Source: Clostridiales bacterium (GTDB lineage: Bacteria; Bacillota; Clostridia; Lachnospirales; Lachnospiraceae). From it: a DNA stretch of 64,000 nucleotides. Location of the stretch: positions 1-64,000 of the forward strand of contig JAAYTK010000082.1 in NCBI GenBank assembly GCA_012523775.1. The letters run 5' to 3'. This document shows positions 1 through 64,000 of the stretch, piece by piece. The position numbers were made by a program, and so were the translations under genes. Under the pieces are notes generated by a model. That model was not told where the DNA came from, did not search any database, and was given only the letters and a program-made list of their open reading frames with translations. Numbering within the stretch: position 1 is the stretch's first letter; each line of letters opens with the position of its first letter.

Positions 1-639
1 GGTTCAGGTTCTGAGGGATTTAGTTCTGTTGGAGAAACATCCGATGGGGGATTTATTGCGGCAGGTTTCACATTCAGTATTGATGGTAATTTTACATTTA
101 GAAACAAAGCAGAAGAGAAAAATGCTTTCTGGATTGCGAAGCTTGATAGAAATGGACTTATGGAGTGGCAGGATTGCATAGATGTTGACGAAGTAAATGC
201 ATCTTTTTTAGAAGGGATAGCAGTACATCAGACGGAAGACGGAAACTTCTTATCCATGGCACGCTCCTATGACAAAAATGTAGTCTTATTTAAATATAAT
301 GAAGACGGTACATTAGGCTGGAGTAAGGAATTGTATTTGGAAGCGTATGACTATTGGTGGGAGGATTTTAATAATAAAATTGTTCGAACATATGATATGC
401 AACTAACAGATGACGGTGGCTGTATATGCTATGGGCACTATTTTGGTGGGAAATTAATCAAGCTAAATACAGATGGCGACGTTATTTATGAATATTATAC
501 AAATTCCCATCTGGATAACATCCGATACATAAATCCGGTTAATCATAGTATGATAACTAGCTATATATCATCTGACAGCGAAAAAGAACCTTCTTTTTCA
601 CTAACTTATTGGACTCATAGTAATAATAAAGTCAAATAA
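1..639 (+). CDS. C-terminal part of a probable beta-propeller/cell-surface repeat protein (5' truncated by window edge)
   Basis: Frame 1 is open from base 1 (GSGSEGFSSVGETSDGGFIAAGFTFS...) to TAA at 637-639; repeated 'DGGFIAAG / DGGCICYG' style motifs. Confidence 0.6.
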   Translation, partial: GSGSEGFSSVGETSDGGFIAAGFTFSIDGNFTFRNKAEEKNAFWIAKLDRNGLMEWQDCIDVDEVNASFLEGIAVHQTEDGNFLSMARSYDKNVVLFKYNEDGTLGWSKELYLEAYDYWWEDFNNKIVRTYDMQLTDDGGCICYGHYFGGKLIKLNTDGDVIYEYYTNSHLDNIRYINPVNHSMITSYISSDSEKEPSFSLTYWTHSNNKVK

Positions 640-666
640 AGAATGCTTTACCGGGTAGGGGTTCAA

Positions 667-1335
667 TTATTCTTTCACCAAGATACCATCTCGCATTTGA
701 TAAGTAATGTCCATCCTATCGAGTATGCCCATATCGTGGGTGACAACCACAACACAATAGTTGCGTTCATGTGCTAGGTGGGCGAGCAAAGTGATAATAT
801 TACGGGAGTTCGTACTATCCAGATTTCCTGTAGGCTCATCCGCCAAGATAATATTCGTATTCATCGCCAACGCCCGTGCGATGGCAATGCGTTGCTGCTC
901 ACCTCCCGAGAGCATGGAAGGAAAGCGGTTGAATACCTTGTCTGTCAAGCCCACACTTATGATATGCTCTTTAGCACTCTTTATTGCATCCCGAGGGCTC
1001 ACTCCTTGTAGCTCCATCGGATACATCACATTCTCGAGTGCCGTCAAACGCGGGAAGAGCCTAAAGCTCTGGTAGATCATCGCTACATTGTTGCGACGAT
1101 ATTTATCTAAATCGAAAGTACGGGTGGAGATGCCATGAAAAAGTACATCGCCTTCATTTGGTAAGTCCAGTCCCGCCATAAGCGAAAGCATGGTGGACTT
1201 ACCACTACCGCTTTTGCCGATAATGGCATATATAAGTCCTTGCTCAAAGGAGCAGCTAACGTCGTTCAACACCTCCACGGTGTGATATTTGCTACTGTAC
1301 GAGTAACGTACAGACTGAAGTGAAAGGATACTCAT
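667..1335 (-). CDS. ABC transporter ATP-binding protein (LolD/MacB type)
   Basis: Walker A GKSGSGKST, signature LSGGEQQRIAIARAL, Walker B ILADEPTGNLD; start taken at MSILSLQ rather than the longer ORF. Confidence 0.92.
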   Translation of the reverse strand: MSILSLQSVRYSYSSKYHTVEVLNDVSCSFEQGLIYAIIGKSGSGKSTMLSLMAGLDLPNEGDVLFHGISTRTFDLDKYRRNNVAMIYQSFRLFPRLTALENVMYPMELQGVSPRDAIKSAKEHIISVGLTDKVFNRFPSMLSGGEQQRIAIARALAMNTNIILADEPTGNLDSTNSRNIITLLAHLAHERNYCVVVVTHDMGILDRMDITYQMRDGILVKE

Positions 1336-1345
1336 AACGGCCTCC

Positions 1346-4300
1346 TTATTCTTTCTCTGATAATATCGAGAGCGCACTCTTGGCGTTTTGCTTCAAAGCA
1401 GAGAGTGCTCCACTGATTGCATAACATATGAAAAATGTATAGACTCCCGGTGTAGTAAGCTGCGTGATACCCTCGCGTACATACCATATTGCTACGGCGG
1501 GTAGTGCGCCAAAGATCAAAAGCAAAATCTGCTCGCCGAATATCGTGGCAAATATACGGCTCTTCGGAGTTCCCATACCACGCATGAGGGCGATATCCTC
1601 ACGGCGATTGTTGACGGCAAGGAAGCCCATGATAAGTCCCAATATACATACAAGTACGAGGAGTACAGGATAAAGTATCTCCAGATATTTGCTACGCTGT
1701 GTAATAGAACTGAGGGTTTCATTGAACTGCCCGTCTTCGACCACAACACATATACGAATATTGTTAGCTGTTCTGGGACCAGAAAAGCCCATTTGTTCAA
1801 GACCGTCCTTCACCTCGCCCAATTTGCGGGGATCTCGGATTTTAAAAGTCAATGCCGAAACATATTTATTATCCAGCATCACATCGATTATCTGCTGCTG
1901 TGAGAACGTGATGCCACTTCCCCCCTTGGAGGATTCTGCTGCCCTCCCAGTCGCGTAAGTAAAATACCGACCGGTAGTGGGCTCTGAATTATCATTACTA
2001 AGCTCAATGAGGGATGAATGCGCGGGGTCAAGAGCACCGAGTGGTAGCGGACAGTAAATGTTATTTTGGTTCGCCACACGCATAAAGCTCCCTACCACCA
2101 ACATATCCATACTCATAAAGGCTGAGTTGTGGAAAAAATAATCTTCTACATAGACTCGTATGGTGTCTCCTGGTTTGATGCCATGTTCATCCATAAAATG
2201 TGTCGATACGATGCACGGTAACTTTTCCCATTCACGGCTGGAAAAACGGGTCTCATCCCATTCAGCCATAAATTCTCCGTGAAATTCGCCGAAATAAAAC
2301 TCGGGTGCATTCTTTACGGAGTCAGTAAATACTATGTTTGGCCCGGATATAAGGGCATTTTGTAAATTCTCCAGTTCAAAGGAGCTCATAGGCATAGGCA
2401 CAGGTTCTACATGCCCGGCTGTGCCATCCGCATACACAGGTATACCGAGATAAGCGTAATTTAAGGTATAGGTGTATGCAGGGTCGCTTATATGCTCAAA
2501 ACTCATAAGAGTTTTGGCGAACGTATTTTGGATGACAAGCCTGTCTGAAAACTTGCCGTCCATCTGAGCGCAATATCCCAGAATTTCTGTATTTTCATAA
2601 AGCTCCTTACGCGCCGTATCATATGAGGTGAGGGTTGCTTGCAGAACGGATACGAACAGCAATGCCGTCGCGCATAGTACAGGAGTCAAAAGTGAACGTA
2701 CTCCGCCACGTCGTATAGAGAGTATAGCATGACGCAACGAACCCGATAGTGCAACAGAGGATTTTCTAGGGGAACGGCGTACCCGCATTCGTGTTCTTAA
2801 TGAAATCAGCTTCCCGCTTATGGTTCTTTCAGCAAAATAAAGGCAAAGTGCAATAGAAATCAGAAACACACCCAAGCCGACTGCAGTGGCCAAAGGGTAT
2901 GACAGAGTCACAACGGGCGTAAATTCCTTGATAATGCCTTTAAAGGCATCGCTGTAACGTGTATCAACGGCTTGAAGCTCAGATACAAATTCATAGGAGA
3001 ATCCAATCAATCTCTCTGCATATCCCGTTCCTATAAAAATTCCTATCATAATGGCTATGAGTGCGATTAGGCTTGTACCAACCATCAGATAAGTACGCAC
3101 TTCGCTCTTTCTCGTACCAATACAGCGCATAATTTCAACAGTGTCCCGTTGTTTGTCCGCAAACAAGTAGGAGAAAAAAGCGAGCACCGCAAGCGTCACC
3201 GCAAGAGCTATGGCTGAAAGTGCTATGGCTGCTTTTTGAATAACCTTCAGTGCGTCCGCCGTGGCTTGATAGCCCTGATCGTAAACACTAATGAATATAC
3301 GCTCGGGCAGCAATGGCTCTATTTGAGATAAGAATGTATCCACGGTTCCGTTTTTTATAGTAGCCTGTCCTAAATTATAAAAATAGCGTACAGGCCCCGT
3401 CGAGTAAGATGTGGAGGGTATGTATACGTTGCGATGATAATCTGAATGGTGGTTAACAATACCTATTATGGTCAATGTCTCCGTACGAGACATCTTATCG
3501 CCCCATGTATATGTGGTGGCGTTTTCATCATCCGGCAGACGGATGTTCAACGCATCACCCACCTTCAAATCAAGGTCGTTGGCAAGGGTTTGGGAGATTA
3601 CGCATACCTTTGCTCCGTTATCACTCTCTTGACTTGTGAACAGACGACCAGAAACAAGCTGCAAATAGTTTTGGTTGAACTCCACAAGATCGCCAGGTTC
3701 CCGGACACGACAGATTGTTAGCCCATTATTCATAGCTGTATAGTACTGTGCTATGATATTATAAATGTTATTTTCTTCAGCATGTAAAGCTTCGACTGAT
3801 TCTATTTGGTAAAACGGCTTGATTGTAGAGCAGTCTACTCCTGCTTGCTGCGCAATCCAGCTATAAAAGGGCATCAGCTTCACAGACAGTCCATTTCCGC
3901 TAATCCTGTAATTATCTGCGTGGATTACATAGGTGGCGTTCGGATCAGGTGTAAACCCGAAATCTCCCTTCTCATTTTCTATGAACACGGCTTGCCCAGC
4001 CTCATAGGAACTGAAAGAGTATAGGCTTTCCACTAATTTACCGTAATAAGGGCTGTCCTCAGCATACTGCCTAATCCCGGTTACGATAAGCACACAGGGT
4101 GAACTATATTCGGCACTCCGCTCTTTGGAAACAAAACCGGATGCCGTACCCATACTCACGTCCGAAGGTTGCCAAAGGAGAACATTTTCGTTTGCCGCAA
4201 TTGCATCAAAATCGATTCCCGCAACATCTGCAAGCATGACATCGCTTTTGCTTCCTTTGTTCGAACCGTAATCTTCAAGATATTCCATATTGACTATTGT

Positions 4301-4459
4301 GGTACAGTTAGCGTCCCAATCACGCAGTATGGAGGCACTCGATACCCATATACTGGCACCCAGGTACAAAAATGCCGTCACTGCTGCAATCAGGAATGTG
4401 AACAAAATAGTCTTAACCGGTGTCCGGATTATACTCTTTATGCTGTTACGAAAAATCAT
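1346..4459 (-). CDS. ABC transporter permease, large two-module FtsX/MacB-like protein
   Basis: About 1040 aa, N-terminal TM plus periplasmic-type region, two FtsX-like TM modules; adjacent to the ATPase. Confidence 0.85.
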   Translation of the reverse strand: MIFRNSIKSIIRTPVKTILFTFLIAAVTAFLYLGASIWVSSASILRDWDANCTTIVNMEYLEDYGSNKGSKSDVMLADVAGIDFDAIAANENVLLWQPSDVSMGTASGFVSKERSAEYSSPCVLIVTGIRQYAEDSPYYGKLVESLYSFSSYEAGQAVFIENEKGDFGFTPDPNATYVIHADNYRISGNGLSVKLMPFYSWIAQQAGVDCSTIKPFYQIESVEALHAEENNIYNIIAQYYTAMNNGLTICRVREPGDLVEFNQNYLQLVSGRLFTSQESDNGAKVCVISQTLANDLDLKVGDALNIRLPDDENATTYTWGDKMSRTETLTIIGIVNHHSDYHRNVYIPSTSYSTGPVRYFYNLGQATIKNGTVDTFLSQIEPLLPERIFISVYDQGYQATADALKVIQKAAIALSAIALAVTLAVLAFFSYLFADKQRDTVEIMRCIGTRKSEVRTYLMVGTSLIALIAIMIGIFIGTGYAERLIGFSYEFVSELQAVDTRYSDAFKGIIKEFTPVVTLSYPLATAVGLGVFLISIALCLYFAERTISGKLISLRTRMRVRRSPRKSSVALSGSLRHAILSIRRGGVRSLLTPVLCATALLFVSVLQATLTSYDTARKELYENTEILGYCAQMDGKFSDRLVIQNTFAKTLMSFEHISDPAYTYTLNYAYLGIPVYADGTAGHVEPVPMPMSSFELENLQNALISGPNIVFTDSVKNAPEFYFGEFHGEFMAEWDETRFSSREWEKLPCIVSTHFMDEHGIKPGDTIRVYVEDYFFHNSAFMSMDMLVVGSFMRVANQNNIYCPLPLGALDPAHSSLIELSNDNSEPTTGRYFTYATGRAAESSKGGSGITFSQQQIIDVMLDNKYVSALTFKIRDPRKLGEVKDGLEQMGFSGPRTANNIRICVVVEDGQFNETLSSITQRSKYLEILYPVLLVLVCILGLIMGFLAVNNRREDIALMRGMGTPKSRIFATIFGEQILLLIFGALPAVAIWYVREGITQLTTPGVYTFFICYAISGALSALKQNAKSALSILSEKE

Positions 4460-4586
4460 TGTGATTACCTTTCTCAGATTGATGATATTTAGTTTATATA
4501 CACCGATATAATTTGTCAATATAATATAGGCCGTGACACTTACTTAATCCATTATACACATGGTAATGTTTTAATCTGTGTATTAT

Positions 4587-4883
4587 CTACTTAAAATTCT
4601 CTGATATAATATCAGAATATTTTTCCCTATTCCTTTTTAGCCAAGTGTTAGCATACGAACAGGACGCAGTGGCCTTTATACCCTTTTCCCTTAAATGTTT
4701 TGCAACTAACTCAAGCATGTCTCCTGCTATCCCCTGTCCTCTTAATGCAGGATTAACATAAGTACGATTAATATTTACTTCATTATCTCCTGTAGAAACA
4801 AAGGTCACTTCAGCCATTAAATCATTTTCATTACTAATACTAAATATACGCCCATCCTCATAATTCCACTTCATAATCGTCAC
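4587..4883 (-). CDS. GNAT-family N-acetyltransferase (YidJ/short GNAT type)
   Basis: NRTYVNPALRGQGIAGDMLELVAKHLREKG acetyl-CoA binding motif. Confidence 0.85.
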   Translation of the reverse strand: MTIMKWNYEDGRIFSISNENDLMAEVTFVSTGDNEVNINRTYVNPALRGQGIAGDMLELVAKHLREKGIKATASCSYANTWLKRNREKYSDIISENFK

Positions 4884-4975
4884 CTCGCTATTATGGTTAC
4901 TTCAATGATAGTATGTTCCCCTGAACCTGTCTACAATAAATAACAAAATACTAATGATAAGTTATTATACTTAAT

Positions 4976-5017
4976 AAGGAAGCAACTACTGACACAAGTC
5001 AGTAGTTACTTCCTTTT
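4976..5017. terminator. Rho-independent (bidirectional) terminator
   Basis: GGAAGCAACTACTGAC-ACAA-GTCAGTAGTTACTTCCTTTT hairpin downstream of the 5054 gene. Confidence 0.75.
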
Positions 5018-5053
5018 AAGTATAGTGGGGATATTTTATGTTTAAATAATTAA

Positions 5054-5836
5054 TTATATCTCTAATATATGTCTTAGCATCTTATTGAAATTTTTGGCCT
5101 CCCAGGCGCTTCTTCCGACAAACAAGCCATTGATATTAGGATCAGACAACAATATACGGGCATTATCCATATTGACGCTACCGCCATATAAAACCGGTAT
5201 GCTACAACCTGTTTCCTCTCCAAGTATATCAACTAAGACACTTCTTATATGCTTATGTCGTTTTGTCGCATAGCTCTTGCTTATGGGAGTACCATTGACA
5301 CCTATTGCCCATACCGGCTCATATGCAATCCATAATAATTTATCGGCATCAGTGCTTTTTATTGAACTCAGTGCTGTCTTAAGCTGTATGCTTAATATCT
5401 CATCCTGAATGTTGCAATCCTTTTGCTCTTTAGTCTCACCGATACATAGCAATGCCGTCATTCCATGCCTTATAGCAGCCTCAACCTTCTTTTTTACTTG
5501 ATAATCAGTTTCACCAAAGACATGCCGTCTTTCAGAATGACCTATTTCTACTATATCTATACCTATTTCCTTAAGCATTACCGGGGAGATTTCGCCTGTA
5601 TATTCGCCTTCATCCTCCCAGCACATATTTTGTGCTCCCAGCATTATATTCGAATCATTAAGCTTTTTTTGCGCTTCAGCCAATGCAGTAAATGATGGAA
5701 TTACAAAGAGCCTAGCTTGTTCGGGACTGATATCATGGGTTGCTTCAACTAGTTCTTCTATAAACTTTGTAGTGTCCGCTATCGTTTTGTACATTTTTGT
5801 ATTTGTACCAAAATATAGCTTTTTAGTCTCTTCCAT
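5054..5836 (-). CDS. Triosephosphate isomerase family protein (TpiA paralogue, possibly a tetrulose-phosphate isomerase)
   Basis: TIM motifs GTNTKMY, EIGHSERR, AYEPVWAIG, VLYGGSVN. Confidence 0.9.
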   Translation of the reverse strand: MEETKKLYFGTNTKMYKTIADTTKFIEELVEATHDISPEQARLFVIPSFTALAEAQKKLNDSNIMLGAQNMCWEDEGEYTGEISPVMLKEIGIDIVEIGHSERRHVFGETDYQVKKKVEAAIRHGMTALLCIGETKEQKDCNIQDEILSIQLKTALSSIKSTDADKLLWIAYEPVWAIGVNGTPISKSYATKRHKHIRSVLVDILGEETGCSIPVLYGGSVNMDNARILLSDPNINGLFVGRSAWEAKNFNKMLRHILEI

Positions 5837-5840
5837 CAGC

Positions 5841-6311
5841 CTACCTCATTGTACATATTTGATTTTTATCCTCTATTTCTATAATTGCTTCAATCTTAGG
5901 AGTTGATGAGGAATCAACAAATTCATTATTAAGCCACTCCCATAATATTTTCTTTGCCAGTTCCTCTCCAATAACACGTTCTCCCATACAAAGCACATTT
6001 CCATTATTGCTTAATTTTAGTCTCTCAGCAGAATATGGGTCGTGGCATACACCCGCCCTTATTCCTTTAAATTTGTTAGCTGTTATTGCCATTCCAAGAC
6101 CGGTTCCGCATATTAATACACCGTGCTTTTTATAATCACTTTCAATTATTTTATTGCAGACCTTCTCAGCAATATATGGATAATATGTAGAATCATCCGG
6201 AGTAAAGCATCCGACATCCTCTACATTCACACCTTTACTTTCCATAAAGCTTACTAACTTACTTTTTAAGTTAACAGCTGCATTATCACAGCCAATTACA
6301 ATTGTTCTCAT
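5841..6311 (-). CDS. RpiB/LacA/LacB family sugar-phosphate isomerase
   Basis: VLICGTGLGMAITANKFKGIRAGVCHDPYSAERLKLSNNGNVLCMGERVIG. Confidence 0.9.
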   Translation of the reverse strand: MRTIVIGCDNAAVNLKSKLVSFMESKGVNVEDVGCFTPDDSTYYPYIAEKVCNKIIESDYKKHGVLICGTGLGMAITANKFKGIRAGVCHDPYSAERLKLSNNGNVLCMGERVIGEELAKKILWEWLNNEFVDSSSTPKIEAIIEIEDKNQICTMR

Positions 6312-6335
6312 CTATATTCTCCTTGTCATCTGATA

Positions 6336-7088
6336 TTACTTGAGCCGACTTTTTCTTTCTGATAAATACTTTTCAAAGCTTTCCAAAGTCAAATTAACAA
6401 TAAGCTCCGGTGGGTATTGCAATTCGTCTAATAACCGCATTATGGGAGAGACGTTTCCCACCATAGTATAAAAATGAGCATCACTAGCTACACATACACG
6501 TGCCTGCATTTGTTTGCAAATGTTTATATATTTTATCAGACTTGGCATACTTCCTGTTCTAATAGCCGAAAGGGAATTGTTGTTCATTTCAAGTAATTTG
6601 TTTTGTTTGATAGCTTCCTTTACAACACTTTCAAAATCACAAACCACCTTAGGGTCCTCAGGATGACCTAAAGTATCAATATGGGGGTTTTGAAGCGCTT
6701 TAATATATGCATTAGTATTCTGCTCAATAGTACCTCCGACTAAAACAGGTCTGTGAATACTAGCAATTACAAACTCACAGTAGGGTAAATATTCATTATG
6801 GATATCAATACATCCATCAAAGTCAATGATGTTCGCTTCAATCCCCCTATATATCCTAACCCCATCTATTTCCTGCGGAATCATTGTCTGGCTTAGGGGA
6901 GTGTAGCCAGGAGCTCCTTGGGGCATATCAGGACCATGTTCAGTAAGGCATATTCCTTTTAATCCTTTTTGTCTTGCAGAATTAACATTTTCCGTTAATG
7001 TACTCCATGCATGACCGGATACTACAGTATGTGTATGTGTATCTATTTCGGGTACTCTCATAGCTAAATTCAAAATCAACAACTCCAT
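6336..7088 (-). CDS. PHP-domain phosphatase (YcdX-like)
   Basis: EIDTHTHTVVSGHA..., GICLTEHGPDMP, ASIHRP, GHPEDP, VASDAHF metal-binding motifs. Confidence 0.85.
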   Translation of the reverse strand: MELLILNLAMRVPEIDTHTHTVVSGHAWSTLTENVNSARQKGLKGICLTEHGPDMPQGAPGYTPLSQTMIPQEIDGVRIYRGIEANIIDFDGCIDIHNEYLPYCEFVIASIHRPVLVGGTIEQNTNAYIKALQNPHIDTLGHPEDPKVVCDFESVVKEAIKQNKLLEMNNNSLSAIRTGSMPSLIKYINICKQMQARVCVASDAHFYTMVGNVSPIMRLLDELQYPPELIVNLTLESFEKYLSERKSRLK

Positions 7089-7102
7089 TTATTTTTTTAT
7101 AT

Positions 7103-7540
7103 CTAAGCTTTTTTATGTTTTCTTTTCCTTTTGAGGCTTATACCAAGTATGCCTTTTGGAAGGAATAACACCACAACTATGAAAAATACTCCTATTATCA
7201 ACTGATATCGTTGTGTGTATGCACTCACAAAATCCTGCAATATTATATATATCAAGGAACCAAGTAATGCACCCTCCAATTTACCTGAACCTCCTATTAA
7301 AACCATAAATAAAATCATTATGGACGTATTCATCGATAAGGTATTTGGAGATATCAAGCCATAAAATGATACTGATAATATACCTGAAATTGCGGCAAAA
7401 ACAGCTGAAATTATTATAATCACATATCTAAGCAGCTGGGTATTAAATCCCATAGCTTTCATCTTTCTGTCGTTCTCACGTGTACCCTGTAAAGCAATAC
7501 CAAAAGGAGAATTCACTATCCTCTTCATGACTAGATAACA
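7103..7540 (-). pseudogene. C-terminal fragment of a LivM-type ABC permease, N-terminal half missing
   Basis: [32 protein letters not shown]...; coding similarity ends abruptly near 7535-7540. Confidence 0.8.
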
Positions 7541-7871
7541 TTATCATCCTAACGATCAGATGTTTGAATCTGCAGAGGGAGTCTCACTGATTCAAAGAAT
7601 TCGAGCAAATAAAATGTTTGTATCAGCCTCCGGTATTCACAAGGAGCTTGGAATAACCTGCGCCAATAATTATGAGGTTGTCACAAAGCGTTCTGCGTTG
7701 AATTCCTCATATACCAAAATATTGCTCGCGGACTCCAGTAAATTCGGAACAATCAAACAGGGTTATTTTGCTCAACTTAATGATATTGACATTATTGTTA
7801 CCGATAATGAATTGAGCAATAATTGGAGACAGTTTATTACTGAGCAGGGAATCAAACTGCACCTTGTTTAG
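7539..7871 (+). pseudogene. C-terminal sensor domain of a DeoR-family sugar regulator, HTH half missing
   Basis: [47 protein letters not shown]...TKILLADSSKFG typical of the DeoR C-terminus; in-frame stop at 7536-7538 just upstream. Confidence 0.8.
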
Positions 7872-7964
7872 TATATTTTTTAAATTGTTACTAAACCTTG
7901 CTTATGAAGTAGAGAAATCATGTTATAGAATTTATTTTCCCTCTTGGATGTACTAATCAAAAAG

Positions 7965-7993
7965 GGCTATCGACTTAAATCGATAGCCTTTTT
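7965..7993. terminator. Rho-independent bidirectional terminator
   Basis: GGCTATCGA-CTTAAA-TCGATAGCC-TTTTT. Confidence 0.85.
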
Positions 7994-8013
7994 ATGTTAT
8001 GCTTTTTTATTCT

Positions 8014-9264
8014 TTAGTCCACCTTCCATCCGGCCAAATACTTCTCTTGATCCTCGGTAAGCGTATCAATATTTACATTCCAATGGCTGAGCTTTCTTTT
8101 TGCTACCGTATAGTCAATTTCCTCCGGAACCGCTATTACATTATTGTTTAAGCTTCCTTTATTTTTAACTAAGTACTCGGCACTAAGTGCTTGTATCGCA
8201 AAGCTCATGTCCATAATCTCCGCGGGATGACCGTCCCCTGCTGCCAGATTGACCAATCTTCCCTCTGCCAGAAGGTATATCCAATTATTATTATCCATTT
8301 GATAACCTACGATATTATGCTTTTCCTTACGGGAGTTTTTAGCGTTCTTTATTAATCTGTCGACCTCTATCTCTACGTTAAAATGACCGGCATTACAAAG
8401 AATTGCTCCATCCTTCATGGACTGCATATGCTCCCATGTTATGACGCTTTTACAACCGGTTACAGTAATGAAAACGTCTCCGATTTTTGCGGCTTCTTCC
8501 ATTGGCATGACATTAAAACCGTCCATAACCGCCTCGATAGCCTTAACCGGATCAATTTCAGTAATTATCACGTCTGCTCCGAGGCCCTTGGCTCTCATGG
8601 CAACACCCTTACCGCACCATCCATAACCGCAGATAACTACCTTCTTGCCTGCTACTATAAGATTTGTGGTTCTGTTTATTCCATCCCAAACAGATTGACC
8701 CGTACCATATCGATTATCAAAAAGATACTTACATCTTGCATTATTTACGGCAATCATGGGAAATTTTAGCAGATTATTCTTTTCCATAGCCTTAAGTCGA
8801 ATTATTCCGGTGGTCGTTTCCTCGCACCCTCCAATTACATTACCAATCAACTCAGGATATTTCTCATGAATTAGATTTACCAAATCTCCTCCGTCATCAA
8901 TTATAATGTTTGGCTCACTAAGAATAACCTTTTCAATATGGCTGTTGTACTCTTCTGTTGTAGCATTATACCATGCATATACATTCAGTCCGCATTTTAC
9001 CAGCTCTGCCGCCACATCATCCTGAGTGGATAACGGATTGCTGCCCGTTATATACATCTTTGCTCCGCCTGCCGCAAGAACCTTACATAGATATGCTGTC
9101 TTTGCCTCAAGATGAATGGACAGAGCTATACGTAAGCCCTCAAATGGTCTTGTCCTCTTAAAATCTTCTTCAATCCCATTAAGCAAAGGCATGTTCTTTC
9201 TTACCCACTCAATTTTCTTATGACCGCTTTCATGTTTTGTTATGTCTCTAATAATACTCTCCAT
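8014..9264 (-). CDS. ahcY: Adenosylhomocysteinase (S-adenosyl/S-inosyl-L-homocysteine hydrolase family)
   Basis: SIHLEAKTAYL, GGCEETTTGIIRLKAM, CGYGWCGKGVAMRAKGLGADVIITEIDP, NAGHFNVEI. Confidence 0.93.
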   Translation of the reverse strand: MESIIRDITKHESGHKKIEWVRKNMPLLNGIEEDFKRTRPFEGLRIALSIHLEAKTAYLCKVLAAGGAKMYITGSNPLSTQDDVAAELVKCGLNVYAWYNATTEEYNSHIEKVILSEPNIIIDDGGDLVNLIHEKYPELIGNVIGGCEETTTGIIRLKAMEKNNLLKFPMIAVNNARCKYLFDNRYGTGQSVWDGINRTTNLIVAGKKVVICGYGWCGKGVAMRAKGLGADVIITEIDPVKAIEAVMDGFNVMPMEEAAKIGDVFITVTGCKSVITWEHMQSMKDGAILCNAGHFNVEIEVDRLIKNAKNSRKEKHNIVGYQMDNNNWIYLLAEGRLVNLAAGDGHPAEIMDMSFAIQALSAEYLVKNKGSLNNNVIAVPEEIDYTVAKRKLSHWNVNIDTLTEDQEKYLAGWKVD

Positions 9265-9274
9265 GATTTCTCCT

Positions 9275-10562
9275 TTATATAAGTAATCTTTTGCTTATAT
9301 TCCTGATATGATATTTTACCTTTTCTTCATCTATCGTTAGGAACTCATTGTCTCTCATAAGTATTTTCCCGTCGACGATAACCGTGTTGACCTCATCACC
9401 GTTTGTCGAGTATGCCAATGCAGACAGCAGGTTGTTTCTGGGATAATATTGAGGTTTATCGATATCCAAAATGGTAATATCCGCTTTATATCCGACTTCG
9501 ATTTTCCCTATTTTATTGTCAAATCCCAATGCCTTGGCTGCGTTAGCTGTTGCAAATTTAAAGCCTGTGGATGCGGATATGACATCCGCCTTCTCTTCCA
9601 TTCCTTTATGAATTAAGGTGACGAATTGAAGCTCCTTAAACATATTTAATGTGTTATTGCTGGCTGCACCGTCGGTTCCCAGACATACATTAACGTTCCT
9701 GTTTAATAGTTTCGTTATGGGAGCTATACCGTTACCCAGTTTAAGATTACTCACAGGACATGTAATTACATTAACCTTCTTTTCTGATAATATATCAATA
9801 TCATTATCCGATAAATATACACAATGAGCTGCCAGGGTATTAAGCTCAAACAACCCCAGCCTGTTCAGAAACTCGGTAGGAGTACATTTGTATTTATCAT
9901 AAATTTCTGCTATCTCATTTCTGCTTTCTGACAGGTGTATGTTGATGCCAAGATTGTAATCCTTAGCAAAATTTATTACATTGAGCAGATATTTATCGTC
10001 ACAGGTATAGGGGGCATGAGGCGCTATAACGAAGCTTATTCTGTCATTTCCCTGTCCTTTCCAGAAGTCTATTTCTCTCTTGGCCTCGTTTATTCTTTGC
10101 ATACCTCCCTCGTCGTCACCGCTGCCCACAAGGCCTCTGGATAAACATGCTCTTATACCTGTATCATCGACCGCCCTGCAGGCCTCGTTAATAAAAATAT
10201 ACATGTCGGTAAAACAGGTGGTACCGGTCCTTATCATTTCCATAATACCTAACATCGTGCCCCAATAGGCATCCTCACCGGTAAGCCTATCCTCCAGGGG
10301 AAGGATTTTTTCGAACAGCCACTGACTGAATGGCAAATCATCCGCATAATTTCTAAACACTGTCATATATGCGTGAGTATGACTGTTGATTAGTCCGGGT
10401 ATGGCAAGCTTATTCTTACCATCAATAATTACGTCTGCTTCATATTCATTATTTCCTATATCGACGATTCTATCATTCTCTATATAAATCGATGTCTCCT
10501 TAACCTGAAAATCTGCTTCTTTTTCCTGTACCGTCAATATGTTTTTAATTAATATTTTCATA
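9275..10562 (-). CDS. mtaD: 5-methylthioadenosine/S-adenosylhomocysteine deaminase (amidohydrolase)
   Basis: PGLINSHTHAYMTVFRNYADDLPFSQWL, APHAPYTC, HLSES, HCVYLS, LGTDGAASNN. Confidence 0.9.
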
Positions 10563-10626
10563 TTAGTCACCTGCCATTCATAAGCTGTTTTCAATCATAT
10601 GGTACATATTATCATATTAATCAAAG

Positions 10627-12456
10627 CTATTCCAGCCCATATCCCATTTCGAATAAAAGCTGTGCATCCTCCTTGCCGATATCATCTTCGCTCCTATAAT
10701 ATGGCATCGGAAGCTTTCCTGTAAATTTAACCTCTCCCGATAATACGGATGCAACTCCGTCACCCTCTGTACCGGGCAGATAACACATAACTATACTGTC
10801 CCATGAATCTATATAATCACTGATTATCACATTTCTTCCGGCAACAATCAGGGTAATCACAGGTTTTCCCAGTTCTTCTGCTTCTTTGATGGCATCTAAA
10901 TTGATGTCTGCCATCGGGCCGGTTATAGACATATCCTTTGTATCACCCATATATTCGGCATAAGGCTTTTCACCGATGGCTAATATCACAACATCAGCAT
11001 CTTTCGCACGTTCGCTATCTGTTATAATTTCATATCCAAACTTATTACTGTATTCGATAAGTCCCTCCAGAATGGTCGTGCCCTCAGTAACCTTGTGTCC
11101 GTGCGCATCCACCAGCCCTTGCCAGGTCAGTCCCCATCCTCCACACTGAAGACCTATATTATCAGCCATTGGGCCTGTCACATATATCTTTTGTCCCTTT
11201 TTAAGAGGAAGAAGGTTATTGTCGTTCTTAAGTAAAACCAAAGACTTTTCCACCAGCTTCTTAGCCAGCTCACGATACTTTTCGCTTCCCAGCTCCTCCA
11301 CCTCGCGGCTTACATTCTCCATATAAGGGTCTTCAAAGAGTCCGCTATCATACTTAACAGTCAGTATTCTCCTTACAGCATCATTTACTCTATCCTCGGT
11401 GATGCTGCCTTCCCCTACAGCTTCAATAATAACAGAACGGGCTTGTTCAAATTTGAATGGTTCCATCAGCATATCTATACCGGCATTTACGGCTTTAATA
11501 ATATTTTCCTTGTAGCTATTACCGCTAAGCCCCGATACTGCCTCAAAATCCGATACTATAAATCCCTCAAAACCATATTCCTTCTTTAGCACTTCCGTAA
11601 GAAGGTACTCATGCTCATGCAGCTTGACTCCGTTCCAGGAACTGAATGAAGCCATGATAATCTTAATTCCGCTGTCTACCAACTCCTTATATGGTAAAAG
11701 ATGTGTCTTTCTTAGCTCCTCCTCAGTCATAATGGCATCTCCCCGATCAATCAGAAAGCTGCCTTCACCAGTTCCGAATACGGCTCCCCCGTCCGCCACA
11801 TAGTGCTTTGCCGTTGCCAATACTCCATGGTCAGCCTGACCTTGTATATAAGCCTTTGCCAGCTCAGTCACGATTTCGGGATCACTGGAAAAACATTCGT
11901 AAGTCCTTCCCCACCTGGGATCCGTATTAACCGCCACGCATGGAGAGAAGTTCCATGATACTCTAATCAGCTTCATTTCTTCAGCGACGGCCGCTCCCAT
12001 TTCATACATAAGCTCAGGATCATTTGCTGCTCCGAGACCGATATTATGTGGAAACACCACGGCATCTTCAACCAATGCTAAGCCGTGTACTGCATCGACA
12101 CCATAAATTATGGGTATTTTCTTATCCGTCTTCAGCGCTGCATCTTGGTATTTTGTTATCATTTCGACCCAGTCTTTTACCCTATTCCTTTTAGGAAAAG
12201 AGCCTCCTCCGCTAAATACCGAGCCGAGCCCCAGTTCCTTCACATTTTTGCCAACCACCACATTTCTGCAACCCTGAACCATCTGACCCGCCTTTTCCTC
12301 TAAGGTCATAGAAGCCAGCAAAGTATCTACGTCAATTTCATCCACTATATCCGTCGAATATTCGGCTGATTTCTTGGTTGGATTTGATTCTGTGCAACCG
12401 CTAAACATCAAAATCAGTACTAATAATAACGTAATAAACTTATATCCCCTCATCAT
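10627..12456 (-). CDS. Secreted/lipoprotein glycoside hydrolase family 3 (BglX-like beta-glucosidase)
   Basis: Lipobox LILMFSGC; GH3 motifs TLEEKAGQM, TDPRWGRTYECFSSDP, AKHYVADGG, GFIVSDFEAV. Confidence 0.92.
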   Translation of the reverse strand: MMRGYKFITLLLVLILMFSGCTESNPTKKSAEYSTDIVDEIDVDTLLASMTLEEKAGQMVQGCRNVVVGKNVKELGLGSVFSGGGSFPKRNRVKDWVEMITKYQDAALKTDKKIPIIYGVDAVHGLALVEDAVVFPHNIGLGAANDPELMYEMGAAVAEEMKLIRVSWNFSPCVAVNTDPRWGRTYECFSSDPEIVTELAKAYIQGQADHGVLATAKHYVADGGAVFGTGEGSFLIDRGDAIMTEEELRKTHLLPYKELVDSGIKIIMASFSSWNGVKLHEHEYLLTEVLKKEYGFEGFIVSDFEAVSGLSGNSYKENIIKAVNAGIDMLMEPFKFEQARSVIIEAVGEGSITEDRVNDAVRRILTVKYDSGLFEDPYMENVSREVEELGSEKYRELAKKLVEKSLVLLKNDNNLLPLKKGQKIYVTGPMADNIGLQCGGWGLTWQGLVDAHGHKVTEGTTILEGLIEYSNKFGYEIITDSERAKDADVVILAIGEKPYAEYMGDTKDMSITGPMADINLDAIKEAEELGKPVITLIVAGRNVIISDYIDSWDSIVMCYLPGTEGDGVASVLSGEVKFTGKLPMPYYRSEDDIGKEDAQLLFEMGYGLE

Positions 12457-12618
12457 GTATTCTCCCCTTATAAAAATAATCCTCAACCCTAAAGATTGCT
12501 AAATACTATTATATAACAAAGTATGGTAATTGAAAACATTTGTATGTATTAACTGCTGTCAATAATTATGATACAATATGACTACCACAAAGGATACTAT
12601 AATAGAAAGGTTATACCA

Positions 12619-13341
12619 ATGAAACTAAATTACGACAGTTATATAGGTACTTTTATCAGAAGACCGAACAGATTTATAGCACATATAGATATAGACGGAA
12701 AAGAGGTTATTAGCCATGTTCCAAACACGGGTAGGTTAAAAGAACTGCTGATTCCTGGTGCTACCGTAATGGTCTCTCATCATCAATCAGAAAAAAGGAA
12801 GACACAATATGAGCTACGCATGGTTAAGAAGAATGATTATTGGGTCTCAATAGACTCACAGCTTCCGAATGCCTTGGCTCACGAAGCCATATCTAATGAT
12901 GTAATAAAGGAACTTTCAGGATATTCTCAGATAAGAAGAGAGGCAAAATATCAGAATAGCCGTTTTGACATAGAATTATCCAAAGAACTATCGAATTCCC
13001 ATGGCGATCAGGATACCCTTAAGAACATCTGTTATGTTGAGGTTAAGGGTGTAACACTCGAGCGTGAGGGATGGTCGTATTTTCCTGATGCCCCCACCGA
13101 AAGGGGAAGAAGACATATTGACGAGCTGATACATGCCGTTCAGGAGGGTTATCGGGCCGTACTGCTCTTAATAGTACAGCTGGAATATGCCGAGGGTTTT
13201 TCACCCAACAAGATTACCGATCCGGCATTCGCCGAAAAATTCGAGGAGGCTATGAATAACGGCGTAGATGTGTTGGCATACCGTTGTAAGGTTAATCCCA
13301 AGAATGTCTGGGTAACCGATAAAATTCCCGTTGTAGTATAA
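12619..13341 (+). CDS. sfsA: Sugar fermentation stimulation protein A homologue
   Basis: RRPNRFIAHIDIDGKEVISHVPNTGRLKELL, CYVEVKGVTLEREGWSYFPDAPTERGRRHIDEL. Confidence 0.95.
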   Translation: MKLNYDSYIGTFIRRPNRFIAHIDIDGKEVISHVPNTGRLKELLIPGATVMVSHHQSEKRKTQYELRMVKKNDYWVSIDSQLPNALAHEAISNDVIKELSGYSQIRREAKYQNSRFDIELSKELSNSHGDQDTLKNICYVEVKGVTLEREGWSYFPDAPTERGRRHIDELIHAVQEGYRAVLLLIVQLEYAEGFSPNKITDPAFAEKFEEAMNNGVDVLAYRCKVNPKNVWVTDKIPVVV

Positions 13342-13354
13342 GAGGTACTTTAAA

Positions 13355-13393
13355 CGGTACCAGGTACGGTACCTGGTACCGTACCTGGTACCG
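13355..13393. repeat. GGTACC-family intergenic palindrome, copy A
   Basis: CGGTACCAGGTACGGTACCTGGTACCGTACCTGGTACCG; 39-bp palindrome imperfect only at the central base. Confidence 0.9.
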
Positions 13394-13395
13394 AA

Positions 13396-14091
13396 TCATA
13401 TACCGCTTAAACAATCTATCAATCCTTCTTTATCAAGAATTCTAAAGCTTCTGCCATAAAAATCAATTAAGCCGTCATTCTTCATCCTGGTAAGCTCCCT
13501 ACACATGGAGGTGCGGGATACATTAAGGAAATCCGCCAGCTCAGTCCGATTTAGGGGAATCTGAAAGGTATAACTGCTATTTTCGAATGATGCCTTGACC
13601 AGATAACTTGCCAACTTCTCGCGCATACCCTTTAATGTCAGAAGCTCCAGCTTCCAATTCAGGTCAATGTTCTTTTCTCCAAGCACTACCATCATATTCT
13701 GTATAAGTCCAAAATGGTAGCTGCAGCTTTGTCCACAGCTTCTGATAATTTTCTCATATGGGATAAACATAACCATAGTTGATTCCTTGGCCTGTACCGT
13801 AACCGGTGATATACGATTCGCCGTACATACAATTCCTTCAGCAAATAAATGTGACGATTCCAGAATGGCTATAATGTGCTTATTTCCAGCCAGGTTCTCT
13901 TTAAGAATCTCCACGCTGCCTGAAAGTACGACTCCTACCTTGTTAATCCTGTCTCCCGCAAAAAATAAATATTCATTTTCCTTAAAATGCTTAATCTGTA
14001 CATTGAGGCAACCTAATAAATGCTTATAATTATTCTCCTCAATGCCACGAAACAAAGCACATTTTTTTATTATCGGATAATACGTTTCCAA
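13396..14091 (-). CDS. Crp/Fnr family transcriptional regulator
   Basis: cNMP-binding-like N-terminal domain, C-terminal HTH LNRTELADFLNVSRTSMCRELTRMKNDGLI. Confidence 0.9.
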   Translation of the reverse strand: METYYPIIKKCALFRGIEENNYKHLLGCLNVQIKHFKENEYLFFAGDRINKVGVVLSGSVEILKENLAGNKHIIAILESSHLFAEGIVCTANRISPVTVQAKESTMVMFIPYEKIIRSCGQSCSYHFGLIQNMMVVLGEKNIDLNWKLELLTLKGMREKLASYLVKASFENSSYTFQIPLNRTELADFLNVSRTSMCRELTRMKNDGLIDFYGRSFRILDKEGLIDCLSGI

Positions 14092-14115
14092 AATACTCTC
14101 CTCCCATATCAGACA

Positions 14116-14131
14116 TGTAGCTATAGCTACA
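14116..14131. promoter_or_regulatory. Perfect palindrome, candidate Crp/Fnr operator
   Basis: TGTAGCTATAGCTACA between divergent crp/fnr-type gene and hcp. Confidence 0.55.
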
Positions 14132-14218
14132 CTTTTTACCGGATGATTGTATTATACTCACCAAGTAACAGCAGTGTCAACAAAAAAAGTACATTATATA
14201 TACAAGGAGAGTATGACC

Positions 14219-15859
14219 ATGGAGAATTTGATGTTTTGTTATCAATGTCAGGAGACAGCGGGATGTAAAGGCTGCACAAAATTCGGTGTATGCGGAAAGT
14301 CACCTGAGCTGTCAAATATGCAGGATTTATTGATTTACGTTACAAAGGGGTTATGTGACGTTACTACGACGCTTCGCTCACAGGGTGAGAGCATTCCTGC
14401 GGAGGTAAATCATTATATAACCATTAATCTGTTTACAACAATAACGAATGCTAATTTTGATAATGAGATTTTTTATAAGAGAGTATTGGAAACCATAAGC
14501 ATTAAGAATGACTTACTCGAGAAAATAGAAAACAAATCCAATCTGTCCGAAGCAGCTTTATGGGATGCTAAGACCAGAGAGGAATTGGATGAAAAGTCCA
14601 CGAAAGTAGGCATTCTAACAACCAAGAACGAGGACATAAGAAGCTTAAGAGAATTAATAACCTATGGCCTCAAGGGCTTGGCTGCTTATATGAAGCATGC
14701 AAATGAATTAAACTATGACAGTGAAGAAATTAGTGCATTTATGCAAAAGGCTCTGGCCTCCACATTAAACGATAAATTAACAGTAGATGAGCTTATCGCC
14801 CTAACCTTAGAAACAGGAAAATTCGGTGTGGACGGTATGGCACTTCTTGATTCAGCCAATACTGGAACCTATGGTAATCCGGAAATCACCAAGGTTAATA
14901 TCGGTGTAGGAACCAGACCCGGTATCCTCGTATCCGGTCATGACCTTAGAGATTTGGAACAGCTTTTGGAACAGACCAAGGATACCGGTATCGATGTATA
15001 TACCCATTCCGAGATGCTTCCTGCCCATTACTACCCTGCATTTAAGAAATACAGTCATTTTATAGGCAACTATGGTAATGCATGGTGGAAGCAAAAGGAA
15101 GAGTTTGAAAGCTTTAACGGACCAATCCTTATGACCACCAACTGTGTTGTACCCCCAGCTTCCTCCTATAAAGATAGATTATTTACTACCGGCGCGGCAG
15201 GAGTACCCGGATGTAAGCATATTGAAAGAGATGAAAATGGTTATAAGGATTTCTCCGAAATAATAGAGATGGCTAAGTCCTGCCAGCCTCCGGTAGAAAT
15301 TGAGAAGGGTGAAATCATCGGTGGATTTGCACATGCCCAGGTATTTGCACTTGCCGATCAGGTTGTCGAAGCCGTAAAATCAGGTGCTATACGCAAGTTC
15401 TTTGTAATGGCAGGCTGTGACGGACGTCAAAAATCAAGAAATTACTATACTGATTTTGCCAAGGCTCTTCCAAAGGATACAGTAATCCTAACGGCAGGAT
15501 GTGCCAAGTACAAATACAATAAGCTTGATTTGGGCGATATTAACGGAATTCCCAGAGTTCTGGATGCAGGTCAGTGTAATGACTCCTACTCCCTTGCTCT
15601 GATTGTATTAAAGCTAAAGGAAGCTTTTGAGCTTACGGATATTAACGAACTACCCCTTGCCTTCAATATTGCATGGTATGAGCAGAAGGCTGTAATAGTT
15701 CTTCTTGCACTACTTTACTTAGGCGTCAAGAACATTCACTTAGGACCTACTCTTCCCGCCTTCCTTTCTCCAAACGTTTCGAAGGTACTGGTTGAAACAT
15801 TCGGTATTTCAGGAATAGGAACAGTCGAGGATGATATAGAGTTATTTTTGGCAAAATAA
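14219..15859 (+). CDS. hcp: Hydroxylamine reductase / hybrid cluster protein
   Basis: [63 protein letters not shown]. Confidence 0.95.
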
Positions 15860-15889
15860 ATAAATATAAAAATGAAATGGAGGATTGCC

Positions 15890-16447
15890 ATGGACAGCAT
15901 AAAGCTTATGATGGAAGAGCATCAGTATATACTTCGTATGTTAGCTGTGGTTCGCAAGGCTTGTCTTCTGATTATGAATGGCGAAGCTATTAATTACCAG
16001 GATTTCGATAAAATAATAGATTTTATCCGTAACTATTCCGATGTTCATCACCATGGCAAGGAAGAAAAGCTATTATTTAATGAGATGGTGGAGCATCTTG
16101 GAGCCCTTGGCAGTAAGATGGTAAAACAGGGAATGCTTATTGAGCATGACATGGGAAGACTATATGTTCATGAGCTTGTCTCTTCTTTGGAGCGTACGAA
16201 ACAGGGCGACGAGGAAAGCCGTATAGATGTTATCGCCAATGCAATAAGCTATACCCACCATATGAAACGTCATATCGATAAAGAGGATAAGGTTATATAT
16301 ACCTTCGCCAAGAGACAACTGTCACCGGAAATAATCGATAAGGTTAATCGTGACACAATAGCTTTTGAGAATATAGCAAAAAATAACGGAATCCAAGATT
16401 ATTATATCTCTTTGCTGAAAGCCTTAGAGAAAAAATACCTCAACTAA
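15890..16447 (+). CDS. Hemerythrin HHE cation-binding domain protein
   Basis: EEHQYILRML, VHHHGKEEKLLF, LIEHDMGR, HHMKRHIDKEDKVIY. Confidence 0.9.
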   Translation: MDSIKLMMEEHQYILRMLAVVRKACLLIMNGEAINYQDFDKIIDFIRNYSDVHHHGKEEKLLFNEMVEHLGALGSKMVKQGMLIEHDMGRLYVHELVSSLERTKQGDEESRIDVIANAISYTHHMKRHIDKEDKVIYTFAKRQLSPEIIDKVNRDTIAFENIAKNNGIQDYYISLLKALEKKYLN

Positions 16448-16452
16448 CCATA

Positions 16453-16500
16453 AAGGAGCTTATACCTACGAAATTAATCGAACGTATAAGCTCCTTATTT
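16453..16500. terminator. Rho-independent terminator between convergent genes
   Basis: AAGGAGCTTATAC ... GTATAAGCTCCTT ATTTT. Confidence 0.8.
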
Positions 16501-16505
16501 TACAT

Positions 16506-16763
16506 TTAATCTGAAACCAATACCCATTGATGTGTTCTTACATGATATTTTATTTGTATGACCTGCATACAACCGTCACGCATTATGCTACAGCAAAATA
16601 ATATAACCGGAATACCGGCATACTTTTCTTCACGGCTAAAAATGATATTTTCGATTTTATAGGTCTGTAGGACATGATATTCATCCTCAAGGCGAATGAA
16701 ATTCGGCTTGATTTTACCCTGCACATTAAATGTTGCTATTACATCCACCGGCATATGAAGCAT
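16506..16763 (-). CDS. Conserved-looking hypothetical protein downstream of dinB
   Basis: 85-aa ORF on the same strand as dinB, 27 bp gap, no overlapping alternative. Confidence 0.6.
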   Translation of the reverse strand: MLHMPVDVIATFNVQGKIKPNFIRLEDEYHVLQTYKIENIIFSREEKYAGIPVILFCCSIMRDGCMQVIQIKYHVRTHQWVLVSD

Positions 16764-16790
16764 TATAATATCCCTTCCTTAAATAATTCA

Positions 16791-18053
16791 TTAGAGGTTA
16801 CCTATCCCTTCCCTGTATTTCGCTTTACGTTTTTCAGGTGAAATTCCACCGGACATATGATATATGGGTCCGTCCAAAAATATCGCCCGTTTAACAGAAT
16901 CCTCCCCGTATCTTTCTCTTATCGTATCCACTGCCACATCCAGCTTCGACAGCTTCTCATATCTGTTCATATCAAATATATTAATCTGTTTGCTACTGTC
17001 ACCCCGTATGATTTTGCTTGTATGAACTCCAAGCTGCCTAATCGGAGAACCGTCCCAAAGCTCATCGAATAGTCTGCTGGCGGCCCTATATATCTCATTC
17101 GTAATATTGGATGGGGAAAAAAGCTGCATCTGGTGAGATGCATGACGAAAATACGTATCCACTATACTTACCGCCACCACCGTGGCCATAGCCGCATCGG
17201 TCCGCAGTCTGGTACAGACCTTTTCAGCTAAAGAAAGCAGCACCATCTTGGCGGTACTGCCGTCATCCACGTCAAACGGGATAGTAGTAGAATTACCATA
17301 GCCCTTGTTGGGCGGCGCCTCCTCCTCTACCACAGACACATCAATTCCATTGGCAAAGGAATAAATCACCTCCCCGTGCTTCTTAAAATGTGACCGTAGG
17401 ATATCCAAATCGGTATTCGCCAATTCACCGATTGTATGAATTCCCAAGGCATGAAGCTTTCTTCTGGTAGCAGGGCCGACAAAGAACAAATCACCCACCG
17501 GCAGTCTCCACATCTTCTCTATCTCATCGGGAAACAGAGTGTGTACGAGATTAGGCTTCTTAAGGTCCGAAGCCATCTTCGCCAGTATCTTATTCGTCGA
17601 AATTCCCACATTTACCGTAAATCCCAGCTCATTATAAATCTTATCCTTCATAAACGTAGCCGCAACCACCGCCGAGCCGTAAAGTCCCACCGTTCCGGTC
17701 ATATCGCAGAAGGCTTCATCCACCGAATACGGCTCAACACAGGGAGAAAATTCCCTCAATATCTCCATAAATGCCTCCGAGCAACTCTCATAAAGGTCAT
17801 AATGGGGATCTACCAATACCAGATTCGGACAAAGCTTTAGGGCATCGTTAATGGTGTCACCGGTTCTAACGCCGTACTTTTTGGCAGGGGTGGATCTGGC
17901 AAGAATAATACCATGCCGTTTCTTTATGTCGCCTCCTACCGCCGAGGGTATATCCCGCAGATCCGTCTTCTCACCCCGAATATGCAGTCTATAAACGGCT
18001 TCCCAGCTTAGGAAAGCCGAATTAACATCAATATGAAAAATTAAATTGTCCAT
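16791..18053 (-). CDS. dinB: Y-family DNA polymerase IV
   Basis: IFHIDVNSAFLSWEAV, EPYSVDEAFCDMTG, VNVGISTNKILAKMASDLKKPN. Confidence 0.93.
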   Translation of the reverse strand: MDNLIFHIDVNSAFLSWEAVYRLHIRGEKTDLRDIPSAVGGDIKKRHGIILARSTPAKKYGVRTGDTINDALKLCPNLVLVDPHYDLYESCSEAFMEILREFSPCVEPYSVDEAFCDMTGTVGLYGSAVVAATFMKDKIYNELGFTVNVGISTNKILAKMASDLKKPNLVHTLFPDEIEKMWRLPVGDLFFVGPATRRKLHALGIHTIGELANTDLDILRSHFKKHGEVIYSFANGIDVSVVEEEAPPNKGYGNSTTIPFDVDDGSTAKMVLLSLAEKVCTRLRTDAAMATVVAVSIVDTYFRHASHQMQLFSPSNITNEIYRAASRLFDELWDGSPIRQLGVHTSKIIRGDSSKQINIFDMNRYEKLSKLDVAVDTIRERYGEDSVKRAIFLDGPIYHMSGGISPEKRKAKYREGIGNL

Positions 18054-18116
18054 ACATATGTTCACCTCTTAATATCATTATATCAGAACTGATGTTCGAT
18101 GTAAAGAGGGAAAATA

Positions 18117-18138
18117 CGGTACCAGGTACCTGGTACCG
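18117..18138. repeat. GGTACC-family intergenic palindrome, copy B
   Basis: CGGTACCAGGTACCTGGTACCG, perfect 22-bp palindrome. Confidence 0.9.
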
Positions 18139-18143
18139 CCATC

Positions 18144-18710
18144 TTATACCACCTCTCTGATTAACAAGGGTGGTACTCTATTAAGTATATCGCTCGTTAC
18201 TTGGTCATCGAAAATCCATGTGTCTATTTCATGTCTTGGAATTATCAGGGGCATGCGATGGTGAACATCACTTATAGATTCGTTGGCAGCCGTAGTTAGA
18301 ATGACAAATCGCATCTCATCCTGATAGTAATTATATAGCCCTGCCATATAGAGAGCATCGGTACCATCCAACTTAAACATGATTTTTCTTTTCTCCCTGT
18401 CCCACTCATAGAATCCCGAGGACGGAATAATACATCTTCGGTTAATAACGCTGTCCCTAAAGGTCCTTTTCTCGAAAACGGTTTCCGAACGGGCATTAAT
18501 TATTACGCCCTTGTTATCAAACTTAGGAAAGCCCCAGATACTAAGAACGGGAGATGTCTCATTATGCTCTCCCACAAGAAGCGGAACCTGATTTGTTGGG
18601 AAAATCTCCCCTCTCTTATATTCCTTTCCATGTATCTTGGCATTTAATTTCTCGATTATTTCCCGAAGCTCTTCGCTTTGCTCGACTGTAAAATTATATC
18701 TTCCACACAT
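18144..18710 (-). CDS. SOS response-associated peptidase (YedK/HMCES, SRAP family)
   Basis: MCGRYNF catalytic Cys2; NARSETVFEKRTFRDSVINRRCIIPSSGFYEW; HHRMPLII. Confidence 0.93.
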   Translation of the reverse strand: MCGRYNFTVEQSEELREIIEKLNAKIHGKEYKRGEIFPTNQVPLLVGEHNETSPVLSIWGFPKFDNKGVIINARSETVFEKRTFRDSVINRRCIIPSSGFYEWDREKRKIMFKLDGTDALYMAGLYNYYQDEMRFVILTTAANESISDVHHRMPLIIPRHEIDTWIFDDQVTSDILNRVPPLLIREVV

Positions 18711-18834
18711 ATTTAATCCTCTTTTCTTTATCTGCGACGTGTACCGAACAACATTTATTGTTAAATATATTTTACTATATGCAATTATACGAATCAAACG
18801 AAGAATTAAGGAAATAATTTGTTCTAAATTCCAT

Positions 18835-18862
18835 TTGACATTTTTATATTTTTCATTATGAT
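18835..18862 (+). promoter_or_regulatory. Sigma-A-like promoter for DUF1846 gene
   Basis: TTGACA - 16 nt - TATGAT. Confidence 0.5.
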
Positions 18863-18993
18863 AGAGTATAGCGTTTTTTATGATGTTTTGGACAATATTA
18901 ATATAGGACTATCTCCTTATTAATTTAAAAAAGCCTTATGATAAATACTTAATTTACCGATATCTTACATAGAATATAATAGGAGGATACTTA

Positions 18994-20499
18994 ATGAAAG
19001 CCGGGTTTGATCCACATAAGTATATTGAAGAACAATCAAAATATATTTTGGAAAGAGTAAATAATTATGACAAGCTGTATTTAGAATTTGGCGGGAAATT
19101 GGTTGGCGACAAGCATGCAAAGAGAGTATTACCCGGTTTTGATGAGGACGCTAAAATTAAATTGCTTCAAAAGCTCAAAGATCAGGCAGAAATAATTATA
19201 TGCGTATATGCAGGTGATATTGAAAGGAACAAAATCCGCGGAGATTTTGGTATTACCTATGATATGGAGGTCCTTCGACTCTTGGATGATTTCCGCAGCT
19301 ATGACCTTAAGGTAAACAGCGTGGTAATTACAAGGTATAACGGTGAACCCGCAACCAAAGTATTTATCAATAAGCTGGAGAGACGTAATATAAAGGTATA
19401 TAAGCATATCTCTATTCCCGGATACCCTGCCGATGTGGATACCATAGTAAGCGAAAACGGTTACGGCAAGAATCCGTATATATCCACCACTAAGCCTATT
19501 GTGGTAGTAACGGCTCCTGGAGCAAACAGCGGAAAGCTTGCTACCTGCCTAAGCCAATTATACCATGATTACAAGAACGGACGTCAGGCAGGATATTCGA
19601 AGTTCGAGACCTTCCCTGTGTGGAATCTGCCCTTAAAGCATCCTGTTAATCTTGCTTATGAGGCTGCCACCATAGACCTAAAGGATGTTAACATGATTGA
19701 TAACTTTCATTTTGAAAAATATCATGAGGTAGCCGTTAATTATAACAGAGACTTGGAAATGTTCCCTGTCGTTAAAAGAATAATAGAGAAAATAACCGGT
19801 AAGGGCTCCGTATACCATTCTCCCACAGATATGGGAGTAAACCGTGTCGGCTTTGGTATTATCGATGACGATATTGTATCAGAAGCCTCGAAGCAGGAAA
19901 TCATACGCAGATATTTTGCTACGGCATGTGATTTTAAGAAGGGATTGCTAGATGAGGAATCTCTAAACCGCATGAAGGTTATTATGGAAGAGGTCCAGCT
20001 AAAGCAGGAGGATAGGCCCTGTGTGATGCCTGCCAGAGACTATGCCGCTAAGCTTAGGGGAAATGGTCATGAAAATGAAGCCGTCTCGGTAATGGCATTT
20101 GAAATGCACGACGGGAAAATCATCACAGGCAGAAGCTCCTCGACCATGGACTGCAGCTCTGCTGCCATACTAAATGCCATCAAGTATCTTGGCGGGATAG
20201 CCGATGAAATCTTTCTTCTGTCGCCACTTATTCTAAGCACAATCAGAGATCTGAAAGAAAAGGACCTGAACAGTAAGATAACCCATTTGAATGCAAATGA
20301 AATCCTGATTGCCCTTAGTATATGTGCTGTTACCAATCCTACCGCACAGCTGGCATATGACAAATTATCGATTCTAAAGGGAATACAGGCCCATTGCACT
20401 TCGATGTTAAATAAGAACGACGAACAGATCCTTAGAAAGCTTGGTATAGATGTGACCTGTGATCCTTATTATCCGTCTGAGAATCTGTATTATGTATAG
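18994..20499 (+). CDS. DUF1846 domain-containing protein
   Basis: About 501 aa; [32 protein letters not shown]...[12 protein letters not shown]-like start; [15 protein letters not shown]. Confidence 0.85.
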
Positions 20500-20501
20500 A
20501 C

Positions 20502-20533
20502 AAAAAAGGGGAAGCTTTTAAGCTTCCCTTTAA
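20502..20533. terminator. Rho-independent bidirectional terminator
   Basis: GGGAAGCTTTTAAGCTTCCC flanked by A and T runs, between convergent genes. Confidence 0.8.
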
Positions 20534-20543
20534 TAGTACCGTC

Positions 20544-21977
20544 TTAATCCTTTAAGGATATTGTATCCCAGGCTTCGCTGTTGATTACCACATCATATTC
20601 CGAAGACCATTTAGTATAATATTCTGCGAACAGCTCTGTACGTCTCTGTTCTATAATTTCTTCCTTAACGCGAGTAGTTGCATCCTCATTAAAATCAGTT
20701 ACACAATTTATAATATGCCATCCATATTCGGTTGTTATTATACCGCTGGTGTCGCCACTCTTTAAATTAAAGGCTGCCTGTTCGAATGAATCGCTGAATT
20801 TCTCGGGGCCTTCTCCTCTACCAAAGGTATATTCGATCACATCATCCTCGGAATTTGTCTCTGCCAGAGTATAGAAATCCTCTCCGCTTCTTGCATTTTC
20901 CAGCAATTGGTTTACCTTTTCGAAAGCTTTATTCCTCTGCTCCAAAGGCAGGGGAACTCTGTTGCCCTCATCATTTATCTCAGTACTATATATAAGTATA
21001 TGCTGTACGGTAATCTGCCTTGCTGTAATATCCGATACATTGGTATCCACATCAATGGTCAGAGTCTCAAATACCTTCTCTGCCAGCAAGTTATCGGAAT
21101 ACACCTTTTGCAAAAGCTCCTTTGTAACCATATAACGATCTATATCAGCATCAGAAAGTCCCTTAAAATGCTCCTCCGCATAAGCAATAGCATCTGCCTT
21201 CTCTTCCTCTGACAGGGTAATACCCTCTTGGATAGCCTTATCACAGATAACCTTAAGCTGTATAATCTGCTTTAGGACCTCATCCTTAATATATTCACCG
21301 AAGCTATTACCGTCGCCAAAGATATCAACATCCCATATTTCCTTGCCATAGTCTGTTTCATAGTTCTCCTGGGCAGACTTAAGATACACCATTGCCTCAT
21401 TATAATAGACCCTAATATCTCCCACCAGGGCAATCAGCTCACCGGCATTTTCCATGTCCTCATCTGTCGCCGAATCCTCAGCCTTAAGATAATAATAAGA
21501 AATCTCTTTAACAAGCTCCGTGTCAATATCATAGGAAATATATAGCTCGCTTTCCTTGTCCCGATAGGTATGGGTAACCGAATTTTTCTCGGATTCAATT
21601 GTCTTATTGGTCTCTGACCCATAGACATCCGTAAGTTTTACTTCTGCCTCGGATTTCTTCATCCCAATACCTACACCAAAAAGCTTATACTTCTCAGAAC
21701 CCTCCAGAATCGTAAAGGATGTGATTTTCCCCTTAGGTGCAATCAGCTGAAGAACACTGTCTAACGTATATACACCATTGCTATCCTCGGCAAGCTCTGT
21801 CTTCGTTCTTTTTTCAAAGGTGCTTATAGATTTACCTGTATAGTTGGTCAACTCATAATCAGCCTCATCCACCCTACAGCCGCTTAAAAACGGTATAATC
21901 AGCATAACCAACAATAATATTCTTATTGATGTACTCATCTCTATCTTAATTTTATTATAAATGTTGTATATATTCAT
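20544..21977 (-). CDS. Lipoprotein with parvulin-type peptidyl-prolyl isomerase domain (PrsA/SurA-like foldase)
   Basis: Lipobox IIPFLSGC; PPIC motif ITVQHILI...FYTLAETNSED...GPEKFSDSFEQAAFNLKSGDTSGIITTEYGWHII. Confidence 0.87.
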   Translation of the reverse strand: MNIYNIYNKIKIEMSTSIRILLLVMLIIPFLSGCRVDEADYELTNYTGKSISTFEKRTKTELAEDSNGVYTLDSVLQLIAPKGKITSFTILEGSEKYKLFGVGIGMKKSEAEVKLTDVYGSETNKTIESEKNSVTHTYRDKESELYISYDIDTELVKEISYYYLKAEDSATDEDMENAGELIALVGDIRVYYNEAMVYLKSAQENYETDYGKEIWDVDIFGDGNSFGEYIKDEVLKQIIQLKVICDKAIQEGITLSEEEKADAIAYAEEHFKGLSDADIDRYMVTKELLQKVYSDNLLAEKVFETLTIDVDTNVSDITARQITVQHILIYSTEINDEGNRVPLPLEQRNKAFEKVNQLLENARSGEDFYTLAETNSEDDVIEYTFGRGEGPEKFSDSFEQAAFNLKSGDTSGIITTEYGWHIINCVTDFNEDATTRVKEEIIEQRRTELFAEYYTKWSSEYDVVINSEAWDTISLKD

Positions 21978-22066
21978 ATGGGTCCCTTTCATACTTTAAT
22001 AGTATTAGGTTTGTCTAGAATAATTGTAGTTAAGCCCCAGACCATTGTCAAGCTACAAATACACCC

Positions 22067-25000
22067 CTATAGGAGGGTTTTGAACTCCTCCAAAAGCTTC
22101 ATTAAGCTCTCAAAGATGGCTATTGTGTCAGCCTTTCCCCGAGGTGGCTTCGGTAGCTTATAAGTGAAATATGGATTGGACTGTGCATAAAATTTTAGAC
22201 TATTCGGAAATTTCTTTACAAGGTCAGGTATCCGACCCACATTCAGCTTGGCCTTTGGATACATAATAAGCTTAACATCATAATCCTTATGAACCAATCC
22301 CTGAATATAGACTTTGTTGCATTTTGATTTAATAAGAGCAATGTTAAGAAGATTATTAACGGCATGAGGCAAATCACCGTAGCGGTCCAATAGCTCCTCC
22401 TGCATATCCATAAGCTCTTCCTCGCTCTCAATATCTGCAATTCTCTTATAGATATCAAGCTTCTGTACCTCATTTTTAATATAGGTGGCAGGAATAAAGG
22501 CATCCATATCCATGTCTACCGTGGTTTCAAATGTCTCCTCTTCAAATTCCTCTCCCTTAAGAGATTTCACAGCCTCATTAAGCATCTTGCAATATAAATC
22601 ATATCCCACTGCCTCCATATGACCGCTTTGCTCGGAACCCAGAAGATTTCCGGCACCGCGAATCTCCAGATCCCTCATGGCAATCTTAAAGCCCGAGCCA
22701 AGCTCGGTAAACTCCTTAATGGCATGAAGTCTCTTCTCAGCCACCTCCTTAAGCATCTTATCTCTCCTATACATCAAAAATGCATAAGCAGTACGATTGG
22801 ATCTTCCCACACGGCCTCTTAGCTGATATAGCTGTGAAAGTCCTAGACGGTCGGCATCATCAATAATCATGGTATTTACATTGGATATATCAAGCCCCGT
22901 CTCAATAATCGTTGTGGATACCAATACATCTATTTCACCGGAAATAAAATCAAACATAATCTTCTCCAGTGTACGTTCATACATCTGTCCATGAGCTATT
23001 GCTACATTTGCTTCGGGAACCAGCTTTGCTACCATATTGGCTATCTCATCGATACCACCTACTCTGTTGTAGACATAGTATACCTGTCCTCCTCTGGCAA
23101 GCTCTCTGCTGATGGCTTCTCTTATAATTTCCTCATTGTGCTCAAGCACATAGGTCTGTATGGGCAGACGATCCACCGGTGGCTCATCTAAAATACTCAT
23201 GTCTCTAATTCCCACAAGGCTCATATGAAGAGTTCTGGGAATAGGTGTCGCGGTTAAAGTAAGAACATCCACATTCTTCTTAAGCTGTTTAATCTTTTCC
23301 TTATGAGCAACGCCAAACCGCTGCTCCTCGTCCACGATAAGAAGCCCCAGATTCTTAAATGAGACATCTGAGGAAAGAACCCTGTGGGTTCCCACAACTA
23401 TATCAAGGCTACCCTTCTTAAGCCTTTCTATTGTCTTACGCTGTTCGGATGCAGACCTAAACCGTGACAGCATATCCACGCTGACCGGATAGTCCATAAG
23501 CCTTTGCACCAGAGTATTATAATGCTGCTGAGCCAGGATGGTTGTCGGCACAAGAAAAACCACCTGTTTTCCATCGGAAACCGCCTTGAAGGCTGCACGG
23601 ATTGCAATTTCGGTCTTACCGTAGCCAACATCGCCGCATATCAGACGATCCATTATCTTATTGCTTTCCATATCCTTCTTGGTAGCTTCAATGGCACGAA
23701 GCTGATCATCTGTCTCCTCATAGGGAAATGCTTCCTCGAATTCCTTCTGCCATATCGTATCGGGACTGTATTTGAAGCCCTGTTGCTCCTGCCTTCTCGC
23801 ATAGAGCTCCACAAGCTCCCTGGCAATTTCCTTGACGGCTCCCTTTACCCTGGCCTTGGTATTCTTCCATTCTACAGAGTTAAGCTTATTCAGCTTCGGC
23901 TTCCTACCCTCAGCACCGGAATACTTCTGAATCATATCAAGGCCTGTTGCAAGTACATACAACACGCCTCCGTCACCGTACTCTATCTTAATATAATCCT
24001 TTGTTACCTTGTCTACTTCAATCTTCTCGATACCCTTATAGATACCGAGTCCATGGTTCTCATGAACTATATAATCCCCGGGAGTAAGCTCCGTAAAGCT
24101 TTGAATCCTCTTTCCGTCATGGGATGATTTCTTTCTCTTCTTCTTTCTTTCGGCTCCAAAAATATCACTTTCGGAGATAATAACCAGCTTAATCAGAGGA
24201 TATTCAAAGCCTCTCCTCAATTTACCATAGGTTACCATTATTTCTCCGTCCTGAAGAACACGGTTCATATCCTCGCTGTAGAAGGCATTTATATTGAAAT
24301 CATACAGATTATCGACCAAACGCTTTGCCCTTGTCCTTGAACCGGACAGAAGAATAACACGATATTTATTCCTTTTCCAATGCTCTAAATCCTTTACCAG
24401 CACATCAAAATTCTTATGATATGAGGCCATGGTCTGAACTGTAAAATCATATTTTCTCTTAGGAGTTATATAGCTGTGTCTGGGCTCCATTGTACTGATA
24501 AGCAGGGTATTCTTCTTTGAAAGGATATTGAAGACCTCTTTGTAGCCATAGATAACATCCATCTGACTCGGAAGAATATAGCCCTTCTCTATACGACCAA
24601 TCATACCCTCGCGAAATTCGGTCTCCACGGCATCGCCCTTCTCAATCAGTCTTCCCGGCTCGTCCAGAAAGAAGAGGGTATCATCATCAAAGTACTCATA
24701 AAAGCTCATCGTGTTATCATAAAAATAATTAATATAGCTTTCCAAGGCCATGGTACCCTGATAAGCCTCTAAGTTCTCTTTAAACTCCGCAATAATCTTA
24801 CGGATTCTTGCGGCTTCCTCGGTCTTAAACTGATCCCTAAGACCTTTGACATATTGCTTCTCTTCCTCATCTATCCTCTTAAGACCCTCGGTCAGTCGTT
24901 TCTCATCCGGAATTATCTCGGCAGCAGGATATATAATCAGCTCATCCACCTTCTCGATAGAGCGTTGACTACTGACATCAAAGGTTCTGATGGAATCAAT

Positions 25001-25591
25001 TTCATCTCCCCATAGCTCAATCCTATATGGTGTATCCTCAGTCAGAGGAAATATATCAATAATTCCTCCGCGAACAGCAAAATCACCAGGAGCTTCTACC
25101 TGAGCCTGTCTCTCATATCCTAACCTAATTAGGGCAGCACTAAACTCATTGAGCTTAATCACGGATTCCTGAGTAATTGTAATAACCCTATCTTTAATCA
25201 TCTGAAGCGGAAGCAGTCTATCCATACCACCGTCCAGACTCATGACAATCGTGGTATCCTGCTTCTCGATAATTCGCCTTAAAATCTTTAGACGTTCTCT
25301 GACAATTGCTCTTCCATGAATATCCGCACTATAAAAAATAATATCCTTTGATGGATATAGGAATACATTCTTGTCATACAGGCGATAATCCTCATATATT
25401 TCCTTGGCCTTAAGGTCATTGTAAGTCACAATTACCTTAAAGGTTACTCCGTCACCAAGTCCATCTATCAGATGACATTTTTGCGAATCAATACAGCCGG
25501 TGATTTGCACCGGCAGGTTGTTCATTATAATATTATCCCTGATATCATTAAATTCCTTTAATTCCTTCAAGGGCTCGATAAAGGTCTTCAA
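22067..25591 (-). CDS. mfd: Transcription-repair coupling factor
   Basis: RecG-like helicase motifs GDVGYGKTEIAIRAAFKA, DEEQRFGV, TLTATPIPRTLHMS, QLRGRVGRS; TRCF C-terminal domain. Confidence 0.96.
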   Translation of the reverse strand: MKTFIEPLKELKEFNDIRDNIIMNNLPVQITGCIDSQKCHLIDGLGDGVTFKVIVTYNDLKAKEIYEDYRLYDKNVFLYPSKDIIFYSADIHGRAIVRERLKILRRIIEKQDTTIVMSLDGGMDRLLPLQMIKDRVITITQESVIKLNEFSAALIRLGYERQAQVEAPGDFAVRGGIIDIFPLTEDTPYRIELWGDEIDSIRTFDVSSQRSIEKVDELIIYPAAEIIPDEKRLTEGLKRIDEEEKQYVKGLRDQFKTEEAARIRKIIAEFKENLEAYQGTMALESYINYFYDNTMSFYEYFDDDTLFFLDEPGRLIEKGDAVETEFREGMIGRIEKGYILPSQMDVIYGYKEVFNILSKKNTLLISTMEPRHSYITPKRKYDFTVQTMASYHKNFDVLVKDLEHWKRNKYRVILLSGSRTRAKRLVDNLYDFNINAFYSEDMNRVLQDGEIMVTYGKLRRGFEYPLIKLVIISESDIFGAERKKKRKKSSHDGKRIQSFTELTPGDYIVHENHGLGIYKGIEKIEVDKVTKDYIKIEYGDGGVLYVLATGLDMIQKYSGAEGRKPKLNKLNSVEWKNTKARVKGAVKEIARELVELYARRQEQQGFKYSPDTIWQKEFEEAFPYEETDDQLRAIEATKKDMESNKIMDRLICGDVGYGKTEIAIRAAFKAVSDGKQVVFLVPTTILAQQHYNTLVQRLMDYPVSVDMLSRFRSASEQRKTIERLKKGSLDIVVGTHRVLSSDVSFKNLGLLIVDEEQRFGVAHKEKIKQLKKNVDVLTLTATPIPRTLHMSLVGIRDMSILDEPPVDRLPIQTYVLEHNEEIIREAISRELARGGQVYYVYNRVGGIDEIANMVAKLVPEANVAIAHGQMYERTLEKIMFDFISGEIDVLVSTTIIETGLDISNVNTMIIDDADRLGLSQLYQLRGRVGRSNRTAYAFLMYRRDKMLKEVAEKRLHAIKEFTELGSGFKIAMRDLEIRGAGNLLGSEQSGHMEAVGYDLYCKMLNEAVKSLKGEEFEEETFETTVDMDMDAFIPATYIKNEVQKLDIYKRIADIESEEELMDMQEELLDRYGDLPHAVNNLLNIALIKSKCNKVYIQGLVHKDYDVKLIMYPKAKLNVGRIPDLVKKFPNSLKFYAQSNPYFTYKLPKPPRGKADTIAIFESLMKLLEEFKTLL

Positions 25592-25631
25592 CTAGGGTCC
25601 CTCCTGATAGTCATAGTACTGATGTTACTTT

Positions 25632-26330
25632 TTAAATATCCTCCCGGGTTTCTTTCTTGCGAAAGATTTTGCTAAATAGAGAGGTAGGAGCATCTGAATC
25701 CTTGGCATCCATACTCTCCTTCTTAGACCTTCTTCTTATTTTATCCTCTGTCTGTTCATTCTTTATCTTCTTCTTATTATATTGATTCATAGCGACATCC
25801 ATACCGTCAGTTATAATTATACGGCAGGCATCCGATACATCCTTCAGTGCCTCTCTTATAGCTACTTCCTCATCGTTCTTAAATCTTGACAGCACATAAT
25901 CAGCCAAATCCCAATCCTTCGGCTTCTCACCCACACCAACCTTAATCCTGGGGAATTCGTCTGTCCCAAGGTGGCTGATGATGCTCTTAATCCCATTATG
26001 TCCTCCTGCACTGCCCTTCTTACGAATGCGAAGCTGTCCCACATCCAGGCTGACATCATCGTAAATTATAATGATATCCTCAGTATCTACTTTATAAAAA
26101 TCCACCAGTTCTCTAACACTTTCCCCGCTAAGATTCATATATGTCAAAGGCTGAGCAAGTATTACCTTTTCTCCCTCAATATATCCGTTACCACATAATG
26201 CCTTATGCTTTCTTTGGTTCAAAGGAATCTTATAATCATCTGAGATGCGTGTTATGGCATCCCAGCCTATATTATGTCTGGTGGCTTGATACTTTTCTGT
26301 TGGATTACCTAATCCGATAATAATACGCAT
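25632..26330 (-). CDS. pth: Peptidyl-tRNA hydrolase
   Basis: MRIIIGLGNPTEKYQATRHNIGWDAI, LTYMNLSGESV, IIYDDVSLDVGQLRIRKKGSAGGHNGIKSI. Confidence 0.95.
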   Translation of the reverse strand: MRIIIGLGNPTEKYQATRHNIGWDAITRISDDYKIPLNQRKHKALCGNGYIEGEKVILAQPLTYMNLSGESVRELVDFYKVDTEDIIIIYDDVSLDVGQLRIRKKGSAGGHNGIKSIISHLGTDEFPRIKVGVGEKPKDWDLADYVLSRFKNDEEVAIREALKDVSDACRIIITDGMDVAMNQYNKKKIKNEQTEDKIRRRSKKESMDAKDSDAPTSLFSKIFRKKETREDI

Positions 26331-26554
26331 AATTTGACCTCGATAAACTAATATTTTGTACTGTGTTCTGACTAAAAAATGGCATAGTAATGCGATACTT
26401 GATACAATCCATCCACTTATCATGGAATTGTAACAAGTATTTGCAGTAGAGATTATTCTGCTACATATTATTATAAACCTTAAGATGTTATTGTTGCAAT
26501 ACATATTTTATAGTACTTATCTAATATTATCTAATATTAGGTTTATGCTCTATC

Positions 26555-26711
26555 TTTTCAATTCCTTGTAGGTAGTCTAGGTACATTAATTCTGTTTGTT
26601 TCATACTTATAATCTTCTAGGTTTCAATTCCTTATAGGTAGTCTAGGTACACTGACTTGAACCGAACTTAACATTGCCTGTAGCCGGTTTCAATTCCTTA
26701 TAGGTAGGTAC
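26555..26711. CRISPR. Small orphan CRISPR array: 3 repeats (2 of them degenerate), 2 spacers of 36 bp
   Basis: Repeats at 26555-26584, 26621-26650 (GTTTCAATTCCTTATAGGTAGTCTAGGTAC) and 26687-26711 (same with 5-bp GTCTA deletion); spacers 26585-26620 and 26651-26686, both exactly 36 bp. Confidence 0.85.
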
Positions 26712-26730
26712 TACATTTATACTTCCACAC

Positions 26731-26765
26731 AAAAAAGACAGCCGACACTTCCTGCTGTCTTTTTT
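26731..26765. terminator. Rho-independent terminator of spoVG
   Basis: AAAAAAGACAGC-CGACACTTCCT-GCTGTCTTTTTT. Confidence 0.85.
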
Positions 26766-26790
26766 GCCTTTTTATTACCGTTTTCCCTCT

Positions 26791-27072
26791 CTACTCCTCT
26801 TCTTCGGTCTCTGATTCCAATATCGCGATTTCGTACTTCTCGAGGATGATCCTTTGGATTTTGTCTCGTGTATCCGAGTTAATCGGATGTGCAATATCTC
26901 GGTACTCTCCGTCCCCTGCCTTGCGGCTAGGCATTGCGATGAATAAACCCTTGTCTCCCTCAATTACTTTGATATCATGAACTACGAATTCATTATCAAT
27001 AGTAATTGACACAACAGCTTTCATCTTTCCCTCCTTACTCACCTTACGCACACGAACATCGGTAATTTGCAT
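26791..27072 (-). CDS. spoVG: Septation/regulatory protein SpoVG
   Basis: [69 protein letters not shown]. Confidence 0.96.
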
Positions 27073-27482
27073 GTTTAAGTCCCCCTTCTGTCGATATTTA
27101 TCGTTAGTTATCAAGAAAAAGTATGTTAACTAAGGTTAAGCTAACTTTTCCTAGTTACCCAATACAATACTACCCGTGGAAAAATAATGCAAATTATAAC
27201 GTGAAACTATTATATCATATAATAATTAAAATGTGAATGTTTTTTACATTAAATATCCATACTTTACAAATTTGGAGCTAATATTTACACATTTTGTGGA
27301 TTTTTGGTCTTATTTTATACCATTTTCCATTTTATTTAATTGTATACTTGCATTCTTACAGCCAAATCGAATATATTACTATAAATGTTTTCATTAGTTT
27401 CTCTATTGTAATTTAGGTCAAAACGGTTATAATAGCAAGTAGCTAAAGACTATAACAATTAATCATGAATAGGAAGTGCTGT

Positions 27483-28886
27483 ATGTATAAGATAAATTTT
27501 AGAGAACCATGCCGGATTCATTTTATCGGTATTGGTGGTATAAGCATGAGCGGCTTTGCAGAGTATTTACATAACCTTGGTTATAAGGTCAGTGGATCAG
27601 ACAGCCACAAAAGCAAGATAACCGAGCATCTTCGTGACTTAGGTATAGAGGTTTTTTACGGACAAAGAAAAGGTAACATTAAATCCGATATAGATGTAGT
27701 GGTATATACTGCTGCTATCAGCAACGACAATGAGGAGCTTGTAGCAGTTAGGGAAATGGGAATTCCGGCTCTTAACCGTGCCGAGTTAATAGGACAGCTA
27801 ATGTTGAATTTCGGAGATTCGATTGCAATATCCGGCACCCATGGGAAAACCACGGTAACCTCTATGCTTTCCATGATATTTGTCGATGGCAATCTGGATC
27901 CAACCATTTCGGTGGGAGGAATCCTGAATGCCATAGGTGGAAATATGCGTATGGGAGATACCGATCACTTTATAGTGGAGGCCTGCGAGTACATGAATTC
28001 ATTCCTTGAATTCAATCCTCACAAAGGAGTGATTCTGAATATCGATGAGGACCATATGGACTTTTTTAAGGATTTGGATGATATTCGTAAATCCTTTCAT
28101 TTGTTTGCCAAGAAAATTCCTAAGGACGGACAGCTATACATTAATGCCGAGATACCCAATTATGAGGAGATAACCAGGGATTTGGATTGTGAGGTACTAA
28201 CCTATGGCATATCAGACCCTGCTTACAGAACGAATAACCTTACATATGATATCGCGGCTGATAACATCAAATCATATAACATGACCGGTCATAGCTTTGA
28301 CCTATATTATAAGGGAGAGTATATTGATAATATCAGGCTGAATGTCATAGGAGTTCACAACATATCAAATTCATTGCCCGCTATCGGAATCAGCCTCCAG
28401 GAGAAGATACCGATTGACTCAATCAAAAACTCTCTGATGAATTTCAAGGGAGCCGAGCGCCGATTCGAATATAAGGGAACGGTCGGCGGAGTAAAGATCG
28501 TTGACGATTATGCTCATCATCCCACAGAGATTACCGCTACTCTGTCAGTGGCTAAGAGTTATACAGACAAAACCCTATGGTGCGTCTTCCAGCCCCATAC
28601 ATACAGTAGAACGAGAAGGTTTTTGAAGGATTTTGCCAAGGCCTTATCCCTTGCCGACAAGATAGTCCTTGCAGATATCTATGCTTCCAGAGAAAAGAAT
28701 CCGGGCGATATATCCTCAAGGGATTTGGCTAAGGAACTTGAAAAATTAGGTAAGGAAGTCTACTATTTCCCCAGCTTCGATGAAATTGAGAACTTTTTAC
28801 TAGAAAATTGTATTAACGGTGATTTGTTGATAACTATGGGCGCGGGAGATATCGTAACCGTGGGCGAATCCTTGCTAGGACTATAG
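27483..28886 (+). CDS. murC: UDP-N-acetylmuramate--L-alanine ligase
   Basis: IHFIGIGGISMSGFAEYL, GTHGKTTVTSML, DDYAHHPTEI, FQPHTYSRTRRF. Confidence 0.96.
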   Translation: MYKINFREPCRIHFIGIGGISMSGFAEYLHNLGYKVSGSDSHKSKITEHLRDLGIEVFYGQRKGNIKSDIDVVVYTAAISNDNEELVAVREMGIPALNRAELIGQLMLNFGDSIAISGTHGKTTVTSMLSMIFVDGNLDPTISVGGILNAIGGNMRMGDTDHFIVEACEYMNSFLEFNPHKGVILNIDEDHMDFFKDLDDIRKSFHLFAKKIPKDGQLYINAEIPNYEEITRDLDCEVLTYGISDPAYRTNNLTYDIAADNIKSYNMTGHSFDLYYKGEYIDNIRLNVIGVHNISNSLPAIGISLQEKIPIDSIKNSLMNFKGAERRFEYKGTVGGVKIVDDYAHHPTEITATLSVAKSYTDKTLWCVFQPHTYSRTRRFLKDFAKALSLADKIVLADIYASREKNPGDISSRDLAKELEKLGKEVYYFPSFDEIENFLLENCINGDLLITMGAGDIVTVGESLLGL

Positions 28887-28887
28887 T

Positions 28888-29081
28888 TTATCCACACTAT
28901 CCACAGCATTATCAACATTTTATGTTAACCAATGCTGTGGATATATTTTTACCCTAAATCTTTTCTACAATAATAGATTTTACCATCAAATAAATGCTTG
29001 TTTCCAAATAGTTCATCATTATTATACATTTTTTTACATTTTTATATCTCGCTTTTATCCACATTATCAACATCATCAACA
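28888..29081. promoter_or_regulatory. Cluster of DnaA boxes
   Basis: TTATCCACA at 28888 and 29055 (perfect); CTATCCACA 28897, TTATCAACA 28909, TGTGGATAT 28936 (- strand), TTATCAACA 29064, TCATCAACA 29073. Confidence 0.7.
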
Positions 29082-29217
29082 GCTCATTTATTCAGCAAAA
29101 ACCCTTTAAAACAGCCTATTTCATTATCATTTAACTTATGTTATACTATCCACGAGAAGCAGATTAATCCTAGTTAGGATTCCTGTAAATGGCTTGTAGA
29201 AAGGGGATGGGTGAGAA

Positions 29218-30300
29218 TTGAATACTATATCATTGCATGCAGTAGGTGTTTCAGACGTTACAATAGTCCCGAATACCTTTATAGATAAATATATGCCGTC
29301 TGCTAACGGGGCCTATGTGAAGGTTTACCTTTTCCTGTTACGCAGCTTTTGTACCAATAATTTTGAATTTACAATATCCTCTATCGCTGACCACCTGGAC
29401 AATACTGAAAAGGATATCATCCGTGCCTTGAACTATTGGGAGAAACAGGAGTTAATCAAGATAGAAAGAAATACTCAGAAGGAAATTACGGCAATCCATA
29501 TGATTAAGCTGAACAACTCAGATAACGGCTCCTCAGACGACAATGTCATCGCCGATGAGATTGATTCGGAGCTGGACGAGATTGCTGTTAGCATACATAC
29601 CAAGAAGGATCCTGTTGCCAGACAGAGATACTCTCAGAAAAAGATTACGGAGCTTACAGGTAATGACGAAATAAAGTGGGCCATGCATATAGTTGAAATT
29701 TATCTGGACAGACCTCTAAAGCCCATGGATATTCAGTTGATTCTCTATCTATATGAAGAGCTTAATTTCTCGGCCGAGCTTATTATGTATCTCTACGAGT
29801 ACTGTGTCTCAAGGAATAAGAAAAGCCCTTCTTATATTGAAGCGGTCGCTCTAACCTGGGCAAAGGACGGCATTGACACCGAAGAAAAAGCCAGAGAGGC
29901 TACAGTTGCATATAATGAGCATTTTAACAGTGTGAACAAGGCATTTGGACTTAACCGAGCACCCGGTCAGATAGAACGGCAATATATTACGAAATGGGTC
30001 GAGGTGTTTTCCTTTACCGACGATATTATTACAGAGGCCTGTAATCGTACCATTCTTAGAACACAGAAGCCGGACTTCAAATACGCCGATAAGATCCTCG
30101 AGACATGGTTCAAAAAAGGCGTTAAGAATATGGCCGATATCACTAAACTGGATGAGGAGTTTGCAAAAGGTAAAAGCGATACCAAGGTAACTCCAATAAA
30201 CAAGCAGTATTCCAATAAGTTCAACCAATTTCCTCAAAGGACATACACAGCTAAGGATTATGCCGAGCTTGAAAAAAAGTTGATTAATAAAGGATTATAA
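29218..30300 (+). CDS. DnaD-domain replication initiation protein (TTG start)
   Basis: N-terminal wHTH (GAYVKVYLFLLRSF...ISSIADHLDNTEKDIIRALNYWEKQELIKI), DnaB_2/DnaD repeats. Confidence 0.88.
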   Translation: MNTISLHAVGVSDVTIVPNTFIDKYMPSANGAYVKVYLFLLRSFCTNNFEFTISSIADHLDNTEKDIIRALNYWEKQELIKIERNTQKEITAIHMIKLNNSDNGSSDDNVIADEIDSELDEIAVSIHTKKDPVARQRYSQKKITELTGNDEIKWAMHIVEIYLDRPLKPMDIQLILYLYEELNFSAELIMYLYEYCVSRNKKSPSYIEAVALTWAKDGIDTEEKAREATVAYNEHFNSVNKAFGLNRAPGQIERQYITKWVEVFSFTDDIITEACNRTILRTQKPDFKYADKILETWFKKGVKNMADITKLDEEFAKGKSDTKVTPINKQYSNKFNQFPQRTYTAKDYAELEKKLINKGL

Positions 30301-30350
30301 GGTTAGAAATGATAAACCTGGATATATTATAGATATTAAGGAGATAGGAT

Positions 30351-31355
30351 ATGGCTCTGAAAAACGATCAGTACAATCAGATTTTACGGGAATATGATGA
30401 ACGCAGATTCCGAAACAAACATGAATTGGATGAACGCATTAAGGAAGCTTATCAGGCCATACCCAGATTAAAGGAGCTTGAAGATGAAATCATATCCATA
30501 TCTGCAAGATCCGGTAGATTGGCCCTCTTTGGTAACACTAAGGAATTGGACGAGTTAACCGAAAGAACATCAAAGCTGAAAGAGGAGCAGATACAGCTTC
30601 TTATAGACAACGGATATCCGGCCGACTATCTTAACATGCGTTATGAGTGTAATAAATGTAATGACACCGGATTCATAGATAATGCGAAATGCACCTGCTT
30701 TAAGCAGGCCATAGCGGACCTGATTTATGAAGGTTCAAATATAAAATCAATACTGGAACGCGAGAATTTCAGTAAATTTTCTTTTAAATATTATTCTGAT
30801 GATTATATTGATGAGAGCATCGGCTTATCCCCCCTATCTAATATGCAAAAAATAGTTGCGAGCTGTAAAAGCTTTATACGCCATTTTGATAAAAAGCGTG
30901 AGAACCTTTTATTACTGGGTAATACAGGGGTCGGAAAAACATTTCTGGCTAACTGTATTGCAAAGGAATTATTAGACAGAGGGTATACGGTAATATATTT
31001 AACGGCATTTAGGCTTTTTGACATACTGGAAAAATATAAATTTGGAAAGGAGGCTGAGAACACCTTAGCCGCAGCAAATCAATTCGAGTATATACTGGAT
31101 TGCGACATGCTGATAATTGATGATTTGGGAACCGAGCTTTCCAACTCATTCACCACATCTCAGCTCTATCTGATAATTAATGAAAGGCTGCTTCGGCAGA
31201 AATCAACCCTGATTTCTACAAACCTTTCATTGGACAATCTTAACAACAATTACAGTGAAAGAATCTATTCCAGAATAATAAGTAATTACTGTATTAGAAG
31301 AATTGTCGGAGAGGATATTCGTTTGCAAAAAGCGATATGCTCTAAAGATGCTTGA
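30351..31355 (+). CDS. DnaC/DnaI-like helicase loader ATPase
   Basis: YECNKCNDTGFIDNAKCTCFKQ zinc motif; GNTGVGKTFLANCIAKEL; LIIDDLGTE. Confidence 0.92.
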   Translation: MALKNDQYNQILREYDERRFRNKHELDERIKEAYQAIPRLKELEDEIISISARSGRLALFGNTKELDELTERTSKLKEEQIQLLIDNGYPADYLNMRYECNKCNDTGFIDNAKCTCFKQAIADLIYEGSNIKSILERENFSKFSFKYYSDDYIDESIGLSPLSNMQKIVASCKSFIRHFDKKRENLLLLGNTGVGKTFLANCIAKELLDRGYTVIYLTAFRLFDILEKYKFGKEAENTLAAANQFEYILDCDMLIIDDLGTELSNSFTTSQLYLIINERLLRQKSTLISTNLSLDNLNNNYSERIYSRIISNYCIRRIVGEDIRLQKAICSKDA

Positions 31356-31425
31356 CTTAGCAATTTTGTAATGATATAACTTTTATGGATTATAAACCAC
31401 TATATATTAAACGGAGGGACATGTA

Positions 31426-32607
31426 ATGCCAAAGCATGAAAAGATTGTTGAAACCATTCCTATTGGGCCTCTTGGTATTATCGCACTTGAAAGCAGCAGC
31501 GAATTAGGCAACAAAGTAAATGACTACCTTGTTTACTGGCGGGAACTAAGAGAAAGTGAGCACAAAAGCACTCTTGCATTTTCAGGTTATCAAAGAGACA
31601 CTTACCTGATAAATGCCTGCTGCCCCAGATTCGGAACCGGCGAAGCCAAAGGTCAGATTAAGGAAACCGTTCGTGGATATGACCTATATCTACTCGTTGA
31701 CGTAACTAATTACAGCTTAACCTATACCGTTCGTGGGCATAAAAACCATATGTCACCGGACGACCATTATCAGGATTTAAAACGTATTATAGCGGCAGTT
31801 GGTGGTAAGGCCCGAAGAATTACCGTCATTATGCCATATCTTTATGCAGGACGTCAGCACAGACGGACCTCCAGAGAATCTTTAGACTGTGCATTGGCAT
31901 TACAGGAACTGACAAATATGGGTGTGGAAAGTATTATCACCTTCGATGCCCACGATCCGAGAGTACAAAATGCCATACCGCTAAAAAGCCTTGAGACTGT
32001 TCAGCCAACCTATCAGTTCATCAAAGCAATTCTCAAGAATGTACCCGACGTGAAAATGGACTCGGATCATATGATGGTTATTAGCCCCGATGAGGGCGGA
32101 ATGGGAAGAGCCGTATATTTTGCCAACGTCTTAGGTCTCGACATGGGTATGTTCTATAAGAGACGCGACTATACGAAAGTAGTTCACGGACGTAATCCAA
32201 TCGTTGCCCATGAATTTTTAGGACCTGACATTGAGGGTAAGGATATTATGATTATAGATGATATGATATCATCCGGTGAAAGCATGCTGGAAGTTGCCAC
32301 CGAGTTAAAGAGAAGAAAGGCTAACCGTATCTTCGTAGTATGCACATTCGGACTGTTTACAGGCGGCTTAGATAAATTCGATGAAGCATATGAGAAGGGC
32401 ATTATATATAGGCTGCTGACTACTAATCTAACTTACCAGATACCGGAGCTTCTGACCAAGCCCTACTATATAAATGTCGACATGAGCAAATACATTGCTC
32501 TGATTATAGACACTCTTAACCATGACAACAGCATAAGCGGTCTGCTTAATCCGGTTGAGAGAATAAACAATGTATTAATAAAATATAATCAGGTTAAGAA
32601 GAAATAG
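31426..32607 (+). CDS. prs: Ribose-phosphate pyrophosphokinase
   Basis: MPYLYAGRQHRRTSRESLDCALALQEL, DAHDPRVQNAIP, IMIIDDMISSGESMLEVA. Confidence 0.92.
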   Translation: MPKHEKIVETIPIGPLGIIALESSSELGNKVNDYLVYWRELRESEHKSTLAFSGYQRDTYLINACCPRFGTGEAKGQIKETVRGYDLYLLVDVTNYSLTYTVRGHKNHMSPDDHYQDLKRIIAAVGGKARRITVIMPYLYAGRQHRRTSRESLDCALALQELTNMGVESIITFDAHDPRVQNAIPLKSLETVQPTYQFIKAILKNVPDVKMDSDHMMVISPDEGGMGRAVYFANVLGLDMGMFYKRRDYTKVVHGRNPIVAHEFLGPDIEGKDIMIIDDMISSGESMLEVATELKRRKANRIFVVCTFGLFTGGLDKFDEAYEKGIIYRLLTTNLTYQIPELLTKPYYINVDMSKYIALIIDTLNHDNSISGLLNPVERINNVLIKYNQVKKK

Positions 32608-32612
32608 ATGTT

Positions 32613-32660
32613 AAGGTACCAGGTACCTGTCGACATATATCGACAGGTACCTGGTACCTT
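32613..32660. repeat. GGTACC-family intergenic palindrome, copy C (long hairpin)
   Basis: AAGGTACCAGGTACCTGTCGA-CATATA-TCGACAGGTACCTGGTACCTT, 21-bp perfect stem. Confidence 0.9.
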
Positions 32661-32663
32661 TTA

Positions 32664-34655
32664 TCAATGAATCTGTTCCATAAATTTATTCCATATATAA
32701 CCTGGGTATGAAGCCCCCTTTAGATCCTCTAATGTTTTAGGCATATCATAACCAACCCAGACACTGGTTGTGTAATGGGAGGTAAATCCCACAAACCACC
32801 CGTCCCTTCGTTCATCGGTGGTTCCCGTCTTTCCTGCACTTATTGTATTCTTAAGCCCCAATCCCTTTGCCGTACCGTTATTCATAACCCCTATTAAGGC
32901 CTCGGTCATTGTCCTTGCCGCATCCGTCTTATATATCTGAATGGATACGATATCATCCCCAATCAGTTCATTTCCCTTTGCATCCGTTATTCTGACTATA
33001 CAGGTTGGTTCCCTGTAATATCCATCATTTTCTATGGTTGCATAGGCAGCAGCCATCTCCAACGGGCTTACTCCTATGGTTAACCCTCCCAAAGAGGCTG
33101 CAGGATAATAATCGTCCTTAACTATCCTCTTAAAGTTCATTTTAAGTAAATATGGAATCCCCACCTGTGGTGTAAGCTCCTCATAAAGCTTCCATGCTAT
33201 TGTGTTCTTTGATACCTCGATTGCACGTTGAAGCTTCATTTCGCCGGAATAATTCCCACCGGAGTTTTTGGGACCGCCCTCTATGGGCTCATCCACCACG
33301 ACAGTATCGAGTGTGTATCCCCGTTCAAAGCACGGTGTATAAATGATTAGCGGTTTAATAGCACTTCCGGGCTGTCTATAGCTTTGATAGCCTCTGTTAA
33401 AAGTATACCCGCTATGCTCCTGGCTTCTTCCTCCTACTATTGCAATTACTCTTCCGGTATCATTATCAATACTTACCGCTACTCCTTGAAGCTTGTAGAT
33501 ACCTTCGTCATTGGTGTCCGTAAAATCTTTTAGTACCTCATCAACAGAGGCCTGCAGACGCTCCTGCTTATCCAAGTCAATGGATGTATATATTCTATAG
33601 CCTTCCGTATATAGCAGCCCTTGATAGTGATAGTAACGTTCATTATAGGCCTCCTCATATTTTTCTCTATCCTCGTCATCTTCAAACTGATTACGAAATA
33701 CGAAGCCCTCCTCCTTCATTAGTGCTCTTATGGCACAATGGTATATGAAAGTCTCAACATAATCATTTTTTATAGGATCCTGTCTAATCAGAGTAATAGG
33801 CTCATTTATTGCTTTCCTGTAATCAATCAAATTTATCTTATCATCCTCATACATCTGCTTTAGAATCCTATCTCTTCTTTCTAATGTGTTCTCCATATTC
33901 GTGACAGGATCATATCTACTGGGATTATTGGGTATGGAGCACAAAAATGCTATCTGAGACAGACTAAGCTGATTAATACCCTTTCCAAAATAACCGTTGG
34001 CTGCTGCCAATATACCATAATGGCCATTCGCATAATAAATATTGTTAATGTAAAACTCTATTATCTTGTCTTTGGAATATATCTTCTCCAACTCCTGGGC
34101 AATAAATATCTCCTTTATCTTTCTCTCATAGGTAACCTCATGGGAGAGAAATACATTCCTTGCAAGCTGCTGTGTGATGGTACTGGCCCCTTGGGTTATT
34201 TCACCCTTGTTCTTAATAAGGGCTATGGCGGCACGGACATTTGCCAGATAATCCACTCCTTCATGGCTGAAGAATTTTTTATCCTCGGTTACTATAATTG
34301 CATTCAGTACCGTTGCCGGAATGTCCTTATATTCTATGTAATATGCGTCCTTAACTCCTCTTAAGGTTGATATTAATTCCCCGTCATTATCATAGACCAG
34401 ACTGGTCTGGGATATGCTAAATACATCCTCCGAGGATGAGCGGACAATGCTTCTGGCCTCCCTCTGCAGCTTAATAAGTACCTTTCCGTAAGTATTATAA
34501 AAATAAATTATTCCGATTACTAAAGCCAACAGAAAAAGAAAGACAAAAAGCTTCAGGATAAGCTTAATAACTTTTCCTATCTTCCTTTTCTCTTTCTTTT
34601 TGGAATTCTTTTTTACTTTAGAATTCTCTCTTATGGAATTCTTTCCGTTTTCCAT
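32664..34655 (-). CDS. Class A penicillin-binding protein (PBP1A type; GT51 plus transpeptidase)
   Basis: EDKKFFSHEGVDYLANVRAAIALIKNKGEITQGASTITQQLARNVFLS; QPGSAIKP, SKNT, KTGTTDERRDGWFVG. Confidence 0.95.
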   Translation of the reverse strand: MENGKNSIRENSKVKKNSKKKEKRKIGKVIKLILKLFVFLFLLALVIGIIYFYNTYGKVLIKLQREARSIVRSSSEDVFSISQTSLVYDNDGELISTLRGVKDAYYIEYKDIPATVLNAIIVTEDKKFFSHEGVDYLANVRAAIALIKNKGEITQGASTITQQLARNVFLSHEVTYERKIKEIFIAQELEKIYSKDKIIEFYINNIYYANGHYGILAAANGYFGKGINQLSLSQIAFLCSIPNNPSRYDPVTNMENTLERRDRILKQMYEDDKINLIDYRKAINEPITLIRQDPIKNDYVETFIYHCAIRALMKEEGFVFRNQFEDDEDREKYEEAYNERYYHYQGLLYTEGYRIYTSIDLDKQERLQASVDEVLKDFTDTNDEGIYKLQGVAVSIDNDTGRVIAIVGGRSQEHSGYTFNRGYQSYRQPGSAIKPLIIYTPCFERGYTLDTVVVDEPIEGGPKNSGGNYSGEMKLQRAIEVSKNTIAWKLYEELTPQVGIPYLLKMNFKRIVKDDYYPAASLGGLTIGVSPLEMAAAYATIENDGYYREPTCIVRITDAKGNELIGDDIVSIQIYKTDAARTMTEALIGVMNNGTAKGLGLKNTISAGKTGTTDERRDGWFVGFTSHYTTSVWVGYDMPKTLEDLKGASYPGYIWNKFMEQIH

Positions 34656-34696
34656 AGAAGCCTCCTTTATGATACCACCGTACTTAATTTCAAATT

Positions 34697-36565
34697 CTAT
34701 ATTTCTATGTAGTTGAACTCCAATCCCAAGTCCTCTAAAATCTGCTTTTCCCTCTTCTGACAGCTAAACAGAATCACCTGATTACGTTCTGCTATCTTAG
34801 TTAACGCCGCAGATATCCTGTTATCATCATATAAGGCAAAGCTGTCATCCAGAATTATAGGCATGGGCTCGTTACCGATAAGCAAGTCCGCCACGGTTAG
34901 CCTAAGAGCAAAATACACCTGGTCTATGGTTCCTGCACTTAGCCTGTCCAGTATAATATAATTATCGTTCCATCCCAGCTTAATGTTTAGCTTTTCATCA
35001 ATCTTTAGGTCCTGATACTTATTATTAGTCACAGCAGCTATTATCCTGGATACTGCTTCATTAAGCTGTAAACCAAAGCTATCATGAATGGAGACAGAAA
35101 GCTTATGGATGGTATTTAGGGCAAGATTAACTGCGTCCCTCTCGAGCTCATTTTCCTGCTGCTTTTGCTTTATATATTCATATTGCTCTTTATTCTTTAT
35201 CAGTTCTGTCTCGTTATCCTCCATCTGTGACAGCTCCCAACGTATCTTTTCTATCTGAAAACGATACTCCTCCAGCTTTGTATTAATCTCGTTTTGCTCC
35301 CTGGCAGCCTCAGTTTTTATGATTCTTATGGCCTCCTGAAGCCTGTCGATTGCTCCCGGAGTTAGCTCTTCCTCTGATATGAATCTTTGTATATACAGCA
35401 TAATAGAATCATGAAGCTCGTCACAGCCATCCTCCAGAGTCTTTCTCCTGACAATCAATTCATGCAGATGCTTTTTGTCATGCTCAAAGGACATGCTGTA
35501 TTTTAAATAATACTCTCTGAGGGAGGCTTTATTCTTATTTGAGAGCAACAGCATGATTCCACCTATTGACAAAGCAGCCGCAAGAATAATCGCACCTATA
35601 ATATATGATTTGGTAAAATAAAAGCCTAATATAATAGCCACAAGAGATACACCCAGAAACAACAGGCCTTTACTTTTTGTACTCTTAATACTTTCCTCCT
35701 GCTTATTTTCATAGTCTTCGATATTCTTCTGATATTCTTTAAGCTTATTCTCTGATTCCACTACCTGAGAATCAATCTGAGAATACTGATTCTTAAGCTC
35801 CTGATAGGTTCGGTATTTTTCAAGTATGGCGGGTAATTGTTCGATTAATTCATCTTCTTTTTTACGCTCATTACTTATTTTAAGATTTTTCTCCTTATGC
35901 TCCAAGTCCTTAAGGCTTAAGGTAAGTTCATCAATTCTATTCTCCCTTGCCTCGCATTCCTTTATCTTCTCTGCCAATGATTTAAGCTGAGCATCATATG
36001 GTGTCGACTCAAGGGCCTTCTTTTTCTCCTTAAGTGAGGCGATAGCCTTTGCAACATTAACCTCTCTGCTTTTTGCTATGGATAGGTTCGTAATATGGTT
36101 TCTGACACCGGACGCCAGCTCTGCATCTGTCTCAGCTCTTAGTTGCTCGACGCTTATGGTATTTCTATAGGTTGCTTCGGTTAGACCCGGTATCAGCTCG
36201 CTGATATGTCCTTCCTTAAGCTTTACCTCCCTGCCTGTTCTTAGCTCAATAATTTTAAATGATTTATCATTGGCATGAAAGCTTCTAATCAAACGATAAG
36301 CCTTATCTCCCACCATTATATCCATCTGTCCGCCGTAAGCACCGGGATAGTCCCAAGGAAGATATTTGGTATATACATCCTCCTTTGATGCGGCCCCTCT
36401 GCCCCTAAGCCTTTCGATGCCAAAGAGCATCCCTCTAATAAAGGTATGTAGTGTGGACTTGCCGGCTTCGTTTTCTCCATATAATAAATTAATACCCGAC
36501 TTTAACTCTATCTCTTTTCCCGTAAACTTACCGAAGTAATCCACCTTTAGTCTGGTTATCAGCAT
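34697..36565 (-). CDS. SbcC/YhaN-like SMC-family ATPase
   Basis: GINLLYGENEAGKSTLHTFIRGMLFG Walker A; coiled coil; DRLSAGTIDQVYFALRL signature; PIILDDSFALYD. Confidence 0.88.
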   Translation of the reverse strand: MLITRLKVDYFGKFTGKEIELKSGINLLYGENEAGKSTLHTFIRGMLFGIERLRGRGAASKEDVYTKYLPWDYPGAYGGQMDIMVGDKAYRLIRSFHANDKSFKIIELRTGREVKLKEGHISELIPGLTEATYRNTISVEQLRAETDAELASGVRNHITNLSIAKSREVNVAKAIASLKEKKKALESTPYDAQLKSLAEKIKECEARENRIDELTLSLKDLEHKEKNLKISNERKKEDELIEQLPAILEKYRTYQELKNQYSQIDSQVVESENKLKEYQKNIEDYENKQEESIKSTKSKGLLFLGVSLVAIILGFYFTKSYIIGAIILAAALSIGGIMLLLSNKNKASLREYYLKYSMSFEHDKKHLHELIVRRKTLEDGCDELHDSIMLYIQRFISEEELTPGAIDRLQEAIRIIKTEAAREQNEINTKLEEYRFQIEKIRWELSQMEDNETELIKNKEQYEYIKQKQQENELERDAVNLALNTIHKLSVSIHDSFGLQLNEAVSRIIAAVTNNKYQDLKIDEKLNIKLGWNDNYIILDRLSAGTIDQVYFALRLTVADLLIGNEPMPIILDDSFALYDDNRISAALTKIAERNQVILFSCQKREKQILEDLGLEFNYIEI

Positions 36566-36596
36566 AAATCCACCCCACTTTCCTTCATGATACCCT

Positions 36597-36632
36597 GAGT
36601 ACCAGGTACTCACTAAGAGGTACCTGGTACCC
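36597..36632. repeat. GGTACC-family intergenic palindrome, copy D (imperfect)
   Basis: GAGTACCAGGTACTC-ACTAA-GAGGTACCTGGTACCC. Confidence 0.85.
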
Positions 36633-36645
36633 AGTATTATATACT

Positions 36646-37713
36646 TTACTCTCTTGCACCTAGAAGTGCCTCTATTCCGTAATACAGTGCCTTTTTATTT
36701 ATCTCATCCTGCATATCGGATTCTCTGATTTGCTTAATGAACATTCCAATCATATTATCTGAATTCTCCCTATAGAGGGCATCAAAATTATAATCGGGAA
36801 TCGACTCGTCTATAACCTCCAGAATATTCCCAAGAGGATAGAGGACCTCCTTATCAAAATGGATACCTTCATCACGAAAGCCTTCAATATATATTTGATA
36901 TATGTGCTGTGTCCCTTCCTTCTTAAGCTCATCCTTAATCCTGTCTGCTAATGAACCGTTGGTCATATCCTGATCTACAGTTAACGAAATCCTTTTATAC
37001 TCCCTGTGAGAGCTCTTAACGAATCGGATATCTGCCTTTTTCTCTCCATTTTTGTCAATCTCCCCGATAATATAACCTCTGTGCCCAATCTCATTTTTAT
37101 CGATGGGCTCCAGGGAGCCTGAATACGCCATTCTGTTACTGATAATCTCCGGCTTATGAATATGTCCCAGAGCAATATAATCGAATCCTGAACCGAGTAA
37201 ATTCTTACGGTCTATGGGGATATTCTTCTCATCGCCCCCATGCGCCAATAGAATGTTGATTCTGTCATGGGATTTTGTATCCGGCTCAATTTCATCATAC
37301 CTGGGCTCAGTTATATTTCTTGTAAAATAACTAAAGCCATATACGGTTGTATTAATACTCACAAAATCTATGGCTTCGAAACTGTCCTTAAGAAACATAT
37401 GAACTTTTTCATCCCATTTGAAGTCAAGATAGTTGGATCTTGCACCGATGTAATCATGATTTCCCGCCATTATAACCACCTGTGCCGTCTCCAGTGTAGA
37501 GAAAAAATAATTAACTTCTTTTAGTTCCCGTAGTAAGGGCTGCTTATGGAATAAATCACCCGCAATAAGAAGCAAATCGACTTTCTCCCTGTTACATACA
37601 GTTATGATGTTCTTAAAGCTTTCCCATATTTCATTCTGTCGTTCCATAGCCCATGGCATATTCGAATCAGGAACAGCACCCAGGTGGACATCTGCAATAT
37701 GTATAAATTTCAT
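36646..37713 (-). CDS. SbcD/YhaO-like metallophosphoesterase (exonuclease)
   Basis: MKFIHIADVHLGA, LLIAGDLFHKQP, IMAGNHDYIGARS, LAHGG, ALGHIHKPE. Confidence 0.92.
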   Translation of the reverse strand: MKFIHIADVHLGAVPDSNMPWAMERQNEIWESFKNIITVCNREKVDLLLIAGDLFHKQPLLRELKEVNYFFSTLETAQVVIMAGNHDYIGARSNYLDFKWDEKVHMFLKDSFEAIDFVSINTTVYGFSYFTRNITEPRYDEIEPDTKSHDRINILLAHGGDEKNIPIDRKNLLGSGFDYIALGHIHKPEIISNRMAYSGSLEPIDKNEIGHRGYIIGEIDKNGEKKADIRFVKSSHREYKRISLTVDQDMTNGSLADRIKDELKKEGTQHIYQIYIEGFRDEGIHFDKEVLYPLGNILEVIDESIPDYNFDALYRENSDNMIGMFIKQIRESDMQDEINKKALYYGIEALLGARE

Positions 37714-37945
37714 AAGAACCCCCTGACTTCGTAGATTATCGGCTAAAATCACTTCGTGTTACGTCTATAAAATATTTTAAACTCTTGGAGCAATCTGCTT
37801 ATTCACGTAGATTATATCATATAATAAGTATGTACAGCAAGAAGGGTTTCGAACGTTTATTCTGTTTAGAAAAGTATGCTTTCGCTGAATTAAATGTTGC
37901 GAACGCTGAATACTTATGTTATACTATTCTGGTTAGAATTTTGAT

Positions 37946-38194
37946 ATGCGTCTGAACGAGGTGATTATTTTGTCTGTGAGTTATAAAAAGCTCTGGAAAC
38001 TTCTGATTGACCGCGATATGAAGAAAAAGGATCTTTGTGATATTGCAGGTATAAGCCATGCATCAGTAGCCAAGCTTGGTAAGAATGAAAATGTGACAAC
38101 CGATGTCTTACTTAAGATTTGCTCGGCTTTACACTGTGACATTGGCGATATCATGGAAATTGTGGAGGATTCATATTCTGATATTGATAAATGA
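37946..38194 (+). CDS. XRE/Cro-CI family HTH regulator
   Basis: LIDRDMKKKDLCDIAGISHASVAKLGKNENVTTDVLLKICSALHCDIGDIMEI. Confidence 0.88.
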   Translation: MRLNEVIILSVSYKKLWKLLIDRDMKKKDLCDIAGISHASVAKLGKNENVTTDVLLKICSALHCDIGDIMEIVEDSYSDIDK

Positions 38195-38232
38195 TAATAA
38201 CTTTTTCTCTTAAGAGATAAGTTGGAATAGGA

Positions 38233-38910
38233 GTGATTAGTATAGAAACATTATTTTTTACTATTGTAAATCGAGGTAAAGCAAATGCCGTATTGCGCAA
38301 GGCCAAAGAATGCGGCGCAACCGGAGGAACTATATTATTAGGTGAGGGTACTGTACAGTCTAAGCTGTTGGATATTATGGGTATGACGGAGACGCGTAAA
38401 GAAATTCTTATAATACCCGCATCGGGCGAGCTAGATGCTACTCTCCATGAAATACTTAGTGATACGTTTAAATTTTCTAAAAGAAACAAAGGAATAGCTT
38501 TTTCTGTGCCATTTAGACGATGGACGCTCGATGCATCCGAACAAGAGCACAATATATCTTTAGATGATGACAGGTTTTCTCACTGTTGTTTATTTACTAT
38601 TGTAGATAAGGGACGAAGCAAGGACTGTATTACTTCTGCAAGGGCAGCAGGAGCCCGTGGCGGAACCGTAATACGCGGACATGGTGCAGGAGTACCTGCT
38701 GATTCGTATTTTCCATTGGCAATAGAGCCCCAGAAGGATACTGTTTTAGTTATCACAAGGAAGGACAAAGCTGCTGCCATTAGAGAAAGAATCTTCTCTG
38801 ATTTAGAGCTTGATAAGCCCGGAAACGGTATTATATTTACTCTTCCTGTAAGCAACACCAGTGGTCTGGTCGAAAACAGAATCCAAGAACGTAAAGGGGG
38901 GACACCATGA
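38233..38910 (+). CDS. Tandem PII-like (P-II nitrogen regulator family) protein, GTG start
   Basis: Two PII-like units: FTIVNRGKANAVLRKAKECGATGGTILLGEGT and FTIVDKGRSKDCITSARAAGARGGTVIRGHGAG. Confidence 0.8.
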   Translation: MISIETLFFTIVNRGKANAVLRKAKECGATGGTILLGEGTVQSKLLDIMGMTETRKEILIIPASGELDATLHEILSDTFKFSKRNKGIAFSVPFRRWTLDASEQEHNISLDDDRFSHCCLFTIVDKGRSKDCITSARAAGARGGTVIRGHGAGVPADSYFPLAIEPQKDTVLVITRKDKAAAIRERIFSDLELDKPGNGIIFTLPVSNTSGLVENRIQERKGGTP

Positions 38911-40763
38911 GTTTATTATTTGATAAGACTAAAGATGTTGCCAAAACTTTACTCCCGGTTGTGGCATTAGTACTTTTTATTTCATTTGTTATAGTTGATG
39001 TTGAAACAGATGTTATTATCCGCTTTATCGTAGGCAGTGTCTTGCTACTAATCGGTTTAACCATATTTTTATGGGGTGTTGATTTAGCGATGAATCCCAT
39101 TGGCGAGCATATGTCAATGGAAGTGGCCACTTCGAAATCTCCTATTAAAATAGCCATACTTAGCTTTTTTCTAGGCTTTCTGATTACCGTTGCAGAGCCT
39201 GATTTGCTTATTCTTGGTGACCAGGTTGAAGGCGCATCGGGAGGTACTTTAAAATCATTTATAATTGTATATATGGTTTCAATCGGAGTGGGTGTAATGG
39301 TTTCTTTGGGAATCTTCAGACTCCTTAGAAACAAACGCCTCAATATGTTTATGGCAATCACATATGGCATTATACTGGTTCTGGCTATACTTGTGTCACA
39401 GGAGTTTCTGGCAATTGCCTTCGATGCCTCAGGTGCTACTACCGGTGCTCTTACGACACCGTTTGTCCTTGCATTATCTCTCGGGCTTTCCAATGTTAAG
39501 GGTGGTAAGAATACCGAGGAAAACTCCTTTGGACTCGTTGGTATCATGAGTGCCGGACCGATACTGGCAGTTATGCTGTTGTCAATAATAACGAGACAGA
39601 AACACATACAGGGCGATGCCGGAGAATATATCTTCCAAAAAGGCGTACTTGGACCGATTCTGGATGCTATTCCTCAGCTGTTTATTGAATCCCTTTTAGC
39701 TCTGTTACCAATAACAATTTTGTTCTTTATATTTAATTTCACTAAATTTAAGATAAAGAAGGGTGAAATGATTACCATTATTAAAGGTCTAATCTTTACC
39801 TTAATAGGTCTTGTTATATTCCTAACCGCTGTAAATTCAGGATTTATGGATATGGGTAGAATTTTAGGAATGGAGATTGCAAAAATGAATAAAGGCCTGC
39901 TTATTGGGCTGGGCTTTGCATTAGGTCTTATCGTTGTCTTGGTAGAGCCTGCAGTTCATGTTCTTGGTGAGCAAATAGAAGAGGTTACAGGCGGTCACAT
40001 ACCTATCAACTTAATTCGAACCACATTATCCATAGGTGTTGGAAGTGCCATAGCTCTTTCTATGGTAAGAATAGTTGTTCCCGAGGTAAAGCTTTGGTAT
40101 TTCCTATTACCCGGATTCTTAATTGCAATTATTCTTTCATTTAAATCGAACCCTGTTTTCGTTGGTATCGCTTATGACGCCGGCGGCGTTGCATCGGGTC
40201 CTATGACTGCCACATTTGTACTCGCATTCGCCCAGGGTGCTGCCACAAGGATAGATACCGCCAATGTTCTTGTGGACGGCTTCGGTGTAATAGCCATGGT
40301 CGCAATGGCTCCGGTGCTATCAATTATGATTCTGGGAACCATATTCCAGCGAAAGAAGGTTGTAGAGCATCCTCATGATATCGAGGATAAGGAAACCGTA
40401 GCCGTGGCTCCGACAAATATGGACGATTTATATCACGACTGCCTCCTGGTAATTGTTAATAGGGGCTATGCTGAAAATGTTGTAGATGTGGCAAGACAGG
40501 CTGGTGCTACAGGAGCTACCATATTCCACGGAAGAGGTACCGGTGATCATCATACCGTCAAACTGCCGATTATTAATATAGAATTACAGCCTGAAAAGGA
40601 AATTGTATGCCTCATCACGGGAACAGATATAAGTGCAGATGTTGCGAGTGGTTTAGTGAAGGATTCGCAGCTCGAACAAGAAGGCGAAATAGCAGTATAT
40701 ATATCGCCGACTGTTGCAATGATAAAGAACCTTAAATTTGACAATAACTTCTTAGCAGATTAA
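38907..40763 (+). CDS. DUF1538 family integral membrane protein, internally duplicated, with C-terminal PII-like domain
   Basis: Two homologous TM halves (AEPDLLILGDQVEGASGGTLK / VEPAVHVLGEQIEEVTGGHIP; DASGATTGALTTPFVLAL / DAGGVASGPMTATFVLAF) then VIVNRGYAENVVDVARQAGATGATIFHGRGTG; 4-bp overlap with upstream PII gene. Confidence 0.85.
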   Translation: MSLLFDKTKDVAKTLLPVVALVLFISFVIVDVETDVIIRFIVGSVLLLIGLTIFLWGVDLAMNPIGEHMSMEVATSKSPIKIAILSFFLGFLITVAEPDLLILGDQVEGASGGTLKSFIIVYMVSIGVGVMVSLGIFRLLRNKRLNMFMAITYGIILVLAILVSQEFLAIAFDASGATTGALTTPFVLALSLGLSNVKGGKNTEENSFGLVGIMSAGPILAVMLLSIITRQKHIQGDAGEYIFQKGVLGPILDAIPQLFIESLLALLPITILFFIFNFTKFKIKKGEMITIIKGLIFTLIGLVIFLTAVNSGFMDMGRILGMEIAKMNKGLLIGLGFALGLIVVLVEPAVHVLGEQIEEVTGGHIPINLIRTTLSIGVGSAIALSMVRIVVPEVKLWYFLLPGFLIAIILSFKSNPVFVGIAYDAGGVASGPMTATFVLAFAQGAATRIDTANVLVDGFGVIAMVAMAPVLSIMILGTIFQRKKVVEHPHDIEDKETVAVAPTNMDDLYHDCLLVIVNRGYAENVVDVARQAGATGATIFHGRGTGDHHTVKLPIINIELQPEKEIVCLITGTDISADVASGLVKDSQLEQEGEIAVYISPTVAMIKNLKFDNNFLAD

Positions 40764-40806
40764 ATATCTATGTATGCATATAAAAAGTGCAGGGAAGAGG
40801 ATAATT

Positions 40807-41346
40807 ATGAAAACCATTGAAACCGATAGGTTAATACTGAGACCATTCAAGTACACGGATTGCGAAGACTTATATGAGTATGCGAAAAATCCCCATGTGG
40901 GGCCAAATGCAGGATGGAAGCCCCATGAGAGTATTGAAGAATCAAAAGCAATACTAAAGAATTTTATAGAAGAGGACGAGGTATTGGCTATCGTCTGGAA
41001 GGTTAATAATAAGGTTATCGGTTCACTGGGTTTGCATAAGGATTGTTTTCGAACTGCCGATAATGTCAGGATGCTGGGATATGTCCTTTCAGAAGATTAT
41101 TGGGGAAAGGGTATAATAACCGAAGCATCAAAGGCCGCTTTAGCCTATGCATTTACAGACCTGAACTTAGAATTGGTCACTGTACAACACTATGCCTATA
41201 ATCAAAGGTCAAGACGGGTAATAGAAAAATGCGGCTTCCATTATGAAGGAACACTTAGGCATTGCACAAAGATATATAACGGTAATACTTATGACGTGAT
41301 GTGCTATTCCATGACTAAAGACGAATGGGAAAAGCTATACGGATGA
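40807..41346 (+). CDS. GNAT acetyltransferase (RimJ/RimL type)
   Basis: IETDRLILRPFKYTDCEDLYEYA, LGYVLSEDYWGKGIITEASKAALAYAF, NQRSRRVIEKCGFHYEGTLR. Confidence 0.9.
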   Translation: MKTIETDRLILRPFKYTDCEDLYEYAKNPHVGPNAGWKPHESIEESKAILKNFIEEDEVLAIVWKVNNKVIGSLGLHKDCFRTADNVRMLGYVLSEDYWGKGIITEASKAALAYAFTDLNLELVTVQHYAYNQRSRRVIEKCGFHYEGTLRHCTKIYNGNTYDVMCYSMTKDEWEKLYG

Positions 41347-41356
41347 ATACTAACAT

Positions 41357-41399
41357 CGTCAGTTCGAGACCTTCCTGACGTAAAACAAAACTAAAGGAG
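41357..41399 (+). ncRNA. preQ1-I riboswitch upstream of queT
   Basis: Stem CGTCAG/CTGACG, loop TTCGAGACCTTC, A-rich tail TAAAACAAAACTAAAGG; loop CCTT can pair with tail AAGG (pseudoknot) and masks the RBS. Confidence 0.82.
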
Positions 41400-41406
41400 A
41401 TTTTAT

Positions 41407-41895
41407 ATGAATAAAAGGACTTTATACATTACTCAGGCGGCTGTAATTGCCGCCATCTATGTTGTACTGGTATTTGTATTCCAGTATTTCAGCTTTGGAC
41501 CGATACAATTTCGGATTGCCGAAGCACTTACTGTGCTTCCCTATTTTACACCTGCCGCCATACCCGGTGTTACGATAGGCTGTTTGCTCAGCAATCTTCT
41601 TTTTAAAGCAGATATTCTGGATGTTATATTTGGAACAGCAGCAACTCTTATTGCTGCCTACCTGTCTTATCAGTTAAAGGATAACAAATTCCTGGTTCCG
41701 GTCCCGCCCATCCTAATTAACGCCATAATCATTCCCTGGGTATTGAAGTATGCCTATTTTGAAGCAGACCCAATTCCCTTTATGATGTTTACGGTTGCAG
41801 CAGGTCAGCTGGTTTCTGCCGGTTTATTAGGTATGATATTATTGTTTTCTCTAGATAAGGTAAAACATATTATTTTTAAATATACAGGGGCATAA
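41407..41895 (+). CDS. queT: QueT family ECF-type queuosine-precursor transporter
   Basis: FSFGPIQFRIAEALTVLPYFTPAAIPGVTIGCLLSNLL. Confidence 0.9.
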   Translation: MNKRTLYITQAAVIAAIYVVLVFVFQYFSFGPIQFRIAEALTVLPYFTPAAIPGVTIGCLLSNLLFKADILDVIFGTAATLIAAYLSYQLKDNKFLVPVPPILINAIIIPWVLKYAYFEADPIPFMMFTVAAGQLVSAGLLGMILLFSLDKVKHIIFKYTGA

Positions 41896-41922
41896 AAGGA
41901 CTGTATCGGCTAATGATTTTAT

Positions 41923-41966
41923 AATTAAGAGAGGGCTTCTCCATACAGAGAATCCCTCTCTTAATT
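41923..41966. terminator. Bidirectional terminator between queT and asnS
   Basis: AATTAAGAGAGGG ... CCCTCTCTTAATT. Confidence 0.8.
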
Positions 41967-41978
41967 ATTGTATTCAAT

Positions 41979-43370
41979 TTACAGCTCACAGTGTCCTACG
42001 GTTCTGGGGAAAGGAACCACATCACGGATATTGCCCATACCGGTCAGATACATTACACAGCGTTCAAAGCCAAGGCCATAGCCTGCATGTCTGACAGAAC
42101 CGTATTTTCTAAGGTCAAGATAGAATTCGTAATCCTCTCTCTTTAACTTCATCTCTTCCATACGCATTAGCAGCTTGTCATAATCATCTTCCCTCTGGCT
42201 TCCTCCGATGATTTCACCTATTCCGGGTACCAATAGATCCATAGCCGCAACTGTCTTATTGTCCTCATTCAGCTTCATATAGAAGGCTTTGATATCCTTA
42301 GGATAATCTGTTACAAAGACAGGTTTCTTAAATACCTGCTCCGTCAGGTAGCGCTCATGTTCGGTCTGAAGGTCACAACCCCAGTATGCCTTAAAATCAA
42401 ATTTATCGTTGTTCTTTTCTAATGTTTTTATGGCATCAGTATATGTCACATGGCCGAACTCGGAGTTAACCACATTGTTAAGCCTTTCGAGCAATCCCTT
42501 ATCTACAAATTGATTGAAGAAGTTCATCTCCTCAGGTGCATGCTCCAATACGTAGCTAATAATATATTTTAACATTTCCTCAGCCAGGTCCATATTATCC
42601 TTTAGGTCCGCAAATGCTATCTCGGGCTCGATCATCCAAAATTCTGCCGCATGGCGGGTAGTGTTGGAGTTCTCGGCACGAAATGTTGGGCCAAATGTAT
42701 AGATATTCTTAAAGGCCAAGGCAAATGTCTCACCGTTAAGCTGACCGCTTACAGTAAGATTTGTCTCCTTACCAAAGAAGTCCTCCGAATCATCCACCTT
42801 ACCGTCCTTAGTTCTTGGAGGATTGTCTATATCAAGGGTGGTAACCCGAAACATTTCCCCGGCTCCCTCTGCGTCACTTCCTGTAATTATAGGCGTATGC
42901 ACATATATAAAATCTCTTTCCTGAAAGAATTTATGAATCGCATAGGATATTAAAGAACGAACACGAAATACCGCCTGAAATGTATTGGTCCTTGGCCTTA
43001 AATGTGTTATTGTTCTCAAATATTCTAATGAATGTCGCTTCTTTTGTAGAGGATAATCAGGTGTGGAAGTCCCCTCGATTATTATTTCCTCTGCCTGAAT
43101 TTCAAAAGGCTGTTTCGCTTCCGGAGTAGCTATCAGTTCGCCGGTAACGATGATTGCAGAGCCCACATTCAGCTTTGATATTTCCGCAAAATTACTCATC
43201 CTGTCATGATAGACTATCTGTAATGTATCAAAATAGGTTCCGTCATGAAGGACTATAAACCCAAAGGTCTTAGAGTCTCTTACGCTGCGGATCCAACCCC
43301 CTACAGATATTTTTTTACCGATATACTGTTCTTTATTGCGATATAACTGCCTTATTTCTACTAATTCCAT
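41979..43370 (-). CDS. asnS: Asparaginyl-tRNA synthetase
   Basis: [86 protein letters not shown]. Confidence 0.95.
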
Positions 43371-43437
43371 AGCTTAACTCCTTTTTATTATTTTCTCATT
43401 AGTATATCACAAGATTGCCAGAATACAAGTAAAAATC

Positions 43438-44160
43438 TTAATTGTTACTGAAAGTTAGAGCTTCCAGTACCGCCTCGCTGCTTCGTTCTCTTACATTAAG
43501 AAAATTTACCGCTTCACTTATGCTTCCCAAATCATGGGCATCAGAATTTATTATTCTATTACATCTTGCTAAATACGGATGAATTCTGCAAAGCTCCTCT
43601 GAGCAGCCATCATTGCTGAATTCTACACACCTAAACTTTACCTCCGGAGGAACAAACCCCAGGTTAGATAACAAACTGTTAGAGCCTTTATCCACATGAG
43701 CCGGAACATAGACTCCCTTATATTCTTCTATTAAACTATCAAGACTGTTAAAGGATATTTCCGTTGCATTTATCAATAAACAGGATTCCTCATCTACAAT
43801 GTTATCTTCATCATCATATATCTCCTGCTTCCCAAATATCCTTTCATTATTTTTGACCTTTATAAGCCTTTCATATACATATCTGTCAAAAGACATAGCC
43901 CTTTCCAATGAAGGAAAAAAACAAAGCACATGGACTTCCTCCATTGTGCACAGCTCCATTCCGAAAATGGTAAGTATATTGTTTTTCTGAGCATAGCTAT
44001 AGACCGCCGGAAGGTTTCTGCATGAATTATGGTCCGTCACAGCGATAGCATCCAACCCAAGCAGCTTAGCCATATTTACTATATTGGCAGGTGTCATATC
44101 CTCATCGCCACAGGGAGAAAGACAGGAGTGGATATGAAAGTCATAGCTTAGCTTAATCAT
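43438..44160 (-). CDS. PHP-domain phosphoesterase
   Basis: YDFHIHSCLSPCGDEDMTPANIVNMAKLLGLDAIAVTDHNSC; PAHVDKG; NSDAHDL. Confidence 0.88.
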   Translation of the reverse strand: MIKLSYDFHIHSCLSPCGDEDMTPANIVNMAKLLGLDAIAVTDHNSCRNLPAVYSYAQKNNILTIFGMELCTMEEVHVLCFFPSLERAMSFDRYVYERLIKVKNNERIFGKQEIYDDEDNIVDEESCLLINATEISFNSLDSLIEEYKGVYVPAHVDKGSNSLLSNLGFVPPEVKFRCVEFSNDGCSEELCRIHPYLARCNRIINSDAHDLGSISEAVNFLNVRERSSEAVLEALTFSNN

Positions 44161-44491
44161 TTAGCTTATTATATATTATCAGGGCTGCATCAAAAACCGG
44201 TAGATTTGTTCTCAAAACCGTTATGCCCTTCTCCTTCGCTTTTATCATAGCAGGCTCATCCAGATTGCTTCCTTCTGCAAGTATAATGCAGGCTGCTTCT
44301 GCAAGAGTTGCTACTGCCAGTGCATTTATATTGGCCATAACCGTTACCCATGCAGCACCGGACGGCATCCTTCCCATGGATATACTAAGCAAATCGCAGC
44401 AATAAGGTACCGTTACCTCCCTGTCCGGATCACTTCCCTCATTCAATATCTCAAATTCGGATAATTCTTTTATTAAGCTTCCTAATCTCAT
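44153..44491 (-). CDS. DRTGG-domain protein
   Basis: About 112 aa; RMPSGAAWVTVMANINALAVATLAEAACIILAEGSNLDEPAMIKAKEKGITVLRTNLPVFDAA. Confidence 0.7.
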   Translation of the reverse strand: MRLGSLIKELSEFEILNEGSDPDREVTVPYCCDLLSISMGRMPSGAAWVTVMANINALAVATLAEAACIILAEGSNLDEPAMIKAKEKGITVLRTNLPVFDAALIIYNKLND

Positions 44492-44516
44492 TCTGTTCCT
44501 CCGATATACCGAGTAA

Positions 44517-45800
44517 TTACTTTTTATTATCTAATCTTGATAGCTCATCTGATATTTTATGAATATAATTTCTGAGTATATGTATACAATCCTCCTGCTT
44601 TGCCGCCCCCCGAACAATGTCCTCGGCTAATGCCTTACAGGTAGGAGCACCACAGGAGCCACAATCCAAACCGGGAAACTTCATATTAAGCTGTTCTACT
44701 TTGGCCATCTTCTGAATACTGTCCTTCATGTTCTGACCTATTTTAAAAACAGGCTCATATAATACATTCTTGGTCCAATATGCATCATCGCTTTCAACGG
44801 GATTAAGATGCGTACAGGCAACAGGAAGATATTTTCTAAGACGCTTTAACTTTACCTTGGCTGCATATGGATTTTCAACCGTAAGTACTCCACCGACGCA
44901 TCCTCCTGCACAGGCATTTAATTCTATGAACTCCAACTGCTCCAGCTTTTGATCCTCGAGATCATCTAATACCCTAATAACATTTTCTATACCGTCCGCA
45001 GCGAGATAATTATCGGTAAGTAAGGCACCGGCTTCTCCGCCGCTGCTTCCCCAACCTACTCCTATCCTTCCTGCTTTACCGATATCCTCAACTTCCTTCA
45101 TGCTTTTCTTCATGTAAGGAAGCAAAATGGTATATACCTCCTTCATCGCCAAAACCCCGTCAATCTCGCTCTTTTCAATTCCAATCGGTGATTTTACGGC
45201 AGTCACCTTGGCCGGACAGGGCGATATGAATATAATTCCTATCTTCTCTGAAGGAATACCTGTTTCTTCCATAGCTTTTTTTCTGGCGTTAATTGCCGCC
45301 AGATCCACCGGTGCATAAATGGGAAGCAGATGGTCGATAAGATTCGGAAATCTGATTCTGATTAACCGAACTATTACCGGACAGGCGGTACTTATAATCG
45401 GCCATTTGTCCTTATTATTTTTAACATAGGTTCTGGTTAAATCCGACACTATTTCGGCAGCACTGCCCACCTCATATACATCGTCAAATCCCATCCTCTT
45501 TAGAGAGGTGAGTACAAGATTGATATCATCAAGATTGTTAAACTGCCCATATAAGGACGGAGCCGGAAGAGCCACTTTATATTCAAAATTGTTCATTATC
45601 TCCGGTGAATCATAGGTGGCTTCCTTAGCATGATGGGGACAGATACGAATGCATTCTCCACAATCTATACAGAATTCCTTAATTATAAAGGCTTTACCGT
45701 CTCTGACTCTTATTGCCTGTGTGGGACAGCGTTTAATACAATTAATGCATCCCATACATCTATCTTCTTTTAAATATACTGATGTAAAAAATTCACTCAT
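44517..45800 (-). CDS. [FeFe]-hydrogenase-like iron-sulfur protein with N-terminal 2x[4Fe-4S] and C-terminal Fe-S (PF04060-like) domain
   Basis: CMGCINCIKRCP, CIDCGECIRICP; STACPVIVRLIRIRFP, ISPCPAKVTAVKSP, NACAGGCVGG; CGSCGAPTCKALAEDIVRGAAKQEDC. Confidence 0.82.
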   Translation of the reverse strand: MSEFFTSVYLKEDRCMGCINCIKRCPTQAIRVRDGKAFIIKEFCIDCGECIRICPHHAKEATYDSPEIMNNFEYKVALPAPSLYGQFNNLDDINLVLTSLKRMGFDDVYEVGSAAEIVSDLTRTYVKNNKDKWPIISTACPVIVRLIRIRFPNLIDHLLPIYAPVDLAAINARKKAMEETGIPSEKIGIIFISPCPAKVTAVKSPIGIEKSEIDGVLAMKEVYTILLPYMKKSMKEVEDIGKAGRIGVGWGSSGGEAGALLTDNYLAADGIENVIRVLDDLEDQKLEQLEFIELNACAGGCVGGVLTVENPYAAKVKLKRLRKYLPVACTHLNPVESDDAYWTKNVLYEPVFKIGQNMKDSIQKMAKVEQLNMKFPGLDCGSCGAPTCKALAEDIVRGAAKQEDCIHILRNYIHKISDELSRLDNKK

Positions 45801-45828
45801 ACTATCGCTCCATTTTAATATGTCTGCT

Positions 45829-46254
45829 TTATGGTATGTTTACAATCATTCTTAATGTTGTTCCAACTCCAACCTTGCTTTCGATCTTTAAATCATCTGT
45901 GTTTTTCTTGATATTCGGAAGTCCCATACCTGCACCGAAGCCCAGGGACCTGATATTATCAGGGGCTGTGGAATATCCGGCTCTCATGGCCAGCTCAATA
46001 TCCTTAATACCCGGACCCCTGTCTTCTAATATCATTTCTATTTTATCCTGAGATATGATAACCTCAATGGTTCCCCCATAGGAGTGTATAACCATATTGA
46101 TTTCGCCTTCATATAAGGAAATGGCTACCTTTCTCACGATATCAGGATCAACTCCCATCAGCTTAAGCTTTCTTTTTACGCTGCTGGAGGCTTCTCCTGC
46201 CCTGGTAAAGTCGTCTGAGTCCACGTCATATTTAAGAACAATTTTGTCATTCAT
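45829..46254 (-). CDS. HATPase anti-sigma-factor-type kinase
   Basis: EGEINMVIHSYGG, EDRGPGIKDIELAMRAGYST, GFGAGMGLPNIKKNTDDLKIESKVGVGTTLRM. Confidence 0.85.
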   Translation of the reverse strand: MNDKIVLKYDVDSDDFTRAGEASSSVKRKLKLMGVDPDIVRKVAISLYEGEINMVIHSYGGTIEVIISQDKIEMILEDRGPGIKDIELAMRAGYSTAPDNIRSLGFGAGMGLPNIKKNTDDLKIESKVGVGTTLRMIVNIP

Positions 46255-46604
46255 CTATACGGTGCACCTCCACGAAGGCCCTTCTCATACAATATACCGC
46301 AAGCAGAAAACATCCTGTGTCCGCTGGTTAGAAGAACAATGCCTCTTTCCTTTGCCATTTCGATAACCGATTCATCCGGCATCTTCCCTCTGACAAACAC
46401 AATGCAGATTACATCCATCATCTCTGCCGTTCGAATAACCTGAGGATTACATAACCCTGTCAAAAGAACAGCTCTGTCCTTCATGAATGCAAGTACATCA
46501 CTCATCATATCTGAGCCACAGGCGGCATGCACTTCTCTGTCCTGCAACTCCTCTCCGCATATAAGCCTTGCCCCCAAGGCTTCCTTTATGTCTTTGATAG
46601 TCAT
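46251..46604 (-). CDS. DRTGG-domain protein (second copy)
   Basis: KEALGARLICGEELQDREVHAACGSDMMSDVLAFMKDRAVLLTGLCNPQVIRTAEMMDVICIVFVRGKMPDESVIEMAKERGIVLLTS. Confidence 0.8.
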   Translation of the reverse strand: MTIKDIKEALGARLICGEELQDREVHAACGSDMMSDVLAFMKDRAVLLTGLCNPQVIRTAEMMDVICIVFVRGKMPDESVIEMAKERGIVLLTSGHRMFSACGILYEKGLRGGAPYR

Positions 46605-46667
46605 ATATCCAGTTATCTCCTATCTGTATAATTCATTAATATATGTATAGCATCTTTATTCTATAGC

Positions 46668-47957
46668 CTATGGATAAAACACCTCAAATGCGCTCGTATT
46701 ATCCTTTTTAGCCATAACTAAGGCTGTTTTGGCATTTGCCAATGCAACTGAATAATCAGCCTGTCCTTTTACTAAGGCAACACCGATGCTTATAGTAACT
46801 CCGTTTTTATTATAGTCATATGCATACAATTTATTGACCTCTCGGCAAATAGCCTCTGCCTTTTCATAAGCATTTCTGTCTGAGCTTATATCCTTCATGC
46901 ATATAATGAAATCGCCTAAGCCCATTCTTCCGATTATATCGCTGCCTCTAAACAGTCTTCTAAATATCCCGGCTATTGAGACAAGAACATTCTCTCCGTC
47001 GACTAATCGAACCACTTCATTTACTCCCTTATAATTGCGTACCTCACAAACGAATAAAGCAGATATGGCTTTGGGATCTTGATTTGACAAGCTGTCCGTA
47101 ATCAGGTTCTCCGCGGTCTCCTTAGTATATACATTGGTTAATGCATCTGTCTGAAGCTTCGGAGCTGTCTTTTTATCTTCCTGTCTGGTATGCATGATTG
47201 CCAGTTTGCCGACCACCTTATAGGGATTCTTATTTTCGTCAAAAATGATTGAAGCATAGCAAACATACCACGCCATCTCGCCGTCTTTTGTCTTCAACCG
47301 AACCTCCATGCGGGCCTGCTTCTTACCGCTCATCATGCTCTTAAATATCTTAATAACCCCGGGTAAATCCTCCGGGTGAATCAGCTTGGTTTTTTCCAAC
47401 CTCTTACTTAAATCTTTAACCTCCGGTTCCTTACCGAATACCTCACGAAATAATTGGGTAAACAAGAGTGTATCAGTTGCGATTACATATTCGAAGAATA
47501 ATTCCTTCGAAAGTTCCAATATTGTGCGAAGATAACCCAGCTCCTGTTCCGTTTTTCGAAATCCCGTCATGTGATCAGTTACATCTAAAGCCATACAGTA
47601 ATATATTGGCAGGGTCTTGTTATGCTTCTGGAATTCTTCATCGGTTTTCGTCCCGTTAATCATAATCCACTTTAAATCACCGTTCTTTTGCAACGACCTA
47701 TAAATTAACAAAAACTGATTATCCTTCCGTCTTTTCTGAGCAGCTATCTGTTGGGTATAGTATATTATGTCAGCCGAGTAAACAGTCTTAAATATAGACT
47801 TAGGTAATTTATTGGACTTGCTTTGGTCCATATCGATAAGCTTATAGAATGGCTCATTTGCATGAACAATTGTAAGCTCATCGTCCATAACAATTCTTAA
47901 TAGACCGCCCGGTAAGGCATTTAATACATGATCCATATTCAATTGATTTTCGCCCAT
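46668..47957 (-). CDS. PAS - GGDEF-fold protein with degenerate GGDEF motif
   Basis: PAS-like N-terminus, KTKDGEMAWYVCYASII, DALTNVYTKETAE, IIGRMGLGDFIICM in the GGDEF position. Confidence 0.82.
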   Translation of the reverse strand: MGENQLNMDHVLNALPGGLLRIVMDDELTIVHANEPFYKLIDMDQSKSNKLPKSIFKTVYSADIIYYTQQIAAQKRRKDNQFLLIYRSLQKNGDLKWIMINGTKTDEEFQKHNKTLPIYYCMALDVTDHMTGFRKTEQELGYLRTILELSKELFFEYVIATDTLLFTQLFREVFGKEPEVKDLSKRLEKTKLIHPEDLPGVIKIFKSMMSGKKQARMEVRLKTKDGEMAWYVCYASIIFDENKNPYKVVGKLAIMHTRQEDKKTAPKLQTDALTNVYTKETAENLITDSLSNQDPKAISALFVCEVRNYKGVNEVVRLVDGENVLVSIAGIFRRLFRGSDIIGRMGLGDFIICMKDISSDRNAYEKAEAICREVNKLYAYDYNKNGVTISIGVALVKGQADYSVALANAKTALVMAKKDNTSAFEVFYP

Positions 47958-48164
47958 AGTTTAGCACCTTTCTGTATGTAATACTAAATCCAAATAATCT
48001 GCCAAGCGTATTAATTATAATACAATTTAAGCTCAAATACAATCTTTACCCCTTGATACATTAACATTATAAATTCTGTCGAATTAAGTCGAGTAATTGT
48101 GTGATTTTATTATACAATTTGCATATATCGGACAATGAATTATTTTATTCCTTGTGTATTATTA

Positions 48165-48182
48165 TTGTAGATTTTTTAACAA
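48165..48182. promoter_or_regulatory. Candidate Rex (NADH/NAD+ redox sensor) operator
   Basis: TTGTAGATTTTTTAACAA vs consensus TTGTTAANNNNTTAACAA (2 mismatches), just upstream of TATAAT at 48191. Confidence 0.55.
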
Positions 48183-48245
48183 TATGGTGCTATAATAAGA
48201 GTGTTTTTTTGATAAATATTTAACATTTAACAAGGAGGTAGCATC

Positions 48246-48740
48246 ATGGGTGTTAAAACAAGTAGTGTAGCTTTTACCGGAACAAAAGAGCAGTATAAAA
48301 AGCTACTGGGTATCATTGCTGAACACAAAGATGATAAAGGTGCATTGATGCCAATTATGCAAAAGGCTCAAGATATTTATGGTTATCTGCCTATTGAAGT
48401 TCAATCTATAATTTCTAATGAAATGAATATACCACTGGAAAAGATATACGGTATCGCTACTTTTTATTCTCAATTTTCTCTTAATCCAAAAGGAAAATAT
48501 GTAATTTCAATATGTCTGGGAACGGCATGCTACGTTAAGGGTGCCGGTGATATTTATAATAAGCTTAAGGAGCTGTTAAATATCTCTGACGGAGAATGTA
48601 CTCCGGACGGAAAATTCTCACTGGATTCGTGTCGCTGTATCGGAGCATGCGGCTTGGCTCCTGTAATGATGATAAACGATGATGTGTACGGAAAAATTAC
48701 AGTTGATGACGTTGAGGGTATTTTAGCTAAATACGAATAA
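48246..48740 (+). CDS. NuoE-like [2Fe-2S] subunit of NAD(P)-dependent hydrogenase
   Basis: MQKAQDIYGYLPIEVQSIIS, GIATFYSQFSLNPKGKYVISICLGTACYVKGA, DSCRCIGACGLAPVMMIND. Confidence 0.93.
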   Translation: MGVKTSSVAFTGTKEQYKKLLGIIAEHKDDKGALMPIMQKAQDIYGYLPIEVQSIISNEMNIPLEKIYGIATFYSQFSLNPKGKYVISICLGTACYVKGAGDIYNKLKELLNISDGECTPDGKFSLDSCRCIGACGLAPVMMINDDVYGKITVDDVEGILAKYE

Positions 48741-48742
48741 TT

Positions 48743-49300
48743 ATGTTACCTGAAATTTCTTTAAACATACTGGATATTGCCAATAATTCTATACGGGCCG
48801 GAGCCAACCTAATTAAAATCGAGGTTCGTATATCCAGAGAATCAGACATTTTAACAGTTAAGATAACAGATAATGGATGCGGCATGACAGACGAACATAT
48901 GACAAAGGTTAGCGATCCCTTCTTCACTACCCGCAAAACCAGAAATGTGGGATTGGGAATTCCATTTTTAAAGCAGGCTACCGAATCAACCGGAGGGGAT
49001 TTATCTATAGAATCATCACTTTGTAAAGGTACTGTAATCAATGCCTCCTTCGGTCTTTCACATATTGACAGAATGCCGTTGGGAGACATATGTTCCACTA
49101 TATATACATTAATACTGGCAAATCAAGACATTGATTTTCTCTACATCTATGAATGTGACGGCAAAGAATATCAGCTGGACACAAGAGATATAAGACAGAT
49201 TCTTGGGGATATAAGATTCGATGCACCGGAGGTTGCCGGATTTATACGAAACTATCTTAAAGAAAATCAATGGGAAATAGATGGCGGCAATTCGTTTTAG
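48743..49300 (+). CDS. HATPase-only kinase-like protein within hydrogenase operon
   Basis: LDIANNSIRAGA, ITDNGCGMTDEH, PFFTTRKTRNVGLGIPFLKQA; no H-box. Confidence 0.85.
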   Translation: MLPEISLNILDIANNSIRAGANLIKIEVRISRESDILTVKITDNGCGMTDEHMTKVSDPFFTTRKTRNVGLGIPFLKQATESTGGDLSIESSLCKGTVINASFGLSHIDRMPLGDICSTIYTLILANQDIDFLYIYECDGKEYQLDTRDIRQILGDIRFDAPEVAGFIRNYLKENQWEIDGGNSF

Positions 49301-49336
49301 CCGTTATGACAGATATGAATAAAAGGAGGAAAGCAG

Positions 49337-49708
49337 ATGAAATCTCTAGAAGAGCTTAAAGCAATTCGAGAAACCATGCAGGCACAGATGGGATTACGCA
49401 AGGAAGACAGTAACCAGACTCGTATTGTAGTCGGTATGGCTACCTGCGGTATTGCCAGTGGTGCAAGACCTGTACTTACCGCTCTTTCCAATATAGTACA
49501 GGAAAAGGGCTTGACAAACGTTATGGTAACACAGACCGGATGTATAGGATTATGTCAATATGAGCCTATAGTCGAGATACTCGAACCCGGTAAGGATAAA
49601 GTAACTTATGTAAAAATGACACCGGAAAAAGCATTAGAAATAGTAGATCAGCATATAATCCGTGGTCAAATAGTGAGTAAATATACTATTTCCGAGATAG
49701 TCGGATAA
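49337..49708 (+). CDS. [2Fe-2S] thioredoxin-like ferredoxin subunit (HndB type)
   Basis: VVGMATCGIASGARPVL...VTQTGCIGLCQYEPIVEI. Confidence 0.88.
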   Translation: MKSLEELKAIRETMQAQMGLRKEDSNQTRIVVGMATCGIASGARPVLTALSNIVQEKGLTNVMVTQTGCIGLCQYEPIVEILEPGKDKVTYVKMTPEKALEIVDQHIIRGQIVSKYTISEIVG

Positions 49709-49725
49709 CCAAAGGAGGTCACATT

Positions 49726-51513
49726 ATGTATCGTTCACATGTATTAGTCTGTGGTGGAACCGGATGTACTTCCTCCGGAACTCCAAAGGTCTTGGAAGCA
49801 TTTACAGATGAAATTAAAAAAGCAGGCCTAGAAAAAGAAGTGGCAGTTGTACAGACCGGTTGTCATGGATTATGTGCTTTAGGTCCCATTGTAGTTATTT
49901 ACCCGGAAGCAACGTTCTATTCCATGGTAAAGCCCGAGGATGTTTTCGAAATAGTAAACGAACATCTTCTAAAGGGACGTATTGTTACTAGGCTGGTTTA
50001 TGATGAAACTGTTTCAGAGGAAGGAATAACCTCTATCAGTGATACTGATTTTTACAAGAAGCAGCATAGAATTGCCCTGCGTAACTGCGGTATTATAAAT
50101 CCCGAAAGCATTGATGAATATATTGCTACAAACGGTTACGAAGCATTAGGAAGGGCACTAACCCAATATACTCCCGATGAAGTTATTCAGATTATTCTGG
50201 ATAGCGGACTTAGAGGAAGAGGCGGCGGCGGGTTCCCTACAGGTTTAAAGTGGAAGCTTGCCAGAGGTAATGACGCCGATCAGAAATACGTCTGCTGTAA
50301 TGCCGATGAGGGTGATCCGGGAGCTTTTATGGATCGTTCCGTATTAGAGGGTGATCCTCATGTAGTATTAGAAGCTATGGCAATAGCCGGCTATGCAATC
50401 GGAGCCTCCATGGGTTATATTTATATCCGTGCAGAGTATCCCATTGCTGTTGAAAGATTAAGTATAGCTATTTCACAGGCAAGAGAATACGGCTTGCTTG
50501 GTAAGAATATATTCGGTTCCGGTTTTGATTTTGACATAGAGCTTAGACTCGGTGCCGGTGCATTCGTATGTGGCGAAGAAACCGCATTAATTACCTCTAT
50601 AGAGGGCAACCGAGGCGAACCACGCCCCCGTCCTCCTTTCCCTGCACAGAAGGGACTGTTCCAAAAGCCAACTATACTAAACAACGTTGAGACCTATGCA
50701 AATATTCCTCAGATTATTCTTAACGGTGCCGAGTGGTTTAGCTCCTTAGGAACAGAAAAATCCAAGGGTACAAAGGTATTTGCACTGGGAGGAAAAATCC
50801 ATAATACAGGTCTCGTAGAGATTCCAATGGGAACAACCCTTAGAGAGGTTGTTGAGGAAATAGGTGGCGGAATTCCGGACGGAAAGAAATTTAAAGCCGC
50901 ACAAACAGGCGGACCCTCCGGCGGATGTATCCCATACAGTCATTATGATATACCCATTGACTATGATAACTTACTTGAAATAGGTTCAATGATGGGCTCC
51001 GGTGGACTCATCGTCATGGATGAGGACAACTGCATGGTAGATATCGCTAAGTTCTTCCTCGAATTTACCGTGGACGAATCCTGTGGAAAATGTACTCCTT
51101 GCCGTGTAGGTACAAAGCGTCTCTATGAAATGCTTGAAAAGATTACTGAAGGTAAGGGCACCATGGAGGACCTTGAAAAGCTTGAGGATCTATGCAAATA
51201 TATCAAGGAAAATTCTCTGTGCGGATTGGGTCAAAGTGCTCCTAATCCCGTATTATCCACTCTACAGTTCTTTAAGGATGAATATATGGCTCATGTTGTA
51301 GACAAGAAATGTCCTGCCGCCGTATGTAAGGCTCTGCTGTCATATGTAATAGATGCAGAACTGTGTAAGGGCTGTACCTTATGTTCAAGGAGCTGTCCGA
51401 ACAATGCCATATCCGGTAAGGTCAAAGAAGCTCATATTATCGATCAAGATAAGTGTATCAAGTGTGGCGTATGTATGGAAAAATGTCGCTTTGGTGCTAT
51501 ATCAATACGCTAG
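49726..51513 (+). CDS. NuoF-like subunit of NAD(P)-dependent [FeFe]-hydrogenase (HndC/HydB type)
   Basis: GLRGRGGGGFPTGLKWKLA, CNADEGDPGAFMDRS, GAGAFVCGEETALITSIEGNRGEPRPRPPFPA, ESCGKCTPCRVGT, C-terminal 2x[4Fe-4S]. Confidence 0.95.
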   Translation: MYRSHVLVCGGTGCTSSGTPKVLEAFTDEIKKAGLEKEVAVVQTGCHGLCALGPIVVIYPEATFYSMVKPEDVFEIVNEHLLKGRIVTRLVYDETVSEEGITSISDTDFYKKQHRIALRNCGIINPESIDEYIATNGYEALGRALTQYTPDEVIQIILDSGLRGRGGGGFPTGLKWKLARGNDADQKYVCCNADEGDPGAFMDRSVLEGDPHVVLEAMAIAGYAIGASMGYIYIRAEYPIAVERLSIAISQAREYGLLGKNIFGSGFDFDIELRLGAGAFVCGEETALITSIEGNRGEPRPRPPFPAQKGLFQKPTILNNVETYANIPQIILNGAEWFSSLGTEKSKGTKVFALGGKIHNTGLVEIPMGTTLREVVEEIGGGIPDGKKFKAAQTGGPSGGCIPYSHYDIPIDYDNLLEIGSMMGSGGLIVMDEDNCMVDIAKFFLEFTVDESCGKCTPCRVGTKRLYEMLEKITEGKGTMEDLEKLEDLCKYIKENSLCGLGQSAPNPVLSTLQFFKDEYMAHVVDKKCPAAVCKALLSYVIDAELCKGCTLCSRSCPNNAISGKVKEAHIIDQDKCIKCGVCMEKCRFGAISIR

Positions 51514-51526
51514 AATGGAGGTTAGT

Positions 51527-53275
51527 ATGGAAAAGGTAAAAGTTAAGATAAATGGCATATCTGTTGAAGTTCCACAGGGGACAACTATTTTAGAAGCAGC
51601 CAGACTTGCCCACATTGAGATTCCTACCCTTTGCTTCCTTAAGGAAATCAACGAAATCGGTGCTTGTCGTATATGCGTTGTAGAGGTTAAAGGTGCAAGA
51701 AGCCTTGTGGCATCCTGTGTTTATCCTGTGTCGGATGGTATGGAGATAAGAACAGATTCACCAAAGGTGCTGGCTTCCCGCAGACAGACACTGGAGCTTA
51801 TTCTCTCCGATCATGACAGAAAGTGCTTATCATGTGTAAGAAGCGGAAATTGCGAGCTTCAAAAGCTGTGCTATGACCTTAAGGTAGAAGATGAGACGAC
51901 TTATGAAGGAGAACGTAATCATTACGAAATAGACAACTCCTCTGCCCATATGGTTAGGGATAACAATAAATGTATCTTATGTCGTCGCTGCTCAGCAGTT
52001 TGTGAGCATGTACAGGGAATAGGAGTAATCGGTGCAAACGAAAGAGGCTTTACAACCAATATCTCCTGCGCTTTTGATATGGGTCTGGGAGAAACCAGCT
52101 GTGTATCCTGCGGACAATGTATTGTTGCATGTCCTACCGGTGCATTATATGAAAAGGATTATACCGATGAAGTATTTGAAGCTATTAATGATCCTGATAA
52201 ATATGTTATCGTACAGACAGCACCTGCGGTACGTGCAGCCTTAGGAGAAGCCTTTGGTCTTCCTATAGGTACCAATGTACAGGGTAAAATGGTTGCCGCT
52301 CTGAGACGGCTTGGTTTTGATAAGGTATTCGATACTGATTTTGCCGCGGACCTTACAATTATGGAAGAAGCAACAGAGTTTATAGATCGTGTAAAACACA
52401 ATGGGGTACTCCCCCTCATAACCTCCTGTTCACCGGGATGGATTAAATACTGTGAGCACTATTATCCCGATATGCTAGATAACCTGTCAAGCTGTAAATC
52501 ACCACAGCAGATGTTCGGGGCAATTACAAAGACATATTATGCCAAGAAGATGGGACTCGATCCCAAAAAGATAGTCATGGTAAGCGTTATGCCTTGTACT
52601 GCCAAGAAATTTGAAATCGGCCGTGATGATCAGAATGCAGCGGATGTACCGGATGTAGATATTTCAATCACCACAAGAGAGCTTGCCAGAATGATAGAAC
52701 GCGTCGGTCTTAACTTCCTGTCACTTCCCGATGAGGAATTTGATGATCCACTGGGACGTTCTACCGGAGCGGCAGTGATTTTCGGTGCAACCGGTGGTGT
52801 TATGGAGGCAGCACTGCGTACAGCCGTTGAAACACTCAGCGGTGAAGAGCTCCCTAATCCTGAATTTGTAGAGGTTAGAGGTACACAGGGAATCAAGAAG
52901 GCAACCTATCATGTGGCAGGTATGGATGTGAACGTTGCCGTAGTATCAGGACTTAATAACGCAAAAACCATTTTGGATGAAATAAAAACGGGTAAATCCA
53001 ATTATCATCTGGTTGAGATAATGGGATGTCCCGGCGGATGTGTAAATGGCGGCGGACAGCCTCAGCAGCCCGCCAGCATCAGAAACAATACCGATATAAG
53101 AGCTTTGCGTGCAAAGGCTCTCTATGATCAGGATGCTTCGATGCCAATAAGAAAATCCCATGAGAATCCTTCTATTAAGATGTTGTATGATGACTTCTTA
53201 AAGGCTCCGGGAAGCCATAAGGCACACGAAATACTTCATACAACCTATGTTAAAAGAGCAATCAACCCCTTTTAA
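51527..53275 (+). CDS. NADH-dependent [FeFe]-hydrogenase catalytic subunit (group A, HndD/HydA type)
   Basis: N-terminal 2Fe-2S and 4Fe-4S domains, H-cluster motifs TSCSPGWIKYCE, MPCTAKKFEI, MGCPGGCVNGGGQP. Confidence 0.96.
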   Translation: MEKVKVKINGISVEVPQGTTILEAARLAHIEIPTLCFLKEINEIGACRICVVEVKGARSLVASCVYPVSDGMEIRTDSPKVLASRRQTLELILSDHDRKCLSCVRSGNCELQKLCYDLKVEDETTYEGERNHYEIDNSSAHMVRDNNKCILCRRCSAVCEHVQGIGVIGANERGFTTNISCAFDMGLGETSCVSCGQCIVACPTGALYEKDYTDEVFEAINDPDKYVIVQTAPAVRAALGEAFGLPIGTNVQGKMVAALRRLGFDKVFDTDFAADLTIMEEATEFIDRVKHNGVLPLITSCSPGWIKYCEHYYPDMLDNLSSCKSPQQMFGAITKTYYAKKMGLDPKKIVMVSVMPCTAKKFEIGRDDQNAADVPDVDISITTRELARMIERVGLNFLSLPDEEFDDPLGRSTGAAVIFGATGGVMEAALRTAVETLSGEELPNPEFVEVRGTQGIKKATYHVAGMDVNVAVVSGLNNAKTILDEIKTGKSNYHLVEIMGCPGGCVNGGGQPQQPASIRNNTDIRALRAKALYDQDASMPIRKSHENPSIKMLYDDFLKAPGSHKAHEILHTTYVKRAINPF

Positions 53276-53280
53276 ATGAT

Positions 53281-53327
53281 TTAAATTCCCCTAAAACCTT
53301 TGCATGTTTGGTTTTAGGGGAATTTAA
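53281..53327 (+). terminator. Terminator of hydrogenase operon
   Basis: TTAAATTCCCCTAAAACC-TTTGCATGTTT-GGTTTTAGGGGAATTTAA. Confidence 0.85.
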
Positions 53328-53400
53328 TATTATATTGACTTTTATTATTATGTTTCTTATACTTTATATATAGTTACTAAAAGGGAAGGAGCGGATTAAT

Positions 53401-53781
53401 ATGGCATTTAAGTTGGAACACCCCTTGTTACTTCTTGATAATAGCAATATGAATACCCTCTTTAACGAAGGTGAATTCAAATGCACCAATATGACATTTG
53501 AAGAGGCAAGAGAAATCATCGGTATGTACGAAAAGGACGAAATTGTTCTATGCTTCACGCATCCTGACACCTATGATATCATATTTAACTATCTCGGAAT
53601 ACCAAATAAGGACTTTGAATATAAACAAATCCGCAATATGCGAGTTAATCAGGATGGTATAATATTTAAGATTTATACCACACCTTCTGAGACACAGCCG
53701 ATAATCCATGCGGACGGAGTAGAGGCTAAAAAGATTCAAAACATCTATGTATACTGTGTACATATAACCAGAACCAAGTAA
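53401..53781 (+). CDS. Small protein, possible distant DUF1874/AcrIII-1-like fold
   Basis: 126 aa with RBS and own terminator; EEAREIIGMYEKDEIVLCFTHPDTYDIIFNYLGI...QDGIIFKIY pattern. Confidence 0.7.
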   Translation: MAFKLEHPLLLLDNSNMNTLFNEGEFKCTNMTFEEAREIIGMYEKDEIVLCFTHPDTYDIIFNYLGIPNKDFEYKQIRNMRVNQDGIIFKIYTTPSETQPIIHADGVEAKKIQNIYVYCVHITRTK

Positions 53782-53814
53782 TATCTTCGTTTAACACCCA
53801 TATAGATAAGCTAA

Positions 53815-53841
53815 GGGAATGTTCTTAAACATTCCCTTTTT
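53815..53841 (+). terminator. Rho-independent terminator
   Basis: GGGAATGTT-CTTA-AACATTCCC-TTTTT. Confidence 0.85.
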
Positions 53842-54005
53842 CTATGCTTACTGCATCTCTGAATTCCTATATTTAACTTGATATCCTATTTGTTACCATG
53901 TATAATATGCCTAACGGATGTTCGGGGTTATATTTTATTTGACTAATGTTAGTTATAACGTGAACACTAGTGGCTTCAATCATTCCGGCGAACTGAAAAG
54001 AATGA

Positions 54006-54293
54006 CGATATAATAAATGTGGAGCAGGGGCATATTATTGGGGTGGTGCGAATGGCAACAGAATTTCGCTGGACCTCTACTTAAAGGGTGGCATCAATGG
54101 CGGTATCAGAGCTTTCGGAAAAGAGTACAATATCATCAGCTTTTACCTGGATGCCCACGGCACGCTGGCATCAGGAGGAGGCTTTAAGACATGGGAGCTC
54201 GGGTGCAGCTGCACGGTCGGCTATAGCCTTGATTTGTGGCTGGTCGAAATCGAGGGCTCGGTCAACGCCAGCTTTGACACAACGATAGGATAA
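54006..54293 (+). pseudogene. Start-less C-terminal remnant of an unknown protein
   Basis: Open frame GAYYWGGANGNRISLDLYLKGGINGGIRAFGKEYNIISFYLDAHGTLASGGGFKTWELGCSCTVGYSLDLWLVEIEGSVNASFDTTIG* with upstream stop and no plausible start; visibly GC-richer than flanks; followed by a terminator. Confidence 0.65.
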
Positions 54294-54343
54294 TAGTTTT
54301 ACAAACCAGCCAGGTCAAGAGGAGTATTACCAGAATTATTACT

Positions 54344-54382
54344 ATAAATCCCATACTTTTCGAAGTTTGGGATTTATTTTTT
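54344..54382 (+). terminator. Rho-independent terminator
   Basis: ATAAATCCCA...TGGGATTTATTTTTT. Confidence 0.8.
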
Positions 54383-54435
54383 GCATAAAAATGGAGCCTC
54401 GCAATAATTACTTAAGCGACAGCTCCATTTGTATC

Positions 54436-54816
54436 CTAATTACATTCTTCGCATCTACCGTAGAAATACGTTGCATGTCCTTCTATTTCTCCGGGAAAAT
54501 TCTTATTGGCAATATCATTAATATGGTCTATTGAGTCCATCTCCAGATCTAATATCCTCTGACAATCCTTACATAAAAAATGATAGTGCTTCTGTGTATT
54601 GCCGTCATAGTGGTCGCTTCCGTCAATACCGTTAATCCTTATGATCTCGCCCTTTTCTACCAAAAGGCTCAGGTTGCGATAGATAGTACCCAGACTTATA
54701 TTCGGATAGATCTCCCTAATACGCATATATATAGTGTCTGCGGTCGGATGCTCTTTGGTATGTGATAAGTATTCTTTAATAGCTTCTCTTTGACGGCTGT
54801 ATTTCAATGTAGCCAT
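54436..54816 (-). CDS. Fur/PerR family transcriptional regulator
   Basis: TLKYSRQREAIKEYLSHTKEHPTADTIYMRIREIYPNISLGTIYRNLSLLVEKGEI; HYHFLCKDC. Confidence 0.93.
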   Translation of the reverse strand: MATLKYSRQREAIKEYLSHTKEHPTADTIYMRIREIYPNISLGTIYRNLSLLVEKGEIIRINGIDGSDHYDGNTQKHYHFLCKDCQRILDLEMDSIDHINDIANKNFPGEIEGHATYFYGRCEECN

Positions 54817-54933
54817 TACAATCATCTCCTTGGCTAATTCATATTATTACTAATTAGATAATAGTAATTATTATTATAAACCTCATAATATCATTAGTCA
54901 AGCGGCTACTCTTTATTGAAGTCCATCAGTCTA

Positions 54934-56091
54934 TTATATCTCAATAGACTCTGCAACGATAAAATCTATAATCTTACGAAACAGTAAATCTTCTCTAAGT
55001 ATGTCCGTCTCTGCTTCTTCTAAAAACGCCTCGTTGGACTCATAGCCATATTGCTCTGTATATTCAGATACCTTGGCTTGAAATTCCTCCTCAGTAAGCT
55101 CTATACCCTCTGCATTACTGATGGCTTTAATAAATAGCTCCCTTGTTGCCATGTTTCTGGAATATTCTTTAATATCTGCTTCAAAGGCTTCCATGGTGCC
55201 ACCGGATAATACAATAAATGTCTCCAAATCCGTCTCGTAGCTGGCTGCCACATTAATATATAGGGTCCTTAGATCAGATTCATAATACTCCACTAAGTTA
55301 TCAGGCAATGTTATTTCCGAATTCTTAATGATGGTATCATATAAATCATTTTCCTTTTGGCTAATCATCCTTTCTGTGTAATACGCATTAAGCTCACTAC
55401 GCAGATTTTCAACATATTCTTCCTTTGAGTCAAAGCCCACTATATTATTAATATAATCATCTGTAATTTCATAGTATTGAATACCGTTGACAATAACCTT
55501 GAAGACTGCCGGCTCACCGGCTAAAGTAGCATTGCCATAATTCTCAGGAAAAACCACATTAACCTCAATTTCAGTATTAAGCTCGGCTCCTATAAGCTGA
55601 TCTTCAAATCCGTCAATGAACTGACGGGAGCCGACTGTAAGGTCATATCCCTGAAATGAACCGCCACTGAAGGGTTCCCCATTATGATATCCAACAAAAT
55701 CTATATTAACCGTATCACCAAGCTGTACCGCTCTGTCAGTCACAACAATAGGTGTGGCACCGTTGTCATGCATGTCCATTTGAATCGCAATTTCAAGATT
55801 CTCTTCCGTCACTGTTAACTTCTCAACCTTAACCTCAACACCTTTATATTGGCCGATTTTAATATAATCATTATAATCGTAGTCTTCCTTAACTACAGGA
55901 TTCTCTATTGGTACGAATTTATCTGTGACTTCCCCTTCATCGGTATTATCGGTATCATCGGTAGGTACAGGTGTGGGTGTTGCCTCGATGTTATTATTAC
56001 TGTCGCTATCTTCGTTTGTTTTCTTGTTGCAGCCTGCAAATACAGCCATAATACTTAGACTTAATATTAATATCAATACGAATTTTTTCAT
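54934..56091 (-). CDS. Lipoprotein with trigger-factor-like FKBP PPIase and SurA-like C-terminal domain
   Basis: Lipobox SIMAVFAGC; GDTVNIDFVGYHNGEPFSGGSFQGYDLTVGSRQFIDGFEDQLIGAE; helical C-terminus. Confidence 0.88.
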   Translation of the reverse strand: MKKFVLILILSLSIMAVFAGCNKKTNEDSDSNNNIEATPTPVPTDDTDNTDEGEVTDKFVPIENPVVKEDYDYNDYIKIGQYKGVEVKVEKLTVTEENLEIAIQMDMHDNGATPIVVTDRAVQLGDTVNIDFVGYHNGEPFSGGSFQGYDLTVGSRQFIDGFEDQLIGAELNTEIEVNVVFPENYGNATLAGEPAVFKVIVNGIQYYEITDDYINNIVGFDSKEEYVENLRSELNAYYTERMISQKENDLYDTIIKNSEITLPDNLVEYYESDLRTLYINVAASYETDLETFIVLSGGTMEAFEADIKEYSRNMATRELFIKAISNAEGIELTEEEFQAKVSEYTEQYGYESNEAFLEEAETDILREDLLFRKIIDFIVAESIEI

Positions 56092-56216
56092 TTACTTATC
56101 CCTTTCTTTTAGGTTTGCATAGGATATTTCCTTGCACTCATTCATTTATACCATATTCGGGGTAAAAAATAAAGTAAAAAGAGGGAGTTCACAATATTTA
56201 AACAATTTACCAATTA

Positions 56217-56250
56217 AAAGAAGAGCAGTCTTTGCTTACTGCTCTCTCTT
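56217..56250 (-). terminator. Rho-independent terminator downstream of the c-di-AMP receptor gene
   Basis: AAGAGCAGTCTTTGCTTACTGCTCTCTCTTT. Confidence 0.65.
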
Positions 56251-56271
56251 TCATCATCTGAATGGGGATAA

Positions 56272-56589
56272 TTAAATTTTCTCAAATCGGTCTACATCCA
56301 TAACAAATATAGTCGCGCCTCCTACATTAACCACCACATTCATCGAGGTATATTCACCGCTCCCTACCGGATTTGAAATAATTTGTTTTCTAGGACCACA
56401 GGCCTTCTTTACAATGTTTATAACATCATCCACCTTATCTTCATCTGTACCAATCATTAAGGTTGTATTGCCTTCCCGTAAAAAACCTCCTGTAGATGCC
56501 AGCTTTGTCACATAGTATCCCTCTTTGTTTAATGCAGCCGTAACATCTCCGCTATCAATATTTCGTACAATTACATAGATAAGCTTCAT
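56272..56589 (-). CDS. Cyclic-di-AMP receptor, PII-like PstA/DarA
   Basis: MKLIYVIVRNIDSGDVTAALNKEGYYVTKLASTGGFLREGNTTLMIG...GGATIFVMDVDRFEK. Confidence 0.92.
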   Translation of the reverse strand: MKLIYVIVRNIDSGDVTAALNKEGYYVTKLASTGGFLREGNTTLMIGTDEDKVDDVINIVKKACGPRKQIISNPVGSGEYTSMNVVVNVGGATIFVMDVDRFEKI

Positions 56590-56682
56590 GGAACCACCGC
56601 CTTTCTACAGTATAGTATTCACATGAATTAACGAATGCTTATTATATTCATTATATTACATGAATGGATAAAAGTAAATGAA

Positions 56683-59600
56683 TTATAGTTTTTCTACTCC
56701 TAAGGTAACCTGCTCTCCGTTAATATTCCATTCCTTTGTATATCCCTGCAATTTGTCAAGCAATATATCGTCTGCCAGTACCTCGGATTTGATTACTTCA
56801 GTATTTCGTTCAATTATGCCCTTTATTCTGTCATTACCCTCTGAGGAAATCCTTATATGGTCCATAACTTCAAAATCCGCATCCTTACGCATGGTTTGAA
56901 GCTTACTTATTATTTCTCGAACGAAGCCCTCCTCAATCAGCTCCTCAGACAGCTTGGTATCCAAAACCACAGTAATGCCATAATCCGAATCGGATATATA
57001 GCCCTCTGCCTGGGTTGCCTCGATTAAAAGATCATCCTTCTCAATATTTATCTCGGAACCATCCAATGTGAGACTAAGCTTTCCGGTGGCATTTATCTCA
57101 TCCATGGCTTCATTACCGTTAATCTCAGACAATAGCTGCCTTACCGCACCTATCTGCTTACCGAACTTAGGTCCAAGGGTCTTAAGCTGAGGCTTAAAGC
57201 TATAGGAGGTGAATTTCCTTACATCATCCGTAAATATTATTTCTTTGACATTAAGCTCATCGGCAATTATATCCATAAAGAAGTCGGAGAGCTTATCATC
57301 CGCCTTCACATACATCTTTCCGATAGGCTGACGGTTCTTGATATTTGCCGTATTCCTGCAGGCACGCCCCAGAACCACAATCTCCAGAACCTCCTCCATG
57401 TTATCCTCAAGCTCCTTGTCGATATAATTCTCGTTATGGCTGGGATAAGAGCTTAAATGGATACTTTCGGGTGCGGACTTATCCAGATTGACAACAAGAT
57501 TCTGATAGATCTCCTCTGTCATAAACGGAACATACGGTGCAGCCAGCTTGCTAAGCTGAACCAATGCCGTATATAAGGTCATATATGCATTAATCTTGTC
57601 TTGTGGCATTCCCTTAGCCCAGAAGCGTTCTCTGCTTCTTCTTACATACCAGTTAGACAGCTCATCCACAAAATCGGACATCAGTCTTGCACCCTCTGTG
57701 ATTTTGTAGTTATCAAGATTGCTGTCAACCAGCTTTATTAAAGTATTCAGCCTGGATAACAACCATTTATCCATAACCGACAGTTTATCATATTCCAGAC
57801 TATGCTTTGTAGGATCGAATTGATCAATATTGGCATACAGCACATAGAATGCATAGGTATTCCATAACGTACCCATGAATTTTCTCTGTCCCTCCGTAAC
57901 CGCACCATGGTGGAAGCGGTTGGGAAGCCATAGGGCTGAATTCACAGAGAAATACCAGCGTATTGCATCGGCACCGTGCTGAGCCAGAGCATCCATAGGC
58001 TCTATGGCATTTCCCTTGGATTTGGACATCTTCTGACCGTTCTCATCCTGTACATGGCCAAGTACAATACAGTTTTTAAAGGAAGATTCATCAAAAATTA
58101 GGGTTGAAATTGCCAGCAATGAGTAGAACCAGCCTCTTGTCTGATCTACTGCCTCACTGATAAAATCTGCCGGAAATCTTTCTTCAAAAATCTCCTTGTT
58201 CTCAAATGGATAGTGCCACTGTGCAAATGGCATGGAACCGGAATCATACCAACAGTCGATAACCGGCTTAACTCTTGTCATCTCCTTGCCACACTCAGGG
58301 CATTTAATAGTAACCGCATCGATGTATGGCCGATGAAGCTCGATATCCTCCGGACAATTGTCTGACATGGATTTGAGCTCCTCTATACTTCCGATACAAT
58401 GCCTGTGTCCGTCCTCACATTCCCAGATTGGAAGAGGTGTACCCCAATAACGGTCTCTGGACAGACCCCAGTCCTGCAGATTATTAAGCCAGTCACCAAA
58501 TCGACCCTGACCTATGCTCTCCGGCATCCAGTTGATTGTATTATTATTCTGAATCATTTTATCCTTTACTTCTGTCATCTTGATAAACCAGGATTCTCTT
58601 GCATAATAAATTAACGGAGTATCACATCTCCAGCAGAAAGGATAGCTATGCTCGTATTTTAGTACCTTAAATAATAAACCCTTATTATAAAGCATTTTCA
58701 TAATTGGTTCGTCAGCGTCCTTACAGAACATACCTGCTATGTCTGTGGCCTCCGGTTTGAATTCTCCCTTACCGTCAACCAGCTGTACGAAGGGTAGGTC
58801 ATAGACATTGCCTATACGGGAGTCATCCTCACCGAAGGCCGGAGCAATATGAACCACACCGGTACCGTCTGTTAATGTAACATAATGATCACAGGTAACA
58901 TAGAAGGCTTTTTTATCTGTTTTGGCATAGTCGAATAAAGGTTCATATTCGATATACTCAAGCTCCTTACCAAGGTAGCTTTTCTCAACCTCATAATCCC
59001 CTTCAATTATATTGAGAAGCGCCTCTGCCAATATATATTTCTCTGCTTTTACGGCTTTAGGCACATCAGATTGATGCTCCTCACCATGATGGTCATGGCC
59101 GCATTCACAGCCTTTACTGCTGATTAGATTACCCTTCTCATCTACCTGAACCTTAACCTTAACATAGGTTTCATCGGGGTTAACACATAGCGCCACATTA
59201 GAAGGAAGTGTCCAGGGAGTCGTGGTCCACGCAAGAATATACTCATTTTCCGTTCCCTTTATCTTAAACTTGGCAATCAGAGATTTCTCTTTAACATCCT
59301 TATACCCTTGTGCCACCTCATGGCTTGATAAGGGAGTCTCACATCTTGGACAATAGGGAACAATCTTAAAACCTTTATAAAGCAGTCCCTTATCCCATAT
59401 CTTCTTTAGTGACCACCATATTGACTCTATATAATTGTTCTCATAGGTAATATAAGGATTGTCCATGTCAACCCAATAACCCACTATTCCGGAGAACTCC
59501 TCCCACATACCCTTGTATTTCCATACGCTTTCCTTACACTTCTTGATGAAGGGCTCGAGGCCATACTCCTCAATCTGGTCTTTACCGCTGATTCCCAGTT

Positions 59601-59895
59601 GCTTTTCTACCTCCAGCTCAACAGGAAGCCCATGGGTATCCCAGCCTGCCTTACGAAGAACATTATAGCCTTTCATGGTACGGTATCTGGGAATGATGTC
59701 CTTAACCACACGAGTAAGCACATGACCGATATGGGGAGTGCCGTTAGCGGTCGGCGGGCCATCATAGAATGTAAAGCTCTTTTTACCTTTACTTTCTTCA
59801 ATGCTCTTTTCGAATATCTTTTTCTCATTCCAGAACTCTAAAATCTTCTTCTCTCTCTCGACAAAGTTCAAATCCGTTGACACTTTGTTATACAT
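56683..59895 (-). CDS. ileS: Isoleucyl-tRNA synthetase
   Basis: YDGPPTANGTPHIGHVLTRVVKDI, GWDTHGLPVE, KMSKSKGN. Confidence 0.97.
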   Translation of the reverse strand: MYNKVSTDLNFVEREKKILEFWNEKKIFEKSIEESKGKKSFTFYDGPPTANGTPHIGHVLTRVVKDIIPRYRTMKGYNVLRKAGWDTHGLPVELEVEKQLGISGKDQIEEYGLEPFIKKCKESVWKYKGMWEEFSGIVGYWVDMDNPYITYENNYIESIWWSLKKIWDKGLLYKGFKIVPYCPRCETPLSSHEVAQGYKDVKEKSLIAKFKIKGTENEYILAWTTTPWTLPSNVALCVNPDETYVKVKVQVDEKGNLISSKGCECGHDHHGEEHQSDVPKAVKAEKYILAEALLNIIEGDYEVEKSYLGKELEYIEYEPLFDYAKTDKKAFYVTCDHYVTLTDGTGVVHIAPAFGEDDSRIGNVYDLPFVQLVDGKGEFKPEATDIAGMFCKDADEPIMKMLYNKGLLFKVLKYEHSYPFCWRCDTPLIYYARESWFIKMTEVKDKMIQNNNTINWMPESIGQGRFGDWLNNLQDWGLSRDRYWGTPLPIWECEDGHRHCIGSIEELKSMSDNCPEDIELHRPYIDAVTIKCPECGKEMTRVKPVIDCWYDSGSMPFAQWHYPFENKEIFEERFPADFISEAVDQTRGWFYSLLAISTLIFDESSFKNCIVLGHVQDENGQKMSKSKGNAIEPMDALAQHGADAIRWYFSVNSALWLPNRFHHGAVTEGQRKFMGTLWNTYAFYVLYANIDQFDPTKHSLEYDKLSVMDKWLLSRLNTLIKLVDSNLDNYKITEGARLMSDFVDELSNWYVRRSRERFWAKGMPQDKINAYMTLYTALVQLSKLAAPYVPFMTEEIYQNLVVNLDKSAPESIHLSSYPSHNENYIDKELEDNMEEVLEIVVLGRACRNTANIKNRQPIGKMYVKADDKLSDFFMDIIADELNVKEIIFTDDVRKFTSYSFKPQLKTLGPKFGKQIGAVRQLLSEINGNEAMDEINATGKLSLTLDGSEINIEKDDLLIEATQAEGYISDSDYGITVVLDTKLSEELIEEGFVREIISKLQTMRKDADFEVMDHIRISSEGNDRIKGIIERNTEVIKSEVLADDILLDKLQGYTKEWNINGEQVTLGVEKL

Positions 59896-59946
59896 GCCAA
59901 TCCTCCTTTAATTATTAACCTTTGCTGTTTATTTGCCTTTACTTTT

Positions 59947-60218
59947 CAAAAAAAGCTCTCATCCGAAAAAGGATGAGAGCTTGTGCTTTCATTAACCACC
60001 TGTTTCATATACACTGCCCAAGGGCATTCATACATTATCCATATAACGGTGGAAACCGGCTTAACTTACTTAATAGAATGTATCTATCTTTAGGTCTTGC
60101 AACTATGGAGTGATTTTCGGTCATCCGCTACTCATGCCGGACTTACACTGTCTCCGGCTCGCTGTGATTTTCACTGAATGCTTACTCTCTCCGTCATCGT
60201 TTTTATGATTTTTAATTT
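59947..60218 (-). ncRNA. T-box leader (Ile) of ileS
   Basis: Minus strand: ACGATGACGGAGAGAGTA... stem I, specifier ATC at 60114-60112 directly before aCTCC, AGGTGGTTAATGAAAGC T-box-like element, terminator AAGCTCTCATCC-TTTTTC-GGATGAGAGCTTTTTTT. Confidence 0.85.
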
Positions 60219-60224
60219 TATTTA

Positions 60225-60253
60225 TGATAGTACAAAAAACCCAGAATGTCAAG
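60225..60253 (-). promoter_or_regulatory. Sigma-A promoter of the ileS T-box transcript
   Basis: Minus strand TTGACA - 17 nt - TATCAT. Confidence 0.7.
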
Positions 60254-60435
60254 AACTTCTTGATTTATTAAGACAATAGTTTCTTGACTTTGTGTAAAAA
60301 CTGATATATCTTGAAGAATGGGTCAATAATAAATGAATCTTAGGCTTTATTATTTAAAGCATTGTGTTACAATAATTGTGATATGATATTGTAAACCATA
60401 AATTACATTCAAATAAATCTAACGAAGGGGATAAT

Positions 60436-61887
60436 ATGAGCAAACAAAACTTAACGCTACTGACAGATTTTTATGAGCTGACTATGATGCAGGGTTATTA
60501 TAACAACAAGAATAATGACACTGTTATATTTGATATGTTCTACAGGGACAACCCCTGTAACAGTGGCTATGCAATCTGTGCCGGTTTGGAGCAGGTAATA
60601 GATTATATTAAGAATCTTAGATTCAAAGAGGATGACATCGAATTTCTACGGTCACTAAAGATATTTGATGAAGGCTTTTTGTCTTATCTGAAGGAGTTTC
60701 ATTTTACCGGAGATATCTATGCCATACCCGAGGGCACCGTCGTATTTCCCATGGAGCCCCTGGTTAAGGTAATTGCTCCGATTGCAGAGGCTCAGTTAAT
60801 CGAAGCTGCCATTCTAAATTTTATTAATCACCAGAGTCTCATTGCCACAAAGGCCTCCCGAGTGGTATATGCCGCAGGAGGAGCTCCGGTTATGGAGTTT
60901 GGTTTGAGAAGGGCTCAGGGCCCCGATGCCGGAACCTTAGGTGCAAGAGCCGCTGTTATCGGTGGATGTATAGGAACCAGTAATGTGCTGTCAGCCAAAC
61001 TATATGATTTACCCGCACTGGGTACACATGCTCACAGCTGGATTATGAGCTTTGAGGATGAGCTTACAGCCTTTCGTAAGTATGCAGAGCTTTATCCCTT
61101 AAATACAACTCTTTTGGTCGACACATATGACACCCTGCGTACCGGTGTTCCCAATGCCATAAAGGTCTTTAAGGAGCTTCGGGCCAGTGGCAGAATGCCT
61201 GAAAAGTATGGTATCCGTCTCGATAGCGGAGACTTGGCTTACTTATCCAAAATGGCGAGAAAAATGCTGGACGAAGCAGGCTTTACAGAGGCAACTATTA
61301 CAGCCTCCAGCGATCTTGATGAATATGTTATTGAGTCCCTGATTTCTCAGGGCGCTAAAATAGATTCATGGGGAGTGGGAACAAAGCTTATAACCTCAAA
61401 GGACTGCCCGTCCTTTGGTGGAGTATATAAGCTTGCCGCCATAAAGAGAGACGGTGAATTTATACCCCGTATGAAGCTGTCAGAGAACCAATGGAAGATT
61501 ACCAATCCGGGTAACAAGAAGATATACCGGGTATACGAAAAGGACAGTAATAAGATTAAGGCCGACTTAATAACCTTAGACGATGAAGTATTTACTTCTG
61601 ATAAGCCACTCTTGTTATTTGACCCGATTGCCACCTGGAAGAAAACCTATCTGGAGCCGGACAGCTATACTCTGAGAGAGTTGCTGGTTCCTATTTTCCT
61701 TAACGGCAAATGTGTATATACCTCACCGTCAGTTATGGAGATTCGGGAATACTGTGCCAATGAACAAAACACGCTATGGGATGAATGTAAGCGACTTGTT
61801 AATCCCCATAATGTATATGTGGACCTGTCAAATAAACTTTATCAGCTGAAAACACAGCTGTTAAATAACTATCATTCTACCTTTTAG
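60436..61887 (+). CDS. pncB: Nicotinate phosphoribosyltransferase
   Basis: LLTDFYELTMMQGYY, EFGLRRAQGPDAGTLGARAAVIGGCIGTSNV, GTHAHSWIMSF, RLDSGDLAYLS. Confidence 0.95.
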   Translation: MSKQNLTLLTDFYELTMMQGYYNNKNNDTVIFDMFYRDNPCNSGYAICAGLEQVIDYIKNLRFKEDDIEFLRSLKIFDEGFLSYLKEFHFTGDIYAIPEGTVVFPMEPLVKVIAPIAEAQLIEAAILNFINHQSLIATKASRVVYAAGGAPVMEFGLRRAQGPDAGTLGARAAVIGGCIGTSNVLSAKLYDLPALGTHAHSWIMSFEDELTAFRKYAELYPLNTTLLVDTYDTLRTGVPNAIKVFKELRASGRMPEKYGIRLDSGDLAYLSKMARKMLDEAGFTEATITASSDLDEYVIESLISQGAKIDSWGVGTKLITSKDCPSFGGVYKLAAIKRDGEFIPRMKLSENQWKITNPGNKKIYRVYEKDSNKIKADLITLDDEVFTSDKPLLLFDPIATWKKTYLEPDSYTLRELLVPIFLNGKCVYTSPSVMEIREYCANEQNTLWDECKRLVNPHNVYVDLSNKLYQLKTQLLNNYHSTF

Positions 61888-61976
61888 AATACCGGAAACT
61901 TTTATTTAACAACAATTTGATTTGTGATATAATATTATGGAATTATTTCGATGCAACATAACTATGGGAGGAACTT

Positions 61977-63281
61977 ATGAGAAAAGCAAGAATGCCAATT
62001 ATAACAACATGTATTTTACTTATATTATCACTGGCGGGATATTTGGTTTTCCGTAAGGATTCGCCCCAAAAAATCATCCCCATTCAAACCGACAAAGGAA
62101 AGGCTGCTGCCTCGACTGTATCGTCGGATACCATAACAAATGATAATACCGATAGTTCCGGTAATCATACATATATTCCTCCCTCTGATGAATATGATGA
62201 TAATAATGAAAAGAGCGAAGAGGATAATATGTCAAATAACAGACCTACGCCTACCCCATGGACTCCTGCCACCGAAATGGACCTGGATCCAAAAAGCATT
62301 ACTGTATATGTTAATAAGGAATACTGCCTGCCTAAGGATTATGTACCGGAGAATTTAGTGATACCCAACATTCCCTTTGACAGTAACGGAAACAGCGAAA
62401 GAAAATATATGCGTAAGGAAGCCGCCGAAGCCATAGAGAGAATGTTTTTTGCCGCACAGGAGGACGGAATTACATTATATGGTATATCGGGCTACAGATC
62501 ATACAGCCGACAAAAGGATATATTCCGAAACAATATAGTACATAAGGGGAAAAAGCATACTCTTAAGTATTCTGCCGCACCCGGAACCAGTGAGCATCAG
62601 ACCGGACTGGCAATGGACGTATCCTCAAAATCCGTTCACTACAAGCTGGTTACCTCCTTTGCCAATTGCATTGAAGGTATTTGGCTTGCTGATAATGCTC
62701 ATAAATTCGGTTTTATTATTCGTTATCCCAAGGACCAATACAAAATTACCGGTTATGCCTATGAACCCTGGCATATCAGATATGTAGGAGAGGATTTAGC
62801 AAATTATCTGTACACTAATAATTTAACCTTGGACGAATATTATAATTATGAACCAAGCGAGGACTTCGATTATGAGAAGAAATATGCTGATTTAATTAAT
62901 TATAAGCCTCCTATAACTCCTACACCTATTCCTGAGGAAGAACTGGAGGAACCGCTTCCCGATTTGACGGATGAGGAGTTAGAGGATACCGAGAATGATG
63001 ATATCGAGGATGGTGAATCCGATGACGAGGAAAATGGCGGTGACTTAGAAGACGAGGATTTAGATAGTGATGCATCAAAGGACGAGGAAGCGGATGATGA
63101 AAATACGGAGGATGAAAATATAGAGGATGAGGTTAGCGATATGCCTGATGACGAAAGCCAGGATGAAAATTTAGATAATCAATCCCCTACTCCGACACCC
63201 CCGGCTTTTCCTGCCCCCACACCGACACCTGTACCTACGGAAACACCCACGAATCCGGATGAATCAGAACCCTCTGACTAA
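61977..63281 (+). CDS. VanY-type D-alanyl-D-alanine carboxypeptidase with long acidic/Pro-Thr C-terminal tail
   Basis: N-terminal TM; YGISGYRSYSRQ, AAPGTSEHQTGLAMDVSS, YEPWHIRYVG; D/E-rich then TPTP-rich tail. Confidence 0.92.
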   Translation: MRKARMPIITTCILLILSLAGYLVFRKDSPQKIIPIQTDKGKAAASTVSSDTITNDNTDSSGNHTYIPPSDEYDDNNEKSEEDNMSNNRPTPTPWTPATEMDLDPKSITVYVNKEYCLPKDYVPENLVIPNIPFDSNGNSERKYMRKEAAEAIERMFFAAQEDGITLYGISGYRSYSRQKDIFRNNIVHKGKKHTLKYSAAPGTSEHQTGLAMDVSSKSVHYKLVTSFANCIEGIWLADNAHKFGFIIRYPKDQYKITGYAYEPWHIRYVGEDLANYLYTNNLTLDEYYNYEPSEDFDYEKKYADLINYKPPITPTPIPEEELEEPLPDLTDEELEDTENDDIEDGESDDEENGGDLEDEDLDSDASKDEEADDENTEDENIEDEVSDMPDDESQDENLDNQSPTPTPPAFPAPTPTPVPTETPTNPDESEPSD

Positions 63282-63315
63282 AGCAGCATTATATCGTACT
63301 TTATGGAGGAAAGCT

Positions 63316-64000
63316 ATGAGGCTGATATTAATACTTTTGTTTATATTACTGTTTTTTATTATTAGCATTCCATTATTCATTATTGAATTTATTATAGGCA
63401 GGTTTAACCGTCGTGCACAGGTCGCCAGTTCTCAGAAAATTGTAGTATTTGTATTTCATGTGATACTTTTTCTTGCCGGAGTAAAGCGAACTGTAATCGG
63501 GCTTGAGAATGTTCCTAAGGATGAACCAATTTTATATATTGCAAACCACAGAAGCTACTTTGATGTTCCAATATCCTATGTCAGTCTTCCAACCTTAACG
63601 GGATTTATGGCAAAGAAGGAAATTGCAAGGATTCCCTTCTTAAGAACTTGGATGCGTTTCTTACAATGTCTGTTTCTTGACAGAAACGATATTAGGCAGG
63701 GTATGAAAACCATTCTTAAGGCAATTGAACAGATTAAGGATGGATACTCCATATTTATATCGCCTGAGGGAACCCGTAATCATGGTGAAGAAATGCTTCC
63801 GTTTAAGGAGGGTAGCTTTAAGGTTGCCGAAAAGACCGGTTGCGCCATTGTTCCCGTAGCCCTTACGAATACCGATGAGATATTTGAGAATCATGTCCCC
63901 TGGGTTAAATCCACCAAGATCGTTATTGAGTTCGGTAAACCGATATACCCTAATAATCTCGATAAGGAGCAAAGAAGGCACATAGGCTCCTATGTCCAGG
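63316..64000 (+). CDS. 1-acyl-sn-glycerol-3-phosphate acyltransferase (truncated by window end)
   Basis: ATG at 63316, open to the window end: IANHRSYFDVPI (HX4D-type), SPEGTRNHGEEMLPFKEGSFKVAEKTGCAIVPVAL. Confidence 0.9.
   Translation, partial: MRLILILLFILLFFIISIPLFIIEFIIGRFNRRAQVASSQKIVVFVFHVILFLAGVKRTVIGLENVPKDEPILYIANHRSYFDVPISYVSLPTLTGFMAKKEIARIPFLRTWMRFLQCLFLDRNDIRQGMKTILKAIEQIKDGYSIFISPEGTRNHGEEMLPFKEGSFKVAEKTGCAIVPVALTNTDEIFENHVPWVKSTKIVIEFGKPIYPNNLDKEQRRHIGSYVQ

Follow-up and report, generated by a model that had tools for sequence, protein, structure and literature searches.

A clostridial operon joining a fused DUF1538 (Ump) membrane protein to tandem and fused PII units: a probable PII-controlled cation/proton antiporter

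Introduction

PII proteins are sensors of nitrogen and carbon status for which few transporter partners are known. Members of the superfamily form trimers that hold their ligands in the clefts between subunits, and in canonical GlnB and GlnK the C-terminal RxR(TGE) contacts ATP.

It is established that PII proteins control secondary transporters: PII inhibits AmtB, and SbtB inhibits SbtA in its AMP state (PMC10710835). This use of PII seems so far to be limited to trimeric transporters (PMC10710835). Affinity chromatography with c-di-AMP in Synechocystis enriched SbtB and also NhaS2 and NhaS5, and the interaction of SbtB with salt-acclimation transporters was noted there as open (PMC10117731).

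The one characterised pair of DUF1538 proteins is UmpAB of Halomonas zhaodongensis, a heterodimeric Na+(Li+, K+)/H+ antiporter that is active at pH 6.5-9.5, is encoded by the separate genes umpA and umpB, and functioned in E. coli from a clone carrying umpA and umpB without a PII gene (PMC5484666). DUF1538 is also among the gene families predictive of growth pH (PMC13255231). The pairing of DUF1538 and PII genes is already visible in automatic annotation; in the open-licence literature searched, we found no paper describing the pair or tying PII to DUF1538 or to cation/proton antiporters.

Here we analyse an operon in a 64,000-nucleotide stretch of a Clostridiales bacterium (assembly GCA_012523775.1, contig JAAYTK010000082.1, positions 1 to 64,000), referred to as the window, in which a DUF1538 membrane protein and PII units are encoded together.

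Results

A tandem PII gene coupled to a DUF1538-DUF1538-PII gene

At 37946-40763, the ORF listing of the window gives three ORFs on the same strand, with the following features.

37946-38194, + strand: HTH gene (XRE/HTH_26 regulator, VanU-like), 82 aa, 38 bases upstream of the tandem PII gene
38233-38910, + strand: tandem PII-like protein, 225 aa, GTG start (PF00543, AF2, Foldseek)
About residues 5-95 of the tandem protein: PII unit N1
About residues 115-210 of the tandem protein: PII unit N2
38907-40763, + strand: DUF1538-DUF1538-PII fusion, 618 aa, with UmpA/UmpB-like membrane halves and a third PII unit, C3
38907-39596, + strand: DUF1538 half A, residues 1-230, with broken helices AEPD (96-99) and DASGATTG (173-180)
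39711-40346, + strand: DUF1538 half B, residues 269-480, with E347 and D424 invariant
40407-40742, + strand: C-terminal PII unit C3, about residues 501-612, with the B-loop PGxGIxF motif lost

As the preliminary description had it, the start of the third gene overlaps the previous stop. The overlap is of 4 bases between the ATG of the 618-aa protein gene, which the purine-rich aaaggggggacacc precedes, and the stop of the tandem PII gene, and the two genes are translationally coupled through it. Upstream of the operon, Rfam matched no ion or second-messenger riboswitch. A PreQ1 riboswitch match at 41353-41400 (+) of the window reaches 23 bits against a gathering threshold of 39; it lies directly 5′ of the QueT transporter gene (41407-41895) and, although below threshold, is probably a real preQ1 riboswitch.

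Three PII folds in two genes

Two PII-like units had been proposed for the second gene and one for the membrane protein, and sequence and structure comparisons bear out all three. N2 passes the gathering threshold of P-II (PF00543) in Pfam (31.4 bits vs 25), C3 matches P-II below it (17.2 bits vs 25), and N1 has no match of its own in a Pfam scan of the tandem protein. N1 is nevertheless homologous to both N2 and C3 by sequence comparison, C3 aligns with N2 at an E value of 2e-13 (two-sequence comparison), and PF00543 is matched by all 37 of the 37 homologues of the tandem protein.

An AF2 model of the tandem protein (pLDDT 81, pTM 0.79; plasmid-derived rows were left out of the structure-prediction alignments) shows two beta-alpha-beta-beta-alpha-beta units and matches GlnK/PII structures with a Foldseek probability of 1.00. 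For the 618-aa model, the first 43 Foldseek matches are all PII proteins (SbtB, CPII, GlnK and relatives) and fall on the C-terminal domain, the best structural matches of C3 being SbtB and CPII (probability 1.00). The PII fold, on which the preliminary description had staked its reading beforehand, is thus found, and the assignment of three PII folds in two genes is solid.

These units are not canonical GlnB/GlnK, which combine a full T-loop with a C-terminal RxR(TGE). Aligned with the genome's own GlnK, their T-loop is about 4-7 residues shorter, and the C-terminal RIRTGE (RxR) present in that GlnK is missing. With a T-loop some six residues below the canonical length and no RxR, they must act in a way that differs in detail from canonical PII, a point against the PII-controlled antiporter reading. 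The canonical GlnK is encoded beside an ammonium transporter, separate from the DUF1538 operon.

The B-loop, compared with the G(D/E)GKIF-type motif, is kept in N2 (KPGNGIIF), partial in N1 (RNKGIAF) and lost in C3; among homologues, PGxGIxF is retained in the second units and in single PIIs. Because its B-loop is kept, N2 appears to be the best candidate for a ligand-binding unit, and ligands of the adenine-nucleotide type are plausible for it.

The membrane part belongs to the DUF1538 family

PF07556 matches the 618-aa protein twice at full length (E 4.6e-125, 415 bits in total), passing the Pfam gathering threshold. The acidic-Pro motifs lie at residues 97-113 and 347-363, and the DAxGxxxGxxTxxFVLA motif regions at residues 173-190 and 424-441. 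Across 40 aligned sequences E97, P98, E347, P348 and D424 never vary, and D99 and D173 hardly do. The AF2 model places two broken helices in each half, AEPD/VEPA (96-99, 346-349) and DASGATTG/DAGGVASG (173-180, 424-431); E97, D99 and D173 of half A are candidate ion/proton residues. The two homologous membrane halves seen by the preliminary description, each with both motifs, therefore hold up.

Against the NCBIfam equivalogs of UmpA and UmpB (NF041627/NF041628), the protein scores 168.8 and 145.4 bits, with cut-offs of 490 and 500. These scores, far below the cut-offs, count against the antiporter reading in that the substrate could differ, so it is only by homology to UmpAB that we infer that the membrane part would swap Na+/K+ for H+. 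From UmpAB, a likely substrate class can be proposed where the substrate had earlier been called unknown.

A search of PDB sequences with the DUF1538 profile gave no match, and in the Foldseek search of the model against solved structures only the PII domain, not the membrane part, was matched. A ClC match in that Foldseek search, at a probability of 0.18, is meaningless.

DUF1538 and this PII subfamily are inherited together

We surveyed 299 genomes drawn from the phylum and covering many families, using a PII subfamily profile (A4) built from the tandem PII and counting matches of at least 60 bits; other matches stayed at or below about 40 bits. DUF1538 is found in 101 genomes and the PII subfamily in 101, with both in 100 and neither in 197 (Fisher p about 4e-78, a value that ignores shared ancestry). 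The one genome with DUF1538 only (G056) carries it as a pseudogene with six internal stops, and the one with PII only (G049) has a partial 68-bit match beside an aldehyde ferredoxin oxidoreductase.

In 99 of the 101 genomes, the two genes are neighbours on one strand (G266 being judged by coordinates), which is the gene linkage of PII-regulated transporters of the AmtB-GlnK and SbtA-SbtB type; in G218, the tandem PII is on a different contig from DUF1538. The pairing is far from chance, and near-obligate co-inheritance is well supported. Co-conservation of PII with DUF1538, for which the preliminary description had looked to a survey of genome context, is thus borne out.

Annotated DUF1538-PII pairs also occur on RefSeq plasmids of Paraclostridium, Peptoclostridium, Vescimonas, Methylocystis and Chelativorans, laid out as umpA-umpB-PII in Alphaproteobacteria and as a fused DUF1538 protein plus a PII protein in Clostridia.

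In a sample of closer relatives, PII accompanies DUF1538 at 41 of 45 examined loci. One of the others (G349) is a cut contig. The remaining three genomes (G372, G379 and G392; loci L182, L185 and L186) have DUF1538 pairs and no PII of this subfamily at the locus or elsewhere in the genome, which counts against reading this PII as the dedicated regulator of DUF1538. These loci are natural controls for transporters without PII. Decaying DUF1538 genes are seen at L204 (G056) and L178 (G319).

At L230, a gene of the DUF1538-linked PII subfamily (3703-4050) lies away from DUF1538, downstream of a gene for PntB, the NAD(P) transhydrogenase beta subunit (920-3433). At L226 (3778-4560), an orphan tandem PII gene shares its strand with a neighbouring MFS sugar-transporter-like gene.

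A second PII subfamily lies beside Na+/H+ exchangers

Weaker PII relatives located away from DUF1538 adjoin genes for PF00999 Na+/H+ exchangers. With a profile (A5) built from four exchanger-linked PIIs and searched in the same genomes, we found a distinct second PII subfamily beside PF00999 homologues in 30 of the 30 loci read, of which 4 are the seeds and 26 are independent. These are loci L236-L265, with the PII gene near 1500-1850 in most; exchanger linkage is also seen at L228 and L232-L235. At L228, a PII gene from a further branch comes next after a CPA antiporter with TrkA_C.

Since this second subfamily adjoins PF00999, and since c-di-AMP chromatography enriched NhaS2 and NhaS5 along with SbtB, ion/proton exchange is the most likely process under PII control here.

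The fused layout is confined to a genus-level clade

DUF1538 and PII units occur in ratios of 1:1, 2:1, 2:2 and 2:3. Outside the clade of the window, the ratios are mostly 1:1, 2:1 or 2:2; apart from this clade, only the unfused relative L152 (5550-6506) has three PII units, with a tandem PII and a separate third PII gene behind DUF1538-DUF1538. The 2+1 pseudo-trimer suggested earlier is thus not supported as a general rule.

The fused DUF1538 proteins form a single clade (support 1.0), whose sole member without C3 is truncated where its contig ends. The clade (L033-L047) is of genus level and consists mostly of MAGs labelled Clostridiales. In the PII-unit tree, N1 falls among first units, while N2 and C3 fall among second or single units; in the tree of a larger sample, C3 forms one clade (support 0.97), and its nearest relative is the separate third PII gene of L152 (support 0.75). 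From the PII and DUF1538 trees, we take the layout of the window, with the PII gene first and a third unit fused, to be a derived innovation of this clade.

The HTH gene, earlier counted as an operon member, is not a conserved part. It is found at 4 of the 15 loci of close relatives in the fused clade and is absent at other relatives' loci sharing the same sbcCD neighbour. We rejected it as a core part of the operon on the 4 of 15 count; it is probably accessory.

At L221 (346-1230), a DUF1538 C-terminus may be joined in frame to both PII units; the pieces of DUF1538 upstream of it are in other frames, close to the contig start.

Discussion

Because UmpAB is a tested antiporter, we read the operon as a PII-controlled cation/proton antiporter: it is fairly probable that it encodes a DUF1538 (Ump) monovalent-cation/proton antiporter with fused halves and a dedicated PII-type regulator. 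As PII goes with the pump in almost all of the genomes examined, it probably gives cells an inbuilt metabolic brake on this exchange of ions.

In the mechanism that we propose, Na+ or K+ would be exchanged for H+ through the acidic residues of the broken helices (E97/E347, D173/D424), and the PII units would dock on the cytoplasmic face of the DUF1538 pair. Binding of an adenine nucleotide or second messenger, most likely AMP/ADP/ATP or c-di-AMP, would set the state of PII, which would then slow or lock the transporter in a ligand-dependent manner, as SbtB does on SbtA and GlnK on AmtB. In the fused clade, one PII unit would be tethered to the transporter and two supplied as the soluble tandem protein; N1 and C3, with their degenerate B-loops, may serve assembly or contact. 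The ligand, the sign of regulation and the physical contact between PII and DUF1538 are points that we infer. The description of UmpAB as a heterodimer counts against this reading: either DUF1538 would be trimeric at a higher level or the rule that PII acts on trimeric transporters would be broken.

Several other readings have to be weighed against the PII-controlled antiporter. PII might gate a DUF1538 protein carrying bicarbonate, ammonium or another small ion, if the antiport of UmpAB did not extend to this distant subfamily. The unmet equivalog cut-offs and the lack of a solved structural relative of the membrane part (PDB profile search, Foldseek) leave room for this, as do the known PII partners Amt and SbtA, which transport ammonium and bicarbonate. 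We consider it unlikely, since the family keeps the motifs with their acidic residues unchanged, Na+/H+ exchangers are the neighbours of another PII subfamily, and DUF1538 is predictive of growth pH. That the PII units act elsewhere, in nitrogen control, and share the operon by accident is highly improbable: the automatic label 'P-II family nitrogen regulator' speaks for it, but phyletic coupling and adjacency are near-perfect, PII is fused to DUF1538 in the clade of the window, and the genome has a separate canonical PII beside its ammonium transporter.

The role of the units within the complex can also be read differently. As permanent structural subunits for assembly or stability, they would not respond to a ligand, in keeping with the fusion of C3 to the transporter and the lost or changed B-loop of C3 and N1. 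However, UmpAB worked in E. coli from its PII-free clone, which fits PII as a regulator and not an essential subunit, three genomes have DUF1538 without this PII, and the B-loop is kept in the second unit and in single PIIs; a purely structural role thus seems improbable. Within the PII-controlled antiporter reading, soluble N1-N2 and membrane-bound C3 could close one three-unit ring per transporter. Three diverged units per locus are present throughout the fused clade, and a third unit appears favoured in the genus, because C3 has a single origin and its nearest relative is the unfused third PII of L152. Yet the third unit type is absent at most loci, and the data agree just as well with a C3 homotrimer or with three tandem proteins forming a ring; we rate the mixed ring as rather unlikely.

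More broadly, and only tentatively, PII sensors could be general dedicated regulators of bacterial monovalent-cation/proton antiporters (DUF1538/Ump and PF00999), with the clade of the window having gone furthest, to a fused sensor unit and a mixed three-unit PII sensor; we put this somewhat short of probable. If true, a near-obligate PII partner of cation/proton antiporters, together with the PF00999-linked PII, would extend direct PII control to pH, Na+ and K+ homeostasis and give a candidate function to many genes labelled as P-II family nitrogen regulators. No solved structure related to the membrane part could be detected, so that a structure of DUF1538 would be informative.

The pairing of PII with a transporter is known in itself; new here are the antiporter-family partner and the combination of tandem and fused PII units, for which genomic support is good and the mechanism is a proposal. 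UmpAB resembles the system of the window in having two homologous DUF1538 units (PF07556) per transporter, but is encoded by two separate genes and described with PII unmentioned, whereas in the window the halves are fused, carry PII at the C-terminus and score below the equivalog cut-offs. SbtA-SbtB likewise has a PII-like protein on a secondary transporter, and SbtB and CPII are the best structural matches of C3; its membrane protein is unrelated, and SbtB is a single-unit trimer in contrast to the tandem and fused units here. GlnK-AmtB shares the PII fold and a PII gene beside the membrane protein on which it acts, but the units here have a short T-loop and no C-terminal RxR, their partner is a putative antiporter, and the genome has its own GlnK beside Amt. 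Finally, the RefSeq pair 'DUF1538 domain-containing protein / P-II family nitrogen regulator' is the same gene pair, from which the window differs in its reversed order, with PII first, and in the extra PII unit fused to the transporter.
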